Positions 1 through 64,000 of a DNA stretch of 64,000 bases are shown here, one piece after another. The stretch spans positions 372,001-436,000 of the forward strand of contig NZ_PTJD01000001.1 in assembly GCF_002934625.1 (NCBI RefSeq), in the 5' to 3' direction. The notes beneath the pieces are model-generated. The model did no database searches and was not told where the DNA came from. It saw only the letters and a program-made list of their open reading frames with translations. Origin of the DNA: Kineococcus xinjiangensis. Its GTDB lineage: Bacteria > Actinomycetota > Actinomycetes > Actinomycetales > Kineococcaceae. A program made the position numbers and the translations under genes. The stretch's first letter is position 1. The number at the start of each line of letters is the position of its first letter.

Positions 1-679
1 GGACGCCCAGGAAGCCCTCCGCCGCGGCGCGGCGCAGCGCCGCCTCCCGTGCGCCCGGCGCGTCCAGCGGCCCGTCGACGAGCCCCGCGAAGCCGACCGC
101 GACGCGCTCGCCGCCGAACGGGACAAGGTCCACCTCGACGACCTCCCCCGGGGTGAAGCGCACGACGGCACCGGCGGGCACGTCGAGGCGGCGGCCGTAG
201 CCGGCGGCGCGGTCGAAGTCGAGGCGGGCGTTGACCTCGAAGAAGTGGAAGTGGGAGGTGACGCTCACGGGCACCGCGCCGGTGTTGCGCACGCTCACGC
301 GCACCCGCTGCCCCGGCGGCGCCGGCACGGCCTCCCGGGCGGGCAGCACCGCACCGGGGCCCGTGCCCGGCGCCGGGGCGCCGAACGGCTCGGTGACCAC
401 GGCCAGGCGGCTGCCGTCGTCGAACAGCGCCTCCACCGACACCTCGCCGACCACGTCGGCCACGCCGGGCAGGACGTCCGCGAGGGTGAGCACGGAGCGC
501 CCCTCGGCCACGGCCTCGGCGAGCCGGCGGCCGTCGCGGGCCGCCTCGCAGACGGTGTCGGCCACGATCGCGATCGCCTCGGGCACGTTGAGCAGCAGGC
601 CGCGGGCCCGGCGCGCCCGGGCCAGCTCGGCCGCGCTGCGCAGGAGGAGGCGGTCCCGCTCGGTGGGAGTCAGGCGCAC
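1..679 (-). CDS. ureAB: Urease gamma/beta subunit fusion (3' end outside window)
   Basis: Structural subunits of the nickel enzyme urease, which hydrolyses urea to ammonia and carbamate. Translation from GTG at 679 begins VRLTPTERDRLLL, the usual start of the gamma subunit. It continues through the gamma core (LNVPEAIAIVADTVCEAARDG, LADVLPGVADVV) and then, without a stop, into a beta subunit with its SVTSHFHFFEVN motif and FTPGE/GFAG strands. Gamma and beta are separate genes in many bacteria but fused in several actinobacteria. About 226 codons are visible; the beta tail and presumably ureC lie beyond base 1. No RBS stands out before the GTG, so the start rests on homology to gamma N-termini. 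Confidence 0.9.
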   Translation of the reverse strand, partial: MRLTPTERDRLLLRSAAELARARRARGLLLNVPEAIAIVADTVCEAARDGRRLAEAVAEGRSVLTLADVLPGVADVVGEVSVEALFDDGSRLAVVTEPFGAPAPGTGPGAVLPAREAVPAPPGQRVRVSVRNTGAVPVSVTSHFHFFEVNARLDFDRAAGYGRRLDVPAGAVVRFTPGEVVEVDLVPFGGERVAVGFAGLVDGPLDAPGAREAALRRAAAEGFLGV

Positions 680-818
680 CCGCTCAGCTTGGCACGGCCC
701 CTCCCGCCCCGGGCGCGCCCCGGCCGTGCCGCTCGGGCGCGCAGCGGGCCCGGCCCGACTACCCTCTGAGCTGCCGCCGACGCCGGTGGTTCCACCCGCT
801 CCCCTCCCGGAGGTCTCC

Positions 819-1943
819 GTGTCCTCGGAGTTCCACGACGCCTTCAACGTCGTCGTCCGCGGCTACGACCGCCACCAGGTCGACCAGCGCATCGACGCCC
901 TCGACGAGGCCCTGCAGGAGGCCCGCGCCCGGGTGGAGGAGGCCGACGCCCGCGCGCTGCGGCTGGCCGCCGAGCTCAGCCAGGCCCGCCAGGAGCTGCG
1001 GGAGAACGAGCGGCCCAGCTACGCCGGCCTCGGAGCCCGGGTGGAGAAGCTGCTGCGGCTGGCCGAGGACCAGTCCGGGGAGATGCTGCGCTCGGCCCGC
1101 CGCGACGCCGACCGGCTGCGCGAGGAAGCCCGCGCCGAGGCCGCCGAGGAGCGCCGGCAGGCCGCCGAGGAGGCCCGGCGCCGCACGGGCGCCGCCGCCC
1201 GCGACGCCGAGGAGCTCATCGGCCGGGCCCGCGCGGAGGCGCAGCACGTCGTGGAGTCCGCCCAGCAGCGGGCGGAGGAGCTGGTGGCCGCGGCCCGCCG
1301 CGCGGCCGAGCAGTTGCGCGCCACCGCCGAGCACGAGGCCGCGGAGCTGCGGGCCGGCACCGAGCGGGAGGCCGCCACGCTGCGCGCCGCCACCGAGCGG
1401 GAGGTTCTGCAGATGCGCAGCGAGGCCGAGGCCGAGGGGCGCCGCATGGAGCTGGAGATCGCCCAGCGCCGCGAGCGCGCCGCGGAGGAGGACCGGCAGC
1501 GGCACGCGGTCGCCGCCGCCAAGACCGCCGCGCGCATCGCGGAGGCGGAGCAGCGGGCGGCGGAGGCCGAGGAGCGCGCCACCCACGCCCTCGACGAGGC
1601 CGAGTCGATCCGGCAGCAGACGCTGGCCGAGGCCGCCCTGCGCGTCGAGAACGCCCGCCGCGAGGCCGACGCCGTGCTGCAGGAGGCCCGCCAGCGTGCC
1701 GAGGCCATGGTGGAGACGGCCCGCGCCCAGGCCACGGCCACCCGCGAGAGCGCGCAGGCCGAGATCGACGGGCTCATGCGGCAGCGCGACGAGATCACCG
1801 GGCAGCTCGACGACCTGCGCGGCCTGCTGGGCCCGGCGACGGCGGGCACCGACGAGGCCTCCCGCGGTGGGCGGGCGCAGGCCCTCGACGTGCCCCCGCA
1901 GCCGGGGGGCGCCGCTGCCGACGAGGAGCACGCCCAGGCCTGA
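819..1943 (+). CDS. DivIVA-like coiled-coil protein (cellulose-binding-protein/Scy-FilP type)
   Basis: Predicted 374-residue cytoskeletal or polarity protein. The first 35 residues hold a DivIVA-type N-terminus (FHDAFNVVVRGYDRHQVDQRI), and nearly all the rest is a long Ala/Glu/Arg-rich heptad coiled coil, ending in a short disordered tail. The GTG start is set by an RBS (GGAGG at 809-813) five bases upstream; the frame is open further upstream but that part is low-complexity and unlike protein. In actinobacteria such proteins mark poles or septa or scaffold apical growth, but the exact role cannot be read from sequence. It is divergent from the urease operon across a 140 bp gap and appears monocistronic. 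Confidence 0.82.
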   Translation: MSSEFHDAFNVVVRGYDRHQVDQRIDALDEALQEARARVEEADARALRLAAELSQARQELRENERPSYAGLGARVEKLLRLAEDQSGEMLRSARRDADRLREEARAEAAEERRQAAEEARRRTGAAARDAEELIGRARAEAQHVVESAQQRAEELVAAARRAAEQLRATAEHEAAELRAGTEREAATLRAATEREVLQMRSEAEAEGRRMELEIAQRRERAAEEDRQRHAVAAAKTAARIAEAEQRAAEAEERATHALDEAESIRQQTLAEAALRVENARREADAVLQEARQRAEAMVETARAQATATRESAQAEIDGLMRQRDEITGQLDDLRGLLGPATAGTDEASRGGRAQALDVPPQPGGAAADEEHAQA

Positions 1944-1986
1944 TCCGGGCCTCGTCCCTCGGCCGGGCCCCGGGGAGCCGCCCGCC

Positions 1987-2730
1987 TCAGGGGGCGGGCG
2001 GCCAGGCCGTGGGCAGGGGCGCGGCCGGGGGGTTGACCCGGGCCACGACCTCGTCGAGCACCCTGCGCACGGCCGGCTCCCCCACCCAGAGGTGCTTGGC
2101 GCCCTCCACGCCGATCACCTCGGCCTGCGGGAGCTCGGCGAAGCGGCGCCGCGCCTCGTCCGGGCGGAGGAAGTCGTCGAACTCCGGCACGAGCGCCGTC
2201 ACGGGCCTGCCGGAGGCCGCCCACGCCCTCAGGTGCTCCGGCTGCGACCAGCGCAGCGGGGGCGAGAGCAGGAGGAGGCCCTCGACGAGCGGGTCGAGGC
2301 CGTGGACGAGGGCGAGGTCCGTGCCGAAGGACCAGCCGAGCAGCCACACCCTCGGCAGCCCCTCGAACTCGGCGAACTCCAGGGCGGCGGCGACGTCGTA
2401 GCGCTCGGCGCCCCCGGCGTCGAACTCCCCCTCGCTGCGCCCGCGCGGGCTCTCGGTGCCGCGGGTGTTGAAGCGCAGCACGGCGAGGTCGGCCATCGCG
2501 GGCAGCCGGTAGGAGGCCTTGCGCAGCACGTGGCTGTCCATGAAGCCGCCCGCGGTGGGCAGGGGGTGCAGCGTCACGAGCGTCGCGACGGGGTCGCGCT
2601 CCGCGGGCAGGGCGAGCTCACCCACGAGGGTCAGCCCGTCGGCGGTGTGCAGCTCGATGTCGCGGCGCCGGGCGGGCAGGACGGTCGCGGCGCGCACCTC
2701 CTGGGGCTCGGCGCCCTGCTGCCCGCTCAT
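1987..2730 (-). CDS. Alpha/beta hydrolase (dienelactone-hydrolase-like)
   Basis: A 247-residue cytosolic alpha/beta-hydrolase-fold protein. The nucleophile elbow is WLLGWSFGTD (G-x-S-x-G variant GWSFG). An oxyanion-region loop, LHPLPTAGGFMDSHV, follows strand 3, and a late histidine in GAKHLWVG probably completes the triad with an acidic residue near VPEFDD. The motif LRFNTRGTESPRG resembles the KAN/YITV-7-type small hydrolases. The substrate is unknown. The ATG overlaps the stop of the upstream aldolase gene (ATGA), so the two are translationally coupled. Upstream in-frame codons are Arg-rich shadow of the aldolase gene and were not used as the start. Confidence 0.8.
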   Translation of the reverse strand: MSGQQGAEPQEVRAATVLPARRRDIELHTADGLTLVGELALPAERDPVATLVTLHPLPTAGGFMDSHVLRKASYRLPAMADLAVLRFNTRGTESPRGRSEGEFDAGGAERYDVAAALEFAEFEGLPRVWLLGWSFGTDLALVHGLDPLVEGLLLLSPPLRWSQPEHLRAWAASGRPVTALVPEFDDFLRPDEARRRFAELPQAEVIGVEGAKHLWVGEPAVRRVLDEVVARVNPPAAPLPTAWPPAP

Positions 2731-3818
2731 GCGCCCGCCCCCCGCGTCGCGCCCGGCGCGAGGTCGCGGCGGACCTCCTCGGCGACGGCCGCGGCGAAGG
2801 TGTCGACGTCCTCGGCCGTGGTGTCGAAAGCGGTCATCCACCGCACCTCGCCGCTGGGCTCGTCCCAGACGTGGAAGGCGAAGCGCTCCTGCAGCCGGCG
2901 ACGGGCGGGCTCGGGCAGCGCGGCGAAGACGGCGTTGACCTGCACGGGCCGGCTGATCTCCACGCCGGGGACCTCACGGACGGCGTCGGCGAGGCGGGCG
3001 GCCATCGCGTTGGCGTGGCGGGCGCTGCGCAGCCACAGGTCGTCCGCCAGCAGCGCCAGGAGCTGCGCCGAGACGAAGCGCATCTTGGAGGCGAGCTGCA
3101 GGGACTGCTTGCGCAGCCGTTCCACGCCCTCGGCGGCGTCCGGGGCGCAGACGACGACGGCGTCGGCGAGCAGGGCGCCGTTCTTCGTGGCGCCGAGGGA
3201 GACGGCGTCGACCCCGGCGTCCGTCGTCAGGGCGCGCAGGTCGGTGCCGAGAGCGGCGGCGGCGTTGGCGAGGCGGGCTCCGTCGAGGTGGACCCGCAGG
3301 CCGAGGTCGTGGGCGCGGCGGGTGAGGGCCGCGGTCTCCTCGGGGGTGTAGCACGTCCCGACCTCGGTGCTCTGCGTGAGCGAGAGCGCCCCGGCGGGTG
3401 CGCGCATCGGCGTCTGCGAGCGGCGCACCGCCGCCTCGAGGGCGTCGGGGGTCACCTTCCCGTCGGCGGCGGGCAGCGTGAGCAGCTTCATGCCGCCGAC
3501 GTGCTCGGGGGCACCGCCCTCGTCGTCGTCGACGTGGGCGCCCCTGGCGCAGACCACGGACTCCCAGCGCCGGGTCAGCGCCTGCAGCGCGACGACGTTC
3601 GCACCGGTCCCGCTGAGCACGGGGTGGACCTCGGCGGCCTCGCCGAAGTGGCGGCGCACCACGCCGGCGAGCGCGGCGGTGTAGGGGTCCCCGCCGTAGC
3701 TGCCGACGTGCCCGTCGTTGGCGGCGCGCAGCGCGTCGAGGACCTCGGGGTGGGCGCCGGCGGCGTTGTCGCTGGCGAAGCCGCGCACCGCGGGGTCGTG
3801 CAGACGGGGGGAGCTCAC
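2727..3818 (-). CDS. Low-specificity threonine aldolase family PLP enzyme
   Basis: A 363-residue fold-type I PLP enzyme of the beta-eliminating lyase/threonine aldolase family, which cleaves L-threonine or allo-threonine to glycine and acetaldehyde. Visible family landmarks are FASDNAAGAHPEVLDAL near the N-terminus, VLSGTGANVVAL, the PLP-aspartate segment LRVHLDGARLANAAA, and the Schiff-base region VSLGATKNGAL, whose Lys should bind PLP. The start is GTG (VSSPRLHDP). It has no RBS but lies seven bases after TACGGT (3831-3826), consistent with a leaderless transcript. The downstream alpha/beta hydrolase overlaps by four bases, so the pair probably forms one operon. Confidence 0.88.
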   Translation of the reverse strand: MSSPRLHDPAVRGFASDNAAGAHPEVLDALRAANDGHVGSYGGDPYTAALAGVVRRHFGEAAEVHPVLSGTGANVVALQALTRRWESVVCARGAHVDDDEGGAPEHVGGMKLLTLPAADGKVTPDALEAAVRRSQTPMRAPAGALSLTQSTEVGTCYTPEETAALTRRAHDLGLRVHLDGARLANAAAALGTDLRALTTDAGVDAVSLGATKNGALLADAVVVCAPDAAEGVERLRKQSLQLASKMRFVSAQLLALLADDLWLRSARHANAMAARLADAVREVPGVEISRPVQVNAVFAALPEPARRRLQERFAFHVWDEPSGEVRWMTAFDTTAEDVDTFAAAVAEEVRRDLAPGATRGAGA

Positions 3819-3876
3819 AGCAGGGACCGTACCGACCGTCGGGGACGGCGCCGCGGCGGGTGGGCGGGTGGAGGGG

Positions 3877-4164
3877 TCAGCGCCGGCTGCCCCGGGCCCG
3901 CCAGCAGCCCCCGTGCCAGTGGCGGCGCTCCTCCATGCCCGCGGCCCGGCTGAAGGTCCCCTCCAGGGGCCAGGCGACGACGTGGGCCTGCCCGGCCGGG
4001 ATGGACTGCGCGCAGCCGGGACAGCGGTAGGTCTTGGCGGAGGCGGCGCCGGTGACGGCCCGCACCACCCAGTCACCGTCGGGCCCGCTCTCGACCCGCT
4101 GCATCCCCACGGGTGCCGGGGAACCCCGGCGGCTCTCGGGTCGTCGGCGGTTGGCGCGCGGCAC
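3877..4164 (-). CDS. Small conserved actinobacterial protein with CxxC/HW motif
   Basis: A 95-residue basic protein of a family widespread in actinobacteria and often labelled ATP/GTP-binding without good cause. After an Arg-rich N-terminus (PRANRRRPESRRG) it carries AKTYRCPGCAQSIPAGQAHVVAW and a terminal ERRHWHGGCW segment. The paired cysteines and the late His/Cys suggest a small zinc-ribbon-like fold. The GTG start has an RBS-like GGGAGG eight to nine bases upstream. It is transcribed toward the threonine aldolase gene, 58 bases away, and may share its transcript. Function unknown. Confidence 0.75.
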   Translation of the reverse strand: MPRANRRRPESRRGSPAPVGMQRVESGPDGDWVVRAVTGAASAKTYRCPGCAQSIPAGQAHVVAWPLEGTFSRAAGMEERRHWHGGCWRARGSRR

Positions 4165-4458
4165 GCCTCGATCCTCCCGCACGGTGGCGCCCGGGCGCGG
4201 CGCCCCCGCCACGAGGGCGATGGCGCCGCGTCCGGCGTCGGGGACACTGCGCTTGCTCGACAGCGTCACCGGGCACTAGCCGCGGCGGTGTCCCCTCCAC
4301 ACCACCGAGGCTGCACCCGGTCCGATGTGTAGACGTCGCGGGGGCCCGTTCCGTTACACGTTCGGCAGGATCGATCCAGAACTTGCACCCAGCGTGTCAA
4401 TCAGTTCACGGAGGGCGAGGATTCGGGCTGCTGGGCGCGGGCAACTACCCTCCTGCCC

Positions 4459-5142
4459 GTGCGCCTCGTCATCGCCCGCTGCTCCGTCGACTACGCCGGC
4501 CGCCTCAGCGCCCACCTGCCCCTCGCCACGCGCCTGCTCCTGGTGAAGGCGGACGGCAGCGTGCTCGTGCACTCCGACGGCGGCTCCTACAAGCCGCTGA
4601 ACTGGATGAGCCCGCCGTGCCGGCTCACCGTGGCGCCGGGCGGGGACGGCGGCGTGGTGGAGACGTGGACGGTGCAGCACGCCAAGACCGACGACCGGCT
4701 GATCGTCTCCGTGCACGAGGTCCTGCACGACTCCAGCCACGAGCTGGGGGTCGACCCCGGCCTCGTCAAGGACGGCGTGGAGGCGCACCTGCAGGCCCTG
4801 CTGGCCGAGCACATCACCACGCTCGGCGAGGGCTACCAGCTGGTCCGCCGGGAGTTCCCGACCGCCATCGGGCCCGTCGACATCCTCGCCAAGGGGCCCG
4901 ACGGCGGCAGCGTCGCCGTCGAGATCAAGCGCCGCGGTGAGATCGACGGCGTGGAGCAGCTGACCCGCTACCTGGAGCTGCTCAACCGCGACCCGCTCCT
5001 GAGCCCGGTCACCGGGGTGTTCGCCGCTCAGGAGATCAAGCCGCAGGCACGGGTCCTCGCGACCGATCGCGGGATCCGCTGCCTGACCCTGGACTACGAC
5101 GCCCTGCGCGGCATGGACGACGGCACGTCCCGGTTGTTCTGA
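4459..5142 (+). CDS. nucS: Mismatch-specific endonuclease NucS (EndoMS)
   Basis: A 227-residue homologue of NucS, which cuts both strands at mismatched bases and supplies mismatch repair in actinobacteria and archaea that lack MutS/MutL. The N-terminal DNA-binding/dimerization half (residues about 1-110, [24 protein letters not shown]) is followed by a RecB-like nuclease domain. The catalytic pattern is visible as GPVDILAK and [17 protein letters not shown] (D, E-x-K, Q). The GTG start has no RBS and lies seven bases after TACCCT (4446-4451), which suggests a leaderless mRNA. Its 3' end overlaps that of the convergent STAS gene by 49 bases. Confidence 0.95.
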
Positions 5143-5540
5143 AGCAGCTCCCGCGTCGGCAGCATCCGGACCTGCGCCGCCGAGGCCGGCGACAGAGGCA
5201 GCACCCGGTGCAGCTTCGTCACCCGCAGCAGCCGGAGCACCGGCCCGGGGACGTCCTCCAGCACCAGGCGCCTGCCCCTGCGCTGGGCGCGGCGGTGCGC
5301 CCCGACGAGCACGCCGAGGCCCGTGGCGTCCGCGATGTGCGTGCCGTCGAGATCGGCGTGGAGGTCTCCCGTCCCGCCGTCGACCGCGCGGTGCAGCACC
5401 GCCCGGATGTCCGGGACCGAATGGACGTCCAGGCGCCCGCGCAGCCGGACGAGACGTCCTGGTTCTTCTTCCACCACGTACCCGCGCTCGACGACGTCGA
5501 CACGCAGGTCCGCGGTCCGTGCAGCGATCTGCATCGCCAT
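5094..5540 (-). CDS. STAS-domain protein (anti-sigma factor antagonist-like)
   Basis: A 148-residue protein whose middle is a STAS domain: [22 protein letters not shown], then [27 protein letters not shown]. In SpoIIAA-type antagonists the phosphorylatable residue is the Ser of DSSG; here the motif reads DATG, with Thr at that position. A basic tail of about 35 residues extends beyond the domain and is encoded partly opposite the end of nucS. The start is ATG with GGAGG five bases upstream. No kinase, phosphatase or sigma gene is adjacent, so the partner is unknown. It could act in a sigma-B-like stress switch. Confidence 0.72.
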
Positions 5541-5843
5541 GCAGTCCTCCCCCGAGGAAGCCGGCCTGAGCCGGCGAGTGCTGTTGCGACCTGTCCTGAC
5601 GTGCGGTCCCCGCACCTGCCGGCGCGGAGCCGTACTCCCTGTGACGCTGCTGACGGCCCGCCGGTTGCACCTCCTCAGCGACTTCTCGCCGACTGCTCCG
5701 GGCGCACCGTTGCGCCGTGGGCACAGACTGCCATCATCTGCCACCGCTGTGTCACGAAATGTGCCGAGCGTTGTGGATCGGTGACCTGCTGCCACGCCGG
5801 TCCCGGCGATGGGCGGGCCCGCTCAGGGGGTGGGGCGCACACT
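5541..5843. other. Divergent intergenic region between STAS gene and small membrane-protein gene
   Basis: About 300 bases without a convincing gene. Open frames here are Arg/Pro-rich shadows. The stretch around 5740-5785 is locally AT-richer than its surroundings and is the likeliest place for the two divergent promoters. No clear sigma-factor boxes, operators or RNA structures were recognised. Confidence 0.4.
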
Positions 5844-6176
5844 GTGTCCGTGCCCTGGGGCGGATACCACTACCTCTTCGGACCCGTCGTGGCTCTGGCC
5901 GTCGTCGCCGTCCTGGCACTGCTGCTGCGCTGGGGGTTCTCCTCAGGCTCCTCCCTCGTGCAGCGCAGGCCGTCGCGGGGCCGTGAGGGCGAGTACGGGT
6001 TGCTGGAGGTGGTCGCAGCACCACCCGGGCCGGCGGAGGCGGAGGTGCTGCGAGGGCGGCTGGAGGACGCGGGCATCCGGGCCACGCTGGTCCCCACGAC
6101 CGACGGGCCGCGCCTGATGGTCTTCCCCGAGGACGCGCCACGGGCGCGTCAGCTGCTGCGCGGCCCGACGGGCTGA
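5844..6176 (+). CDS. Small membrane-anchored protein with DUF2007-like domain
   Basis: A 110-residue protein with one N-terminal membrane helix (YLFGPVVALAVVAVLALLLRWGF, residues about 8-30), a basic linker, and a soluble domain of about 55 residues. The pattern of that domain (LLEVVAAP, AEAEVLRGRLEDAGIRATLV, LMVFPEDAPRARQLL) resembles the DUF2007 putative signal-transducing family. GTG at 5844 is taken as the start; GTG at 5850 is an equal alternative. It faces the DUF2550 gene, with a hairpin between them. Function unknown. Confidence 0.65.
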   Translation: MSVPWGGYHYLFGPVVALAVVAVLALLLRWGFSSGSSLVQRRPSRGREGEYGLLEVVAAPPGPAEAEVLRGRLEDAGIRATLVPTTDGPRLMVFPEDAPRARQLLRGPTG

Positions 6177-6204
6177 GGACGGCACCGCGGGTCGGCGCCG
6201 TCGT

Positions 6205-6239
6205 CACGGGCGGGCGCGCGGGTGCAACGGGCGCCCGTG
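6205..6239. terminator. Hairpin between convergent genes
   Basis: An 8-bp inverted repeat (CACGGGCG/CGCCCGTG) with a 19-base loop lies in the 76-base gap between the DUF2007-like gene and the end of the ATP synthase/DUF2550 unit. There is no T-tract. It is a plausible but weak bidirectional terminator. Confidence 0.35.
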
Positions 6240-6252
6240 GGCGCGACGCGGG

Positions 6253-6693
6253 TCAGGCGACGTTGGTGTTCTGTCCGGGCGGAGCGGATTCGAGCCACGA
6301 GGCGAAGCCCGTGTAGGCGTCCCGGCTCATCGCCATCTCGAGGTCGTCCCCGCGGTGGCGGCACTCCACGACGATGGCCCCCGGCTGGACCGCCAGTGCC
6401 TCACCGCCCACGGGCTCGCGCCGCCCCACCACGTCGAGCGCCCCCCGCGCGAAGCTGCACGAGGGGCGGACGGAGAACGAGAACATCCGGTACCAGTCGA
6501 GGCGGTCGACCTCGTAGCGAGCCACTCCCAGCGCCCAGTGCCGCCCGCTGCGGCCGATCGTGCGGACGGAGCAGTCGAACGTCCCGATGCGCCCGACCAG
6601 GGCACGACGCCTGAGGACCACCACCACGAGCGACAGGACGCTCAGGAGGATGAGGCCCCCGAGGATCTCCAAGGGGAGCAGCAGGTGCTCCAC
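6253..6693 (-). CDS. DUF2550 family membrane protein
   Basis: A 146-residue protein with one N-terminal transmembrane helix (LEILGGLILLSVLSLVVVVLRRRAL). A cytosolic domain follows, starting GTFDCSVR and containing WALGVARYEVDRLDWYRMFSFSVRP, the hallmark of DUF2550. This family sits directly after atpC in most actinobacteria, as here, where its GTG starts ten bases after the atpC stop. Function unknown; its constant position suggests a link to ATP synthase or simple operon hitch-hiking. No RBS is visible, so translation may depend on coupling with atpC. Confidence 0.85.
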   Translation of the reverse strand: MEHLLLPLEILGGLILLSVLSLVVVVLRRRALVGRIGTFDCSVRTIGRSGRHWALGVARYEVDRLDWYRMFSFSVRPSCSFARGALDVVGRREPVGGEALAVQPGAIVVECRHRGDDLEMAMSRDAYTGFASWLESAPPGQNTNVA

Positions 6694-6703
6694 AGGCGCG
6701 AGG

Positions 6704-6988
6704 TCAGTGCCCGGACTGCGTGGCCGGGGACCCGCCGCCGACCTGGACGCTCTCGGCCACGAGCGTGACCGTGTCGTGGTCGACGGAGAGGAAACCACCG
6801 TCCACGTGCGCGGTGATGCCGTTGCCGCCGGCGGTGATGACCACCTCACCACTGCCGAGGATGGCGAGCAGCGGCTCGTGCCCCGCCATGATCCCGATCT
6901 CGCCATCGGCGGTGCGGGCGCGCACCATCGTCGCCTCGCCAGACCAGACCTGCCGGTCGGCGGCGACCAGCTCGACCTGCAGAGCCAC
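6704..6988 (-). CDS. atpC: ATP synthase epsilon subunit, short form
   Basis: Epsilon subunit of the F1 central stalk, which joins gamma to the c-ring. The 94 residues cover the N-terminal beta-sandwich (LQVELVAADRQVWSGEATMV, IGIMAGHEPLLAIL, AHVDGGFLSVDHDTVTLVAE). The protein ends after a short Gly/Ser/His tail. The usual C-terminal helical hairpin, which inhibits ATP hydrolysis in E. coli and Bacillus, is missing; related proteins normally have about 120-140 residues. The GTG start has a good RBS (GAGGAGG). The downstream gene follows after ten bases with no sign of a frameshifted tail. Confidence 0.92.
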   Translation of the reverse strand: MALQVELVAADRQVWSGEATMVRARTADGEIGIMAGHEPLLAILGSGEVVITAGGNGITAHVDGGFLSVDHDTVTLVAESVQVGGGSPATQSGH

Positions 6989-7021
6989 GCGTTCCTCCTC
7001 CGTCGTCGTTCGTGCATCGTA

Positions 7022-7083
7022 GGCGGTCGTCGACCGCCCACGGTCGTGCCGGGGCGGCCCGCACGGTTCGTGCGGGCCGCCCC
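7022..7083 (-). other. Two strong hairpins in the atpD-atpC gap
   Basis: Two perfect stems lie between the atpD stop and the atpC start. Reading with transcription, the first is a 15-bp stem with a 3-base loop (7051-7065 paired with 7069-7083). The second is a 7-bp stem with a 3-base loop (7022-7028 with 7032-7038). There is no T-tract. They could terminate part of the transcripts, protect the 3' end of the upstream message, or set atpC/DUF2550 expression below that of atpD. Confidence 0.6.
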
Positions 7084-7097
7084 TGAGAGGCTCGGCC

Positions 7098-9528
<2,431 letters not shown>

Positions 9529-9560
9529 CTCCTAGCCCTCCTGCCTCGTCCGGACGATCG

Positions 9561-11213
9561 TCACTTGGCGGCGTGCGCGCCACCGCGCTTGGCGGTGGTG
9601 ATCCGCTCCTGCTGGACGTCGTCCGCGTCGACGCGGCCCTGCTCCTGCTCCTGCGGGACCGGGGCGCTGTCGCCGCCGAACTGCGGCCGGAAGGCCTTCA
9701 GCGCCTGGCTCAGCGCCGCCTTGTTGTCGTCGTCGAGGACCTTCGACTCGCGGATCCCCTGCAGGATCCCGCCGTGCTGGCGGCGCAGGTGGTCCAGGAA
9801 CTCGCGCTCGAAGCGCAGGACCTGGTTGACGGGGACGTCGTCGAGGCCACCGGTGGTGCCCATCCAGACGGAGACGACCTGCTCCTCGACGGGGTAGGGC
9901 GAGTACTGCGGCTGCTTGAGCAGCTCCACCAGGCGGGCACCGCGCTCGAGCTGGCGGCGGGAGGCCGCGTCGAGGTCGGAGGCGAACATCGCGAACGCCT
10001 CCATGGAGCGGTACTGCGCCAGGTCGATCTTCAGCGTCCCGGAGACGGCCTTCATCGCCTTGATCTGCGCGGCACCACCGACGCGGGACACCGAGATGCC
10101 GACGTCGATCGCGGGGCGCTGGTTGGCGTTGAAGAGGTCGGACTGCAGGAAGATCTGCCCGTCCGTGATGGAGATGACGTTGGTGGGGATGTACGCGGAG
10201 ACGTCGTTGCCCTTGGTCTCGATGAAGGGAAGCCCCGTCATGGATCCGCCGCCGAGCTCGTCGGACAGCTTCGCGCAACGCTCCAGCAGCCGGGAGTGCA
10301 GGTAGAAGACGTCACCCGGGTAGGCCTCGCGGCCCGGCGGGCGGCGCAGCAGCAGCGACACGGCGCGGTAGGCCTCGGCCTGCTTGGACAGGTCGTCGAA
10401 CACGATCAGGACGTGCTTGCCGCCGTACATCCAGTGCTGGCCGATGGCCGAGCCGGTGTAGGGGGCCAGGTACTTGAAGCCCGCGGGGTCGGACGCCGGG
10501 GCGGCGACGATGGTCGTGTACTCCATCGCGCCGGCCTCCTCGAGGGAGCGGCGGACGCCCGCGATGGTGGAGCCCTTCTGGCCGATCGCGACGTAGATGC
10601 AGCGGACCTGCTTCTTCGGGTCGCCGGACTCCCAGTTCGCGCGCTGGTTGATGATCGTGTCCAGCGCGATGGCGCTCTTGCCGGTCTGACGGTCACCGAT
10701 GATCAGCTGACGCTGGCCGCGACCGATCGGGATCATGGCGTCGATGGCCTTGATGCCGGTCTGGAGGGGCTCGCGCACCTCCTGGCGCTGCACGACCGTG
10801 GGGGCCTGCAGCTCCAGTGCGCGGCGGGTCTCGGCCTCGATCGCGCCCTTGCCGTCGATCGGGTTGCCCAGGGGGTCCACGACGCGGCCGAGGTAGTTGT
10901 CGCCCACCGGCACGGACAGGACCTCACCGGTGCGGTGGACCTCCTGGCCCTCCTCGATGGTCGAGAAGTCGCCGAGGACGACGACACCGATCTCGCGGAC
11001 GTCGAGGTTCAGGGCGAGGCCGAGCGTGCCGTCCTGGAAGCGCAGGAGCTCGTTGGCCATGCAGGAGGGCAGGCCCTCCACGCGTGCGATGCCGTCGCCG
11101 GCTTCGGTGACGCGCCCGACCTCTTCGCGCGCGGCGGTGCCGGGGTCGTACGACGCCACGAAGGCGTCGAGCGCGTCCCGGATCTCCTCCGGGCGGATGG
11201 TCAGCTCGGCCAT
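9561..11213 (-). CDS. atpA: F1 ATP synthase subunit alpha
   Basis: Non-catalytic nucleotide-binding alpha subunit (550 residues) that alternates with beta in the F1 hexamer. The P-loop is [15 protein letters not shown] and the conserved alpha signature [17 protein letters not shown] is present. Like other actinobacterial alpha subunits it has an extended, charged C-terminal tail (after FRPQFGG) that reaches beyond the usual end of about 510 residues; in mycobacteria such a tail helps suppress ATP hydrolysis. That role is inferred here. The start is ATG. Confidence 0.97.
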
Positions 11214-11330
11214 GTGATGCCCTGCTCTCCTTGGTGGTGGTGCGCTGTTCGGGATGGTGGAGCGCTGTTCATGGTGCCGCCTCGGGTGGGGCGGCTGCGG
11301 GGCGCGCTGTCGTGCGGAGCGCCTCGTGGT

Positions 11331-12161
11331 TCAACCAGCGAGGCGGCGCTTTGCTTCCGCGAGCCGGGTGCTGACCGTCCCGTCGATGACCTCGTCACCG
11401 ATGGAGACGCGCAGGCCGCCCAGGACGTGGGGGTCGACGTCGACGTTGAGCCGCACCGAGCGGCCGTACGTGCGCTCCAGTCCCGCGGCCAGGCGCTGGT
11501 GCTGCTGCTCGGTGAGCGGGACGGAGGACACCACGTGCGCGACGAGCAGCTGCCGGCGCGCGGTGATGACCTGCAGGTACCGCTCCAGGACCCGCTCGGC
11601 GCGCAGGCCGCGCGGTGCGGTCGCGGCCCGCCTCGCCAGCTGGACCGACTCCGGTGCGGCCCGGTGCGCCAGCAGGCGGGAGACGAGCTCCGCCCGGCTG
11701 GCCGCCGGGGCGCTGCGGTCCGCGAGCGCGTCGCGCAGCTGAGGGGTGCCCCCGATGGTGCGGGAGAACCGGAAGAGCTCGTCCTCCAGCGTCTCGATCC
11801 GCCCGGAGCGCTCGGCCTGGGCGGCGACCGCGACCACCGCGAGGCGCTCCGTGGCGTCGGCCATGTCGCGCGCGGCGGCCCAGCGGCCCTCGGCGAGGGC
11901 GGCCGTGACCTCCACCGCCGGCTGACCGACGCGCCCGCCGAAGACCCGCCGCACGAACTCCGCCTTGGCGGAGGCCGGGCGGGCGGGGTCGGTGAGGGCG
12001 CGGCGCAGCGCGACGGAGTCGTCGAGCAGGGACGTGACCGCGAAGAGGTCCTCGCCCGTGCGGCCGGCGTCCGCCAGCGGGTCGGCGAGCCAGCGCTCGA
12101 GGACCTCCGCGGCCCGGGCGAGGCTGACCCGCCCGGTGCCGGAGGTGATGCCCTCGCTCAT
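11331..12161 (-). CDS. atpH: ATP synthase subunit delta
   Basis: Peripheral-stalk delta subunit (276 residues) that links the b subunits to the top of F1. The C-terminal part has the OSCP/delta signature [41 protein letters not shown]-like pattern (visible as [19 protein letters not shown]). It is separate from atpF, unlike the b-delta fusion of mycobacteria. The ATG overlaps the atpF stop by four bases, implying coupled translation. The 117-base gap to atpA contains a short direct repeat (GCGCTGTTC, twice) of unknown meaning. Confidence 0.93.
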   Translation of the reverse strand: [276 protein letters not shown]

Positions 12162-12727
12162 CGCGAGGTCACCGTGGGGGTCTGCTCGAGGTCGGCGAGG
12201 AAGCGGTCCACCGTCCCGCGGCGACGGACCTCGTCGTGCAGGGACTCACCGACGATGCGCGAGGCGAGGTCCGTGGCGAGGCGGCCGACCTCCTGGCGCA
12301 GCTGCACCATGGTCTGCTGCCGCTCGGCCTCGATCTGCGCGCGGGCGTTGGTCGTGATGCGCTCGGCCTCGGCCTGCGCCTGCTGGCGCATCTCCGCGAC
12401 GATGGCCGCGCCCTGCTGGCGGGCCTCCTCGCGGATGGCGTTGGCCTCACCGCGGGCGTCGGCGAGCTGCGCGCGGTACTGCTCCAGCGCGGCCTGGGCC
12501 TCGGCCTGGGCCCGCTCGGCCTTCTCGACGTTGCCCTCGATGGCCGCACGGCGCTCGGCGAACATCTTCTCGAGCCGCGGAACGACCTTCTTCGCCACGA
12601 TCGCGTAGAGGATGACGAAGAAGATGATCCCGACGATCAGCTCGCCGGTGTGCGGAAGGACCGGGAGTTCGGGGTTGCCCGGGACCTCCGCCGTCGAGGC
12701 AGCGAGTGCGAGTGCTGCGTGCTGCAC
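12158..12727 (-). CDS. atpF: ATP synthase subunit b
   Basis: Peripheral-stalk b subunit of 189 residues. It has one membrane helix near the N-terminus (GELIVGIIFFVILYAIVAKKVVPRLEKMF, residues about 27-55), followed by a long polar Ala/Glu/Arg/Gln coiled coil that dimerises and contacts delta. A short Ala/Ser-rich periplasmic N-terminus precedes the helix. The end overlaps atpH by four bases. Confidence 0.95.
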   Translation of the reverse strand: MQHAALALAASTAEVPGNPELPVLPHTGELIVGIIFFVILYAIVAKKVVPRLEKMFAERRAAIEGNVEKAERAQAEAQAALEQYRAQLADARGEANAIREEARQQGAAIVAEMRQQAQAEAERITTNARAQIEAERQQTMVQLRQEVGRLATDLASRIVGESLHDEVRRRGTVDRFLADLEQTPTVTSR

Positions 12728-12773
12728 GGTTCCTCCTCAGGAACTCAAGGGCGGCTTGGCGAGAGGGCGCCGG

Positions 12774-12980
12774 TCAGCTGAAGACGAAGGCGAGGGCGAT
12801 GCCGAAGATGGCGAGCGCCTCCGCGAGGGCGAAGCCGAGGATGGCGATCGACTGGAGCATGCCGCGGGCCTCGGGCTGACGGGCGACGCCGTTGATGTAG
12901 GCGGCGAAGATGAGGCCGATGCCGATGCCGGGGCCGATGGCGGAGAGGCCGTAGCCCACGATCGCGAGGTTGCCGTCCAA
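12774..12980 (-). CDS. atpE: ATP synthase subunit c
   Basis: Proteolipid of the proton-driven c-ring, 68 residues, two membrane helices joined by the polar loop ARQPEARG. Glu54 in [12 protein letters not shown] is the proton-binding carboxylate of helix 2. Helix 1 has the GxGxGxG-like packing motif ([10 protein letters not shown]). The sequence fits a proton-type rather than a sodium-type ring. The start codon is TTG with AAAGGAA upstream; no better ATG or GTG exists in frame. Confidence 0.96.
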
Positions 12981-13038
12981 CGCTCTGTTCCTTTCGTTGT
13001 CGACGCGCGGAGAAGGCGTCGAGGGTGGGGCGGGTGGG

Positions 13039-13827
13039 TCAGTGCTCGTCGGCGAGGGAGCCGGCGATGTAGGTGGCGGCGAGCATCGTGAAGACGTACG
13101 CCTGGAGGAACTCGACCAGCAGCTCGAACACCGTCAGGACGAAGGCCATGAGGAAGGTCGGGATGGAGACCAGCTTCAGGGCGATGCCGCCGTGCAGGAG
13201 CATGTACTCCGCGCCGAGGATGAAGAGCACGAGGATGATGTGGCCGGCGAACATGTTGCCGAAGAGCCGCAGCGCCAGGGTCACCGGGCGGGTGACGAAG
13301 AAGGTCAGCAGCTCCAGCAGGAACACCAGCGGCACGATCCAGGTCGGGAGACCGGCGGGGACCATGCTCTTGAAGTAGCCGCCGAGGCCCTTCCGCTTGA
13401 TCCCGACGAAGTGGTAGACGACGAACACGAACAGCGTCAGCGCGAGCGGGAACGCGATGCGGCTCATCGTCGGGTACTGGATCGGCGGGATGATGCCGAA
13501 CAGGTTGTTCACCAGGATCAGCGTGAAGAGCGAGAAGAGCAGGGGCACGAACTTCAGGAAGTCATGGCTGCCGATGATGTCGCGTGCCAGGCCGTTGCGG
13601 ACCAGGCCGTAGACGGCCTCGACCGTCATCTGCCGCTTGCCCGGCACCACCGCGAGCCTCTTGGTGGCCCAGAGCAGGACCGCCGCGATGAGCACGACGG
13701 ACAGGGCGTAGACGATCGCGGGTCGCGTGATGGCGAAGGCGCCACTGCCGATGAGGGGCTGCCAGAAGGTCTCCGCACTGGGAGCTTCGAAGGTCTCACC
13801 CGCTGCGGCCAGCACTCGCAGGCTCAC
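13039..13827 (-). CDS. atpB: ATP synthase subunit a
   Basis: Stator membrane subunit (262 residues) that forms the proton half-channels against the c-ring. About five to six hydrophobic helices are visible. The essential arginine lies in [18 protein letters not shown], and the last helix is [22 protein letters not shown]. The start is GTG. It is preceded by two small AtpI/AtpZ-like genes and followed by atpE. Confidence 0.97.
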
Positions 13828-13914
13828 GTCATCTCCTCCGTGCGAACGTCGTCATGGGTGCGGGAGCCTGTGCGGCGCAGAGAGCGCGGCCCCCACGAGG
13901 TGCGGGACCGGCGA

Positions 13915-14175
13915 TCAGTGCGTACCGTACCGGAGCCACACGTAGTACAAGGTCAGGGCGATGCCCAGGATCAGGCCGATCCCGACCAGGAAGCTCGTTC
14001 CGAGCCACCTGTCGAGGCCCCAGCCGGCGCCACCACCGAGGAGCATCCCGGCGAGCAGGTTGGCGGAGACGTTCCAGGCGACCGACTCCTCCAGCCGCGG
14101 CCTGCCCGCGTCCTCCGGCGATGTGTCGCCCGGCTTCCAGTCGCTGGTCATCTCGGCCCGAACGGTAGCAGTCAC
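13915..14175 (-). CDS. AtpZ/AtpI-family small membrane protein
   Basis: An 86-residue protein with two membrane helices (VSANLLAGMLLGGGAGWGLDRWLGTS and LVGIGLILGIALTLYYVWLRYG), matching the AtpZ/AtpI family encoded just before atpB. Members are proposed to help c-ring assembly or magnesium uptake. The GTG start overlaps the stop of the upstream gene (GTGA). ATG nine codons later is a possible alternative. Confidence 0.8.
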   Translation of the reverse strand: MTATVRAEMTSDWKPGDTSPEDAGRPRLEESVAWNVSANLLAGMLLGGGAGWGLDRWLGTSFLVGIGLILGIALTLYYVWLRYGTH

Positions 14176-14642
14176 GCACGCCGCCCCCCGGCTCCGGACT
14201 CGTCCGGCGCGGCGCCACCGGCGCCGGCCGCGAAGACGGGGATGCGCAGGCGCACGAAGCCCCGCATCTCCGCGGCGAGCCAGACGACGGCCGTGACGAG
14301 GACTGCGAGGCCCAGCACCTGGGCGTCGACCCAGGCGACGCGGGTGAGCAGCAGCATGGCGAGCCCCAGCAGGACGATCTTGACGGTGTAGACGGCGAGG
14401 GCCACCACCAGGACGAGCTGGGGGTTGGCCCGCGCGGTCCGCCGCATGACGACCAGCCGGGCACCGAAGAACAGGATGACGATGGCCGAGCCGAGGAGCG
14501 CGGAGCCCACGCTGCCCGATCCGCGCAGGAGCCCGGCAGCGACGGCGCAGAGCGCGGCGGCAGCGATCGACGGAACCGCGGACCGGCGCAGAAGGATGCC
14601 GAAGGCGTCCTCCATGCGCACACCTGCGGCGCTGTCGCTCAC
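14172..14642 (-). CDS. AtpI-like membrane protein, first gene of ATP synthase operon
   Basis: A 156-residue protein with four predicted membrane helices (around residues 24-38, 45-63, 77-100 and 106-124) and a short Ala/Gly-rich tail. Its position directly upstream of the AtpZ-like gene and atpB matches the actinobacterial atpI slot (ATP synthase protein I), but its sequence is poorly conserved, so the name is positional. The start is GTG. A CRP-type palindrome lies about 90 bases upstream. Confidence 0.68.
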   Translation of the reverse strand: MSDSAAGVRMEDAFGILLRRSAVPSIAAAALCAVAAGLLRGSGSVGSALLGSAIVILFFGARLVVMRRTARANPQLVLVVALAVYTVKIVLLGLAMLLLTRVAWVDAQVLGLAVLVTAVVWLAAEMRGFVRLRIPVFAAGAGGAAPDESGAGGRRA

Positions 14643-14731
14643 TGGGCTGCTCTCCGTCGTCGGCGGGTCGTCGGGGGGTTCCGGCTCGTCGGCGATGCCG
14701 CAGACCCCGGCAGCGGGTCCATGCGGCTACT

Positions 14732-14749
14732 TTGTGAACGCTATCACAA
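14732..14749. promoter_or_regulatory. CRP/GlxR-type binding site upstream of the ATP synthase operon
   Basis: TTGTGAACGCTATCACAA is a perfect 6-bp inverted repeat around six bases and fits the CRP/GlxR consensus TGTGA-N6-TCACA exactly. It lies 90-107 bases before the first gene of the atp operon. In corynebacteria GlxR controls the atp operon, and mycobacterial Crp uses the same motif. Whether it activates or represses depends on the unmapped promoter. Confidence 0.75.
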
Positions 14750-14829
14750 GCTCAGCGCCCGGCTTCGCGCCCGCAGAGGCCCTGCGGTGTCGCGCTCGTC
14801 ACGTCCGCCCGCCCCCGCCGAGGCCCCCG

Positions 14830-16074
14830 TCACGGGGTGGGCGAGCGCCTCTCGGCGACCTGCGGCGCACCGCCCTGCGTACTCGCGGACTCCCCCGGAG
14901 CGGTGCGCTGCGGTCCCGACGCAGCGACCCCCGCGGCCGTCGCCACCCGCGTTGCCCCGGAGCCGGCGGCGGAACCGCGGGCCTCCGGACTGCGCCACCA
15001 CAGCGGCAGGAACGTCAGCGCCAGCACGACCAGCGCAGCACCGAGGGCGACGAGCAGGGCCGTCGACAGCGGCAGGAACGCCGACGCCGACACGCCGAAG
15101 CTCAGCGCCGCCGCCCAGGAGTACATGACCAGCACCGCCACCCGGTGGGAGTGCCCCAGCTCCAGCAGCCGGTGGTGCAGATGCTGCTTGTCGGGATGCC
15201 AGAACGCCCGCCCCGCCCGGGTGCGGCGCACCACCGCCAGCAGCATGTCCCCGAGCGGGACGAGCAGCACGGCGATGGGCAGGACCAGGGGGAAGAACGC
15301 CGGGGCGATCCGCTGGCTGGAGACCAGCTCGGGGTCCACGGTGCTCGTCGCGGCGATCGTGGAGGAGGCCAGCAGCAGCCCCAGCAGCATCGAGCCGCTG
15401 TCCCCCATGAACACCCGGGCCGGGTTGAAGTTGTGCGGCAGGAACCCCAGGCAGCAGCCGACCGTCGCGGCGGCGACCAGCGTCGCGAGGGAGGAGTAGT
15501 CGTCCGGCGGCCCCTGCCGCTGCAGGGCGTAGGAGTAGCCGAAGAACGCCACGGCGCCGATCCCGACGATCCCCGCGGCCAGCCCGTCCAGGCCGTCGAC
15601 GAAGTTCACCGCGTTGATGGTGACCACGACGCCGAGGACGGTCAGCAGCAGCATCGTCTGGCTCGACAGCAGCGTCACGCCACCGACAGGCAGCGAGAGC
15701 AGGCGGATCCCCTGCCAGCCCATGACCCCCGCCGCGAGGACCTGCCCCGCGAGCTTCGTCACCGCGTCGAGCTGCACGATGTCGTCGACCACGCCGACCG
15801 CACAGACGATGGTGGCGCCGACGAGGACCCACAGCGGCCCGGACTCCGCCTCGAAGACGCGCGCGAGGAACGGCGTCCGGCTGGCGACGAGGAACGCCGC
15901 CCCCAGTCCCAGCAGCATCGCGACCCCGCCCATGCGCGGGATGGGCACCGCGTGCACGTCGCGGTCGCGCACCGGGGTCATCGCCCCGACGCGCTGCGCG
16001 CAGCGGCGCACCAGCGGCGTCGTGAGGTACGTCACCGCCGCGGCGACGATGAGGACGAGCAGGTAGGCCCTCAC
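14830..16074 (-). CDS. wecA: Undecaprenyl-phosphate GlcNAc-1-phosphate transferase (WecA type)
   Basis: A 414-residue polytopic membrane enzyme of the MraY/WecA family. It transfers a sugar-1-phosphate from a UDP-sugar to undecaprenyl or decaprenyl phosphate, the first lipid-linked step of arabinogalactan-like or other cell-wall glycans. Conserved motifs are PRMGGVAM, the Asp-rich VVDDIVQLD, NFVDGLDGLAAG, FMGDSGSMLLG, and the histidine motif HLHHRLLELGHS. A Ser/Thr/Ala-rich cytosolic tail of about 60 residues follows the last helix. The GTG overlaps the tsaC stop by four bases. Confidence 0.9.
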   Translation of the reverse strand: MRAYLLVLIVAAAVTYLTTPLVRRCAQRVGAMTPVRDRDVHAVPIPRMGGVAMLLGLGAAFLVASRTPFLARVFEAESGPLWVLVGATIVCAVGVVDDIVQLDAVTKLAGQVLAAGVMGWQGIRLLSLPVGGVTLLSSQTMLLLTVLGVVVTINAVNFVDGLDGLAAGIVGIGAVAFFGYSYALQRQGPPDDYSSLATLVAAATVGCCLGFLPHNFNPARVFMGDSGSMLLGLLLASSTIAATSTVDPELVSSQRIAPAFFPLVLPIAVLLVPLGDMLLAVVRRTRAGRAFWHPDKQHLHHRLLELGHSHRVAVLVMYSWAAALSFGVSASAFLPLSTALLVALGAALVVLALTFLPLWWRSPEARGSAAGSGATRVATAAGVAASGPQRTAPGESASTQGGAPQVAERRSPTP

Positions 16075-16808
16075 CCCGCGTCCTCACCTCCGCGCGTCCG
16101 CTCCTGCTCCCCCGTCGTCGCCCCACCGGCGGGCTCGTCCGGCCCGGACTCCGGCTCGGACTCCGGCTCGGCCCAGCCGTCGGGGACGACCTCGCGCAGC
16201 CGCTCCTCGCTCAGCGCGCCGAGGCGGAGGATGCGCAGCGTGCCCGTGGTGGCGTCCACGATGGTCGAGGCCTCCCCGTGCTCGGCGGGACCCGCCTCGA
16301 GGTAGACGGAGACGGAGTCGCCGAGCTGCTCCTCCGCCTCGGCGCCGGTGGTGGCGGCGGGCCGGCCGGACAGGTTGGCGCTGCTGACCGCCATCGGCCC
16401 GGTCCGGCTGAGCAGCTCCAGCGCCACCGGGTGCAGCGGCATCCGCACCGCCACCGTGCCGTGCGTGTCGCCCAGGTCCCACGTCAGCGACGGCTGCGCG
16501 CGGCAGACGATCGTCAGGGGCCCCGGCCAGAAGGCGTCCACGAGCTCCCGCACCGCGAACGTCACCGCCGTCGCGAGCCCGTCGAGGGTGCGGACCTCCG
16601 GCACCAGCACGGGCGGTGGCATGGCACGTCCGCGGCCCTTGGCCTCGAGCAGCCTCTGGACCGCGGCCGGTGAGAAGGCGTCCGCGCCGATGCCGTAGAC
16701 GGTGTCCGTGGGCAGCACGACCAGCTCGCCGCGCTGCACGGCGCTGTGGGCGGCGCTGAGCCCCCGCCGCCGCGCATCGGGATCGGTGCAGTCGAACCGT
16801 CGCTTCAC
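16071..16808 (-). CDS. tsaC: L-threonylcarbamoyladenylate synthase (Sua5/YrdC/TsaC)
   Basis: A 245-residue enzyme that makes threonylcarbamoyl-AMP from threonine, bicarbonate and ATP for the t6A37 modification of ANN-decoding tRNAs. The YrdC fold is clear: GELVVLPTDTVYGIGADAF, KGRGRAMPPPVLV, FWPGPLTIV, VAVRMPLHPVAL, and GPMAVSSANLSG. A Glu/Gly/Pro-rich C-terminal tail of about 40 residues lies beyond the domain and is too short to be the second Sua5 domain. It is coupled to wecA by GTGA overlap and follows prmC, the usual actinobacterial order. Confidence 0.93.
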   Translation of the reverse strand: MKRRFDCTDPDARRRGLSAAHSAVQRGELVVLPTDTVYGIGADAFSPAAVQRLLEAKGRGRAMPPPVLVPEVRTLDGLATAVTFAVRELVDAFWPGPLTIVCRAQPSLTWDLGDTHGTVAVRMPLHPVALELLSRTGPMAVSSANLSGRPAATTGAEAEEQLGDSVSVYLEAGPAEHGEASTIVDATTGTLRILRLGALSEERLREVVPDGWAEPESEPESGPDEPAGGATTGEQERTRGGEDAG

Positions 16809-16878
16809 AGGCCGCAGTCTGGCACTGCCGGGCCTCCACCTCCGCCAGCGCCGAGCCGTGATGGTGGGCCGAGCTGCG

Positions 16879-17739
16879 TCAGCGGCGCCGCGCGGACGTG
16901 GCCCGGGAGCGGCCCGTCAGATCGGCGTGTCCGCTCACCTCGGCCCAGTGCGGGCCGGCGAGCGCGGCGGCCGCCGCCTCCGCCTGCACCTCGGCGTGCT
17001 CCCAGACGAGGTAGCCCCCGGGGCGCAGCAGGCGCGCCGCGGCGGCGATGACGCGCCGCGGCACCTCCAGCCCGTCCTCTCCCCCGCCGTACAGGGCGAG
17101 CTCCGGATCGTGGTCGCGCACCTCCGGGTCGACGGGCACGGCACCGGGCGGCACGTAGGGCGGATTGCTCACGACGACGTCGACCGCTCCGTCGAGCTCG
17201 GGCAGGGCGCGGTGCGCGTCGCCGAGGCGCAGGTCGACCCCGGGGGCGAGCGCGGCGACGTTGCGCTCGGCCCACGCGTGCGCCATCGGGTCGAGCTCCA
17301 CGGCGTGCACGCGGGCCCCGGGCACCTCCATCGCGACGGCGATCGCGATCGCCCCGGATCCGGCGCAGAGGTCGACCACCACCGGCGCCTCACCGCAGCG
17401 CAGCGCCTCCGCCACGGCGAGGCCCGCCACGACCTCCGTCTCCGGCCGCGGCACGAACACGCCCGGGCCCACGGCGAGCTCGACGCCCCGGAACGGGGCA
17501 CGACCGGTGAGGTGCTGCAGCGGCACCCGGGCCGCGCGCTGCTCCAGCAGCCGCTCGAAGCGCTCGGCGACGTCGCCGGGTACGGGTTCGCCCAGGACGG
17601 CGAGCACCCGCAACCGTGCAGGCTCGACGCCCGCGGCGTGGGCCAGGAGCAGCTCCGCGTCCGCCCGGGCGCTGCCGACGCCCGCCGCGTCGAGGCGCTC
17701 GGCTGCGGCGGACAGGAGGGCGGGGACGGTGGCGCTCAC
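16879..17739 (-). CDS. prmC: Release-factor glutamine methyltransferase
   Basis: SAM-dependent enzyme (286 residues from this start) that methylates the Gln of the GGQ motif in release factors; its substrate gene prfA is nearby. The N-terminal helical domain ends near ARVPLQHLTGRAPFRG. The Rossmann domain has VVDLCAGSGAIAIAVA (SAM binding) and VVSNPPYVPP, the catalytic NPPY loop. The family start fits GTG 17739. A second in-frame GTG at 17787, four bases after the upstream hydrolase stop, would add 16 Arg-rich residues and cannot be excluded. No clear RBS for either. Confidence 0.9.
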   Translation of the reverse strand: MSATVPALLSAAAERLDAAGVGSARADAELLLAHAAGVEPARLRVLAVLGEPVPGDVAERFERLLEQRAARVPLQHLTGRAPFRGVELAVGPGVFVPRPETEVVAGLAVAEALRCGEAPVVVDLCAGSGAIAIAVAMEVPGARVHAVELDPMAHAWAERNVAALAPGVDLRLGDAHRALPELDGAVDVVVSNPPYVPPGAVPVDPEVRDHDPELALYGGGEDGLEVPRRVIAAAARLLRPGGYLVWEHAEVQAEAAAAALAGPHWAEVSGHADLTGRSRATSARRR

Positions 17740-17790
17740 CCGGAGGAGCCTGCCAGTCCGCCGCCGGCCCTCCACCGCGGCCCGCACGGT

Positions 17791-19356
17791 TCAGTGCAGC
17801 AGGACGGCGGCGAGGACGGCGACGGACACCAGGACGCCGGCCCCGCCGGAGATCCAGCGCAGCGCCCGGTGCCGCCGCGGCCAGCCGACGGCGCGCCACC
17901 GGACCACCAGCAGCAGGCCACCGGCCGCGCTCACGCCCACCGCCGCCGACCAGGCCGCAGGAGGCACCACCTGCCAGGCGCCCACCTGCCGGACCACCGC
18001 GAGCACGGCGGCCGAGGACAGCAGGGCGCCGACGATGCGCAACCGGTCCGGAAGCTGCGCTGCCCTGGTGGCGTGCCGGCGCAGGGCGGGCAGGAGGACG
18101 CCCAGGGGTGCCACGACCAGCAGGCCGAGCGTCACCAGCACCAACGGCGACCTCCAGGGCACGGACCGGGCGGTCCGCGGCTCGCCCGGGACGTCCAGCC
18201 CGAGCAGCCGCAGCGCCACGGTCTGGGTGTCCGCCACCGACGGGGCGACGACGGCCACCGAGCGGCCGGTGGCCGGGTCGACCGCGACGGAGGCTGCGGC
18301 GCCGCCGACCGCGCCGTTGGTGAGCAGGACGTCGCGGCCGTCGAGCTGCGCGGTGTACCAGCCCCACCCCGTCCGCATGCCCTGCTGGTCCGTCGGGTGC
18401 CGCGGCAGCACCGCGTCCTGGCCCGGGGCACGTCCGGCGGCGACCGCGGCGGCCAGGCGGCCGAGGTCCTCCGCGGTGGACCAGACACCGGCCCCGGCGG
18501 GGGCGCTGCCGGCGGACGTCCACGGCTCGGCCGGCAGCCCGTTGGCGCTGCGCTGGTGCGCGCGGCCGGCCGGCAGCGGCTGCGGGGTCGCGCTCGTCGC
18601 GTGCATGCCGAGCGGTTCGAGGACCCGCGTGCGCAGCAGTTCCGGGTACGGCAGGCCCGCCCGCTCGGCCAGCGCCCAGCCGAGGAGGGCCGCGCCCAGG
18701 TTGGAGTAGGCGTACTCGCCGCGCTCGCCGCGCAGCTCGGTGTCGGCCGCAGCCTGCAGGAGGGAGGCGGGGGTGTGCCCGGCGTAGGGGTTGCCGTGGG
18801 TGACGCCGACGAGGAGGCCGCGCAGGAGGGTGGACTCGTCCAGGCGGGGCAGGCCGGAGCGGTGGGTGGCCAGCTCCGCGAGGGTGGTGCGCGCCAGTTC
18901 CGGCGGCAGGTCCTTGTCGGCGTGGACCTCACCGAGGGTCGTGGTGGGCGTCACCTCGCCGCGGCGGACGGCGTCGGCGAGGAGGAGGCCCGTCAGCGAC
19001 TTGGTGACGGAGCCGATCTCCTGCGGGGTCGTGGCGGTCATGGGCCGGCGGCGGCCGGGGCGGGTGTCGGCGTTCCCCACGGCGGCCGTGGCGGTGCCGT
19101 CGGGGCCGCTCACGGAGGCGGCGATCCCCTGCGACGGCACGCCCTGCGCGGCGGTGCGCAGCCGGTCGGCGAGGGCGGGGTCGCCGCTGGAGACGTCGGA
19201 GAGCGCGGGCGGCCGCGGCAGCACGAGGAGGCAGGCGGCCGCGGCGAGCAGCCCGGTCAGGGTCGCGAGCAGAGCGGTGCGGGGGCGGTGCGGTGGGAGG
19301 CGCAGCTGCGGCGCGGTGGGGGCGGGGGCGGTGCGGAGGGCGGGCACGGCGATCAC
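17791..19356 (-). CDS. Membrane-anchored serine hydrolase (beta-lactamase/PBP family S12)
   Basis: A 521-residue protein. It has an N-terminal membrane helix (LLATLTGLLAAAACLLVL, about 30-48), an extracytoplasmic serine-hydrolase domain of about 330 residues, and four to five C-terminal membrane helices. The active-site motifs are SVTK (S-x-x-K, in EIGSVTKSLTG) and YSN (Y-x-N, in YAYSNLGAALLG); the third motif region reads TNGAVGG, without the KTG or HxG form. It resembles D-Ala-D-Ala carboxypeptidase/esterase-like proteins. The start GTG overlaps the stop of the ArsR-like gene, so both are one operon. Substrate unknown. Confidence 0.82.
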   Translation of the reverse strand: MIAVPALRTAPAPTAPQLRLPPHRPRTALLATLTGLLAAAACLLVLPRPPALSDVSSGDPALADRLRTAAQGVPSQGIAASVSGPDGTATAAVGNADTRPGRRRPMTATTPQEIGSVTKSLTGLLLADAVRRGEVTPTTTLGEVHADKDLPPELARTTLAELATHRSGLPRLDESTLLRGLLVGVTHGNPYAGHTPASLLQAAADTELRGERGEYAYSNLGAALLGWALAERAGLPYPELLRTRVLEPLGMHATSATPQPLPAGRAHQRSANGLPAEPWTSAGSAPAGAGVWSTAEDLGRLAAAVAAGRAPGQDAVLPRHPTDQQGMRTGWGWYTAQLDGRDVLLTNGAVGGAAASVAVDPATGRSVAVVAPSVADTQTVALRLLGLDVPGEPRTARSVPWRSPLVLVTLGLLVVAPLGVLLPALRRHATRAAQLPDRLRIVGALLSSAAVLAVVRQVGAWQVVPPAAWSAAVGVSAAGGLLLVVRWRAVGWPRRHRALRWISGGAGVLVSVAVLAAVLLH

Positions 19357-19838
19357 CTCAGTCCGGCGGTGGCGAGCAGGGTGAGCAGCGGGACGACGCG
19401 GGCGCCGGGCACGGCGTACGTGCCGCGTGCGGAGGCCTCGAGCCAGCCGGCGGCGACGAGCTGGCGCAGGTGGTGGTAGAGCTGCCCGGTGGTGCCGAGG
19501 CCCTCGGCGAGCTCCGCGACGGTGCGGCGGCCGTGGAGCACCTTGCCGAGCAGGGACAGCCGCACCGGGTGGGCCAGCGCGCTGAGCGCGGGGGCCGCGG
19601 CGCTGAGGTCGGCGCTGAGGAGCTCGCCGGCGTCGACGGTCTCCTGCCACAGGTAGGACTCCCCCGTCGGCAGGTCGACGGCTCCGGTGAACAGCACCTG
19701 CGAGCGGCCCTGCGCGCGTCGGCGCAGCTCGTCCAGCGCCCAGAACTCGTCGCGCGCCAGGGGCGAGGAGGTGTCGGCCAGCCTCGCTTCGAGCGCTGCA
19801 AGGCGCTTCTCCACATCCTCCCAGCGTTTGTCGTCCAC
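19353..19838 (-). CDS. ArsR-like winged-helix repressor
   Basis: A 161-residue regulator. The C-terminal 85 residues form a winged helix: ALSALAHPVRLSLLGKVLHGRRTVAELAEGLGTTGQLYHHLRQLVAAGWLEASARGTYAVP, with the recognition helix at TTGQLYHHLRQL. The N-terminal 70 residues are helical (possible dimer or sensor part) and contain no Cys pair for metal sensing. GTG 19838 is preferred because a strong promoter lies directly upstream and its TSS would fall at this codon; ATG 19877 lies inside the promoter. It probably represses itself and the coupled hydrolase. Confidence 0.83.
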   Translation of the reverse strand: MDDKRWEDVEKRLAALEARLADTSSPLARDEFWALDELRRRAQGRSQVLFTGAVDLPTGESYLWQETVDAGELLSADLSAAAPALSALAHPVRLSLLGKVLHGRRTVAELAEGLGTTGQLYHHLRQLVAAGWLEASARGTYAVPGARVVPLLTLLATAGLR

Positions 19839-19845
19839 GACGGTT

Positions 19846-19874
19846 AAACTACGTGAATCCGTAGTTGATGTAAA
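19846..19874 (-). promoter_or_regulatory. Leaderless promoter with overlapping operator for the repressor-hydrolase operon
   Basis: On the minus strand TTTACA (19874-19869) and TAGTTT (19851-19846) are separated by exactly 17 bases, and the GTG start follows seven bases after the -10. A perfect inverted repeat, AACTACG-N6-CGTAGTT (19847-19866), fills the spacer and overlaps the -10. A second palindrome, GATGT-AA-ACATC (19867-19878), covers the -35. The layout is that of an autorepressed promoter. The low GC of this stretch stands out from its surroundings. Confidence 0.75.
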
Positions 19875-19890
19875 CATCCCGTAGAACGAC

Positions 19891-19953
19891 GCTGGGCGGG
19901 GACGTTCCGCGGGGCGACGCGGGTGCGTCGCCTGCGGAACGTCCCCGCCCAGC
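19891..19953 (-). terminator. Very long perfect hairpin downstream of prfA
   Basis: A perfect 20-bp inverted repeat (19891-19910 with 19934-19953) encloses a second 8-bp stem (19913-19920 with 19925-19932) capped by a 4-base loop. It begins about 30 bases after the prfA stop and ends before the ArsR promoter. There is no T-tract. It should end prfA transcription and insulate the repressor operon. Confidence 0.7.
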
Positions 19954-19982
19954 GGGGTCCAGGAGGTGCGGAGCGAGAGCGG

Positions 19983-21041
19983 TCAGGAGGTGGCGGCCGC
20001 CAGCTGGGCCGCCTCGTCGGCGTCCACGCACGACTGGATGACCGGGTCGAGGTCCCCGGCCAGCACCTGGTCGAGGTTGTAGGCCTTGAAGCCGGTGCGG
20101 TGGTCGGCGATGCGGTTCTCGCCGAAGTTGTAGGTGCGGATCCGCTCGGAGCGGTCCACCGTGCGCACCTGCGAGCGCCGCGCCTGCGACGCCTCCGCGT
20201 CGGCCACCTCCTGCGCCGCGGCGTGCAGCCGCGCCCGCAGGATCCGCAGCGCCTGCTCGCGGTTCTGCAGCTGGGACTTCTCGTTCTGGCAGGACACCAC
20301 GATGCCCGTCGGCAGGTGCGTGATCCGCACCGCGGAGTCGGTCGTGTTGACGCTCTGCCCGCCCGGACCGGAGGAGCGGAAGACGTCGATGCGCAGGTCA
20401 CCCGGGTCGACGGCGACCTCGACGTCCTCCGCCTCGGGGAGGACGAGCACCCCCGCGGCGGAGGTGTGGATGCGGCCCTGCGACTCCGTGACGGGCACGC
20501 GCTGCACGCGGTGCACCCCGCCCTCGTACTTCAGCCGGGCCCAGACCCCGCCGCTGCGGGCCTTGACGGCCACGGAGACGTCCTTGTAGCCGCCGAGGTC
20601 GCTCTCGGTGGCGTCGAGCAGCTCCGTCTGCCAGCCCTGCCGCTCCGCGTAGCGCAGGTACATCCGCAGCAGGTCCGCGGCGAAGAGGGCCGACTCCTCC
20701 CCGCCCTCCCCGGCCTTGATCTCCAGGATCACGTCCCGGGCGTCGTCCGGGTCCCGCGGCAGCAACTGCCGGCGCAGGACCTCCTCCGCTCGGGCGGCGG
20801 CAGCCTCCAGCCCGGGCAGCTCGGCGGCGAAGTCGGGGTCGGCCGCGGCCAGCTCCCGGGCGGCCTCGGCGTCCTCGCGGGCGCGCTGCCATGCGGCGTG
20901 GGCCTCGACGACGCCGGACAGCTCCGAGTACCGACGCCCCAGGGCCCGCGCCCGCGCCTGGTCGGCGTGGACCTCCGGGTCGGCGAGCCGCCGCTCCAGC
21001 TCGGCGTGCTCCGCCAGCAGGGGGTGCACCGCTTCGAACAC
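19983..21041 (-). CDS. prfA: Peptide chain release factor 1
   Basis: Class I release factor (352 residues) recognising UAA and UAG. The catalytic loop is [24 protein letters not shown], whose GGQ is the PrmC target. The codon-recognition region falls in [20 protein letters not shown] (the PxT-type PVT motif typical of RF1). The start is GTG with the RBS TGGAGG. It sits between rpmE and, beyond the repressor-hydrolase insertion, prmC. Confidence 0.97.
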
Positions 21042-21102
21042 TCAAAGCCTCCAGGACCGCGCGACCTGTGCCTGCCGTCCGGCGGGAGCGCCGGGACGGC
21101 GA

Positions 21103-21142
21103 ACGGCGCCGGCCCCCCGCTGCCGCGGGAGACCGGCGCCGT
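21103..21142 (-). terminator. Hairpin after rpmE
   Basis: A 10-bp GC stem (ACGGCGCCGG with CCGGCGCCGT) with a 20-base loop starts about ten bases after the rpmE stop. It lacks a T-tract. It probably terminates or attenuates transcription between rpmE and prfA. Confidence 0.5.
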
Positions 21143-21151
21143 CCGGTACGA

Positions 21152-21364
21152 CTACTTGGCGGCCTTCTTGCCGTACCGCTGCTGGAAGCGCGCGACGCGG
21201 CCACCGGTGTCGAGGATCTTCTGCTTGCCCGTGTAGAACGGGTGGCAGGCGCTGCAGACGTCGGCCTTGATCTCCTTGTTCGACGTGCTGCGCGTGGTGA
21301 ACGAGTTGCCGCAGGTGCAGGTCACCTGGGTCTCGAAGTACTGCGGGTGGATCCCGTTCTTCAT
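21152..21364 (-). CDS. rpmE: Ribosomal protein L31, zinc-binding form
   Basis: A 70-residue large-subunit protein. Cys16, Cys18, Cys37 and Cys40 (CTCGNSF and [13 protein letters not shown]) form the zinc site of the C+ type of L31, which in actinobacteria is replaced by a zinc-free paralogue under zinc limitation. The start is ATG with the RBS GGAGGAG. It sits between rho and prfA, the usual order. Confidence 0.97.
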
Positions 21365-21473
21365 GTCTGCTCCTCCGCTGCGTGTGCCCCGGGTCGCCCC
21401 ACCGTTCGGCGGGCACGGGAGCCGGGGCCGGCGTCGCCCAAGTCTGGCACAGCCGGGCGCTCCCGCTGGACAA

Positions 21474-21512
21474 CCGCGGGCGCGGGCGGATCCTTCCCGC
21501 CCGCGCCCGCGG
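21474..21512 (-). terminator. Strong hairpin after rho
   Basis: A perfect 16-bp stem (21474-21489 with 21497-21512) with a 7-base loop lies about 50 bases after the rho stop. There is no T-tract. It is a likely terminator separating rho from rpmE. Confidence 0.65.
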
Positions 21513-21560
21513 TGCCCTCGTCGAGTGGCCGGACTCAGCGGCCCGGCTCGTCGGCGCGGC

Positions 21561-23735
21561 TCAGACCTCGTCGCCGTCCTTGCTGATGGACGGCGTCGTC
21601 TTCTGGATCTGCATGAGGAACTCGAGGTTGTTGCGGGTCTTCTTCAGCCGGTCGAGCATCAGCTCGATCGCCTGCTGGGGGTCCAGGGCGGTGACCACGC
21701 GGCGCAGCTTCCAGACGATCTGGAGCTCCTCGCGGCTCATGAGGATCTCCTCGCGACGGGTGCCGGAGGCCGGCACGTCGACCGCGGGGAAGATGCGCTT
21801 GTCGGCCAGCTGGCGCGACAGTCGCAGCTCCATGTTCCCGGTGCCCTTGAACTCCTCGAAGATGACCTCGTCGGCCTTGGAGCCGGTGTCGACCAGCGCC
21901 GTGGCGAGGATGGTCAGCGAGCCGCCGTTCTCGATGTTGCGGGCGGCGCCGAAGAACCGCTTCGGCGGGTAGAGCGCACTGGAGTCCACACCACCGGACA
22001 TGATCCGCCCGCTCGCCGGGGCGGCGAGGTTGTAGGCGCGACCCAGGCGGGTGATGGAGTCCAGCAGGACGACCACGTCGTTGCCGAGCTCGACGAGCCG
22101 CTTGGCCCGCTCGATCGCCAGCTCCGCGACGGTGGTGTGGTCGTCGGCGGGCCGGTCGAAGGTCGAGGCGATGACCTCCCCCTTGACCGTCCGCTGCATG
22201 TCCGTGACCTCTTCGGGACGCTCGTCGACGAGGACGACCATGAGGTGGCACTCGGGGTTGTTCGTGGTGATCGCGTTGGCGATCGCCTGCAGCACCATCG
22301 TCTTGCCCGCCTTGGGCGGGGAGACGATGAGGCCGCGCTGCCCCTTCCCGATCGGGGACATCAGGTCGATGATCCGGGTGGTGAGCACGTTGTGCTCGGT
22401 CTCCAGCCGGAGCCGGTCCTGGGGGTAGAGCGGGGTCAGCTTGTTGAAGTCGGGCCGGCGGCGGGCCTCGTCCGGATCGGCACCGTTGATGGAGTCCACG
22501 CGCACCAGCGCGTTGAACTTCTGGCGCTGGTTCTGCTGCTCGCCCTCGCGGGGCTGGCGCACGGCGCCGGTGACGGCGTCGCCCTTGCGCAGGCCGTGCT
22601 TCTTGACCTGGCCGAGGGAGACGTAGACGTCGTTGGGTCCGGGCAGGTAGCCGGAGGTGCGGACGAAGGCGTAGTTGTCGAGGACGTCGAGGATGCCGGC
22701 GACCGGCAGGAGGACGTCGTCCTCGCTGATCTCCGGCTCCGTCTCCGGTGCGCCCTCGACCCGGCCACCGCGCCGCTGCTTGCGGTCGCGGTAGCGGCTG
22801 CGCCGCCCGCGGCGGCCGCCCTCGTCGTCCTCGCCGCCACGGTCGGGACCGCCACGCTCCTGGCCGCCACGCTCCTGGCCGCCACGCTCCTGGCCGCCAC
22901 GCTCCTGGGCACCGCGCTCCTGGGCACCGCGCTCCTGGGCACCGCGCTCCTGGGCACCGCGCTCCTGGGCACCGCGCTCCTGGGCACCGCGGTCGCCGCG
23001 GGCCTCCTGGCCGCCACGGTCGGGACCCCCACGCTCCTGGCCGCCACGGTCGCCGCGGGCCTCCCGGTCGCCGCGCTCGGGACGGCCCTCGCCGCGCCCG
23101 TCGCGCTCCTGGTCCGCGCGCGCCTCGACGACCGGCAGCTGCTGCTGGTCCGAGCCCTCGCGGGCGGTCTCGCGGTTGCGCTCGCCGCGGCGGGAGCGCT
23201 CGCGCCGCGAGGGGCGCTCACCCTCCGTGCGGATCGGGCGGTCACCGACGAGGCTCTCCAGGGTCGGGACGACCGGGGCCTCGATGCGGCGCTCGGCGGA
23301 CTCCCCGGGGTTCACCACCGGCGGCAGCTCGATGACGGGACGCTCCTCGGCGCCGTCGCGACCCGTCTCGGCGGCAGCGGCGGGCGCCTCGGCGCGGGGG
23401 GCGACCGGCTCGGCCGCGCGCACGTCGGCGGCAGCGCCCTCGGGGGCCGCCTCGCGGGCGGGCGCCTCGGGCTGGGCCGCAGCGCCCGCGGGAGCGCTGG
23501 CCCGGCGGGCGCGGGGAGCCGGGGCGCTGGGCACGCCGGCCTGGTGCTCGCGGATGGCGTTGAGCAGGTCGAGCTTGCGCATGCGTCCGGTGCCGGCGAT
23601 GCCGAGCTGAGCGGCGAGCTCCTGCAGCTGCGGCAGGCGCAGGGCGGAGAGGTTGCCGGAGCGGGGGGCGGTCTCGGCCGCGGGCGCTGCGCCGTCGGCG
23701 GCGTCCGTCGCAGCGGTGTCGGTGGTGTTGGTCAC
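21561..23735 (-). CDS. rho: Transcription termination factor Rho with long disordered insert
   Basis: Hexameric RNA helicase (724 residues) that ends transcription. The N-terminal Rho_N helix bundle ([36 protein letters not shown]) is separated from the cold-shock-like RNA-binding domain ([20 protein letters not shown]) by about 280 residues of low-complexity Arg/Glu/Gly/Gln sequence including pentapeptide repeats. The motor domain has the P-loop [30 protein letters not shown], and the arginine-finger region. Long inserts are typical of high-GC actinobacterial Rho and add RNA-binding capacity in characterised cases. The start is GTG with AAGGA upstream. Confidence 0.96.
22850..22990. repeat. 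15-bp tandem repeats encoding G(A/G)QER pentapeptides in rho
   Basis: About nine consecutive 15-bp units code, in the rho frame, for six GAQER followed by three GGQER pentapeptides. The six GAQER units are almost identical at DNA level, which implies recent expansion by slippage or recombination. As the unit is a multiple of three, copy-number change would lengthen or shorten the insert without breaking the frame. Boundaries are approximate. Confidence 0.85.
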
Positions 23736-23890
23736 GAAGGTCCTTCCCCCTCGTCAGCGACGGGCCATCAGATCGGCCAGGTCGCGATGTCTGCCCTGCA
23801 GACGGACAGGTGAACGGTGAGCCACGGGTGCGGGAGGTGCACAGATGCGCGGCGTCATACCCTGGAGCGGACCTCGATGGGGCCGAGCGA

Positions 23891-23921
23891 CCGGGTGCCG
23901 GCATGCGCGCCGGCTGCCCGG
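23891..23921 (-). terminator. Hairpin downstream of thrB
   Basis: CCGGG and GCCGGC arms with a small internal bulge pair with GCCGGC and CCCGG across a 6-base loop. It lies in the 262-base gap between the thrB stop and the rho start, which otherwise shows no gene. It could close the threonine operon transcript. Confidence 0.4.
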
Positions 23922-23997
23922 GGCCGGGCGTCCACCGATTGGGACGTCCGCTGCGGTACGTGGCCAATGTAACACCCGCATCGCCCGCTCACGCCTC

Positions 23998-24948
23998 TTA
24001 CCCCCACTGCACCCCGGCCGTGTCGACGTCGAGCTGCAGGCAGCGCCACCCGGCGGCCGCCTCCGCGACCACGGCGCGCTCGGCGCCGCGGGCGAGCACG
24101 AGCAGGCTCGGCCCGGCCCCGGAGACCACGACCGGCAGGCCGCGCTCGCGCAGGGCGGCCATCAGCGCGGCGGTCGCGGGCATCGCCGGGGCGCGCTGCG
24201 CCTGGTGCAGCCGCTCCTCCGTCGCCTCGGCCAGCAGGTGCGGCGCCGCGGTGAGCGCGTGCACGAGCAGCCCGGCGCGGCCGGCGGTGAACGCGGCGTC
24301 GGTGTGCGGGATCGTCTCCGGCAGCAGGGCGCGGGCCCGGGAGGTGGCCAGCTCCTCCTGCGGCACCAGCAGGACCGGACGCACGTCGGGGTGCACGTCG
24401 AGGCGGACGGCGCGCACGGCGCCCGCGGTGCACCAGGCCAGCGTGAACCCGCCGAGCACCGCCGGCGCCGCGTTGTCGGGATGGCCCTCGAGCCGGGCGG
24501 CCTCCGCCAGCACGCGATCGCGCGCCGTGCCACCCGCATCCTGCGGGAACCCCGCGGCGGCCAGCAGCGCCTGGGCGGCCGCGACGGCGGAGACGACGGC
24601 CGCAGCCGAGCTGCCGAGACCACGACCGTGTGGGATGTCGTTGCGGCACAACAGCTTCAACCCGGGCGCGGGCATCCCCGCGGCGGCCAGTTCCGCCAGC
24701 ACGGTGCGCGCCACCAGGTGCCGCTCGTCGAGGGGGACGGTGCCGGCCCCCTCCCCCTCCACCAGCACCTCCAGGCCGGCGGGGACCACCTCGACGCGCA
24801 GGGTGTCGTGGAGCGCGAGCGCCAGGCCGAAGGCGTCGAAGCCGGGGCCGAGGTTGGCGCTGGTGGCGGGGACCGTCACGTCGACGGCGAGACCGACCGG
24901 CAGTGCCGCCACGGCACCGCCGGCCCGGGCGCCGGGGGCGGCCGTCAC
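23998..24948 (-). CDS. thrB: Homoserine kinase
   Basis: GHMP-family kinase (316 residues) that phosphorylates homoserine in threonine synthesis. It has VPATSANLGPGFDAFGLAL at the N-terminus, the ATP-binding loop IPHGRGLGSSAAAVVSA, and the C-terminal PVVVSGAGPSLLVLA motif. It follows thrC by 40 bases on the same strand and is the last gene of the block running from argS. The start shown gives an N-terminal extension of about 20 residues rich in Ala and Gly; a shorter start is possible. Confidence 0.95.
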   Translation of the reverse strand: MTAAPGARAGGAVAALPVGLAVDVTVPATSANLGPGFDAFGLALALHDTLRVEVVPAGLEVLVEGEGAGTVPLDERHLVARTVLAELAAAGMPAPGLKLLCRNDIPHGRGLGSSAAAVVSAVAAAQALLAAAGFPQDAGGTARDRVLAEAARLEGHPDNAAPAVLGGFTLAWCTAGAVRAVRLDVHPDVRPVLLVPQEELATSRARALLPETIPHTDAAFTAGRAGLLVHALTAAPHLLAEATEERLHQAQRAPAMPATAALMAALRERGLPVVVSGAGPSLLVLARGAERAVVAEAAAGWRCLQLDVDTAGVQWG

Positions 24949-24988
24949 GACCCGCCCCTCGGCGCGGCGTTCCCGGGGGCGACGGCCC

Positions 24989-26089
24989 TCACAGCTCGAG
25001 GCCGAGGGCGCGGGCGATGGTCACCGCGTCCGGCTGGACCCGCACGGGCTCCACGGCGCGCCGCTGCCCGTCCTCGGCACCGGCCATCTCCAGCGCCCAC
25101 TGCGGGTCCTTCAGCCCGTGGCCGGTCACCGTCACGACGATGCGCTGCCCGGCCTCCACCTCACCGGCCTCGGTGGCGGCGAGCAGTCCGGCGACGCCCG
25201 CGGCGGAGGCCGGCTCGACGAAGACGCCCTCGCGGGAGCTGAGCCAGCGGTGGGCGGCCAGGATCTGCTCGTCGGTGACGGCGTCGATGCGCCCGCCGGA
25301 GTCGTCGCGGGCGGCGACGGCGGTGTCCCAGGAGGCGGGGTGGCCGATGCGGATCGCCGTGGCGATGGTCTCGGGCTGGTCGACGGGGTGCCCCTTGACG
25401 AAGGGCGCGGCCCCGGCGGCCTGGAACCCCCACATCCGCGGGCGGCGGGTGGCGCCGCCGTCCTCGGCGTACTCGCGGTAGCCCTTCCAGTAGGCGGTGA
25501 TGTTGCCGGCGTTGCCGACGGGGAGGCAGTGGATGTCCGGGGCGTCGCCGAGGACGTCGACGATCTCGAAGGCGGCCGTCTTCTGCCCCTCGATGCGGAA
25601 GGGGTTCACCGAGTTGACCAGCTCGACGGGGTACGCCTCGGCGAGCTTGCGCGCCTGGGTCAGGCAGTCGTCGAAGTTGCCGTCGACCTGCAGGAGGGTG
25701 GCGCCGTGCGCGATCGCCTGGCTGAGCTTGCCGAGGGCGATCTTGCCGTCGGGCACGAGGACGGCGCAGCGCATCCCGGCGGCGGTGGCGTAGGCCGCGG
25801 CCGAGGCGGAGGTGTTGCCGGTGGAGGCGCAGATGACGGCCTGCGCCCCGTGCTCCTTGGCCTTGGAGATGGCCATCGTCATGCCGCGGTCCTTGAAGGA
25901 GGCGGTCGGGTTGCAGCCCTCGACCTTCAGCCACACCTCGCAGGAGGTGCGCTCCGAGAGGTGCCGCGCCGGGACGAGCGGGGTGCCGCCCTCACCCAGG
26001 GAGACGACGGGGGTGGCGTCGGTGACGGGGAGCCGCTCGCGGTACTCCTCGATCAGGCCCCGCCACACGTGCGCCCTGCTGCCGCTCAA
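24989..26089 (-). CDS. thrC: Threonine synthase
   Basis: PLP enzyme (366 residues) that converts O-phosphohomoserine to threonine. The PLP lysine lies in [18 protein letters not shown]. Other landmarks are [16 protein letters not shown], the phosphate-binding [15 protein letters not shown], and [15 protein letters not shown]. The start is TTG at 26089, overlapping the hom stop (TTGA); homologues begin similarly just before [17 protein letters not shown] at 26068 is an alternative. No regulatory ACT domain is present in this protein. Confidence 0.95.
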
Positions 26090-27390
26090 CGGTCGTCCCC
26101 TCCCTCGACCCGCAGCACGCCGGCCACGGAGTCCACGATGTCCAGCTCTCCCAGTTCGTCGACCGTGGCCGACAGCGCCGCGTCCGGCGCGGTGTGCGTG
26201 ACGACGACGAGGACGGCGCGCCCGGCGTCGTCCTGCCGCTGCTGCACGGTCTCGATGGACACGCCGTGCTTGGCGAAGACGCCGGCGACCTGCGCCAGCA
26301 CGCCCGGGCGGTCCGCCACGTCCAGGCGGACGTGGTAGCGGGTGCGGACGTCGCGCATCGGCAGCAGCGGCAGGTCGGCGTAGGCGGACTCCCCCGGCCC
26401 GCGCCCGCCGGTGACCCGGTGGCGGGCCACGGCGACGACGTCGCCGAGGACGGCGCTGGCGGTGGGGCGGCCACCGGCTCCGGGGCCGTAGAACATCAGC
26501 TGCCCGGCGGCCTCCGCCTCGACGTAGACGGCGTTGTAGGCCTCCCGCACCCCCGCGAGCGGGTGCGTCAGCGGCAGCATCGCCGGGTGCACGCGCACGG
26601 AGACGGCGTCGCCGCCGTCCGCGCCGGTCACGCGCTCGCAGATGGCCAGCAGCTTCACGACGCAGCCCTGCTGCTGGGCGGCGCGCACGTCGGCGGCGCT
26701 GACCTCGGTGATGCCCTCGCGGTGCACGTCGGCGGCGCTGACGCGGGTGTGGAAGGCGAGGGAGGCGAGGATGGCGGCCTTGGCGGCGGCGTCGAAGCCC
26801 TCGACGTCGGCGGTGGGGTCGGCCTCCGCGTAGCCCAGCGCCTGGGCCTGCTCCACGGCCTCGGCGAAGCCCGCACCGGTGCTGTCCATCTTGTCGAGGA
26901 CGTAGTTCGTGGTGCCGTTGACGATGCCGAGCACCCGCGTGACCCGGTCGCCGGCCATCGACTCCCGCAGCGGACGCAGCAGCGGGATCGCCCCGGCCAC
27001 GGACGCCTCGTAGTAGAGGTCCACGCCGTGCTTGGCCGCCGCCTCGAAGAGGGTGGGGCCGTCCTCCGCGAGGAGGGCCTTGTTGGCGGTCACGACGCCG
27101 GCGCCGTGCTCCATCGCCCGCAGGATGAGGGCGCGGGCGGGCTCGATGCCGCCGATGACCTCCACCACCACGTCGGCGCGGGCGACGAGCGCATCGGCGT
27201 CCGTGGTCAGCAGGGCGGGGTCGACGCCGAGGTCGCCCCGGTCGCGTCCCAGGCGCCGCACGGCGATGCCGGTGAGCTCCAGCGGGGCGCCGACGCGGGC
27301 GGTGAGTTCCTCGGCCTGGCTCGTGAGCAGGCGGGCGACCTCCGTGCCCACGACCCCGCATCCCAGCAGCGCGACCTTCAGGGGTTCCAC
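26086..27390 (-). CDS. hom: Homoserine dehydrogenase with ACT domain
   Basis: NAD(P)H-dependent reduction of aspartate semialdehyde to homoserine (434 residues), the branch point to threonine and methionine. The nucleotide-binding motif is [17 protein letters not shown]. The catalytic domain has [24 protein letters not shown], and [26 protein letters not shown]. The last 75 residues ([34 protein letters not shown]) form an ACT domain, the usual site of threonine feedback inhibition. The start is GTG with GAGAGGA upstream; the longer open frame is not conserved-looking. Confidence 0.96.
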
Positions 27391-27568
27391 CTGGTACGTC
27401 CTCTCGTCCCCGACTCCGACCGGCACCGATGCGTCCAGCCCTTGCACCGCCGGCACCCTCGGGACCTGCGGTTCCGGGGCGCTGCGGCGGGGTCAAGCCT
27501 CTCACTGCGCCGGACCGGCCAGCGAGCAGCGGGGCCCGGGTCGCCCGCCGGGCGGCTCGTGCGCGGGC

Positions 27569-28186
27569 TCACCCGGGAGCCCGGGGGCCGCGGCGGGCGG
27601 CGCGCCAGGGCGCCGGGCGCCCCTGCAGCCACCGCTCCAGCGCCCGCGTGACGCGCGGCAGCACCAGGTAGGTCATGACCGGGATGAGGCAGACGGTGGT
27701 GAGGAAGGTCCGCAGGACCACGTTCACGTCGGCGAGGACGCGCCCGAGGGTGACGCTGGCGAGCAGGCTCAGCGGGAAGAAGCCCAGCCAGATCACCACC
27801 ATCTGCTTCCGCCGCGGCGGCACGCGCGGCGCGACCTCCACGGTGGCCGCGGCGGGAGCCTCGAACCAGCCCTCGATGCCGGTGCGGCGCTCGACGCGGG
27901 TGTGCTCGACGATGCCCTGCGCGGAGGCCAGCCACCAGCTCCGCTGCGCGGAGCGCTCCCAGCGCTGCAGGGCCTCGGCGTCACCGAAGCGGTAGAGCAT
28001 GTGCCACTCCCGCCGCCCCGGGGGCGGGCGCAGCCAGCCCGCACCGAGGAAGCCCTCGAACGTCTCCGCGAGCGTGGAGCCGGCGTGCACCCACGCCAGC
28101 ATCTCCGGGGCGCGCGCCGGGTCGGCGAGGCGCGTGACCGCGACCGTCACCGGCCCGCCCGGCGCGCCGGTCGTGACCTCTCCCAC
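27569..28186 (-). CDS. Membrane protein with antibiotic-biosynthesis-monooxygenase-like domain
   Basis: A 205-residue protein. The first 115 residues resemble a dimeric alpha/beta barrel (ABM-like) domain: TVAVTRLADPARAPEMLAWVHAGSTLAETFEGFLGAGWLRPP and EWHMLYRFGDAEALQRWERSAQRSWWLASA. Two C-terminal membrane helices follow (VVIWLGFFPLSLLASVTLGRVL and FLTTVCLIPVMTYLVLPRVT), then a basic tail. Related ABM proteins with C-terminal helices exist, but no reaction is established for them. It begins six bases after the lysA stop and is probably co-transcribed with it. Confidence 0.7.
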   Translation of the reverse strand: MGEVTTGAPGGPVTVAVTRLADPARAPEMLAWVHAGSTLAETFEGFLGAGWLRPPPGRREWHMLYRFGDAEALQRWERSAQRSWWLASAQGIVEHTRVERRTGIEGWFEAPAAATVEVAPRVPPRRKQMVVIWLGFFPLSLLASVTLGRVLADVNVVLRTFLTTVCLIPVMTYLVLPRVTRALERWLQGRPAPWRAARRGPRAPG

Positions 28187-28192
28187 CGGTCC

Positions 28193-29626
28193 TCAGCCGA
28201 CGTCGAGGGCGAAGAGGTCCTGCAGGGTCTCCCGGCGCAGCAGCGGGCGGGCGACCCCGTCGCGCACGGCGATCACCGGCGGCTTGAGCACGTGGTTGTA
28301 GTTGCTCGCCATGCTGCGGCAGTAGGCGCCCGTGCCGGGGACCGCGACGAGGTCGCCGGCGCCGAGGTCGGAGGGCAGGAACTCGTCCTTGACGACGACG
28401 TCGCCGCTCTCGCAGTGCTTGCCCACGACCCGGGAGAGCACCGCCTCGGCGCCGGAGCGGCGGGAGGCCAGCGTGGCGGAGTAGTCGGCGTCGTAGAGCG
28501 CGGTGCGGATGTTGTCGCTCATCCCGCCGTCGACGGAGACGTAGCGGCGCCGCGCGCCGCCGTCGAGCTCGACGTCCTTGACGGCACCGGCCTCGTAGAG
28601 GGTGAAGGTGCTCGGGCCGGCGATCGCCCTGCCCGGCTCGACGGACACCTTCGGGCAGTCGATCCCCTCGGCGCGGCACTCCCGTTCGACGATCGCCGCG
28701 AGGTGGCGGGCGAGGTCGGCGGGGGTGAGGGGGTCGTGCTCGGAGGTGTAGGCGATGCCGAAGCCGCCACCGAGGTCCACCTCCGGGACCTCGGCCCCGT
28801 GCTCCCGGCGCACCCGCGCGGTCAGCCCGAGGATGCGCCGGGCGGCGACCTCGAACCCGCCGGTGTCGAAGATCTGGGAGCCGATGTGGCTGTGGAAGCC
28901 GAGCAGGCGCAGCTCGGGCCGCCGCAGCACCGCCGCCGCCGCCTCCTCGGCCGTCCCCGACGACAGCGAAAGGCCGAACTTCTGGTCCTCGTGCGCGGTG
29001 GCGATGTAGGAGTGCGTGTGGGCCTCCACGCCGACCGTGACGCGCAGCATCACGTCCGCGGTGGCCCCGAGCTCCCCGGCGATGTCGGCCAGGAGGTCCA
29101 CCTCGCCGAGGTTGTCGACGACGATGCGCCCGATCCCCGCGGTGAGCGCCTCGCGCAGCTCGGCGGCGGACTTGTTGTTGCCGTGGAAGACCATCCGCCC
29201 GGCGGGCATGCCGCCGCGCAGGCCGGTGGCGAACTCGCCGCCGCTGGCGACGTCGAGGTTGAGGCCGTCCTCGGCCAGCCAGCGCACGACGCCCGTGCAC
29301 AGGAAGGTCTTGGCGGCGTAGTAGACGTCCGCGCCGCCGCAGAGGTCGGCGAAGGCGTCGCGGAAGGCGTCGCGGAAGGCGGTGGCGCGGCCGCGGAAGT
29401 CCACCTCGTCGAGGACGTAGGCGGGCGTGCCGTGCTCCGCGGCGAGGTCGCGCACGTCGACGCCGCCCACGCGCAGTGCCCCGTCGTTCCCGCGGACGAC
29501 GGAGGAGGCCCACAGCTGCGGGAGGAGCTCGTTGACGTCGCCGGGCGCGCGCAGCCAGTTCGGGACGATGGCGACGGAGGCGTTGCCGGGCGAGTGCATC
29601 GCACCCGCCTCGTGCGTGCGGGCCAT
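28193..29626 (-). CDS. lysA: Diaminopimelate decarboxylase
   Basis: Fold-type III PLP enzyme (477 residues) that decarboxylates meso-diaminopimelate to lysine. The PLP lysine is in DVYYAAKTFLC. Other motifs are GFHSHIGSQIFD, the Gly-rich phosphate loop VDLGGGFGIAYT, VSVEPGRAIAG, and the active-site Cys/Tyr segment KHCESGDVV and VPGTGAYCRSM. The ATG shares one base with the argS stop (TGATG), so the genes are coupled. ATG nine codons later is a possible alternative start. Confidence 0.96.
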   Translation of the reverse strand: MARTHEAGAMHSPGNASVAIVPNWLRAPGDVNELLPQLWASSVVRGNDGALRVGGVDVRDLAAEHGTPAYVLDEVDFRGRATAFRDAFRDAFADLCGGADVYYAAKTFLCTGVVRWLAEDGLNLDVASGGEFATGLRGGMPAGRMVFHGNNKSAAELREALTAGIGRIVVDNLGEVDLLADIAGELGATADVMLRVTVGVEAHTHSYIATAHEDQKFGLSLSSGTAEEAAAAVLRRPELRLLGFHSHIGSQIFDTGGFEVAARRILGLTARVRREHGAEVPEVDLGGGFGIAYTSEHDPLTPADLARHLAAIVERECRAEGIDCPKVSVEPGRAIAGPSTFTLYEAGAVKDVELDGGARRRYVSVDGGMSDNIRTALYDADYSATLASRRSGAEAVLSRVVGKHCESGDVVVKDEFLPSDLGAGDLVAVPGTGAYCRSMASNYNHVLKPPVIAVRDGVARPLLRRETLQDLFALDVG

Positions 29627-31290
29627 CACATCCGCTCCGGGGCGCCGACGCCGAGGAGGTCCAGCCCCGCGGCGAGGACGGTGCGGGTGGCGTCGTTGAG
29701 CCAGAGCCGGGTGCGGTGGACGTCGGTGACGTCCTCCTCGGCCCGCGGCGTGACGCGGCAGGAGTCGTACCACTTGTGGTAGCGACCGGCCAGTTCCTCC
29801 AGGTAGCGCGCCACCCGGTGCGGCTCCCGCAGCTCCGCGGCGCGCGCGACGATGCTGGGGAACTCCCCCAGCGCGGCCAGCAGCACGGCCTCGGTCTCGT
29901 CGGTGAGCAGCGCGGGGTCGAAGGCGTCCTGCCGCTGCACCCCGGACTGCGCGGCGTTGACGCCGACGTTGACGGTGCGGGCGTGCGCGTACTGCACGTA
30001 GAAGACGGGGTTGTCGTTGCTGCGCTTGACGAGGAGGTCGAGGTCGATGTCGATGGCGGAGTCCACCGAGGAGCGCGCGAGCGAGTAGCGGGCGGCGTCG
30101 ACCCCGACGGCCTCGACGAGGTCCTCCATGGTCACGACGGTTCCCGCGCGCTTGCTCATGCGCAGCGGCACACCGTCGCGCAGCAGGTTGACCATCTGCC
30201 CGATGAGGATCTCGAGGTTCTTCCCGGGCACGTCGCCGAACGCGGCGCACATCGCCATCATGCGGGCGACGTAGCCGTGGTGGTCGGCGCCGAGCATGAT
30301 CACCGCCCGGTCGAACCCGCGCTCGCGCTTGTCGAGGTAGTAGGCGAGGTCCCCGGAGATGTAGGCGGGGTTCCCGTCGCTCTTGATGACGACGCGGTCC
30401 TTGTCGTCGCCGAAGTCGGTGGTGCGCAACCAGGTCGCGCCGTCGGCCTCGTAGATCCGGCCCAGCTCGCGCAGCCGCGCGACCGCCCGCTCGACCGCGC
30501 CGGAGGTGTGCAGGGAGTCCTCGTGGAAGTAGACGTCGAAGTGGACGCCGAACTCCGCGAGGCTCTCCCGGATCTGGGCGAACATCAGCTCGACGCCCTC
30601 GCGCCGGAGGGTCTCCTGCTGCTCCGGGCGCGGCAGTTCCAGCAGCCCCGGCACCTTCGCGAGGACGGCGTCGGCGATCTCGGAGATGTACTCCCCGCCG
30701 TAGCCGTCCTCGGGGGCGGGTTCGCCGTGGGCACGGGCCAGCAGCGAGCGGGCGAAGCGGTCGATCTGGGCGCCGTGGTCGTTGAAGTAGTACTCGCAGG
30801 TCACGTCGGCGCCGGTGGCCCGCAGCAGCCGCGCCAGGGAGTCGCCGACCGCCGCCCAGCGGGTGCCGCCGATGTGGATGGGGCCGGTGGGGTTGGCGGA
30901 GACGAACTCGAGGTTGATCCGCTCCCCCGCCAGGACCTGGCTGCGGCCGTAGTCCCGCCCCGCCTCGACGATGGCGCGGGCGAGCTGACCGGCGGAGGCC
31001 GCCTCGAGGGTGATGTTCAGGAAGCCCGGGCCGGCGATGTCGACGGCCTTGATGCCGGGCAGCACCGCGAGGTGGTCGGCGATCACCTGGGCGACCTGCC
31101 TCGGCGGTGCGCCCGCCTTCTTCGCCAGCTGCAGGGCGACGTTGGTGGCCCAGTCGCCGTGGTCGCGGTTCTTGGGGCGCTCCACGCGGACCTCGGCCGG
31201 GACATCGGCGGGGTCGAGGGTCAGCTGACCGGCCGCGACGGCGGTGGTGAGGCTGTCCCTGAGTGCGGCGGAGAGCTCGGCGGGGGTCAC
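29626..31290 (-). CDS. argS: Arginyl-tRNA synthetase
   Basis: Class I synthetase (554 residues) charging tRNA-Arg. The HIGH-type motif is [14 protein letters not shown] (HIGG), and the KMSKS-type loop reads [10 protein letters not shown]. The N-terminal Arg-S domain and the C-terminal anticodon-binding DALR helical domain are complete. The GTG start has no RBS and lies six bases after TAGGCT (31302-31297), suggesting a leaderless mRNA. It heads the block argS-lysA-ABM-hom-thrC-thrB and is divergent from the tRNA-Arg gene. Confidence 0.97.
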
Positions 31291-31401
31291 GCCTCGAGCC
31301 TACCGGCGCGCTCCGGCCCCCTCCGCCGCCGCTGCGTCCCCCGACGGGGCGACGGGGTCGCCGGGCACCCCGCCGACGCTGGTAGTGTCTCCTCGTCGCT
31401 G

Positions 31402-31473
31402 GCCCCCGTAGCTCAGCGGATAGAGCATCGGCCTCCGGAGCCGTGTGCGCAGGTTCGAGTCCTGCCGGGGGCA
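31402..31473 (+). tRNA. tRNA-Arg (CCG)
   Basis: A 72-base cloverleaf without encoded CCA. The acceptor arms GCCCCCG and CGGGGGC pair perfectly, the D arm is GCTC...GAGC, the anticodon loop is CTCCGGA with anticodon CCG, and the T arm is CAGGT TCGAGTC CTGCC. The outermost anticodon-stem pair is a T-T mismatch. A -10-like TAGTGT lies 14 bases upstream. Its neighbour argS encodes the matching synthetase. No integrase or repeat of the tRNA 3' end was seen nearby. Confidence 0.96.
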
Positions 31474-31530
31474 CCCTCTCTTCCTCTTCCGTTCCCCGTT
31501 CGGCCCTCCGGCCCCCGCGCGACGTCCCGC

Positions 31531-34053
31531 TCAGCCGCGACGCTCGTTGAGACGCCGGGTCGCCGGCGCCGTCCACGGGTCCTCGGGCCACGGGTGGCGG
31601 GGGTAGCGCCCGCGCATCTCCGCCCGCACCTGCCGGTACGCCCCCTGCCAGAAGGAGGCCAGGTCGGAGGTCACCGCGAGCGGCCGCCCCGCCGGGGAGA
31701 GCAGGTGGACGACCACCGGGACCCGACCGTCGGCCACCCGGGGCCCCTGCGCCCACCCGAAGGCCTCCTGCAGCTTCACCGCGAGGACGGGGGCCGCCGG
31801 GTCCGCGTAGTCGACCCGGACGCGACCGCCGCTGGGCACCTCGATCCGCTCGGGGGCCAGGGCGTCGAGGCGGGCGGCCTCCGGCCACGGCAGCATCCGC
31901 CGCAGGGCGGCCGTCACGTCGATCCGGCGCAGGTCCGCCCGCCCGCGCGCCGCCGCCAGCTCCGACCCGAGCCACTCCTCCGCCCCCGCCAGCAGGGCGG
32001 CATCGGAGACGTCGGGCCACCGGTCGCCGAAGGCGTTGCGGCACAGCGCGATCCGCTCCCGCAGGCCGGTGGCGGCCGCGCTCCACGACAGGACGCCGAG
32101 CCCCTCCGAGCGCACTCCGTCGGCCAGCGCCGAGCGCACCGCGGCGCCGGACGGCGACTCCAGCGCTCGCTCGCGCAGCACGATGGCCCCCAGCCGCTCG
32201 ACGCGCCGCGACCGCACGTCGCCGTCGCCCCAGCGCACCTCGTCCTCGACGACCACCTCCGCCGCGGCGACCGCCCGCGCGGTCTCCTCGTCCAGCGGCG
32301 CGGCGCTGAGGATGCGGGCGTCGGCGCGCCCGGCCGGCCGGTCCGCCAGTGCGACCGCCAGCCACGGCGCTCCCGTCCACGCCGAGCCCGGAGCCGGCCG
32401 GGCCCCCGTCCCGCCGAGCATCGCGTACGCCTCCCGCCCGGGGCGCAGCCGCGCGATCCGCTCCGGGTGGGCCAGCGCCACGACCGTGCCCGCCACGGCG
32501 TCGTCGGTTCCCCCGTCCCGCCCCGGCGGGCCCGCTGCGGCACCGCCCAGCTCCCGCTGCAGCCGCTGCACCTCCTGCCGCCACACCTCCCCCCGCCGGC
32601 CGCCGCCGCGGCGCAGCAGGCGCCACTCGGCCGTGAGGTCGTCGCCACCACCGGGCAGCAGGCCGTCGGCGGCCAGCAGGGCGACGACCTCCACCGCGCG
32701 CGGGCCCGCGCTGCGCCAGCCCTCCAGAAGCGCCCGCGCCAGCCGCGGGTGCAGGCCGACGGAGGCCATCCGCCGGCCCGCGGGGGTCACCGCTCCCGCC
32801 CCGTCCAGCGCCCCCAGCCGGCGCAGGACGTCGGTCGCGGCGGACAGCGGTCCCGGCGGGGGCGGGTCCAGCAGCGCCAGCCCCCGAGCGCCGGGGGCTC
32901 CCCAGCAGGCGGCGGCGAGCGCGAACGCCGCGAGGTCGGCGGTGGAGATCTCGGGGGCCGGATGCGCCGGCAGCAGGTCGTGCTCCCCCGGCGACCAGCA
33001 GCGCAGGACGACGCCCGCTCCCTCCCGCGCGGCGCGGCCCGCGCGCTGCTCGGCGCCCGCCCGCGAGACCCGGACGGTGTCGAGCCCGGACAGGCCGCGG
33101 GCGTGGTCGGTGCGGGGCACCCGCGACAGCCCGCTGTCGACCACCACCCGGACGCCGGGAACGGTGATGCTCGACTCGGCGACCGCCGTGGCCAGGACCA
33201 CCCGCCGCCGCGGGCCCGGGGTCAGCGCCGCGTCCTGGGCGGCGGCCGGCAGCCGCCCGTGCAGCACGACCAGGTCGGCGTCCACGCCCGCCCCCGCAGC
33301 GAGATCGCGTCGGACGGCCTCGATCTCCCCCGTGCCGGGCAGGAACACCAGGACGTCGCCCGCGTGCTCGGCCAGGGCGGTGCGCGCGACCGCGGCGACG
33401 TGGGTCAGGAGGCCGGGGTCCACCCGCAGCCCCTGCGGCGGCGGAACCGGGCGCGGCGGCGGGGCCCACCGCACCGTCAGCGGATGCACCGGCACCGTCG
33501 CCGCGACCACGGGTGCCGGGGATCCGGAGCCGGCGCCCAGCAGGTCCGCGAGCGGGCCGGCCTGGGCGGTGGCCGACGTGGCGAGCAGGCGCAGGTCGGG
33601 ACGCAGCACGCCGCGCACGTCGAGGGCGAAGGCGAGGGCGAGGTCGGCGTCGAGGTGGCGCTCGTGGACCTCGTCGAGCACGAGCACCGCCGTGCCGGGC
33701 AGTTCGGGGTCCTGCTGCAGCCGCCGCAGCAGCAGGCCGGTCGTCACCACCTCGATGCGGGTGGCGGCGCTGCGGCGGGAGTCCCCGCGCACCGAGTACC
33801 CGACGCGCCGCCCCACGTCCTCGCCCAGCAGGGCGGCCATCCGCCGCGCCGCCGCGCGCGCCGCGACCCGGCGCGGTTCCGCGACGACGACCCGGCCCTC
33901 GACCGTCGCGGCGAGGGCGAGCGGCACCAGGGTCGTCTTCCCCGTGCCGGGCGGGGCGACGAGGACCGCACCGCCGGCACCCTCGAGCGCGTCCAGCAGC
34001 TCCGGCAGCACCGCCCGCACGGGAAGGTCCGTTCCGGGTCCGTTCGGCAGCAC
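31531..34053 (-). CDS. hrpB: ATP-dependent RNA helicase HrpB
   Basis: A DEAH-family helicase of 840 residues, the normal HrpB length. Motifs in order are LVAPPGTGKTTLVPLAL (I), VVAEPRRVAARAAARRM (Ia), VLVLDEVHERHLDADLAL (II, DEVH), ATSAT (III), the C-terminal helicase part VLATAVAESSITVPGVRVVVDSG, and AEQRAGRAARE (VI). The HrpB-specific C-terminal region ends in WPEDPWTAPATRRLNERR. The cellular role of HrpB is poorly known. The GTG start has GGGAG nine bases upstream. Confidence 0.94.
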   Translation of the reverse strand: MLPNGPGTDLPVRAVLPELLDALEGAGGAVLVAPPGTGKTTLVPLALAATVEGRVVVAEPRRVAARAAARRMAALLGEDVGRRVGYSVRGDSRRSAATRIEVVTTGLLLRRLQQDPELPGTAVLVLDEVHERHLDADLALAFALDVRGVLRPDLRLLATSATAQAGPLADLLGAGSGSPAPVVAATVPVHPLTVRWAPPPRPVPPPQGLRVDPGLLTHVAAVARTALAEHAGDVLVFLPGTGEIEAVRRDLAAGAGVDADLVVLHGRLPAAAQDAALTPGPRRRVVLATAVAESSITVPGVRVVVDSGLSRVPRTDHARGLSGLDTVRVSRAGAEQRAGRAAREGAGVVLRCWSPGEHDLLPAHPAPEISTADLAAFALAAACWGAPGARGLALLDPPPPGPLSAATDVLRRLGALDGAGAVTPAGRRMASVGLHPRLARALLEGWRSAGPRAVEVVALLAADGLLPGGGDDLTAEWRLLRRGGGRRGEVWRQEVQRLQRELGGAAAGPPGRDGGTDDAVAGTVVALAHPERIARLRPGREAYAMLGGTGARPAPGSAWTGAPWLAVALADRPAGRADARILSAAPLDEETARAVAAAEVVVEDEVRWGDGDVRSRRVERLGAIVLRERALESPSGAAVRSALADGVRSEGLGVLSWSAAATGLRERIALCRNAFGDRWPDVSDAALLAGAEEWLGSELAAARGRADLRRIDVTAALRRMLPWPEAARLDALAPERIEVPSGGRVRVDYADPAAPVLAVKLQEAFGWAQGPRVADGRVPVVVHLLSPAGRPLAVTSDLASFWQGAYRQVRAEMRGRYPRHPWPEDPWTAPATRRLNERRG

Positions 34054-34083
34054 GCGGGGAGTCTCCCAGCACCGCCCGCCCGC

Positions 34084-35238
34084 TCAGCCGCAGAAGACCT
34101 CCTCGAGCAGTTCCTGCTGGCCGCGGAACGCCCCCGCGTCGGGTGCGGTGGTGAGCGACAGCTCCAGCCGGGTCCGGGTGTGCGGGGCGCTCAGCGCCAG
34201 CGACGCGAAGCCGGGGATGCTCCCGCTGTGGCCCTCCACCACCGCACCGCAGCCGAGGGTGTCGCGCTGCAGGCCGAGCCCGTACGCCGGCGAGACGGGA
34301 GTGCTCCGGCGCATCTGCCGCAGCTGCTCGGCGGGCAGGAGCTCCCCGCCGAGCAGCGCCGCGAGGAAGCGGTCGAGGTCGGCGGTGGTGGACACCACCT
34401 CCCCCGCGGCCCAGGCGATGGAGGGGTCGAGCTCGGTGACGTCGACCACCTGCCCGGCGATCCGCTCGTAGCCGTGCGCGTGCGGGGAGGGCAGCGACTC
34501 CCGCCCGCCCGGCACGGACGTCGCGCGCAGTCCGAGCGGGGCGATGACGCGCTCCTCCAGCACCCGGCCGTAGGGCTTGCCCGTGACCGCCTCGACGAGC
34601 ATGCCGAGGACGACGTAGCCGGTGTTGGAGTATTCGAACCGGGTGCCGGGCTCGAACTCCAGCGGCCGGGAGGTGGCGAGGGCGACGAGGTCCTCCGGCG
34701 CGTGGTGCAGGTGGCGCAGCCGCTCGAACTCCTCGACCGAGGAGAGGGCAGGCGGGTCGATCGGCACGTGGTCGGTGTAGCTGACCAGGCCGCTGGTGTG
34801 CTGCAGCAGCATCCGGGCGGTGATCCGGTCCCCGTCCGGCAGCAGCCCCGGCAGGTGGCGGGAGACCGGCTCGTCGAGCGAGAGCCTGCCCTCGGCCGCG
34901 AGCTGCAGCACCACCGTGGCCACGAAGACCTTGGTGATGCTGCCGATGCGGAACCGGGCCTCGTGCGGCACGGGCTCCGCACCGTCGTGGCGGGCCGTGC
35001 CGGCGCGCAGCTCCAGCACCTGCCCGTCCCTGGTGATGCGGGCGATGACGCCCTGGGCCCCGGTGGCGGCGAGGCGGTCCAGCGACTCCTGCAGCAGCTC
35101 CGCGTCGATGCCGGGGAGGGCGGGGCCGGCTGCGGGTCCGGGGGGCGCCGCGCTGCAGGCGAGCAGGCTCGCGGCGAGGGCCGCGGCGACCGCGGCGCGC
35201 GCCCGCCACCGGGTCCCGCCGGTGCCCGCCCCGTGCAT
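34084..35238 (-). CDS. Secreted lipoprotein serine hydrolase (S12 family), paralogue 1
   Basis: A 384-residue beta-lactamase/D-Ala-D-Ala-carboxypeptidase-like protein. The signal peptide ends in a lipobox, SLLAC, with Cys28 as the likely lipid anchor. The active-site motifs are SITK in FRIGSITKVFVATVV, YSN in FEYSNTGYVVLGMLV, and HSG in VEGHSGSIPGF. It closely resembles the next gene upstream, so the two arose by tandem duplication. It starts with ATG six bases after TACCCT and lacks an RBS, which suggests its own leaderless transcript. Natural substrate unknown. Confidence 0.87.
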   Translation of the reverse strand: MHGAGTGGTRWRARAAVAAALAASLLACSAAPPGPAAGPALPGIDAELLQESLDRLAATGAQGVIARITRDGQVLELRAGTARHDGAEPVPHEARFRIGSITKVFVATVVLQLAAEGRLSLDEPVSRHLPGLLPDGDRITARMLLQHTSGLVSYTDHVPIDPPALSSVEEFERLRHLHHAPEDLVALATSRPLEFEPGTRFEYSNTGYVVLGMLVEAVTGKPYGRVLEERVIAPLGLRATSVPGGRESLPSPHAHGYERIAGQVVDVTELDPSIAWAAGEVVSTTADLDRFLAALLGGELLPAEQLRQMRRSTPVSPAYGLGLQRDTLGCGAVVEGHSGSIPGFASLALSAPHTRTRLELSLTTAPDAGAFRGQQELLEEVFCG

Positions 35239-35253
35239 CCGCTCAGGGTAGGA

Positions 35254-35290
35254 GCGGGCGGCGGGCTCGGACACACCGCCGGCCGCCCGC
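35254..35290 (-). terminator. Hairpin between the two serine hydrolase genes
   Basis: A 9-bp perfect stem (GCGGGCGGC with GCCGCCCGC) with a 19-base loop begins five bases after the stop of the upstream paralogue. The -10 of the downstream paralogue lies next to it. It probably separates the two transcripts. Confidence 0.45.
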
Positions 35291-35294
35291 CGGC

Positions 35295-36473
35295 TCAGGC
35301 GCAGAACGCCTCGTCGAGGAGCTCGGCGTAGCCGCGCAGCTCTCCCGCGTCCGGCGCCGACGTCAGCGAGACCACCAGGCGCTTGCGCGTGTCGGGAGTG
35401 CTGAGCACCAGGCTGGAGAAGCCGTGGATCCCGCCGCCGTGGCCCTGCACGGCCACCCCGCACTCCAGGGGGCCGCTCTCCACGCCGAGGCCGTAGCCGG
35501 GCGAGACGGCCGAGGTGCGCTGCATCTCGGCGAGCTGGGCGGGAGCGAGGACCCTGCCGTCGAGCAGGGCGTCGACGAACCGGTCGAGGTCGGCCGTGGT
35601 GGAGACCATCTCCCCCGCGGCGGAGGCGACCGACGGGTCCAGCTCCGTGACGTTGACCACCTGCCCGGCCACGCGCGCGTAGCCGTGGGCGTGGCGGCCC
35701 GGCAGGTCGGTGCGGTCGCCGGGGACGGAGGTGGAGCGCAGGCGCAGCGGGTGGAGGATGCGCTCCTCCACTGCGCGGTCGTAGGGCTGCCCGGTGACCT
35801 CGGCGACGAGCATGCCGAGGACGACGTAGCCGGTGTTGGAGTACCTCCAGCCCGTCCCCGGTTCGAAGTGCAGGGGGTGCTCCGCGGCGAGCGCGACGAG
35901 CTCGGCGGGTTCGACGCGGCGGTCGAGCGAGGCCTTGAACTCCGCGACGCTCGTGTACTGCGCGGGGTCGAGGGGGAGGTGGTCGGTGTAGTTCGCCAAG
36001 CCGCTGGTGTGCTGCAACAGCATCCGGACGGTGATGCGGTCGCCGTCCGGCAGGAGGCCCGGCAGGTAGCGGGACACGGGGGCGTCCAGTTCCACGCTGC
36101 CCTCGCCCACGAGCTGGAGCACCACGGTGGCGACGAAGGTCTTGGTGATGCTGCCGATGCGGAACGTCCCCCGTCGCGGCACCGGACGGCGGCTGTCGAT
36201 CTCGGCTGTGCCGCTGCGGAGCACCACCTGGCGGTGGCCGTCGGTGATGCGGACCTGCACCCCCTGCGCTCCCGAGGCGGCCATCTCGTCGAGTGCGCGC
36301 TGCACCGCGGCCCGGTCGATGCTGCGGGGGCCCGCGGCGCGGTCGGCGCTCCTCGTCGTGGGCGCGGCCTGCGCGGCCGCCGGGCCGGCGGCCTGCACCG
36401 TCAGCGCCCCGGTGCCCATCATCGCGGCGGTGAGCGCTCCCGCCAGGCGCCGCCTGCTCCTCGTGGTCCTCAT
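35295..36473 (-). CDS. Secreted serine hydrolase (S12 family), paralogue 2
   Basis: A 392-residue paralogue of the gene at 34084. It has a Sec-type signal (MRTTRSRRRLAGALTAAMMG then Ala-rich) with AQA as a possible cleavage site and no lipobox Cys, so it is probably soluble and exported. The motifs are SITK (FRIGSITKTFVATVV), YSN (WRYSNTGYVVLGMLV) and HGG (VQGHGGGIHGF). Long matched stretches with its neighbour include LPGLLPDGDRIT and RMLLQHTSGL. Family members are D-Ala-D-Ala carboxypeptidases, esterases or beta-lactamases; none can be assigned here. Confidence 0.87.
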   Translation of the reverse strand: MRTTRSRRRLAGALTAAMMGTGALTVQAAGPAAAQAAPTTRSADRAAGPRSIDRAAVQRALDEMAASGAQGVQVRITDGHRQVVLRSGTAEIDSRRPVPRRGTFRIGSITKTFVATVVLQLVGEGSVELDAPVSRYLPGLLPDGDRITVRMLLQHTSGLANYTDHLPLDPAQYTSVAEFKASLDRRVEPAELVALAAEHPLHFEPGTGWRYSNTGYVVLGMLVAEVTGQPYDRAVEERILHPLRLRSTSVPGDRTDLPGRHAHGYARVAGQVVNVTELDPSVASAAGEMVSTTADLDRFVDALLDGRVLAPAQLAEMQRTSAVSPGYGLGVESGPLECGVAVQGHGGGIHGFSSLVLSTPDTRKRLVVSLTSAPDAGELRGYAELLDEAFCA

Positions 36474-36653
36474 GTCGTCCCCTCGTCGCCGTCGGCTGAG
36501 GGCACGAACCTCCTCCTCGACCGGCGCCGGCGGCGACCGCCCGAGGTCTCGGCGATGATCGGCCGGAAGACGCAGGCGCTGGCGACGATGTGCGCACGAG
36601 CGCCCGGCGGCCCCGCCGTGGAGCGGTGGGACGACCGGGCGCCGTGCGGCGGG

Positions 36654-36692
36654 TCAGGAGCTCAGGAGCTCAGGAGCTCAGGAGCTCAGGAG
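36654..36692. repeat. Octamer tandem repeat (CTCAGGAG) at lectin stop codon
   Basis: Four complete CTCAGGAG units plus a seven-base partial copy span the end of the lectin gene and its downstream region. The stop TGA lies in the first repeat unit met by the ribosome, so changes in copy number would leave the protein unchanged and alter only the 3' untranslated region. The 212-base gap from here to the serine hydrolase gene holds no other recognisable feature. Confidence 0.9.
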
Positions 36693-37273
36693 ACGCTGCC
36701 GACCGACTCGAAGGTCCACTGCTGGGTGGGGTCGCCGCCGAAGCCCTGCGCGGGCGACTGCACGATGCCGAGCCCGTCAGGGGCGATGTCGAGGACCTTG
36801 CGGGAGCCGACGTTCTCGATCTCGTAGGTGCTGAGACCGGCGTCGGTGCCGCCGACCTGCCCGAAGTACCAGCGCTGGTTGGCGCTGCCCTTGTAGGACC
36901 ACTGGATGATCTTCGCACCGTCGGCGGTGGAGGCTCCGGAGACGTCCGCGACGAGGCCGCTGTGACGAGCGATGAGCTGGTAGCCACCGCCGACCGCGCA
37001 CACGGCGCGCCACTGCTGGTTGGCGCCGCCGGTCCAGCGGTACTGCACGAGGGGGGCGCCGGGGGCGGTGGAGCGCGCGTTGACGTCGAGGACCTTGCCC
37101 GTCGCCACGTTGGTGATCTTCCAGTAGGTGTCCGGGTCGGGCCCGCGGTAGCACACGGGGGCCGGCTCGGCGGCGGCGGTGGGCCCGGCAGCCGCGACGA
37201 GCGCGGACGCACCGAGGGCGAGGGCGCCGAGCGCGGTGAGCACGCGGCGGCGTGCGGAGGTGGCGGTGTGCAT
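36686..37273 (-). CDS. Secreted ricin-type beta-trefoil lectin (CBM13-like)
   Basis: A 195-residue exported protein. A signal peptide of about 35 residues ends near AAAEPAPV. The mature part is one beta-trefoil domain with repeated units: YWKITNVATGKVLDVN, GANQQWRAV, YQLIARHSGLVADVSG, SANQRWYF, YEIENVGSRKVLDIAP and PTQQWTF. The QxW motif occurs as QQW, QRW and QQW, the mark of the ricin-B family that binds galactose or xylan-like sugars. There is no attached enzyme. The RBS is GAGGAG before ATG. It lies downstream of a galactoside-degrading operon but separated from it by a strong terminator. Confidence 0.88.
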   Translation of the reverse strand: MHTATSARRRVLTALGALALGASALVAAAGPTAAAEPAPVCYRGPDPDTYWKITNVATGKVLDVNARSTAPGAPLVQYRWTGGANQQWRAVCAVGGGYQLIARHSGLVADVSGASTADGAKIIQWSYKGSANQRWYFGQVGGTDAGLSTYEIENVGSRKVLDIAPDGLGIVQSPAQGFGGDPTQQWTFESVGSVS

Positions 37274-37478
37274 GGGAACTCCTCGAGCAGAAGGGAGTGG
37301 TGCGCGTGGTGATGCTCCGACGCCACGACGGGACGACCCGCCGTGGCCGCACGAGCCACACGACTGGGCGAGACTCTATAGGAAATAGAATCCGGCGGAT
37401 CCCGTTCTCCGAGTTCCACCCGCCCGGACCCGCGCCCCGGCCGCTGCACCCGCTGAGCGTTCCGCGCGCCGCACCGAC

Positions 37479-37519
37479 CCGCGGGACCGCGGTCGCGCCC
37501 GGCGACCGCGGTCCCGCGG
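37479..37519 (-). terminator. Strong terminator of the galactoside operon
   Basis: A perfect 18-bp stem (37479-37496 with 37502-37519) with a 5-base loop starts two bases after the stop of the last operon gene. The sequence between it and the lectin start, about 200 bases, contains an AT-rich patch near 37375-37395 that may hold the lectin promoter. Confidence 0.75.
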
Positions 37520-37521
37520 CC

Positions 37522-40179
37522 TCAGCGCGCGGAGGTGGTCACCGACCGCACCAGCGGGGCGAGCTGGAAGGCGTCGACGTTCGGCGCGTTCCCGGACGGG
37601 TTCCCGAAGCGCAGGGCACCGGTGTCCGTGGTGAGGGTCAGCGGGACGTTGCGGGTCCAGAAGTTGTAGTAGCTGTAGTTGTGCCGGAACCTGCCCGTCA
37701 CCGCCGCAGCCGCGCCGCCGACCTCGCTGACCTGCGCCGTCCGCGTGATGACGTCGGTGTTGTAGGCGTGCCCGGTGTTCTTCTCGGCGTTGCCGTAGCG
37801 GACCAGCAGGTTGTAGTCGCCCCGCGGGGTGCCTGCCGGACGGGCGACGGTGAGGGTCCGCCCGGCCGTGATCCAGCCGGCGTACTGACCCTGGACGTTC
37901 GAGCCGTAGCCGGCGGCGGGGGTCTCCACGGTGACGCCCGCACTGCGGGTGACGGCGCTGCTCTCGGCCTGGATGGTGCGGACCGAGGAGTCGGCGCCGG
38001 GGTTGCGGGTGACGCGGACCCCCTCGACCTCGACGCCGGCGATGCCCCCGATCCTCAGCTGCTGCACGCCGCGGGCGAGGTGGACCGTGGCGGTGGACGA
38101 CCAGCGGCCCGCCCCGGTGGACCTCAGGCCGCGGACCGTGCGGCCGTTGAGCGTGGTGGACAGCTCCGTCGCCGACGGGGTGGCGTGGTCCACCGTGACG
38201 TCGTAGTAGCCGTCGTCGGCGGCGGCGAGGAAGAACTCGGTCGATCCGCCCGTCCCCAGGCGCACCGTGCCCGCGTAGGCGCCCTGGCCGGCCAGGACGG
38301 TCGTGGAGCCGGAGCGGCGCGCGGTCACGGCCGGGTACCGGGCGCTCTCCACCCCGGCCACCTCGGTGAGGTCGAACTTGTCGATCGACAGGTCGCTGCC
38401 CGGCAGGGAGGTGGCGCCTCCGTCGGCGCTCGTGCGCACCGACAGGTGGTGCGTGCCCGCCGACAGCCGCACCGGGACGGTGACCTGGCCCCGGTACAGG
38501 TGGTTCAGCGTGCTGGTGTACTGGATCGTCTGGTCGAGCGCCCCGTCCACGTAGAGGGCGTGGCGGCCGGTGAGGACGTTGTGGTCGTCGCCCGCCAGCC
38601 GTCCGCCCGTCCCGTAGGTGACCGTCAGGTGGTACGACCCGGTGCGCGGGACCGTGACGGGGAAGGTGACGGCGGCCGTGGGCGAACCCAGGCTGCCGAC
38701 GTCGCGCGCCCCGGACATGGCGTTGACGAAACCGGTGTGCGGACCGTAGGCGCGTGCGCCCCCGCTCAGGGCGGCGCCCTCGGCCTCCACGGAGACCTGC
38801 CAGGGCTGGTCCACGGTGAGGGCCGCCGATCCGGCCGGCGTCACGATCACCCGGTAGGCGTCCATCGGGTCCCCGCCGGGGAGGTTGACGGTGGCGCCGC
38901 CGGTGCTGCTGAGCGTGGAGCGCTGCGTCTTCACGGTGCGGGGCTGCGTCGAGAAGCCCTCCTGCCCCGTCCAGTCGGCCCGCTCGACGCGCACGTCGAC
39001 GCTGCTGCCGAAGACCGTGCGGTCCAGGCCGGTGAGGTTGAGGGCGACGCTGTCGGCGGTGCCGCCCACCAGGACGCTCGCCTGCCTGGCGCTGCGGTCC
39101 ACGGCGGCCAGTCCCTGCACGGTGCCGGGGGTGTTCGGCTGGGGCGGGGTCAGCCGGACCGTCTCGCCCGTGAGGTCGCGGTACCACTTCAGCAGCCACC
39201 AGCCGCCGTTGGCCCCGTTGGCCTGGGCGGTGTGGTCGTTGAGGTTGCCGGCGTAGCCCCAGTAGGCGAGCTGGCCGTCCACCTTGGCGTTCTCCAGCAT
39301 GGAGATCCACTGGATCATGCGTCCGGGGACGCTCGTGTCGTGCTTGCCCGCGTACTCGGTGATGTTCACCGGGCGCGGGCTGATGCCGAGCTCCCGCTCG
39401 ATCCGGCGGTAGTCCGCGAGGTGCGCGGGGAAGTCGCGCAGGTCCACGTCGTCCAGCTCGTGCCAGGTGGTGATGTCGGGCAGCACGCCGTTGGCCTTGG
39501 CGAAGGCCAGGAAGTCCCGCAGGCGACCGGAGTTGTACTGCGACTCCCCCGTCGCGGCGATCCGCGCGTTCGGGACGATGCGCCTGATCTCGGCGTGGGC
39601 GGCCTTCCAGTCCGCGAAGAACTGGGCCTTGCGGTTCGTCCAGTCGCCGTACCAGATCCAGTCGGGCTCGTTGAACGGCGTGAAGACGTACCTGTCGAGG
39701 GTCCCGGGCGCCGCCCCGTCCTTGGTGCGCTGGACGACCTCGCGGACCTTCGCGAGGTAGTCCGCCTGACCGGGGTAGGTGTTGGACGGCACCCCGGCGT
39801 TGGCGTAGCCCCACTGCGGGTACTGGTCCTGGATGTTGACGTAGATGTCCTGCGTGCCGGCGTCGAAGAGGGTCCGGGAGGACGTCAGCGCGCCGCCGTT
39901 GGGGTGCTGCAGGCCACCCTCCGGCATCTGCGTGACCGTCCGGGGGGCCGCACCGGCGACGACGGCCCTGGTCGGGACGTCGTCGTCGCTGACGCCGTAG
40001 AGCATCCCCGTGGCGCCGCCGTGCACCGGGCCGGTGCGGGCGGCGAAGTCGACGGAGACGGTCACCGTCGCCGCCGCGGCGGGGCTCACCGCCAGGGCGA
40101 CGGGCCCGACGAGTCCGGCGACGAGGACGGCCGCCGCCGTCCTGAGGGGCTTCCGGGACTGCCTGCGGGCAGCGGACAT
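37522..40179 (-). CDS. Secreted clan-A-like glycoside hydrolase with CBM6/35-like modules
   Basis: An 885-residue exported enzyme. The signal peptide covers residues 1-37. A TIM-barrel-like catalytic part follows (about 40-400), with Glu171 in FTPFNEPDWIWYGDW as the probable acid/base and Glu275 in VNITEYAGKHD as the probable nucleophile, a spacing typical of clan GH-A (GH39/GH5-like). Then come a small beta domain and two carbohydrate-binding-like modules of CBM6/35 character (about 435-570 and 740-880), the last with VDAFQLAPL. The exact GH family is not certain. The RBS is GGAGG before ATG. As last gene of an alpha-galactosidase/ABC operon it probably opens a galactose- or arabinose-containing polymer outside the cell. 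Confidence 0.75.
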   Translation of the reverse strand: MSAARRQSRKPLRTAAAVLVAGLVGPVALAVSPAAAATVTVSVDFAARTGPVHGGATGMLYGVSDDDVPTRAVVAGAAPRTVTQMPEGGLQHPNGGALTSSRTLFDAGTQDIYVNIQDQYPQWGYANAGVPSNTYPGQADYLAKVREVVQRTKDGAAPGTLDRYVFTPFNEPDWIWYGDWTNRKAQFFADWKAAHAEIRRIVPNARIAATGESQYNSGRLRDFLAFAKANGVLPDITTWHELDDVDLRDFPAHLADYRRIERELGISPRPVNITEYAGKHDTSVPGRMIQWISMLENAKVDGQLAYWGYAGNLNDHTAQANGANGGWWLLKWYRDLTGETVRLTPPQPNTPGTVQGLAAVDRSARQASVLVGGTADSVALNLTGLDRTVFGSSVDVRVERADWTGQEGFSTQPRTVKTQRSTLSSTGGATVNLPGGDPMDAYRVIVTPAGSAALTVDQPWQVSVEAEGAALSGGARAYGPHTGFVNAMSGARDVGSLGSPTAAVTFPVTVPRTGSYHLTVTYGTGGRLAGDDHNVLTGRHALYVDGALDQTIQYTSTLNHLYRGQVTVPVRLSAGTHHLSVRTSADGGATSLPGSDLSIDKFDLTEVAGVESARYPAVTARRSGSTTVLAGQGAYAGTVRLGTGGSTEFFLAAADDGYYDVTVDHATPSATELSTTLNGRTVRGLRSTGAGRWSSTATVHLARGVQQLRIGGIAGVEVEGVRVTRNPGADSSVRTIQAESSAVTRSAGVTVETPAAGYGSNVQGQYAGWITAGRTLTVARPAGTPRGDYNLLVRYGNAEKNTGHAYNTDVITRTAQVSEVGGAAAAVTGRFRHNYSYYNFWTRNVPLTLTTDTGALRFGNPSGNAPNVDAFQLAPLVRSVTTSAR

Positions 40180-40233
40180 GGTTCCTCCACGGTGCGGTTC
40201 GCGATCGGTGACCGGTCGGCGCGGGGGCGTGCC

Positions 40234-40263
40234 GCCCGGCTGCTGGCGCCGCAGCAGCCGGGC
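40234..40263 (-). other. Intercistronic hairpin after the sugar-binding lipoprotein gene
   Basis: A perfect 12-bp stem (GCCCGGCTGCTG with CAGCAGCCGGGC) with a 6-base loop begins eight bases after the binding-protein stop. Such hairpins often stabilise the mRNA of abundant binding proteins and lower expression of the next gene, here the secreted glycoside hydrolase. Confidence 0.55.
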
Positions 40264-40271
40264 GTGGAACA

Positions 40272-41618
40272 TCACTGGAAGAGCGCGTTGACCTGCTCGT
40301 TGGCCTCGGTCAGGGAGGACGCGTCCGCCTCGCCCGCGAGCACCGCGTCCATCGCCGGCCCCATGATCGCCGCGATCTCCGGCGCGTGGTCCGTGATCGG
40401 GTAGAGGTGGGTGGCCCCCTCCTCGATGGGCAGGGTGAAGGCGGAGACGTCCACGCCCTTGGCGGCGAACTCCTCCTCCGCGACCTCGAGCGCCTCGGGC
40501 AGCGACGGGAAGACGACCGCGGCCTCGGCGACCTTCTTCTGGCAGTCGGCGGAGGCCAGGTGCTCCACCCACTTCCAGGCACCCTCCTTGTCGTCGGTGC
40601 CCGCGTAGATGGAGTCCGCCACCCCGTTGAAGATGGTGGCGCGCTCCCCGGAGGGGCCGACCGGCACGGGGGCGACACCGACGTCGACGCCGTCGTAGCC
40701 GAAGTAGCTGCCGATCATCCACGAGCCGTTGGTGCTGAGGGCGTACTTGCCCGCCCCGAAGGCGTCGTTGACGCTGACGCCCGCGCGGGAGGTGGCGAGG
40801 TCGGGCATGTAGCCCTTGTCGATGAGGCCCTTGAACCAGGCGATGGTGGCCTGGAAGCGCGGGTCGTCGTACTGGAACTCGGAGCCCCAGGGGTTCTCGT
40901 CGGTGAACTGCCAGCCGGTGCTGAGGGCGTACATGCTCCAGATCTGCTGGCCCACGCCCGCGCCGTTGTTCTCGTCCAGGCCGAGACCGTAGACCTCGAC
41001 CTTGGACTTGTCGAAGCCCGGCTCGTCGCCGCGGACGCCGTTGGCGTCGACCGTCAGGTGGGCGATGAGGTCCTCGTAGGTGCCGCCGTCCTCGGGGTTC
41101 CAGGTGAGGTCGGCGAGGGTGGACTCGTCGACGCCCGCCTCGGCGAGGAGGTCCTTGTTGTAGAAGATGCCGATCGTGTCGAAGTCCTTGGGCAGCCCGT
41201 AGCGCTTGCCGTCCTGGCTCACCCAGACGTCCGCGAGGCCCTCGGGGTAGACGTCCGTCGAGATGCCGGCCTCCTCGACCTGCTCGTCGATGGGGAGGAT
41301 CTGGTTCTTCGCCGCGAAGGTCGGGTAGTAGTTGAGGTGGTTCACGAACACGTCGGGCGCGTTGCCCGCGACGAGACCCGTGGTGATCTTGTTCCAGTAG
41401 TCGGCCCAGCCGAACTGCTCGATCTTGATCTTGGTGCCCGGGTTCTCGGCCTCGAAGGCCGTGGCGCACGCCTGGTACGCGGGAACCTGGTTGGAGTCCC
41501 ACAGCCAGTAGGTGAGCTCGCCGTCGGCCTGCCCGCTCCGCGCGTCCCCGGAGCCGCAGGCACCGACGGCCAGGGGCAGCAGCGCAGCGGCCGCGGCCAG
41601 ACGCAGGGTCTTCTTCAC
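40272..41618 (-). CDS. Sugar ABC transporter substrate-binding lipoprotein
   Basis: Extracellular family-1 solute-binding protein of 448 residues. The lipobox AVGAC places the lipidated Cys at residue 21. The mature protein starts ELTYWLWDSNQVPAYQACATAFEAENPGTKIKIEQF, typical of the CUT1 (maltose-type) class that binds oligosaccharides. It delivers substrate to the two permeases encoded upstream in the operon. The start is ATG. The substrate is inferred to be an alpha-galactoside or related oligosaccharide from the GH36 partner. Confidence 0.93.
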   Translation of the reverse strand: MKKTLRLAAAAALLPLAVGACGSGDARSGQADGELTYWLWDSNQVPAYQACATAFEAENPGTKIKIEQFGWADYWNKITTGLVAGNAPDVFVNHLNYYPTFAAKNQILPIDEQVEEAGISTDVYPEGLADVWVSQDGKRYGLPKDFDTIGIFYNKDLLAEAGVDESTLADLTWNPEDGGTYEDLIAHLTVDANGVRGDEPGFDKSKVEVYGLGLDENNGAGVGQQIWSMYALSTGWQFTDENPWGSEFQYDDPRFQATIAWFKGLIDKGYMPDLATSRAGVSVNDAFGAGKYALSTNGSWMIGSYFGYDGVDVGVAPVPVGPSGERATIFNGVADSIYAGTDDKEGAWKWVEHLASADCQKKVAEAAVVFPSLPEALEVAEEEFAAKGVDVSAFTLPIEEGATHLYPITDHAPEIAAIMGPAMDAVLAGEADASSLTEANEQVNALFQ

Positions 41619-41678
41619 TGGAGTACTCCTTCTCTGCCCGCGACGTCGCGGGCGGTGGGTGCTTGCAGCGCGGAGGTG

Positions 41679-42629
41679 CTACTTGAGGCCGGAGAACTGG
41701 ATCGAGTCGACGATCCGGCGTCCGAAGGCGGCGAAGAGAGCGATCATCGGGAGGGCCGCGAGCAGGGTCGCGGCCATCAGGCCCGCCCAGTCGGGACTGC
41801 CCTGCGGGGTCTGGGACCGGAAGATCCCGAGCGCGACGGTGAGGACGCGCACGTCCTCCTCCTGCCCGACGAGCAGGGGCCAGAAGTACTCGTTCCAGGA
41901 CGTGATGTAGACGAGCAGCGCGAGGGTGGACAGGGGCGCCGCGCTCATCGGCAGGATGATGCGGAAGAAGATCCGCACGTGGCCGGCCCCGTCGATCTTG
42001 GCGGCTTCCTCGATCTCCCTGCTGAGGCCGAGGAAGAACTGCCGGAGGAAGAACACCGCGAACGGCGTCATGAAGAAGAAGGGCAGGATGATCGCAGCAT
42101 AGGTGTTCAGCAGGCCGAGCCTCTGCATGAGCACGAAGTTCGGCAGCGCGGTGAAGATCGGCGGGATCATCAGCGCGGTGAGGAAGGCGAAGAACACCGC
42201 CTCCCTCCCCGGCCAGCGCAACCGGGCGAAGGCGTAGGCCGCCATCGCGCTGAACAGCACCTGCCCGACCGTGATGACGGAGGAGGTGAGGACGGAGTTC
42301 CACAGATAGCGCCAGAAGTCGATGGAGGCACCGGAACCGCCCTGCGCCCGCGCCTCCTCCAGCGTCGCCAGCCCGAGGACGCGCCGGAACGCCCCGAAGG
42401 TCAGATCGGCCGGCAGCAGGGACCCGGCGCCGGCCGCCAGCGCTCGGTTGTCCGACAGGGAGATGCGCAGCATCCAGTAGAAGGGGAACAGCGTCAGCAG
42501 CACCAGGGCGGCCAGCGCAACCCAGGCCAGCGCGCGCTGCCAGCGGATCCCGCGCCTGCGGGGCTTCCGCTGCGCAGGGGCGGAGGGGGCGGCCAGGCGC
42601 CCGGTGGGGTTCTCCTGCACGAGAGTCAT
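41679..42629 (-). CDS. Sugar ABC permease, MalG type
   Basis: CUT1-family inner-membrane permease (316 residues) with six helices. The EAA loop that docks to the ATPase is EIEEAAKIDGAGHVRIFFRIILPMS. The first helix follows a basic N-terminus (RALAWVALAALVLLTLFPFYWML). A periplasmic insert after helix 1 is rather long (about residues 60-110). ATG 42629, ten bases after the stop of the partner permease, is preferred; a GTG ten codons earlier overlaps that gene. It pairs with the MalF-type permease. Confidence 0.92.
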   Translation of the reverse strand: MTLVQENPTGRLAAPSAPAQRKPRRRGIRWQRALAWVALAALVLLTLFPFYWMLRISLSDNRALAAGAGSLLPADLTFGAFRRVLGLATLEEARAQGGSGASIDFWRYLWNSVLTSSVITVGQVLFSAMAAYAFARLRWPGREAVFFAFLTALMIPPIFTALPNFVLMQRLGLLNTYAAIILPFFFMTPFAVFFLRQFFLGLSREIEEAAKIDGAGHVRIFFRIILPMSAAPLSTLALLVYITSWNEYFWPLLVGQEEDVRVLTVALGIFRSQTPQGSPDWAGLMAATLLAALPMIALFAAFGRRIVDSIQFSGLK

Positions 42630-42639
42630 GGGATCAACC

Positions 42640-43578
42640 TCAGTCCAGGTCCGAGTCACCGGCGCGCAGGATCTTCACCTGCGCGAGGGCGACGCCCGCG
42701 AGGATCACGAACAGCACCACGCACAGGGCCGCCGCGTACCCGAAGTCGAACTGCTGGAACGCCTTCTCGTAGATGTAGTAGTAGATGACGCGGGTCGAGT
42801 CGATCGGCCCGCCCTTGGTGGTGACGGCCACGGTGTCGAAGATCTGGAAGGACCCGATGACCGTCAGCACGAGCACCAGCACGAGCACCGGCCGCAGCAG
42901 CGGCATCGTGATGCGCCAGAAGATCCGCCACTCGGAGGCGCCGTCGATCGCCGCGGCCTCGTAGACGGAGGACGGGATGGACTGCAGCCCGGCGAAGATC
43001 AGCAGCGCGGTGTAGCCCATGTGCCGCCACACGTTGACCAGGGCGATGGTGGGGATGGCGGTCGAGGTCTCACCGAAGAACGCCACCGGGTCGAGCCCCA
43101 CGAGCTCCAGGCCGCTGTTCACGATCCCGAGTTGCGCGTCGAGCATCGTGTACCAGACGAGCGCGACGACCACGTTGGCCACCAGGTAGGGAAGCAGCAG
43201 CACGCCGCGGATCAGCGTCGACTTCGTGAGCCGGTGCATCAGCACCGCCAGCGCGAGGGCGACCACCGTCTGCACGCCGATGTTGATGACGACGTACTCG
43301 AGGGTGACCGTCAGCGACTTCCAGAACCTGCGGTCACCGAGGACCTCGGCGTAGTTCTGGACCCCCACCCACTCCGGGGGCGCCAGCAGGCTGTAGTCGG
43401 TGAAGCTGAGGTAGAAGGTCCGCAGCGCCGGCCAGGCGTAGAAGGTGACGAACCCGAACGCGGCGGGCAGCAGGAACAGGAGGGCGGGCACCAGGTCCTG
43501 GCGGGAGCGGCCGGCGCGCAGCCGGGCGGCCGGGCGCTCGGTGGCGGACGGCTGCTGGGGGGCGACGGCGACGCTCAC
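42640..43578 (-). CDS. Sugar ABC permease, MalF type
   Basis: CUT1-family permease of 312 residues with six helices. The EAA loop is SVYEAAAIDGASEWRIFWRITMPLL. The N-terminus begins QDLVPALLFLLPAAFGFVTFYAWPALRTFYLSF, as usual for this class. The GTG start overlaps the alpha-galactosidase stop (GTGA), so expression is coupled to it. No ATPase gene is present in the operon; actinobacterial CUT1 systems commonly share one MsiK ATPase. Confidence 0.92.
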   Translation of the reverse strand: MSVAVAPQQPSATERPAARLRAGRSRQDLVPALLFLLPAAFGFVTFYAWPALRTFYLSFTDYSLLAPPEWVGVQNYAEVLGDRRFWKSLTVTLEYVVINIGVQTVVALALAVLMHRLTKSTLIRGVLLLPYLVANVVVALVWYTMLDAQLGIVNSGLELVGLDPVAFFGETSTAIPTIALVNVWRHMGYTALLIFAGLQSIPSSVYEAAAIDGASEWRIFWRITMPLLRPVLVLVLVLTVIGSFQIFDTVAVTTKGGPIDSTRVIYYYIYEKAFQQFDFGYAAALCVVLFVILAGVALAQVKILRAGDSDLD

Positions 43579-45821
43579 GGACGGGGCTCCCTCGTGACGT
43601 GCAGCAGGAGCGTGTGCTCGGGGTGCTGCGGGGGGACCTGGACGCCGACGCGGGAGAGCACCCGCCCCGGCAGGGAGGCTCCCTCGGCGAGCCAGGGCAC
43701 CTGGACGATCGCCGTCGACGGCGGCACCCCGGCGGGACCGGCGACCCGGACCCGGTAGCGCGCGTCCGGGTCGAGGCCGGGCAGGCAGAGCCGCCCCGGC
43801 GTCGTCGTGACGCAGGTGGCCGTCGAGACGACGGCGAAGAGCGCCTGGGAGCCGTCGGCGGCGAGGACGCCGTGGACGTCGGTGGCGGCGCCGGCCGGGT
43901 CCGCGCGCACCACGCGGCCGGTGTGCAGCCAGTCGCGGACGCTCTTGTAGAGGGCCACCCACTGCCGCAGCTCGCGACGCTCGTCCTCGTCGGCCGCGGT
44001 GAGGTCCCACTCGATGCCGAAGCTGCCGAAGAGGGCGGTGGCGGCGCGGAAGGACAGGTCGTGGCGGCGGCCGGTGGTGTGGGACCGGCCGGCGCCGACG
44101 TGCGAGCCGATCATCTCCGGGGGCAGCAGCAGGCCGGTCCAGCGCTGGACCGACTGCCGCTCCAGCGCGTCGATGCAGTCGCTGGCCCAGACGCGGTCCG
44201 TGCGCTGCAGGATGCCGAGGTCGACCCGCGCCCCTCCGGAGGAGCAGGACTCGACCTCCAGGCGCGGGTGGCGGCGGCGCAGCTCGTCGAGCAGGCGGTA
44301 GACCGCCAGGGTCTGCCGGTGGACCGCCGCGACCCCCGTGCGCGAGGAGCCGGCGTCCACGAGGTCGCGGTTGTGGTCCCACTTGAGGTAGTCGAGGGCG
44401 TACTCGCTCACGAGGGCGTCGAGGCGTCCGAGGACGTGCGCGAAGGCCTCGTCGCGGGTGAGGTCGAGGACCTGCTGGGAACGCACGAGCGGCGGCGTGC
44501 GGGAGCCGGTGGAGAGGATCCAGTCCGGGTGACGGCGGATCAGCTCGGAGTCGGGGTTGACCATCTCCGGCTCGACCCAGAGCCCCATGCGCATGCCGCG
44601 GGAGCGGACGTGCTGCACGAGCGGGTGGAGGCCGTGCGGCCAGACCCGCTCGTCGGCGAACCAGTCGCCGAGCCCGGCGGTGTCGTCGCGACGTCCGCGG
44701 AACCAGCCGTCGTCCAGCACGAACAGCTCGGCGCCGACCTCGGCCCCGCGGTCGGCGAGCGCCGTGAGCCGGTCCAGGTCGTGGTCGAAGTAGACGGCCT
44801 CCCAGGTGTTCATCACGACCGGCCGGGGCCGGCGGGGGTGGTGGGAGCGGGCGCGCAGGTGCGCGTGGAAGCGCGCCGACATCTCGTCCAGGCCCTCGCC
44901 GCAGGAGGCGTAGACCCAGGGGGTGGTGTAGCTCTCCCCCGGGCCCAGCGCGACCTCGCCGGAGAGCAGCAGCTCCCCGCCGCCGATGACCGCCTCACCG
45001 GTGGGCAGCCGCTCGGCGTAGGTGCGGTGGTTGCCGCTCCAGCCGACGTGCAGGCCCCACACCCGCCCGCTGCGGAAGCCGAAGCCCTCCTCCCCCGCGA
45101 CGAGGACGAGGGTGGCGTCGGAGCCGGTGCGCCCGCGGCGGCTGTCGCGGACGTGGGCGTCGACGCCGAACGGCCTGCGCTGCGGGGAGCGCTCCCGCCC
45201 CCAGCGCCCCGTGAGGTCGAGGACCTCGGTGGCGGAGCCGGGCAGCGGGAGGGCCAGGACGAGCCCGTCGAGCCGGTAGGGCGTGCGGCCGCCACCTCGC
45301 ACGGCGGCGTCGGTGAGGGTCGCGCGCATCCGCAGCAGCCCCTCCGCCGTGAGCTCGAGCAGCAGGTCCAGCTCGAGGAGGGCGTCGGGGTCGACCGCCT
45401 CGACCCGCAGGCGGCCGCCGGTGGCGTCCTCCGCGCGGCTGGCGGTGACGGAGACCGTCACGAAGGAGGGCGACCAGTCCCGGCCGTCGCGCGAGCCCAG
45501 CAGGCCCGGCAGCCCCGCCCAGCCGGCGGCGTGCTCCGGCAGGACGGTGACGGGCAGCGGCTCGTCGAGGCCGTTGGGCACGACCGGCGGGGCGGAGACG
45601 GCGGCGAGGGCGGCGAGGTCGTCGGCGCCCAGGTCACCGAGGTCGGCGCCCCAGTGCAGCACGCGGGGCAGCCTCGCGCCGCGGCAGTCGACGACCAGGC
45701 TGACGCCGGCGGCACTGAGGTGGACCACGCTGCCGGCCGCGCCGAGCTCCCCGTCGGTGCTGCGGGGCGCCACCGAGCCGGCGGGCACGTCGCCGGTCCT
45801 TCGGGCGGGTGCGGTGGTCAC
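43575..45821 (-). CDS. Alpha-galactosidase, family GH36
   Basis: A 748-residue GH36 enzyme that removes terminal alpha-galactose from oligosaccharides such as raffinose, melibiose or galactomannan fragments. An N-terminal beta-supersandwich is followed by the TIM barrel: NTWEAVYFDHD, FVLDDGWFRGRRDD, GLWVEPEMVNPDSEL. Nucleophile Asp482 lies in YLKWDHNRDL and acid/base Asp548 in VWASDCIDALERQ. There is no signal peptide, so it should act in the cytosol on imported sugar. The start is GTG with GGAGGAG upstream. It is the first gene of the operon, facing the LacI gene across the operator region. Confidence 0.94.
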   Translation of the reverse strand: MTTAPARRTGDVPAGSVAPRSTDGELGAAGSVVHLSAAGVSLVVDCRGARLPRVLHWGADLGDLGADDLAALAAVSAPPVVPNGLDEPLPVTVLPEHAAGWAGLPGLLGSRDGRDWSPSFVTVSVTASRAEDATGGRLRVEAVDPDALLELDLLLELTAEGLLRMRATLTDAAVRGGGRTPYRLDGLVLALPLPGSATEVLDLTGRWGRERSPQRRPFGVDAHVRDSRRGRTGSDATLVLVAGEEGFGFRSGRVWGLHVGWSGNHRTYAERLPTGEAVIGGGELLLSGEVALGPGESYTTPWVYASCGEGLDEMSARFHAHLRARSHHPRRPRPVVMNTWEAVYFDHDLDRLTALADRGAEVGAELFVLDDGWFRGRRDDTAGLGDWFADERVWPHGLHPLVQHVRSRGMRMGLWVEPEMVNPDSELIRRHPDWILSTGSRTPPLVRSQQVLDLTRDEAFAHVLGRLDALVSEYALDYLKWDHNRDLVDAGSSRTGVAAVHRQTLAVYRLLDELRRRHPRLEVESCSSGGARVDLGILQRTDRVWASDCIDALERQSVQRWTGLLLPPEMIGSHVGAGRSHTTGRRHDLSFRAATALFGSFGIEWDLTAADEDERRELRQWVALYKSVRDWLHTGRVVRADPAGAATDVHGVLAADGSQALFAVVSTATCVTTTPGRLCLPGLDPDARYRVRVAGPAGVPPSTAIVQVPWLAEGASLPGRVLSRVGVQVPPQHPEHTLLLHVTREPRP

Positions 45822-45867
45822 GGGGCTCCTCCAGGGCGGGAAGGGTGCGACGCCCGGAGAGAGCGCC

Positions 45868-45898
45868 ATTGATCGTTCCATGGAATTGAACGTTCCAT
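45868..45898 (-). promoter_or_regulatory. Two LacI-type operator repeats upstream of the galactoside operon
   Basis: On the minus strand ATGGAACGTTCAAT (45898-45885) and ATGGAACGATCAAT (45881-45868) differ at one base and are spaced 17 bases apart. Each has the near-palindromic TGGAACG-centred form of LacI-family operators. They lie 47-77 bases before the GH36 start. Two more AGTTCCAG half-like copies occur at 45931-45948, toward the divergent lacI gene. The promoter hexamers themselves were not identified with confidence. Confidence 0.65.
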
Positions 45899-46098
45899 GA
45901 GAGTGCCATCGGTCCGGGCCGCCGTCAACGAGTTCCAGCAAGTTCCAGGCGGCACATTTACCGATCAACGGAACTCGTGGCGGACAGGGTCGAAGACGCC
46001 GGACTCCGCAGCCCCGGGGCTAGCATCGGAGCCCCGGCACCGGCCGGGCTGCGCACGGGCGAGGACGCCGGCGCGGCAGGACGAGCGGAGGCGGCGCA

Positions 46099-47139
46099 GT
46101 GCCCGAGACCCGGACTCCCGCAAGGACGCCCCGCCGCAGCGGCCGCGTCAGCATCGTGGACGTCGCGGCCGCCGCCGGGGTCTCGCGCCAGACGGTGTCC
46201 AACGTCCTCAACGGGCGCAAGGAGTACTACTCCGAGGACACCCACTCGCGGGTCATCGCCGCCATGGACTCCCTCGGGTACCAGCCGAACCGGGCCGCGC
46301 AGAGCCTGCGGTCGCAGCGCAGCATGCAGATCGGCTGGCACATCTTCGGCGAGCAGTTGCAGGCCATGCGCGGCTTCACCCTGCAGTTCCTCCAGGCGCT
46401 GGTGAAGGCCACCTCCGACGTCGACCACCACCTCGTGGTGTTCACCCACCACGACGACGATGCGCTGCAGGTGTTCAAGGACCTCGTGGCCCGGCGCACC
46501 GTGGACGCGGTGATCCTGTCCGAGTCCGGCGTGGACGACGAGCGCGCCCGCTTCCTCGCCGAGCACGGGCTGCCCTTCGCCTCCTTCGGCCGGCTCGCCC
46601 CGGACCTGCCCCAGCACTGGGTCGACATCGACAACGCCGCGGGCATGCACCCCCTCGTCGACCACCTCGTCTCCGCCGGGCACCGCCAGTTCGCCTACAT
46701 CGGCGCCGAGGGGGGCGAGTTCTGGAAGGCGGAGCGCCTCGAGGGCTTCCGGACGGCCCTGGCCGAGCACGGCCTGCGCGTCCCCGCGAACGCCGTCCTG
46801 CACGGCGACGACGCCGCGGTCCGCGCACACACCCGCCGCCTGCTGGCGCGCCGCAACCGCCCCACCGCCATCGTCGCCGGCAACGACGCGATCGCCGCCG
46901 TGGTCGTCAACGTGGTGCACTCCGTCGGCCTGCGCGCCGGCCGGGACGTCGCCGTGACCGGCTTCGACGGGGGCGCCATCGGCCTGTTCACCGAACCGAC
47001 GCTCACCAGCGTCCGGATACCCGTCGAGCGCATCGCGCGGGAGCTCGTGGACCGCTGCCTCCGGCAGGTGCGCGACGGGGCCGTGGACGGCCCCGGCCTG
47101 CTGGTCCCCACGGAGATCGTCCGCGGCGGCAGCGCCTGA
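46099..47139 (+). CDS. LacI-family transcriptional repressor of the galactoside operon
   Basis: A 346-residue regulator. The N-terminal helix-turn-helix reads VSIVDVAAAAGVSRQTVSNVLNGRKEYYSEDTHSRVIAAMDSLGYQPN with the minor-groove hinge helix RAAQSLRSQRS. The rest is a periplasmic-binding-protein-like sensor (residues about 75-346), with PTAIVAGNDAIAAVVV and VAVTGFDGGAIGLFTEPTLTSVRIP. The recognition helix SRQTVSNVLNG is typical. GTG start, GGAGG upstream. It is divergent from the GH36/ABC operon, so it is the likely repressor, released by a galactoside or galactose. Confidence 0.93.
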   Translation: MPETRTPARTPRRSGRVSIVDVAAAAGVSRQTVSNVLNGRKEYYSEDTHSRVIAAMDSLGYQPNRAAQSLRSQRSMQIGWHIFGEQLQAMRGFTLQFLQALVKATSDVDHHLVVFTHHDDDALQVFKDLVARRTVDAVILSESGVDDERARFLAEHGLPFASFGRLAPDLPQHWVDIDNAAGMHPLVDHLVSAGHRQFAYIGAEGGEFWKAERLEGFRTALAEHGLRVPANAVLHGDDAAVRAHTRRLLARRNRPTAIVAGNDAIAAVVVNVVHSVGLRAGRDVAVTGFDGGAIGLFTEPTLTSVRIPVERIARELVDRCLRQVRDGAVDGPGLLVPTEIVRGGSA

Positions 47140-47167
47140 CGGACCGCTGCACGCGCCGGGCACCGCG

Positions 47168-47196
47168 GTGACGTAGCGCTGCCGGGCGGCTACGCT
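47168..47196 (+). promoter_or_regulatory. Probable leaderless promoter of the M15 peptidase gene
   Basis: GTGACG (47168-47173) and TACGCT (47191-47196) are separated by 17 bases, and the ATG follows six bases after the -10. No RBS precedes the ATG, so the transcript probably starts at or next to the start codon. Confidence 0.55.
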
Positions 47197-47202
47197 CGGG
47201 AG

Positions 47203-47961
47203 ATGGGGCTGCGGCGCCTCCTCCTGCCGGTGGCCGCGGCGGTCGCACTCGGAGCCGCCGCGACGCCCGTCGCAGGCGCGCCCGGCACGTCCCAGCCCGG
47301 CACGTCCCGGCCCGGCACCTCACGCCCCGCCGCCGCGGACGCGCTCCCCGCCACCGGCCCGATCCTGCCGCGAGGCTCCCGGGCGCCCGCACCGGCGGAC
47401 AGGTTCGTCGCGACCGTCACCCCCGTCACGGCCGCCGACCTGCCCTCCTCCTACCGTCCCGGCTGCCCCGTGCCACCGGAGCGGCTGCGGCGCCTGACCG
47501 TCTCCCACGTCGACTTCCTGGGCCGGCAGCGCCTCGGCACGCTCGTCGTCCACCAGGACGTCGCCGATCCCCTCGTCCGGGTCTTCGCCCGCCTGCACGC
47601 GCTGCAGTACCCGATCGAGCGGATGGAGCCGGTCGAGGCGTTCGCGGGCTCCGACGACGCCTCGATGGACGCGAACAACACCTCCGCGTTCAACTGCCGC
47701 GCCCGCACCGGGGGCACGGGCTTCTCGGAGCACTCCCACGGCACGGCGCTCGACCTGAACCCGGTGCAGAACCCCTACGTCCGGGGCACCACCGTGCTCC
47801 CCGAGGCCGGGCGCGCCCACGTCGACCGCTCCACGGCGCACCCGGCGGTGCTGCGCGCGGGCGATCCCGTGGTGAGCGCCCTCGCCGCCGAGGGGTTCCG
47901 CTGGGGCGGGACGTGGACGACGCTGAAGGACTACCAGCACTTCTCCACCTCCGGCCGCTGA
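47203..47961 (+). CDS. Secreted M15-family peptidase (D-Ala-D-Ala carboxypeptidase-like)
   Basis: A 252-residue exported protein. The signal peptide (LLLPVAAAVALGAAATPVAGA) is followed by a short repeated linker (PGTSQPGTSRPGTSRP). The catalytic part carries the zinc motif FSEHSHGTALDLNPVQNPY (His and Asp ligands) and the late DYQHFS His, as in the VanY/L,D-endopeptidase M15C group that cleaves peptidoglycan stems. NxTSAFNCR and WGGTWTTLKDYQHF are group-typical. The domain is complete. Start ATG without RBS, with a promoter directly upstream. Confidence 0.87.
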   Translation: MGLRRLLLPVAAAVALGAAATPVAGAPGTSQPGTSRPGTSRPAAADALPATGPILPRGSRAPAPADRFVATVTPVTAADLPSSYRPGCPVPPERLRRLTVSHVDFLGRQRLGTLVVHQDVADPLVRVFARLHALQYPIERMEPVEAFAGSDDASMDANNTSAFNCRARTGGTGFSEHSHGTALDLNPVQNPYVRGTTVLPEAGRAHVDRSTAHPAVLRAGDPVVSALAAEGFRWGGTWTTLKDYQHFSTSGR

Positions 47962-47997
47962 GCGACGCGGACCCGGTGGCGCAGTAGCGTCCCCCCC

Positions 47998-48615
47998 ATG
48001 CCTGGACCCGCGGTGCTGCACCCCCACGACCCCGCCTGGCCCGAGCGGGCGGCCCGCCTGCTCGCCGGGATCGAGCGGGCGCTGCGGCCCCTGGGCGTCG
48101 CCGAGGCGTTCGACCACATCGGCTCCACCGCCGTTCCCGCGCTGCCCGCGAAGCCCTACGTCGACCTGCAGGTGCGTGTGCGGGAACTCCCCGCGCCCCA
48201 CGCCCTCGACCGCGCCCTCGAACCCGCGGGCTTCCTGCCGGCCGGCGGCTCGCGCCCGGACTCCCCCGGGGTGCACCGCGACGTCCCGCGCGGCCGCGAA
48301 GCAGTTCCGGACGACGTGTGGCGCAAGCGCCTGTACGTGCACGACCTCGACGGCCCGGAAGCCTCGATCCTGCACGTGCGGCTCGGCGCGTCCCCCTGGG
48401 GCAGGTACACCGTCTGGTTCCGCGACTGGCTGCGCGCGAACCCCGACGCCCGCGACCGCTACGCCGCCTTCAAGGCCCGCACCGCCGCGGAACACGCCGG
48501 CGACGCCGACTACGACGACTACACGCGGGCGAAGACCGCCTTCTTCGACCGCGTGCAGGAGGAGTTCGAGGCGTGGGGGCGCGTTCCCCGGGACGGCGAC
48601 GTCAGCCCGCGGTGA
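47998..48615 (+). CDS. GrpB-family (UPF0157) protein
   Basis: A 205-residue protein of the GrpB family, which has a nucleotidyltransferase-like fold. It shows LHPHDPAWPERAARLLAGIERAL, the signature FDHIGSTAVPALPAKPYVDLQV, and RLYVHDLDGPEASILHVRLGASPWG. The C-terminus has helical YAAFKARTAAEHAGDADYDDYTRAKTAFFDRVQEEFEAW. The biochemical role is unknown; some members are linked to dephospho-CoA kinase. ATG lies seven bases after TAGCGT, without RBS (leaderless type). It overlaps the convergent nucleotidyltransferase gene by 14 bases. Confidence 0.88.
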   Translation: MPGPAVLHPHDPAWPERAARLLAGIERALRPLGVAEAFDHIGSTAVPALPAKPYVDLQVRVRELPAPHALDRALEPAGFLPAGGSRPDSPGVHRDVPRGREAVPDDVWRKRLYVHDLDGPEASILHVRLGASPWGRYTVWFRDWLRANPDARDRYAAFKARTAAEHAGDADYDDYTRAKTAFFDRVQEEFEAWGRVPRDGDVSPR

Positions 48616-49039
48616 GGGCCTCGCCCGCGCGCGCCAGCAGGCCGCGGGGATCGTGCAGGACCCGGTGCCCGTCGCCGAGGACGCGGCGGGTGCCGGGGTC
48701 CAGCGGCAGCTGCGCCCACGACGACGACACCAGCCCGACCTCGACCTGCAGCCCCGAGCGCAGCCGGTAGCGCCGCTCCAGCAACGGTCCCCACGCCGCG
48801 CTGCGGATCAGCCGACTGCCGGGGCGCAGCCGCTCGAACCACTCCCCGTCGGCCGCCAGTTCCGCGAACGCCGGGGTGAGCACCGTGAGGTCGACGTCGC
48901 TGGCCATGCCCGCCCGTCCCCGGGCGTAGGAACCCACCAGGGCCACCGCCTCCACGTCGCCGCGGTCCCGGGCCCAGGCCACCACGTCCGCCAGCAACCG
49001 CTCGACCTGCCGGTACCGGCCCTTCAGGCGCGCGCTCAC
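48602..49039 (-). CDS. Small nucleotidyltransferase-domain protein
   Basis: A 145-residue protein of the Pol-beta/kanamycin-nucleotidyltransferase superfamily. The active-site motif is VALVGSYARGRAGMASDVDLTVLT (GS-x-A-R-G and D-x-D with Asp-Val-Asp). A third Asp/Glu could be the Glu of LQVEVGLVSS. ATG 49048 lies directly against GGGAGG, too close for initiation, so GTG 49039 with nine bases of spacing is preferred. It could be an AMP/nucleotidyl transferase or part of a minimal nucleotidyltransferase system, but no HEPN partner gene is adjacent. Confidence 0.78.
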   Translation of the reverse strand: MSARLKGRYRQVERLLADVVAWARDRGDVEAVALVGSYARGRAGMASDVDLTVLTPAFAELAADGEWFERLRPGSRLIRSAAWGPLLERRYRLRSGLQVEVGLVSSSWAQLPLDPGTRRVLGDGHRVLHDPRGLLARAGEALTAG

Positions 49040-49251
49040 GGGAGACATCCTCCCAGCGGGGCGATCCGGCCGCCGCTGCTCCCGCGGAGTGAACCCACCG
49101 GGAGTTCCCTCCATCCCGGCGCCGCGCCCGCCGAGACTGAGGAACGGCCTGGGGGCGTCGAAGCCCCGCAGCAGCGCCGTGCGCCCGTGCACCGCCCACC
49201 GTCGCAGCCCGCTCCGGCAGAGGTGCACCGCCAGACCTGGAGGACGTTCCC

Positions 49252-49746
49252 ATGGCCGCAGCACCTGCCCTCCTCCCCGCCGTCGCCCCGATGGCGCGCC
49301 GCCGCCGGCGCACCGAGCGCGAGGACTTCCGCCGCCGCGCCGCCGCACCCACCCCGGTCGTCGGCGGCACCCGCTCGCCGCGCGTGCTGATCGCCGACGA
49401 CGACGTCGTGATCCGCCAGGTGCTGGCCGTGCGCCTGCAAGGGCTCGGGTTCGCGCCGCAGACGGCCAGCACCGGGGACCGGGCCTACCACCTCGCGCTG
49501 CACAACCCCTTCGACGTGCTGCTGCTCGACGTGAGCATGCCGGGGCTGACGGGCGTGGAGGTCACCCAGCTCGTGCGCCGGCTCGCCGTGCCGCAGCCGG
49601 CGATCCTGCTGATCAGCGCCTGCGTCGGCGGCGGGGACGTCGGCGAGGTGCTGGAGGCCGGGGCCGACGGGTACCTGCGCAAGCCGTTCGGGGTCGCCGA
49701 GCTCAGCGCCCGCCTCGACGAGGTGATGGCCGCGCACGGCGGCTGA
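49252..49746 (+). CDS. Single-domain response regulator (receiver only)
   Basis: A 164-residue protein. A basic, Arg-rich N-terminal extension (about 40 residues) precedes one receiver domain: RVLIADDDVVIRQVLAVRL (acidic pocket), the phospho-acceptor Asp in DVLLLDVSMPGLTGVEV, and the Lys of GADGYLRKPFGVAEL. There is no output domain after residue 160 and no kinase gene nearby, so it probably takes phosphate from a distant kinase. The RBS GGAGG precedes ATG. The region from 49049 to 49251 upstream holds no gene. Confidence 0.87.
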   Translation: MAAAPALLPAVAPMARRRRRTEREDFRRRAAAPTPVVGGTRSPRVLIADDDVVIRQVLAVRLQGLGFAPQTASTGDRAYHLALHNPFDVLLLDVSMPGLTGVEVTQLVRRLAVPQPAILLISACVGGGDVGEVLEAGADGYLRKPFGVAELSARLDEVMAAHGG

Positions 49747-49762
49747 CGGCTCCGCGACCGGG

Positions 49763-49812
49763 CCGGCCGGAGCGGGCGGTGGCCGGACCGCGGCGCCCGC
49801 CCCTCCGGCCGG
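49763..49812. terminator. Bidirectional hairpin between response regulator and EamA genes
   Basis: A long stem pairs 49763-49778 with 49794-49812, interrupted only by a two-base bulge. It fills the gap between the two convergent stops and should end transcription from both sides. Confidence 0.6.
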
Positions 49813-50658
49813 TCACGGCAGCGCCAGCAGGACGACCGCGGCGAGGGCCACGGCCAGGCCGGCCAACTGCGCGCCGCGGAGGCGCTCGCCGAGCACGCCC
49901 CGGGCGAGGAGCACCGTGGCCGCCGGGTAGAGCGCGACGACGACCGCCACGACCGCGAGGTCGCCCAGGCGCGCGGCCACGAGGAACGCCGCGTTGGCGA
50001 GCGCGTCCAGGAGCCCGGCGAACGCGGCCAGCGCCGCCGCACCGCCCGCCAGACGGGCACCCCGGGCGGCGCGGGGAGCCAGCAGCAACGCGGTGAGCAG
50101 CAGCAGCGCCGCCACCGTCCTGCCGACCAGCAGGGGCGCCGCCCCGCTGTCGTCGGGAGCGGAGTCGAGGCAGACGAACTGCACCGCGATCGCCAGGCCC
50201 GCCGCGAGCCCCGTGCCGAGGGCCGCGCGGCTCGGGCGCGTCGGGGCCTCGGCGGGGGCCGCGCTGACGAGCACGACCGCCAGGAGCGCCGCGACGATCC
50301 CCGCCACCCCCAGGGCCGTCAGCCGCTCCCCCAGGAACAGCCCCACCGCCACCGGCAGGGCCGCGGAGACGGCCGCGGTCAGCGGCGACAGGACGCTCAT
50401 GGGCCCGAGCGCCAGGCAGCGGTACAGGAGGACGAACGTGGCGGCGGCGGCGACCCCGGAGGCCGCGCCCCACGCGAGCGTCGCCGCGTCGAACCCGGCG
50501 CCGAGGACGGGCAGCAGCACGACGACGCCGGCGAGGCTGGCCGGCCCGGCGACCGCACCGACCCGCAGCAGGGAGGCCCGCCGCGCCGCGAGGCCGCCGG
50601 CGAAGTCCGCGCAGCCGTAGGCGAGGGAACTCACCAGCGCCAGGAGCACAGCGGTCAC
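49813..50658 (-). CDS. EamA/DMT-family transporter
   Basis: A 281-residue membrane protein with about ten helices arranged as two EamA repeats, the drug/metabolite transporter fold. The first helix has SSLAYGCADFAGGLAARR, common in this subgroup, and the sixth to tenth helices mirror the first half (GERLTALGVAGIVAALLAVVLV versus [22 protein letters not shown]). The substrate cannot be told. The start is GTG with GGGAG upstream. It is encoded 52 bases after the start side of the GGDEF/EAL gene's stop, on the same strand. Confidence 0.85.
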   Translation of the reverse strand: MTAVLLALVSSLAYGCADFAGGLAARRASLLRVGAVAGPASLAGVVVLLPVLGAGFDAATLAWGAASGVAAAATFVLLYRCLALGPMSVLSPLTAAVSAALPVAVGLFLGERLTALGVAGIVAALLAVVLVSAAPAEAPTRPSRAALGTGLAAGLAIAVQFVCLDSAPDDSGAAPLLVGRTVAALLLLTALLLAPRAARGARLAGGAAALAAFAGLLDALANAAFLVAARLGDLAVVAVVVALYPAATVLLARGVLGERLRGAQLAGLAVALAAVVLLALP

Positions 50659-50710
50659 CCGCGCAGTCTCCCGCGCCGACGGGGCGGCACCACCGCCGCC
50701 CCGTCGCGGC

Positions 50711-53700
50711 TCAGGCCATGCCGTGCGCGGCGTGCTCCCGCGCCGAGAGGTCGAGGACCCGCCGGAAGTCGGCGAGCGCCATGGGGCGACCGAGGTGGTA
50801 GCCCTGCCCGTAGTCGCAGCCCGCCGTCACCAGGCGCTGCCGCTGCTCCGTGCGCTCCACGCCCTCCGCGACGACGGCGTGGCCCAGGGCGTGGGCGAGG
50901 TCGATGACCGAGTGGACGATCTCCCGGTCCTGCCCCGCCGAGTCGATGTCCCGGACGAAGCTGCGGTCCAGCTTCACCTCGTCGACGGGCAGCTGCTGCA
51001 ACCACTGCAGGGAGGACCAGCCGGTTCCGAAGTCGTCGAGGGCGAGGGAGACCCCGAGCGCGTGCAGCCTGCCCAGGACGTCCCGCGTGCGGCGGAGGTC
51101 CCCGAGGACCTGGTTCTCGGTGATCTCCACCCCCAGCCGCCGGGGGTCCAGGCCGCTGTCCCCGACGGCGCGGCGGACCCGTTCGAGGAGCAGCGGGTCG
51201 GCGAGCTGCCGCGCCGCGAGGTTCACCTGGACGACCGGGGCCACGCCGCCCTGCGCCGGCCAGGTGGTCGCGTCGAGGCAGGCCCGCCGCAGCACCCACT
51301 CGCCGATGTCGACGATGAGGTTGGACTCCTCCGCCACGTCGAGGAAGTCCCCCGGGTGCAGCAGCCCGCGGGTCGGGTGGCGCCAGCGCAGCAGCGCCTC
51401 CACGGCCGCGATCACGCCGGTGCGCAGGTCCACCTTCGGCTGGTAGTGCAGCTCCAGCGTCCCGTCGTGCAGGGCCTGGTGCAGGCCGCTCTCCACCCCG
51501 ACGCGGCGGGTGATCTCCCGCTGCAGCGCCGCGTCGAAGACCGCCACGGACCCCTTGCCCTGCCGCTTCGCCAGGTACAGCGCGGAGTCCGCCTCCCGCA
51601 GCATCTCCTCGGCCGTGGCGGGCGGGCCGGTGGCGACCGTGATCCCGACGGACAGCTTCACGAACAGCTCGCTGTCGTCGACGAGGTAGCGGCCGGTGCA
51701 CTCCGCGAGGATGCGACGGGCGACGGCGGCGACGTCGTGGGCGGTGCCGACGTCGGTGCACACGATGACGAACTCGTCCCCGGCGAAGCGGGCGACGAGG
51801 TCCTCCGGCCGCAGCGCGTGCCGCAGCCGCTGGGCGAGCTGGCGCAGGAGCTCGTCACCGGCGGCGTGACCGAGGTGGTCGTTGATCCACTTGAAGTCGT
51901 CGAGGTCGCAGAACATCACCGCCACCGGCGCACCGTGGCGCGCCAGGCGCGCGACGGCCGCCTCGAGCATCTCCTGCAGCATCCGCCGGTTCGGCAGCCC
52001 GGTGAGCGGGTCGTGCATCACCTCGTGGGCGAGCACCTCCTCCACCCGCTCGCGCTCCTGCACCTGCGTGCGCAGCTCCTCGTTGGCCTCGGCCAGCTCG
52101 GCGTTGGCTCGTGCGAGCTCGGCGGTGCGCTCCTCCACCCGCTCCGCCAGCTCCTGGCGGTGGCGACGGGAGCGCTCCAGCAGCAGCGCCGTCTCCAGTC
52201 CGGTGGACAGGTGGCGGGCGAGCGACTGGTAGAGCCAGCCGCTGCGCGGGCCGGGGGTGAGGAGGAGGTGGCCGAGGTGGTGGCCGTTGAACTGCAGGGG
52301 CAGCAGCACGAGGGGCGCGGTGCCGACGGACTCCCAGCGGGCGGGGGGCAGCAGGCCGGCGGCGTCGAAGGCCCGGTCGGCCTCCGTGAGGAGGGTGCCA
52401 CGGCCCCGCTCGTAGGCGAGGAGGAGGCTCGCGCCGGGGGGCGCGGCCTCCTCGGCCACCGCGCCCGGCCCCTCGGGGCCCGGGCGGTAGGTGACGAGGT
52501 AGAGGGTGGACAGCCCGAGACGGGGCAGCTGCTCGGTGAGGACCCGCACCAGCTCCTCCACGGAGCCGGCGGTGACGAGCCGGTTCCCCACGTCCTGCAG
52601 GACGTGGCCCTGCCGTTCGGTGACCTGCTGGATCCCGAGCCAGCGCTGCTCCGCCTCGCCGAGCGCCCGCAGCGCGCCGGGGACGCGCACGGCGGCCGTG
52701 CGCAGCAGGGACAGCAGCTCCATCCACGGCACCGGCGCCTCACCGAGCCGGCCGCAGAGGTCGACGAGCCGGCGGAGGCTGGCCTCCAGGAACCGGCCGT
52801 CGTCCTGGTCGGCCCGGCGCAGGCCGATGACGACCTCCTCCGCCCAGCGGTCGCCGAGGTCGTCGCCGCGGCTGCCGGCGGCGGAGCGCAGGACCGCGGC
52901 GACGGTGGCGTCGTCGTCGGCGAGGGAGATGGCCGGAGGCGGGCAGCCGCAGGAGCGGCGGTGGAGGACCTCGCAGTCCAGCACCGTCTCGGCGGGGACC
53001 TCCCGGCCGTCCGCGAGCTCCGCCAGCAGCTCGACACCGCGGGCCTCCATGGCGCGGAAGGGCAGCCGGGCGGTCGTCAGCAGCACGTTCGCCCGTGCCG
53101 CGCTGAGGGTGGTGGGGTCGGCGGCGTCCCCGAGGCCGAAGAAGGCCGGGTCGACGTAGTCGTCGAAGCCGGTGACCGCCACGTCCTGCGGCACCCGCAG
53201 TCCCATCGCCCGCGCGGCCGAGACGACCGCGAGGGCGAGGTTGTCGTTGGCGGCCATGACGGCGTCCACCGCGGGCCCCGGCGCGGTCAGCAACGACCTC
53301 ACCTGCAGCCGCACGGCCGCCTGCCCGGGGTCCCAGCCGGGCAGCAGGGCGCCCACGAGCTGCTGGTCGCGGGGGATGCCGTGGGCGCGCAGCGCATCGA
53401 GGTAGCCCTGGTAGCGCAGCGCGGCGCCGCGGTGCGTGGCCGGGCCGCGCAGGTACGCGATGCGGCGGCGGCCGTGGACGGTGATGAGGTGCTCGGCCAT
53501 CTGCCGGCTGGCCCCCCGCTCGTCCATGGCGACGCCGATGGCGCCGGGCAGCGGGTCCTCGGCGCTCACCACGGGGTGCCCGCCGAGCGTGCGGGCCCAG
53601 CGCCGCACCGCCTCCTGGCCGCACTGACCCTGCAGCAGCGCGGTCCACACGAGGTAGCCGTCGACGGGTGCCACCTCGGGGAAGCGTGCCGCGAACGGCG

Positions 53701-53911
53701 CCGGGCGGTCGGAGTCCGCTCCTCCGGCCGCCGCACGCACGAGGTCGGTGCCGACGACGGTCAGGAGGCCCACGTCGAGCCGCTTGGCCGCGTCCTGCGA
53801 CCCGAGCCAGTGCTCCTGGTGGATGTTGACCTGGAGCGCGGAGGTCAGGACCGCGAAGCGGCGCCCTCTCGGGGACTTCCGCTGCGACGCGCCCGCCCCG
53901 TCCGAGGCCAT
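50711..53911 (-). CDS. Cytosolic LacI-type sensor fused to GGDEF and EAL domains
   Basis: A 1066-residue one-protein c-di-GMP switch. Residues 17-315 resemble the ligand-binding domain of LacI/GalR regulators (EHLITVHGRRRIAYLRG, AVMAANDNLALAVV, VPQDVAVTGFDDYVDPAFF) without a helix-turn-helix or signal peptide. A Cys motif RRSCGCPP (318-325) follows, then a helical/GAF-like region (about 430-570) and a coiled coil (580-628). The GGDEF domain (630-795) has RFAGDEF in place of GGDEF. The EAL domain (810-1055) keeps EALLRW, NLAARQ, EITEN, DDFGTGWSSL, KLDRSF and AEGVE, so phosphodiesterase activity is likely. Start ATG, leaderless type. Confidence 0.9.
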   Translation of the reverse strand: MASDGAGASQRKSPRGRRFAVLTSALQVNIHQEHWLGSQDAAKRLDVGLLTVVGTDLVRAAAGGADSDRPAPFAARFPEVAPVDGYLVWTALLQGQCGQEAVRRWARTLGGHPVVSAEDPLPGAIGVAMDERGASRQMAEHLITVHGRRRIAYLRGPATHRGAALRYQGYLDALRAHGIPRDQQLVGALLPGWDPGQAAVRLQVRSLLTAPGPAVDAVMAANDNLALAVVSAARAMGLRVPQDVAVTGFDDYVDPAFFGLGDAADPTTLSAARANVLLTTARLPFRAMEARGVELLAELADGREVPAETVLDCEVLHRRSCGCPPPAISLADDDATVAAVLRSAAGSRGDDLGDRWAEEVVIGLRRADQDDGRFLEASLRRLVDLCGRLGEAPVPWMELLSLLRTAAVRVPGALRALGEAEQRWLGIQQVTERQGHVLQDVGNRLVTAGSVEELVRVLTEQLPRLGLSTLYLVTYRPGPEGPGAVAEEAAPPGASLLLAYERGRGTLLTEADRAFDAAGLLPPARWESVGTAPLVLLPLQFNGHHLGHLLLTPGPRSGWLYQSLARHLSTGLETALLLERSRRHRQELAERVEERTAELARANAELAEANEELRTQVQERERVEEVLAHEVMHDPLTGLPNRRMLQEMLEAAVARLARHGAPVAVMFCDLDDFKWINDHLGHAAGDELLRQLAQRLRHALRPEDLVARFAGDEFVIVCTDVGTAHDVAAVARRILAECTGRYLVDDSELFVKLSVGITVATGPPATAEEMLREADSALYLAKRQGKGSVAVFDAALQREITRRVGVESGLHQALHDGTLELHYQPKVDLRTGVIAAVEALLRWRHPTRGLLHPGDFLDVAEESNLIVDIGEWVLRRACLDATTWPAQGGVAPVVQVNLAARQLADPLLLERVRRAVGDSGLDPRRLGVEITENQVLGDLRRTRDVLGRLHALGVSLALDDFGTGWSSLQWLQQLPVDEVKLDRSFVRDIDSAGQDREIVHSVIDLAHALGHAVVAEGVERTEQRQRLVTAGCDYGQGYHLGRPMALADFRRVLDLSAREHAAHGMA

Positions 53912-53917
53912 GGGCGC

Positions 53918-53946
53918 ATCGTAGTTGCGTGACCACCGGCAGTCAC
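53918..53946 (-). promoter_or_regulatory. Probable promoter of the sensor-GGDEF-EAL gene
   Basis: On the minus strand GTGACT (53946-53941) and TACGAT (53923-53918) are 17 bases apart, and the ATG follows after six bases. The divergent aldo/keto reductase gene has a TAGGGT (53981-53986) seven bases before its GTG, so the two promoters lie back to back in an 82-base gap. Confidence 0.55.
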
Positions 53947-53993
53947 CTCGACAGCGCCACCGCCGCAGCCGAGGGGGCCGTAGGGTTCCGGCC

Positions 53994-55007
53994 GTGAGCG
54001 ACGGCGCAGCGCAGCGGATCCCCGGGCCCCCCTCCCCGTGGCCCACCAGGCCCCTCGGCGCCACCGGGCTGGAGGTCTCGACGTTCGGGTTCGGGGCGGG
54101 TCCCCTCGGCGGCCTCTTCGACGAGGTCGGCGAGGAGGAGGCGCAGGCGGCCCTGGAGGCGGCCTGGGCCGCGGGAGTGCGGTTCTTCGACGTCGCACCC
54201 CACTACGGCGCCGGACTCGCCGAGCGGCGCCTCGGCGCCTTCCTCGCCGGGAAGCCCCGCGAGGAGTTCGTCGTGGCGACCAAGGTGGGGCGCCTCCTCG
54301 TCGACGACGCGGACCTCGACACGGCCGCGGAGCAGGAGGGTTTCCGCGGCGGCCTGGCCAAGCGCCGCGTGCGCGACTACTCCGCGGACGGCGTGCGGCG
54401 CAGCCTCTCCGACAGCCTGGAACGACTCGGCCTGGACCGGGTCGACGTCGTCTTCGTCCACGACCCGCACGACTACGAGCGGGAGGCCACCACCACGGCC
54501 CTGCCGGAACTGGCGCGGTTGCGGGACGAGGGCGTGGTCACCGCCATCGGCGCGGGCGTCGACGACCTGGGCATGCAGGCCCGATTCGTGCGCACCGGCC
54601 TCGTCGACGTGCTCCTCGTCCCCGGTCGCTGGACCCTCCTCGACCGCAGCGCCGGCGCCGAACTGCTGCCGCTGTGCCTCGAGCGCGGCGTCTCCGTCGT
54701 CGTCGGCGGCGCCCTGAACTCCGGGATCCTCGCCGATCCCTCCCCCGGCGCCCGCTTCGACTACGCCCCGGCTCCCGAGCAGGTGCTCGCTCTCGCCCGG
54801 CGGCAGCAGGACGTCTGCGGGCGCCACGGCTGCTCGCTGCTGCAGGCGGCGCTGCAGTTCCCGCTGCGCCACCCCGCCGTGGTCGGCGTGCTGGTGGGCC
54901 TGCGCAGCCCGGCGGAGGCGCGCGCCGCCGCGGCCGACCTCGCCTCCCCGGTCCCCGTGCGGTGCTGGGAGGAACTGGAGCTCCTGGCGCTGCCCGTGCG
55001 GCCGTGA
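53994..55007 (+). CDS. Aldo/keto reductase (aldose/fucose dehydrogenase-like)
   Basis: A 337-residue NAD(P)-dependent oxidoreductase with a TIM-barrel AKR fold. The catalytic tetrad is visible: Asp and Tyr in FFDVAPHYGAGLAERRLG, Lys in FVVATKVGRLL, and His in DVVFVHDPHDYE. The motif set resembles D-threo-aldose/L-fucose 1-dehydrogenases, which oxidise sugars such as fucose or arabinose. The GTG start lies seven bases after TAGGGT without an RBS. It is divergent from the c-di-GMP protein whose sensor may bind sugars; a functional link is only a guess. Confidence 0.87.
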   Translation: MSDGAAQRIPGPPSPWPTRPLGATGLEVSTFGFGAGPLGGLFDEVGEEEAQAALEAAWAAGVRFFDVAPHYGAGLAERRLGAFLAGKPREEFVVATKVGRLLVDDADLDTAAEQEGFRGGLAKRRVRDYSADGVRRSLSDSLERLGLDRVDVVFVHDPHDYEREATTTALPELARLRDEGVVTAIGAGVDDLGMQARFVRTGLVDVLLVPGRWTLLDRSAGAELLPLCLERGVSVVVGGALNSGILADPSPGARFDYAPAPEQVLALARRQQDVCGRHGCSLLQAALQFPLRHPAVVGVLVGLRSPAEARAAAADLASPVPVRCWEELELLALPVRP

Positions 55008-55201
55008 ACGACGAGGGCCCCCGGGTGCCAGCGGGCGGGCCACCACCTGGGCAGATCGCCGAGTTCCGGAACTTCGCGGCGTCGAAGTGGTGACCGATCC
55101 CTCGGTGGACTGACATGCTGTGCCCGCTCGTCGGCGACGGGCGCTCGCACCGCACGTCCCTGCGCAACGAGGCGCCGGGGCACACCAGGAGGAATGGTTA
55201 C

Positions 55202-56365
55202 ATGCAGAAGACCATGCGCTGGTCCGCCGCAGTCGGCGCCGGATTCACGCTCGCGCTCGGACTCGTCTCCCCGGTGGCCGCCGGCGCCGCCGCCCCGGCC
55301 GCCCCCACGAGCGCGACCGCCGCCGCGGCCCGCGTGCAGCTGCCCGCGGACTGGCAGGCCCGCCGCGCCGCCGCCGCCGAGCGCCTCGGGGTCGAGGAGT
55401 CCCCGGCCGCGCAGGTCGTGCGCGACGCCATCGATCCCGGCGACTACGCCTGCGGGCCCACCGAGTTCCGCAACTACATCCGCAGCGTGCTCCAGGGCCT
55501 CAGCCCCGAGGAGATGCAGTTCCTGGACGAGAGCGGCGCCCTGGACTTCCCGACCTACGACGCCTTCGTCTTCGGCACCGGCGCCGACCCGCGCTACGGC
55601 CTCGACGCCGAGTACCGCCAGCAGCTCGTGCGGACCTTCCGCGACGGTCAGCGGTTCTGGGACGTGAAGTCCGGCGACATCCAGCTCCTCGGCCTCAACG
55701 GCAGCGTCCTGCGCGACGAGGCCCGCCTGACCCGCCTGCTCGTCGTCGTCTACGGCCTGGAGGAGGCCGACGCCGCCGCCTACGCCGCGGCCGTCGTCGC
55801 GGCCGTCGCGCAGATCCCCGCCCTGCAGGGGGGCGACAACCCGATCTTCTCGCTCAACGCGTTCGCGTTCAGCGGCGAGGGCGACCCCGACCCGCTGTTC
55901 TCCTCCATCCCCGACAAGATCGTCATGGGTGACGGGCTCAACGACGCGTTCGAGCACATGGGCATCGCCGACGTCGGCCCGCGCGCCGTGCTCGCCCACG
56001 AGTTCGGGCACCACGTGCAGTTCGAGAACGACCTGTTCGACTCGCCGCTGACCGGCGCCGAGGCGACCCGGCGCACCGAGCTGATGGCGGACGCCCTCGC
56101 CACCTACCAGCTCACCCACAAGCGCGGCCTCGCCCTCAACGCCAAGCGCGTCCTGCAGGCCGAGCGCTCGTTCTACGAGGTGGGCGACTGCTCCTTCGCC
56201 AGCGACGGCCACCACGGCACGCCGAACCAGCGGATGCGCGCGTCGGAGTGGGGCGCAGGCCTCGCCGCCTCCGCGCGCAAGCAGGGCCACATCCTGCCGT
56301 CGATGACGGTGGCGCAGCGGTTCGACGCGGTGCTGCCGCAGCTCGTCGCACCCGACGCTCCCTGA
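55202..56365 (+). CDS. Secreted zinc metalloprotease-like protein (HEFGHH)
   Basis: A 387-residue exported protein. The signal peptide runs to about residue 30 (AVGAGFTLALGLVSPVAAGAA). The zinc motif HExxH is AVLAHEFGHHVQFEND at residues 266-271, and RRTELMADALATYQL downstream offers a Glu as third ligand, an arrangement like the YpfJ-type neutral zinc peptidases (HExGHHVQ...ELxAD). The overall sequence before the motif is not recognised. Start ATG, RBS AGGAGG. A nested hairpin follows directly. Catalysis is inferred from the motif only. Confidence 0.75.
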   Translation: MQKTMRWSAAVGAGFTLALGLVSPVAAGAAAPAAPTSATAAAARVQLPADWQARRAAAAERLGVEESPAAQVVRDAIDPGDYACGPTEFRNYIRSVLQGLSPEEMQFLDESGALDFPTYDAFVFGTGADPRYGLDAEYRQQLVRTFRDGQRFWDVKSGDIQLLGLNGSVLRDEARLTRLLVVVYGLEEADAAAYAAAVVAAVAQIPALQGGDNPIFSLNAFAFSGEGDPDPLFSSIPDKIVMGDGLNDAFEHMGIADVGPRAVLAHEFGHHVQFENDLFDSPLTGAEATRRTELMADALATYQLTHKRGLALNAKRVLQAERSFYEVGDCSFASDGHHGTPNQRMRASEWGAGLAASARKQGHILPSMTVAQRFDAVLPQLVAPDAP

Positions 56366-56366
56366 C

Positions 56367-56436
56367 GCACCCGGGAACGACAGGAGGGGCGGGACCGTCC
56401 GACGACGGTCCCGCCCCTCCGTGCGTTCCCGGGTGC
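56367..56436. terminator. Nested bidirectional terminator
   Basis: An outer perfect 13-bp stem (56367-56379 with 56424-56436) encloses an inner perfect 17-bp stem (56383-56399 with 56404-56420) with a 4-base loop; a 3-base mismatch separates them. It lies between the convergent stops of the metalloprotease and helicase genes. Confidence 0.85.
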
Positions 56437-56456
56437 TCAGCCCCGGGGGGGCTCGG

Positions 56457-58022
56457 TCAGCCCCGCCCGGCGGGACGGCCGGAGCCGCGGCCACCGCGAC
56501 GGCGCGAGCCGCCACCGGAGCGCGCCTGCTGGCCCGCGGCACCACCGCGCTGCTGGACGGCCGCCGTGCGCGGCTTCGCGGAGCGCTGCGGCTGCGGCGG
56601 CGCGGTCGGGATCGGCGCGTCAGCCGGGTCGACGTGCGGTGCCCGCGGGCCGGTGAGGTCACCCAGGAGCGCGTGCCCCGCGGACACTCCCGACCACTGC
56701 GGGGCGATGCCCGCCTGACGCGCCAGGGTCCGCACGTCGCCGCGCTGGTCCGGCGTCGCCACCGTCACCACCGTCCCCTCCGCGCCGGCGCGCGCCGTGC
56801 GGCCGGAGCGGTGCAGGTACGCCTTGTGCTCGGTCGGCGGGTCCACGTGCACGACGAGGTTGATGTCGTCGACGTGGATGCCGCGCGCGGCGATGTCGGT
56901 GGCGACGAGCACCCGCACCGAGCCGTCGGAGAAGGCCGTGAGGTTGCGCTCGCGGGCGTTCTGGCTGAGGTTGCCGTGCAGGTCGACGGCCGGCACGCCG
57001 GCGGAGGTGAGCTGCTTGGCGAGCTTCTTCGCCGAGTGCTTCGTGCGGGTGAAGAGGATGGTGCGCCCCAGGCCGGAGGCCAGCTCCCGCACCACGCCGG
57101 CCTTGGCGTCGGCGGCGACCTCCAGCACGTGGTGCTCCATCGTGGCCACCGGCGCGACCGCCGGGTCCACCGAGTGCGTCACGGGCTGGCGCAGGTAGCG
57201 CTTGACCAGGACGTCGATGCCGTTGTCGAGGGTCGCGGAGAACAGCAGCCGCTGGGTGCCCGCGGGGGTGGCGTCCAGCAGGCGCTTCACGCCGGGCAGG
57301 AAGCCGAGGTCGGCCATGTGGTCGGCCTCGTCGAGGACGGTGACCTCGACGCGGTCGAGGCGGCAGTGCCCCTGGCGGATCAGGTCCTCCAGCCGGCCCG
57401 GGCAGGCGATGAGGACGTCCACCCCGGAGGCCAGCGCCTGCACCTGGGGGTTCTGGCCGACGCCGCCGAAGACGGTCGTCACCCGCAGCCCCACCGCCGA
57501 GGCCAGCGGCGTCACGGTGGCGGCGACCTGGTTGGCGAGCTCCCGTGTGGGCAGCAGGACCAGCGCGCGGGGGCGGCCCGCCTCGCGGCGGGTGCGCGAG
57601 GCCGCCAGGGCGGCCACCAGCGGGAGGGCGAAGGCGATGGTCTTGCCGCTGCCGGTGCGGCCGCGGCCGAGGACGTCGCGCCCGGCGAGGGAGTCCGGCA
57701 GGGTCGCGGTCTGGATCGGGAAGGGCTCGGTCACCCCGCGCTCGGCGAGCACGGCGACGAGGGCGGCGGGCACGCCGAGGGCGGCGAAGCCGGCCTGCCC
57801 GGCCGGGGCGGGCGCCGGGCGCTGCACGGGGACGGCGGCGGCGGCCGGCGCGGCGGCCGGCGCGTGGGCGACGGCGGCCTGGACGCGCGCGGTCTGGACC
57901 GGCGCAGCCTCGGCAGGCGCGCTGCCGGCCGGCTGCGGGGCCGCTGCACCGGCCGGCCGGGAGGCGCGGCGACGGCGACGGGGAGCCGGGGAGGTGGACG
58001 GACGGGTCTCGGGCGTGCTCAA
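56457..58022 (-). CDS. DEAD-box RNA helicase (RhlE-like)
   Basis: A 521-residue ATP-dependent RNA helicase. After about 75 Ala/Pro-rich residues the core begins FAALGVPAALVAVLAERGVTEPFPIQTATLPDSLAGRDVLGRGRTGSGKT (Q motif and I), then PTRELANQ (Ia), VLDEADHM (II), FSATLD (III), VATDIAARGIHVDD (V) and HRSGRTARAG (VI). The C-terminal tail is Arg/Gly/Ser-rich and should bind RNA. The start is TTG with GAGAGG seven bases upstream; no in-frame ATG or GTG fits better. Such genes often respond to cold, but no signal for that is visible. Confidence 0.93.
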   Translation of the reverse strand: MSTPETRPSTSPAPRRRRRASRPAGAAAPQPAGSAPAEAAPVQTARVQAAVAHAPAAAPAAAAVPVQRPAPAPAGQAGFAALGVPAALVAVLAERGVTEPFPIQTATLPDSLAGRDVLGRGRTGSGKTIAFALPLVAALAASRTRREAGRPRALVLLPTRELANQVAATVTPLASAVGLRVTTVFGGVGQNPQVQALASGVDVLIACPGRLEDLIRQGHCRLDRVEVTVLDEADHMADLGFLPGVKRLLDATPAGTQRLLFSATLDNGIDVLVKRYLRQPVTHSVDPAVAPVATMEHHVLEVAADAKAGVVRELASGLGRTILFTRTKHSAKKLAKQLTSAGVPAVDLHGNLSQNARERNLTAFSDGSVRVLVATDIAARGIHVDDINLVVHVDPPTEHKAYLHRSGRTARAGAEGTVVTVATPDQRGDVRTLARQAGIAPQWSGVSAGHALLGDLTGPRAPHVDPADAPIPTAPPQPQRSAKPRTAAVQQRGGAAGQQARSGGGSRRRGGRGSGRPAGRG

Positions 58023-58271
58023 GGGCGAGCCTCTCAGAGAGGAGTCAGCAGGGTGGCCGTCGAACGATCGACCCCGCTCGCTGTGGAGGGACTCGCTGGA
58101 GGTGTACCGGCGCTCATGGCGCATCGCACTCGACCGCGGGCCGCGCAACCGTGCGCGCCCGCCGGGGACAGTCTGCCCCATCTCCTGATCGGCAGCGCAC
58201 CGACCGTGCTGAGCCCCCGCGGCACGGCACCTGCCAGGACACCGGGCGGCGACGGCGCACCACCCGTCAGT

Positions 58272-58290
58272 GTTGGTCAGGCTAACCTCA
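58272..58290 (+). promoter_or_regulatory. IdeR/DtxR iron box
   Basis: GTTGGTCAGGCTAACCTCA matches the 19-base DtxR/IdeR consensus at 15 positions, including the full AGGCTAACCT core. It ends four bases before the GTG of the first permease gene, and its TAACCT lies six bases before that codon, where a -10 would be. Iron-loaded IdeR bound here would block transcription. The rest of the divergent 272-base gap to the helicase gene shows no other clear element. Confidence 0.8.
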
Positions 58291-58294
58291 CCGG

Positions 58295-59371
58295 GTGGCG
58301 ACCATCACCAGCCTCCGCGGCGGCCGGCCACCCGCGGACGCGCCCCCTCCCGAGGACGCCCCCGCGCGGGTGCGCTCGGCCGGAGCGCGCAGCGCCGGGC
58401 TCCTCGTGGCCGTGGCGCTGCTCGCCGTCGCCGCCGGGCTCAGCCTCGCCGTGGGCGCCCGGCAGGTGCCGCTGGGCACCGTCCTCGCCGCGCTGGCCGG
58501 CACCGACACCTCCGCCGACGCCGTCGTCGTCCTGGAGCTGCGCCTGCCGCGCACGGTGCTCGGCATCCTCGTCGGCGCCGCCCTCGGCCTCGCCGGCGCC
58601 CTCATGCAGGCCCTCACCCGCAACCCCCTGGCCGACCCCGGCCTGCTCGGGGTCAACGCCGGAGCCGCCGCCGCCATGGCCACCACCGTCGGGCTGCTGG
58701 GGCTGGCGAGCGCCGCCGCCGTCGGCTGGTCCGCGCTGGCCGGGGCCGCGCTCGCCTCCGTCGTGGTCTACGCGCTCGGCGCCACCGGCCGCGGCGGGGC
58801 CACCCCCGTGCGGCTCGCCCTCGCGGGTGTCGCGATCACCGCGGCCCTCAACGCCTGGACCAGCTCCCTGATCCTGCTGGACCGCGAGACCTTCGACCGG
58901 TACCGGTTCTGGCAGGTCGGCTCCCTCGCCGGGCACGGCTGGGACGAGCTCACCGGCCTGCTGCCGTTCTTCGTCGTCGGCACCGTCCTGGCCCTCAGCC
59001 AGGGCCGTGCGCTCAACGCACTCGCCCTGGGCGACGACTCCAGCCGCGCCCTGGGGGCCGCCACCGGCCGCACGCGGGTGCTGACGGCCGTCGCGGTGAC
59101 CCTGCTCTGCGGGGCCGCGACCGCCGCCGCCGGCCCGCTCTGGTTCATCGGGCTGGCGGTGCCGCACGCCGTGCGCGCCGTGACCGGACCCGACCAGCGC
59201 TGGGTGCTGCCGTACTGCGTGCTGCTGGCGCCGGTCCTGCTCCTCCTCAGCGACGTGCTCGGCCGCGTCGTCGTCCGCCCCGGGGAGCTGCCGGTGTCCA
59301 TCGTCACCGCGGTCCTGGGGGCGCCGGTGTTCATCGCGCTCGTGCGCCGCCGCCGGCTGGCACGCCTGTGA
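58295..59371 (+). CDS. Iron-siderophore ABC permease (FecCD family), first
   Basis: A 358-residue FecCD/BtuC-type permease with about ten helices. Landmarks are LRLPRTVLGILVGAALGLAGALMQALTRNPLADPGLLGVNAGAA, RFWQVGSLAGHGWDEL, GLAVPHAVRAVTGPDQRWVLP, and a C-terminal GELPVSIVTAVLGAPVFIALVRR. It pairs with the following permease to import ferric siderophores. The GTG start follows the iron box, so expression should rise under iron starvation. No substrate-binding lipoprotein is encoded beside it. Confidence 0.93.
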   Translation: MATITSLRGGRPPADAPPPEDAPARVRSAGARSAGLLVAVALLAVAAGLSLAVGARQVPLGTVLAALAGTDTSADAVVVLELRLPRTVLGILVGAALGLAGALMQALTRNPLADPGLLGVNAGAAAAMATTVGLLGLASAAAVGWSALAGAALASVVVYALGATGRGGATPVRLALAGVAITAALNAWTSSLILLDRETFDRYRFWQVGSLAGHGWDELTGLLPFFVVGTVLALSQGRALNALALGDDSSRALGAATGRTRVLTAVAVTLLCGAATAAAGPLWFIGLAVPHAVRAVTGPDQRWVLPYCVLLAPVLLLLSDVLGRVVVRPGELPVSIVTAVLGAPVFIALVRRRRLARL

Positions 59372-60417
59372 GCGCCCCCACCGCCACCCGGCCCCGCCCG
59401 GCCCCGCCCGCCCGCCGCCGCGCCGCCCGGCGCACCCGCAGCACGCTCGTCTGCCTGGCCCTGACCGCCGTCATCCTCGGCGCCGCGGTGCTGGCGCTGA
59501 CCACCGGCGAGTTCCCCCTGCCGCCGGCCGACGTCGTCGCGACCCTCCTCGGCCGCGGCGACGGCGGCGCGGAGTTCATCGTCCTCGGCCTGCGGCTGCC
59601 CCGCCTGGTCACCGCGATCGCCGTCGGCGCCGCCCTCGCCGTGGCGGGCGGGCTCTTCCAGCAGCTCACCCGCAACCCGCTCGGCAGCCCCGACGTGGTG
59701 GGCTTCAACGAGGGCGCCGCCCTCGGTGCGCTGGTGGTGCTGCTGCTCCTGGGCTGGTCCGGCCCGACCGTGGTGCTCGGCGCCCTCGCCGGCGGCCTCG
59801 GCACCGCCGTGCTGGTGTGGCTGCTGGCCCTGCGCGGCGGCGCCTCCGGGTACCGGCTGGTCCTCGTCGGCATCGGGCTCGCCGCGATGCTGCAGGCGGG
59901 CATCCACTACCTCCTCACCAGGGCGAAGATCGAGGACGCCATGGGGGCCCACCTGTGGCTGACGGGCAGCCTCAACGGCCGCGGCTGGGAGCACGTCGCG
60001 CCGCTGGCCGCCGGGATGGTCGTGCTCGTCCCCGCCGCCCTGCTCGTCGGGCGGCACCTGACGCTGCTGGAGATGGGCGACGACCTCGCCGCCGCCCTGG
60101 GCGTGCGCGTCCAGCTCGTCCAGGCGTCGGCGGTGCTGGTCGCCGTGGCCCTCACCGCGGGAGCCACCACCGCCGCCGGGCCGGTGCTGTTCGTCGCCCT
60201 GGCGGCGCCGCAGATCGCCCGGCGCCTCACCCGCACCCCCGGCAGCGGCCTCGTGGCCGCCGCCCTCACCGGCTCCGCGCTGCTGCTCCTCGCCGACGTC
60301 GCCGCCCAGCGCGTGATCGCCCCCGCCCAGCTCCCCGTCGGCGTCATGACGGGGGCGGTGGGCGGCGCCTACCTCGCCTGGCTGCTCGTCGGCCAGTGGC
60401 GCAGGGGGCGCGGATGA
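59368..60417 (+). CDS. Iron-siderophore ABC permease (FecCD family), second
   Basis: A 349-residue permease of the same family as its neighbour. It has LRLPRLVTAIAVGAALAVAGGLFQQLTRNPLGSPDVVGFNEGAALGAL, LTGSLNGRGWEHVAPL, and QLPVGVMTGAVGGAYLAWLLV. The basic N-terminus (residues 1-25) precedes the first helix. GTG overlaps the first permease stop (GTGA), giving coupled, balanced synthesis of the heterodimer. Confidence 0.93.
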   Translation: MSAPTATRPRPAPPARRRAARRTRSTLVCLALTAVILGAAVLALTTGEFPLPPADVVATLLGRGDGGAEFIVLGLRLPRLVTAIAVGAALAVAGGLFQQLTRNPLGSPDVVGFNEGAALGALVVLLLLGWSGPTVVLGALAGGLGTAVLVWLLALRGGASGYRLVLVGIGLAAMLQAGIHYLLTRAKIEDAMGAHLWLTGSLNGRGWEHVAPLAAGMVVLVPAALLVGRHLTLLEMGDDLAAALGVRVQLVQASAVLVAVALTAGATTAAGPVLFVALAAPQIARRLTRTPGSGLVAAALTGSALLLLADVAAQRVIAPAQLPVGVMTGAVGGAYLAWLLVGQWRRGRG

Positions 60418-61331
60418 GCGCCTCCCGACGCCCGGCGGCGTCCCCGACCGGCCCCCCTCCCCCGCCCAGGACGGATCCGCGCATGCCCCGACCCTCCCGC
60501 CCCCTCCGCGCGAGCGAGCCGCTGCCCGGGCCGCGGCTGCGGGCGCAGGACCTGACCCTCGCCTACGAGCAGCGCACCGTCGTCGAGGGCCTGGACCTGG
60601 ACATCCCCGACGGCTCCTTCACGGTGATCGTCGGCCCCAACGCCTGCGGCAAGTCGACGACCCTGCGGGCCCTGGCGCGGATGCTCAGGCCCCGCTCCGG
60701 CGCGGTGCTCCTCGACGGGGAGGTGATCGGCTCCCTGCCGTCGAAGGAGGTCGCCCGCCGCCTCGGGCTGCTCCCCCAGACGGCCACCGCCCCCGACGGC
60801 ATCACCGTGGCCGACCTGGTGGCCCGCGGGCGGTTCCCGCACCAGCGGCTGCTGCGCCAGTGGAGCGCCGACGACGAGCGCGCCGTGGCCGAGGCGATGG
60901 CCGCCACCCGGGTCGAGGCCCTCGCCGAGCGCTGCGTGGACGAGCTCTCCGGCGGGCAGCGGCAGCGGGTGTGGCTGGCGATGGCCCTCGCGCAGGAGAC
61001 GCCCATCCTGCTGCTCGACGAGCCGACCACCTACCTCGACATCGCCCACCAGATCGAGGTCCTCGACCTGTGCGCGCAGCTGCACGAGGAGCAGGGCCGC
61101 ACCCTCGTCGCCGTGCTGCACGACCTCAACCACGCCTGCCGCTACGCCACCCACCTCGTGGCGATGCGCGACGGGCGCGTGGAGGCGCAGGGCGCGCCCG
61201 CCGACGTGGTGGACGCCGAGCTCGTCGAGCGGGTCTTCGGGCTGCCGTGCGTCGTGGTCCCCGACCCCGAGACGGGTGGGCCGCTCGTGGTGCCGACCGC
61301 GCGCCGGCGCAGCGCCGTCGCCGCCGGCTGA
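60414..61331 (+). CDS. Iron-siderophore ABC transporter ATPase (FecE type)
   Basis: A 305-residue ABC ATPase that powers the two permeases. Walker A is VGPNACGKSTTLRAL, the signature is DELSGGQRQRVWLAMALAQ, Walker B LLLDEPTTYLDIAHQ, and the switch His is in LVAVLHDLNHACRYA. PNACGKST (in place of PNGSGKST) is common in the siderophore subgroup. ATG overlaps the second permease stop. The first 40 residues are Pro/Arg-rich; ATG 60483 (after 23 codons) could be the real start. Confidence 0.94.
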   Translation: MSASRRPAASPTGPPPPPRTDPRMPRPSRPLRASEPLPGPRLRAQDLTLAYEQRTVVEGLDLDIPDGSFTVIVGPNACGKSTTLRALARMLRPRSGAVLLDGEVIGSLPSKEVARRLGLLPQTATAPDGITVADLVARGRFPHQRLLRQWSADDERAVAEAMAATRVEALAERCVDELSGGQRQRVWLAMALAQETPILLLDEPTTYLDIAHQIEVLDLCAQLHEEQGRTLVAVLHDLNHACRYATHLVAMRDGRVEAQGAPADVVDAELVERVFGLPCVVVPDPETGGPLVVPTARRRSAVAAG

Positions 61332-61361
61332 GCCGGCGCCCTCCGCCCGGCGCGGCGGCCG

Positions 61362-62285
61362 TCACGGCAGCGGCGGCTCCGGGGCCGGCTGGTCCGGTGC
61401 GCTGCCCGCCGGGTCGGCGGTCGTGGTGCTGGTGGGCCCGGAGTCCGAGCCGGGCGCCGGGGCGGGCGTGCCCGACGTGGCGGAGGGCCCGGGGGTCCCG
61501 GTCGGCGCACCGCCCGAGGACGGGCTGCCGGACGTGCTGGGGGACGTGCTGGGGGACGTGCTCGTCGAGGCGCCGGGCGAGCCGGTGGGCGACGCGGACG
61601 GCTCGACCGCCGGGTCCGTGGCCGGGCCCGTCGGAGCGGGCTCCGCTGGCGCCGGGACGGAGCGCTGCAGGGGAACGCCGAAGACGCCGCGGTCGACGCG
61701 CTGCTCCGTGGAGGTCGCATCCCGCTCCGCGCCGCCGGTGCGGGCCGCCAGGGACTGCCCGGTCGCGAACTCGAACCCCGCGATGACCGCGACGGCCAGC
61801 AGGAACGCGCCCACCGCGGGCACGGCCCCGTACCGGAGCGCACGCGAACCGCGCGGTGCGACGGCGCGCTCCTGCCGCAGGGCCTCCCGCAGGACGGCCT
61901 CCGCCTCGGCGTCCGGCGGCCCGCCGGAACCCCGCCGCGCGCGCCGGGCCGCCTCGACGAGGCGCTGACGGCTGCGGGCGAGGTAGTGGGCGTAGACGGC
62001 GGTGCCGACGGAGGCGGCGAGGCTGCCGATCCCGGCGCCCAGCAGGGTCCCCACCCACCCGAGGGACCTCAGCGTCGACAGCAGCACCGCCGCGGTCACG
62101 GCCGCCAGCGCGCCGCCGACGATCTGCACCCAGTTGAGGGTGAGCGTGGCCGGAGCCGGTTCCGGAGCCGGTCCCGCCGGGGCTCCGACGTCGCCCTGCT
62201 CCCGGGGTGCCGGGACGGGGGGCGCGGCCGCACCGCGTCGCGGATCGCGGGGGGACTGGGTGGGCGGAGGGGTCTGCGCGCTCAT
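61362..62285 (-). CDS. Membrane protein with Pro/Ser/Thr-rich extracellular tail
   Basis: A 307-residue protein of unknown function. A Pro-rich N-terminus (about 45 residues) is followed by two close helices (LNWVQIVGGALAAVTAAVLL and VGTLLGAGIGSLAASVGTAVYAHYL), a cytosolic charged loop (RSRQRLVEAARRARRG), and a third helix (ALRYGAVPAVGAFLLAVAVIAGFEFA). The last 120 residues are almost only Pro, Ser, Thr, Gly and Ala and would lie outside the cell, perhaps spanning the wall. It is convergent with the iron ATPase gene. Could be a cell-wall-associated or glycosylated protein. Confidence 0.72.
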   Translation of the reverse strand: MSAQTPPPTQSPRDPRRGAAAPPVPAPREQGDVGAPAGPAPEPAPATLTLNWVQIVGGALAAVTAAVLLSTLRSLGWVGTLLGAGIGSLAASVGTAVYAHYLARSRQRLVEAARRARRGSGGPPDAEAEAVLREALRQERAVAPRGSRALRYGAVPAVGAFLLAVAVIAGFEFATGQSLAARTGGAERDATSTEQRVDRGVFGVPLQRSVPAPAEPAPTGPATDPAVEPSASPTGSPGASTSTSPSTSPSTSGSPSSGGAPTGTPGPSATSGTPAPAPGSDSGPTSTTTADPAGSAPDQPAPEPPLP

Positions 62286-62371
62286 CTCGGTCCCATCCTC
62301 GCACCGGCCGCACCCGCGCCCGGGCCGCCGCCGGGACCGGCGGGTGCAGCGCTCGTGGAGGTCCTGTGCCG

Positions 62372-63415
62372 TCAGCGGGCCGCGGCGCGCTGGGTGGCGT
62401 CGCGGACCTCGCCCACCAGCTCCTCCAGGACGTCCTCGAGGAACACCACCCCCGCGACGCGACCGCTGGGATCGACGACCCGCGCCAGGTGCGAACCGTT
62501 GCGGCGCATCGAGGCCAGGGCGTCCTCGACCTCCTCCGCCGCACCGAGCGTCACCAGCGAGCGGACCCGCTTGTCGGGGACCGGCTGGGTGTAGCGCTCG
62601 TCGTCGGCGTAGAGGATGTCCTTCAGGTGCAGGTAGCCGGCGAGGTCGCCGTGGGCGTCCTGCACGGGGAAGCGGCTGTAGCCGGTGCGCGCCACGAGGG
62701 ACTCCACGTCCTGCGGAGTGGCGCCGACGGCCACGGTGACCAGCCGGTCCAGGGGCACCGCGAGGTCGCCGACGGAGCGCTCGGAGAACTCCAGGGCCCC
62801 GGACAGCAGGCCCTGGGTGTCCTCCAGGGTGCCCTCGCGCTGGCTCTCGGCGACGATCGACTGCACCTCCTCGGCGGTGAAGGCCGAGGCCACCTCGTCC
62901 TTCGGCTCCACGCCCACGAGGCGCAGCGCCGCGTTCGTGATGCCGTTGAGGGCGCGGATGACCGGGCCGAGGAGCCGGCCCAGCGCCAGCAGCGGCGGGG
63001 CGAGCAGCAGCGCGGAGCGCTCCGGCCCGGCGATGGCGAGGTTCTTCGGGATCATCTCCCCGACGACGACGTGCAGGTACACCACGACGGTCAGCGCCAG
63101 CACCAGCGCCACCGGGTGCAGCAGCCCGGCGGGCACGCCGAGGGAGGCGAACACCGGCTCCAGCAGGTGGGCCAGCGCCGGCTCGGCCACCGCGCCCAGG
63201 CCGAGCGAGCACAGGGTGATCCCGAGCTGGCAGGTGGCGAGCATGAGGGAGACCTGCTCCATCGCGGTCAGCGTCTGCCGCGCCCGGCCGCTGGTGGCGG
63301 CCAGCGGCTCGATCTGGCTGCGGCGGGCGGAGAGCACCGCGAACTCGGCGCCGACGAAGAAGGCGTTGCCCAGCAGCAGGACGACGCCCACGGCCAGGGC
63401 GGTCAGCTCGTTCAC
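62372..63415 (-). CDS. CNNM/HlyC-family membrane protein with CBS pair
   Basis: A 347-residue member of the CNNM (CorC/HlyC, DUF21) family, candidates for magnesium or cobalt export or regulation. The DUF21 part has VVLLLGNAFFVGAEFAVLSARRSQIEPLA, MLATCQLGITLCSLGLGAVAEPALAHLLEP and VVVGEMIPKNLAI. Two CBS motifs follow (GYSRFPVQDAHGDLAGYLHLKDIL, RVAGVVFLEDVLEELVGEV). The C-terminal CorC_HlyC domain is missing; the protein ends soon after the second CBS, as in many partners of paired genes. GTG overlaps the stop of the upstream homologue. Confidence 0.9.
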   Translation of the reverse strand: MNELTALAVGVVLLLGNAFFVGAEFAVLSARRSQIEPLAATSGRARQTLTAMEQVSLMLATCQLGITLCSLGLGAVAEPALAHLLEPVFASLGVPAGLLHPVALVLALTVVVYLHVVVGEMIPKNLAIAGPERSALLLAPPLLALGRLLGPVIRALNGITNAALRLVGVEPKDEVASAFTAEEVQSIVAESQREGTLEDTQGLLSGALEFSERSVGDLAVPLDRLVTVAVGATPQDVESLVARTGYSRFPVQDAHGDLAGYLHLKDILYADDERYTQPVPDKRVRSLVTLGAAEEVEDALASMRRNGSHLARVVDPSGRVAGVVFLEDVLEELVGEVRDATQRAAAR

Positions 63416-64000
63416 CGGCGCACCTGCTCCCGGTCGACGCGGGTGGCACCGCTCGGGCGGTGGGCCGTGCGCAGGTCGAGGTGCCCCCGGGCCGCGTGGG
63501 CACCCGCCGGGCGGTGCGGGGCGCCGGCACCCGGCCGTGCCCCCGCCTGCCCGGGCTCGACGCCCTCCTGGCCGCCTTGCCCGCGCCGCACCCGCAACCG
63601 GTCCACCCGTCGCCCCTCCATCCGCACCACCTGCAGGACGGCGTCGTCGGCGACGACCTCGTCCCCGACGGCCGGGATGCGTCCCAGCCGGGCCATCACG
63701 AAGCCGCCGAGCGTCTCGTAGGCGGGGTCGTCGGGCACCTCGACGCCGAGGCGGTCGCGCACCTCGTCCGGGCGCAGCAGCCCGGGCACGGACCAGGTGC
63801 CGTCGCGGTGCTGGCGGACCCCGCCGCGGTCGCGGTCGTGCTCGTCGGCGACCTCGCCCACGATCTCCTCGACGAGGTCCTCGAGGGTGACGACGCCGGC
63901 CGTGCCGCCGTACTCGTCGACGACCACGGCCAGCTGCAGGCCGCGCTCGCGCAGCTGCAGCAGGAGCGGGTCCAGGCGCAGGGTGTCGGGGACGCGGCGC
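63412..64000 (-). CDS. CNNM/HlyC-family protein, C-terminal part (5' end outside window)
   Basis: The visible 196 codons cover the end of a second CNNM protein: the second CBS motif (LRLDPLLLQLRERGLQLAVVVDEYGGTAGVVTLEDLVEEIVGEV), and the CorC_HlyC domain (WSVPGLLRPDEVRDRLGVEVPDDPAYETLGGFVMARLGRIPAVGDEV, LQVVRMEGRRVDRLRV), followed by a Gly/Ala/Pro-rich tail of about 60 residues. The DUF21 membrane part lies beyond base 64000. Paired CNNM genes of this kind are common in actinobacteria and may form a heterodimer with the downstream product, whose GTG overlaps this stop. Confidence 0.9.
   Translation of the reverse strand, partial: RRVPDTLRLDPLLLQLRERGLQLAVVVDEYGGTAGVVTLEDLVEEIVGEVADEHDRDRGGVRQHRDGTWSVPGLLRPDEVRDRLGVEVPDDPAYETLGGFVMARLGRIPAVGDEVVADDAVLQVVRMEGRRVDRLRVRRGQGGQEGVEPGQAGARPGAGAPHRPAGAHAARGHLDLRTAHRPSGATRVDREQVRR

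Follow-up and report, generated by a model that had tools for sequence, protein, structure and literature searches.

The window analysed, a 64,000-nucleotide stretch of the Kineococcus xinjiangensis genome, contains on its minus strand a gene (50711..53911) that runs from an ATG at 53911 to a stop at 50711, exactly the extent given in a preliminary description of this DNA. The encoded 1066-residue protein consists, in order, of a LacI-type sensor, a CxC motif, a helical linker, a GAF domain, a coiled coil, a GGDEF domain and an EAL domain (coordinates of all features within the gene refer to the minus strand). The codon-position GC content of 0.80/0.49/0.97 (GC3 0.97) follows the pattern of a real gene in a GC-rich genome. 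The frame stays open for 51 codons 5' of the ATG; an extension would run into the start of the divergent gene, and homologous sensors start near the same point as the ATG. A Pfam search of the protein, of the kind previously proposed, located Peripla_BP_3 at residues 141-321 (E 3e-21), GGDEF at 632-786 (E 3e-48) and EAL at 810-1043 (E 3e-72), all well beyond cut-off. This confirms that a LacI-like pocket is joined to GGDEF and EAL in one chain. All parts listed in the preliminary description were recovered, but the GAF domain at residues ~425-582 had been left out.

No LacI helix-turn-helix (PF00356) was found in the longest open frame, the 51 upstream codons included. As a positive comparison, the LacI repressor encoded elsewhere in the window (46099-47136) does match this profile. 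Neither a signal peptide nor a transmembrane helix is indicated, as the maximal 19-residue hydropathy of the whole protein is 1.28, and residues 1-60 contain no hydrophobic N-terminal segment, signal peptide or lipobox (maximal 19-residue hydropathy 0.76). The earlier statements that the protein has no DNA-binding domain and no export signal thus stand. The lack of a helix-turn-helix rules out a LacI/GalR transcription factor, and an exported substrate-binding protein was rejected for want of a signal peptide or lipobox. Together, these data support a soluble, cytosolic, one-component protein in which a LacI-type pocket is wired to both GGDEF and EAL.

An EamA/DMT-type transporter gene (49813..50658, minus strand) lies 52 bp downstream of the sensor gene, and the shared strand and short spacing mean that both are perhaps part of one operon. 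On the other side, an aldo/keto reductase gene (53994..55007, plus strand) points away from the sensor gene, with 82 bp between it and the sensor start codon. This had been described as a divergent sugar-type oxidoreductase; while the orientation is correct, the product is a generic aldo/keto reductase that did not reach the cut-off of any named NCBIfam family. A galactosidase cluster, in which a GH36 alpha-galactosidase (43578-45968) is grouped with an ABC permease and the above LacI repressor, is indeed located a few kb away (~5 kb). Its value as a hint to the ligand is weakened, as it has its own repressor and five unrelated genes intervene: a peptidase, a GrpB-like gene (named by eye from sequence), a nucleotidyltransferase, a response regulator and the EamA gene. 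On these grounds the cluster was rejected as a partner of the sensor. The surroundings of a paralogue present in the same genome differ, and no ligand hint is common to the two neighbourhoods. Promoter and terminator scans found none.

The LacI/GalR-type ligand-binding domain spans residues 16-323 (52943..53866; Pfam PF13377/PF00532). An AlphaFold model of residues 1-626 built with 19 homologous sensors (mean pLDDT 78.8) predicts this domain with confidence, and comparison using Foldseek and VIA-align revealed that residues 16-323 match CcpA, LacI, PurR, RbsR and CelR with Z-scores of 20-23. Peripla_BP_3/Peripla_BP_1 profile matches and a type I periplasmic-binding fold therefore coincide in this domain. 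The preliminary description would have fallen had residues 17-315 adopted another fold; the model instead bears it out. Alignment to a reconstructed LacI ancestor shows that R166, N222 and D250 line up with LacI R197, N246 and D274, which we take to be inducer contacts. Across 20 aligned sensors with a mean identity of 30%, D223 is invariant and R166 almost so. Conservation at this level of divergence suggests ongoing selection on the cleft and hence its continued use, whatever the ligand. On the basis of the fold and a few pocket positions, a sugar or a similar metabolite is the most likely putative ligand. An insertion of ~20 residues follows the GFDD motif in the sensor alignment (~residues 252-277; 53081..53158). 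It is common to the paralogue, missing in other sensors and disordered in the model (pLDDT <50 at 257-274).

Pfam assigns nothing to the ~230 residues that separate the LacI-type domain from the coiled coil. The first part of this region forms a helical linker (residues 324-424; 52640..52942), for which the confidence of the AlphaFold model is low. A separate AlphaFold2 model of residues 405-626 (mean pLDDT 87.5) contains a GAF fold at residues ~425-582 (52166..52639). In structure comparison, the GAF domain of the diguanylate cyclase Lcd1 ranked first (Z 11.4), followed by GAF domains or GAF-containing proteins with nearly tied scores. No Pfam GAF model scored below E 0.5 on residues 405-626; Pfam GAF_2 does score at the corresponding position of the homologue L062. 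A 68-residue signalling helix (residues 558-625; 52037..52240) connects the GAF to the GGDEF domain in the model, in agreement with the coiled coil described previously.

The presence of a GAF domain between sensor and coiled coil makes two inputs possible, and on the basis of the models the protein may read one through each domain. LacI-type domains dimerise, and it could be argued that the LacI-type domain has ceased to bind ligand and instead mediates dimerisation or protein interactions, leaving the GAF as the working sensor. The insertion after GFDD would be in keeping with such a loss, and the Lcd1 GAF, nearest among the closely tied matches, binds cAMP. However, the conservation of R166 and D223 among such divergent sensors speaks against a disused cleft, and we regard this explanation as very doubtful. 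A LacI-type domain that still binds its ligand is the reading we prefer.

The GGDEF domain (residues 632-786; 51554..52018) carries an AGDEF active-site motif at residues 710-714 (51770..51784), as first described, and an RxxD allosteric I-site (R701-D704; 51800..51811) five residues before it. The domain retains D669, N677, D686, D712, E713 and K782, which we take to correspond to the metal, guanine and catalytic positions of PleD. The metal, GTP and catalytic residues of a diguanylate cyclase are thus in place, the first Gly of the motif being replaced by Ala. K786 replaces an Arg (PleD R446), a mild and conservative change. The EAL domain (residues 810-1043; 50783..51484) was reported to be intact, and indeed all eight catalytic residues checked are kept (E838, N897, E929, D959, D960, K980, E1016 and Q1036), as expected of a phosphodiesterase. 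Loop 6 reads DDFGTGW, where Tyr is the usual residue; this is likewise a mild change.

The degenerate first Gly had led to the suggestion that the GGDEF half is regulatory rather than catalytic. AG(D/E)EF motifs occur in ~1.6% of GGDEF domains, and Vibrio cholerae VCA0965, which has both AGDEF and RxxD, makes c-di-GMP in vitro (Hunter and colleagues, PMC3974145). Since the domain retains its metal, guanine and I-site residues and VCA0965 is active, that suggestion is weakened and a purely regulatory GGDEF is not the default reading. Judged by its residues, the GGDEF half is probably competent as a cyclase. In some proteins a degenerate GGDEF domain activates EAL, and the off-consensus motif, rare as it is, could point to a dead GGDEF acting as a GTP-binding activator. 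The protein would then be a ligand- and GTP-gated phosphodiesterase; among known proteins, FimX is classed as GTP-responsive (PMC8846402). This scenario has to accommodate a domain that retains D712 and E713 along with its I-site and its metal and guanine residues, the in vitro activity of VCA0965 and the intact GGDEF of the paralogue, and we consider it unlikely, though less so than the other rival explanations. MorA and MucR are membrane proteins. Together with DosP, these GGDEF-EAL proteins (4rnh for MorA, 5m3c for MucR) provide the nearest solved structures to the enzyme half, but all three carry sensors other than a LacI-type domain.

The paralogue (L039:7000-10221, contig C10), which is 51% identical over 4-1044, was overlooked in the preliminary description, as was the reuse of the sensor with other outputs. 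It shares domain order, CxC, GAF-like region, GGDEF and EAL with the window protein, but has an intact GGDEF, no RxxD I-site and S in place of N222. Its LacI-type domain contains a His/Asp/Gly-rich insertion, DHFDLDHFDGGHLDGGRFECG, the insertion of the window protein being shorter. The two proteins pair with full support on a tree of LacI-type domains, and no further match at the level of the paralogue was found in 11 family-mate genomes or 394 class-level sample genomes. Using a cassette profile, the full LacI-type plus GAF-like cassette is rare in Actinomycetota, occurring in 3 of 296 genomes: the present one, with two copies, and two genomes from a second genus (g73) in which the output is of the kinase-AraC type. 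This kinase-AraC design is also present in named Streptomyces.

A survey of the architecture across genomes had been proposed, and we used the sensor alignment to scan 84,980 species genomes and examined the best 80 loci by local searches and Pfam. The cassette recurs in other phyla with varied outputs: among these 80 loci, LacI-type sensors devoid of a helix-turn-helix are joined to GGDEF, GGDEF-EAL, histidine kinase (HK), HK-REC-AraC, AraC, SpoIIE or STAS. A Polyangiaceae protein (L055:5743-8244) carries the same sensor type with a SpoIIE phosphatase domain, slightly under the Pfam cut-off, and an Anaerolineae protein (L052:5911-8721) carries it with a STAS domain. Matches on Aureimonas and Rhizobium plasmids were rejected as further fusions, these being separate adjoining genes where annotation is given.

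A tree was computed for 61 LacI-type domains (33 fused sensors and 28 plain ones), a set picked by similarity to the window sensor. The distinction between fused sensors without a helix-turn-helix and plain repressors requires 2 label changes on this tree, compared with a mean of 20.4 and a lowest value of 14 in 200 shuffles, while output types require 7 (shuffles: mean 14.3, lowest 10). The fork dividing fused sensors from plain repressors has a support of 90/92. Given this support and the similarity-drawn set, the tree describes one main lineage in this sample rather than all LacI-type fusions. Within the sample, it speaks for fused sensors that are largely of one lineage and have exchanged their outputs. 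A single clade of GGDEF-bearing fusions is rejected at the border only (p-AU 0.047). The pattern of label changes and the variety of outputs are as would be expected of a portable input module.

The LacI-type domain ends in an RRSCGC motif (residues 318-323; 52943..52960), identified from sensor alignments and containing the SCGC pointed out previously (320-323); it represents the LacI-type end motif (R-x-S) plus CxC. Both Cys residues are invariant in 20/20 aligned sensors. In the 61-domain set, CxC is found in 32/33 fused sensors versus 9/28 plain LacI-type repressors, the patterns of the genome scan having contained no CxC. As an observation in its own right, nearly every fused sensor, across several phyla, has CxC at the end of its LacI-type domain. 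The invariance of the pair and its association with fusion could reflect a redox or metal switch in the linker, such that the protein would read redox or metal cues in addition to a ligand. However, some plain repressors without an output domain also end in CxC, and a Deinococcus fusion lacks it. Furthermore, the tree contains only two independent contrasts between fused and plain domains, so the association is inseparable from shared descent, which would account for it as well as function does. We therefore regard a switch as improbable. A broader proposal, in which LacI-type domain, CxC and GAF-like region form a portable cytosolic cassette passed between phyla, with CxC as a redox or metal gate and c-di-GMP answering to ligand plus a second cue, has in our view a similarly small chance of being correct.

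The Deinococcus fusion, the EAL domain-containing protein WP_015231178.1 of Deinococcus peraridilitoris (plasmid pDEIPE01, 1013 aa), combines LacI-type domain, GGDEF and EAL and, like the window protein, keeps the catalytic residues and RxxD. It differs in the lack of CxC, in a GAF-like region undetected by sequence and in a sensor placed elsewhere on the tree. LacI-type-GGDEF proteins of Lachnospiraceae, Ruminococcus, Erysipelotrichaceae and Spirochaetaceae (L070, L074, L085, L091, L120, L071) also lack a helix-turn-helix and have CxC before GGDEF, but unlike the window protein they are shorter and without EAL. Among the nearest cassettes are LacI-type-GAF-HK-REC-AraC proteins of Streptomyces and Anaerolineae (L047, L048, L054, L057, L063-L065), which contain both RRSCGC and a GAF-like region; where the window protein has c-di-GMP enzymes, they have a histidine kinase-like part and an AraC DNA-binding domain as output. 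Two Oscillospiraceae proteins (L080:5650-9564 and L083:5773-9588) join a LacI-type sensor to a degenerate GGDEF and EAL, followed by an additional C-terminal ~390 residues without Pfam match that are Gly-rich, strand-like and, by eye, beta-helix-like.

We consider it probable that the window protein is a cytosolic one-component c-di-GMP regulator, in which a small molecule in the LacI-type cleft shifts the balance of synthesis and hydrolysis via linker, GAF and coiled coil. The ligand, for which a sugar or a similar metabolite is the best candidate, would bind the cleft, and closure of the cleft would be passed on through the CxC-bearing linker to the GAF domain, which may bind a second ligand of its own. 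The signal would then enter the long, presumably dimeric coiled coil ahead of the enzyme domains and shift the balance between c-di-GMP synthesis by the AGDEF domain and hydrolysis by EAL. A competent cyclase would be restrained by its I-site, and we lean slightly towards the EAL side as the one that sets the net output. Points against this mechanism are the paralogue, with neither an I-site nor N222, the poor modelling of linker 324-424, the two mild substitutions in the enzyme half (K786 and the Trp of loop 6) and gene neighbourhoods of the two copies that suggest no common ligand.

The LacI-like Periplas_BP domain is listed among putative GGDEF/EAL sensors without an experimentally validated role in a 2022 review (PMC8846402). 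The combination of such a domain with GGDEF and/or EAL in one protein is thus already known as a class, to which the window protein belongs. A literature search with subscription papers mostly outside its reach found no study of a LacI-GGDEF fusion. It has seldom been demonstrated that a c-di-GMP enzyme senses a cytosolic metabolite directly. The window protein, which is soluble, has a well-folded pocket and keeps its EAL residues, provides a practical test case. Even one ligand identified here could shed light on the related cassettes that are joined to kinases and AraC regulators in Streptomyces, Chloroflexota and Myxococcota.

The 4.6 Mb genome encodes ~93 GGDEF and 57 EAL domains versus 3 PilZ domains, and the window protein therefore shares the cell with many other c-di-GMP enzymes. 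The c-di-GMP repertoire of this actinobacterial genome is unusually large.
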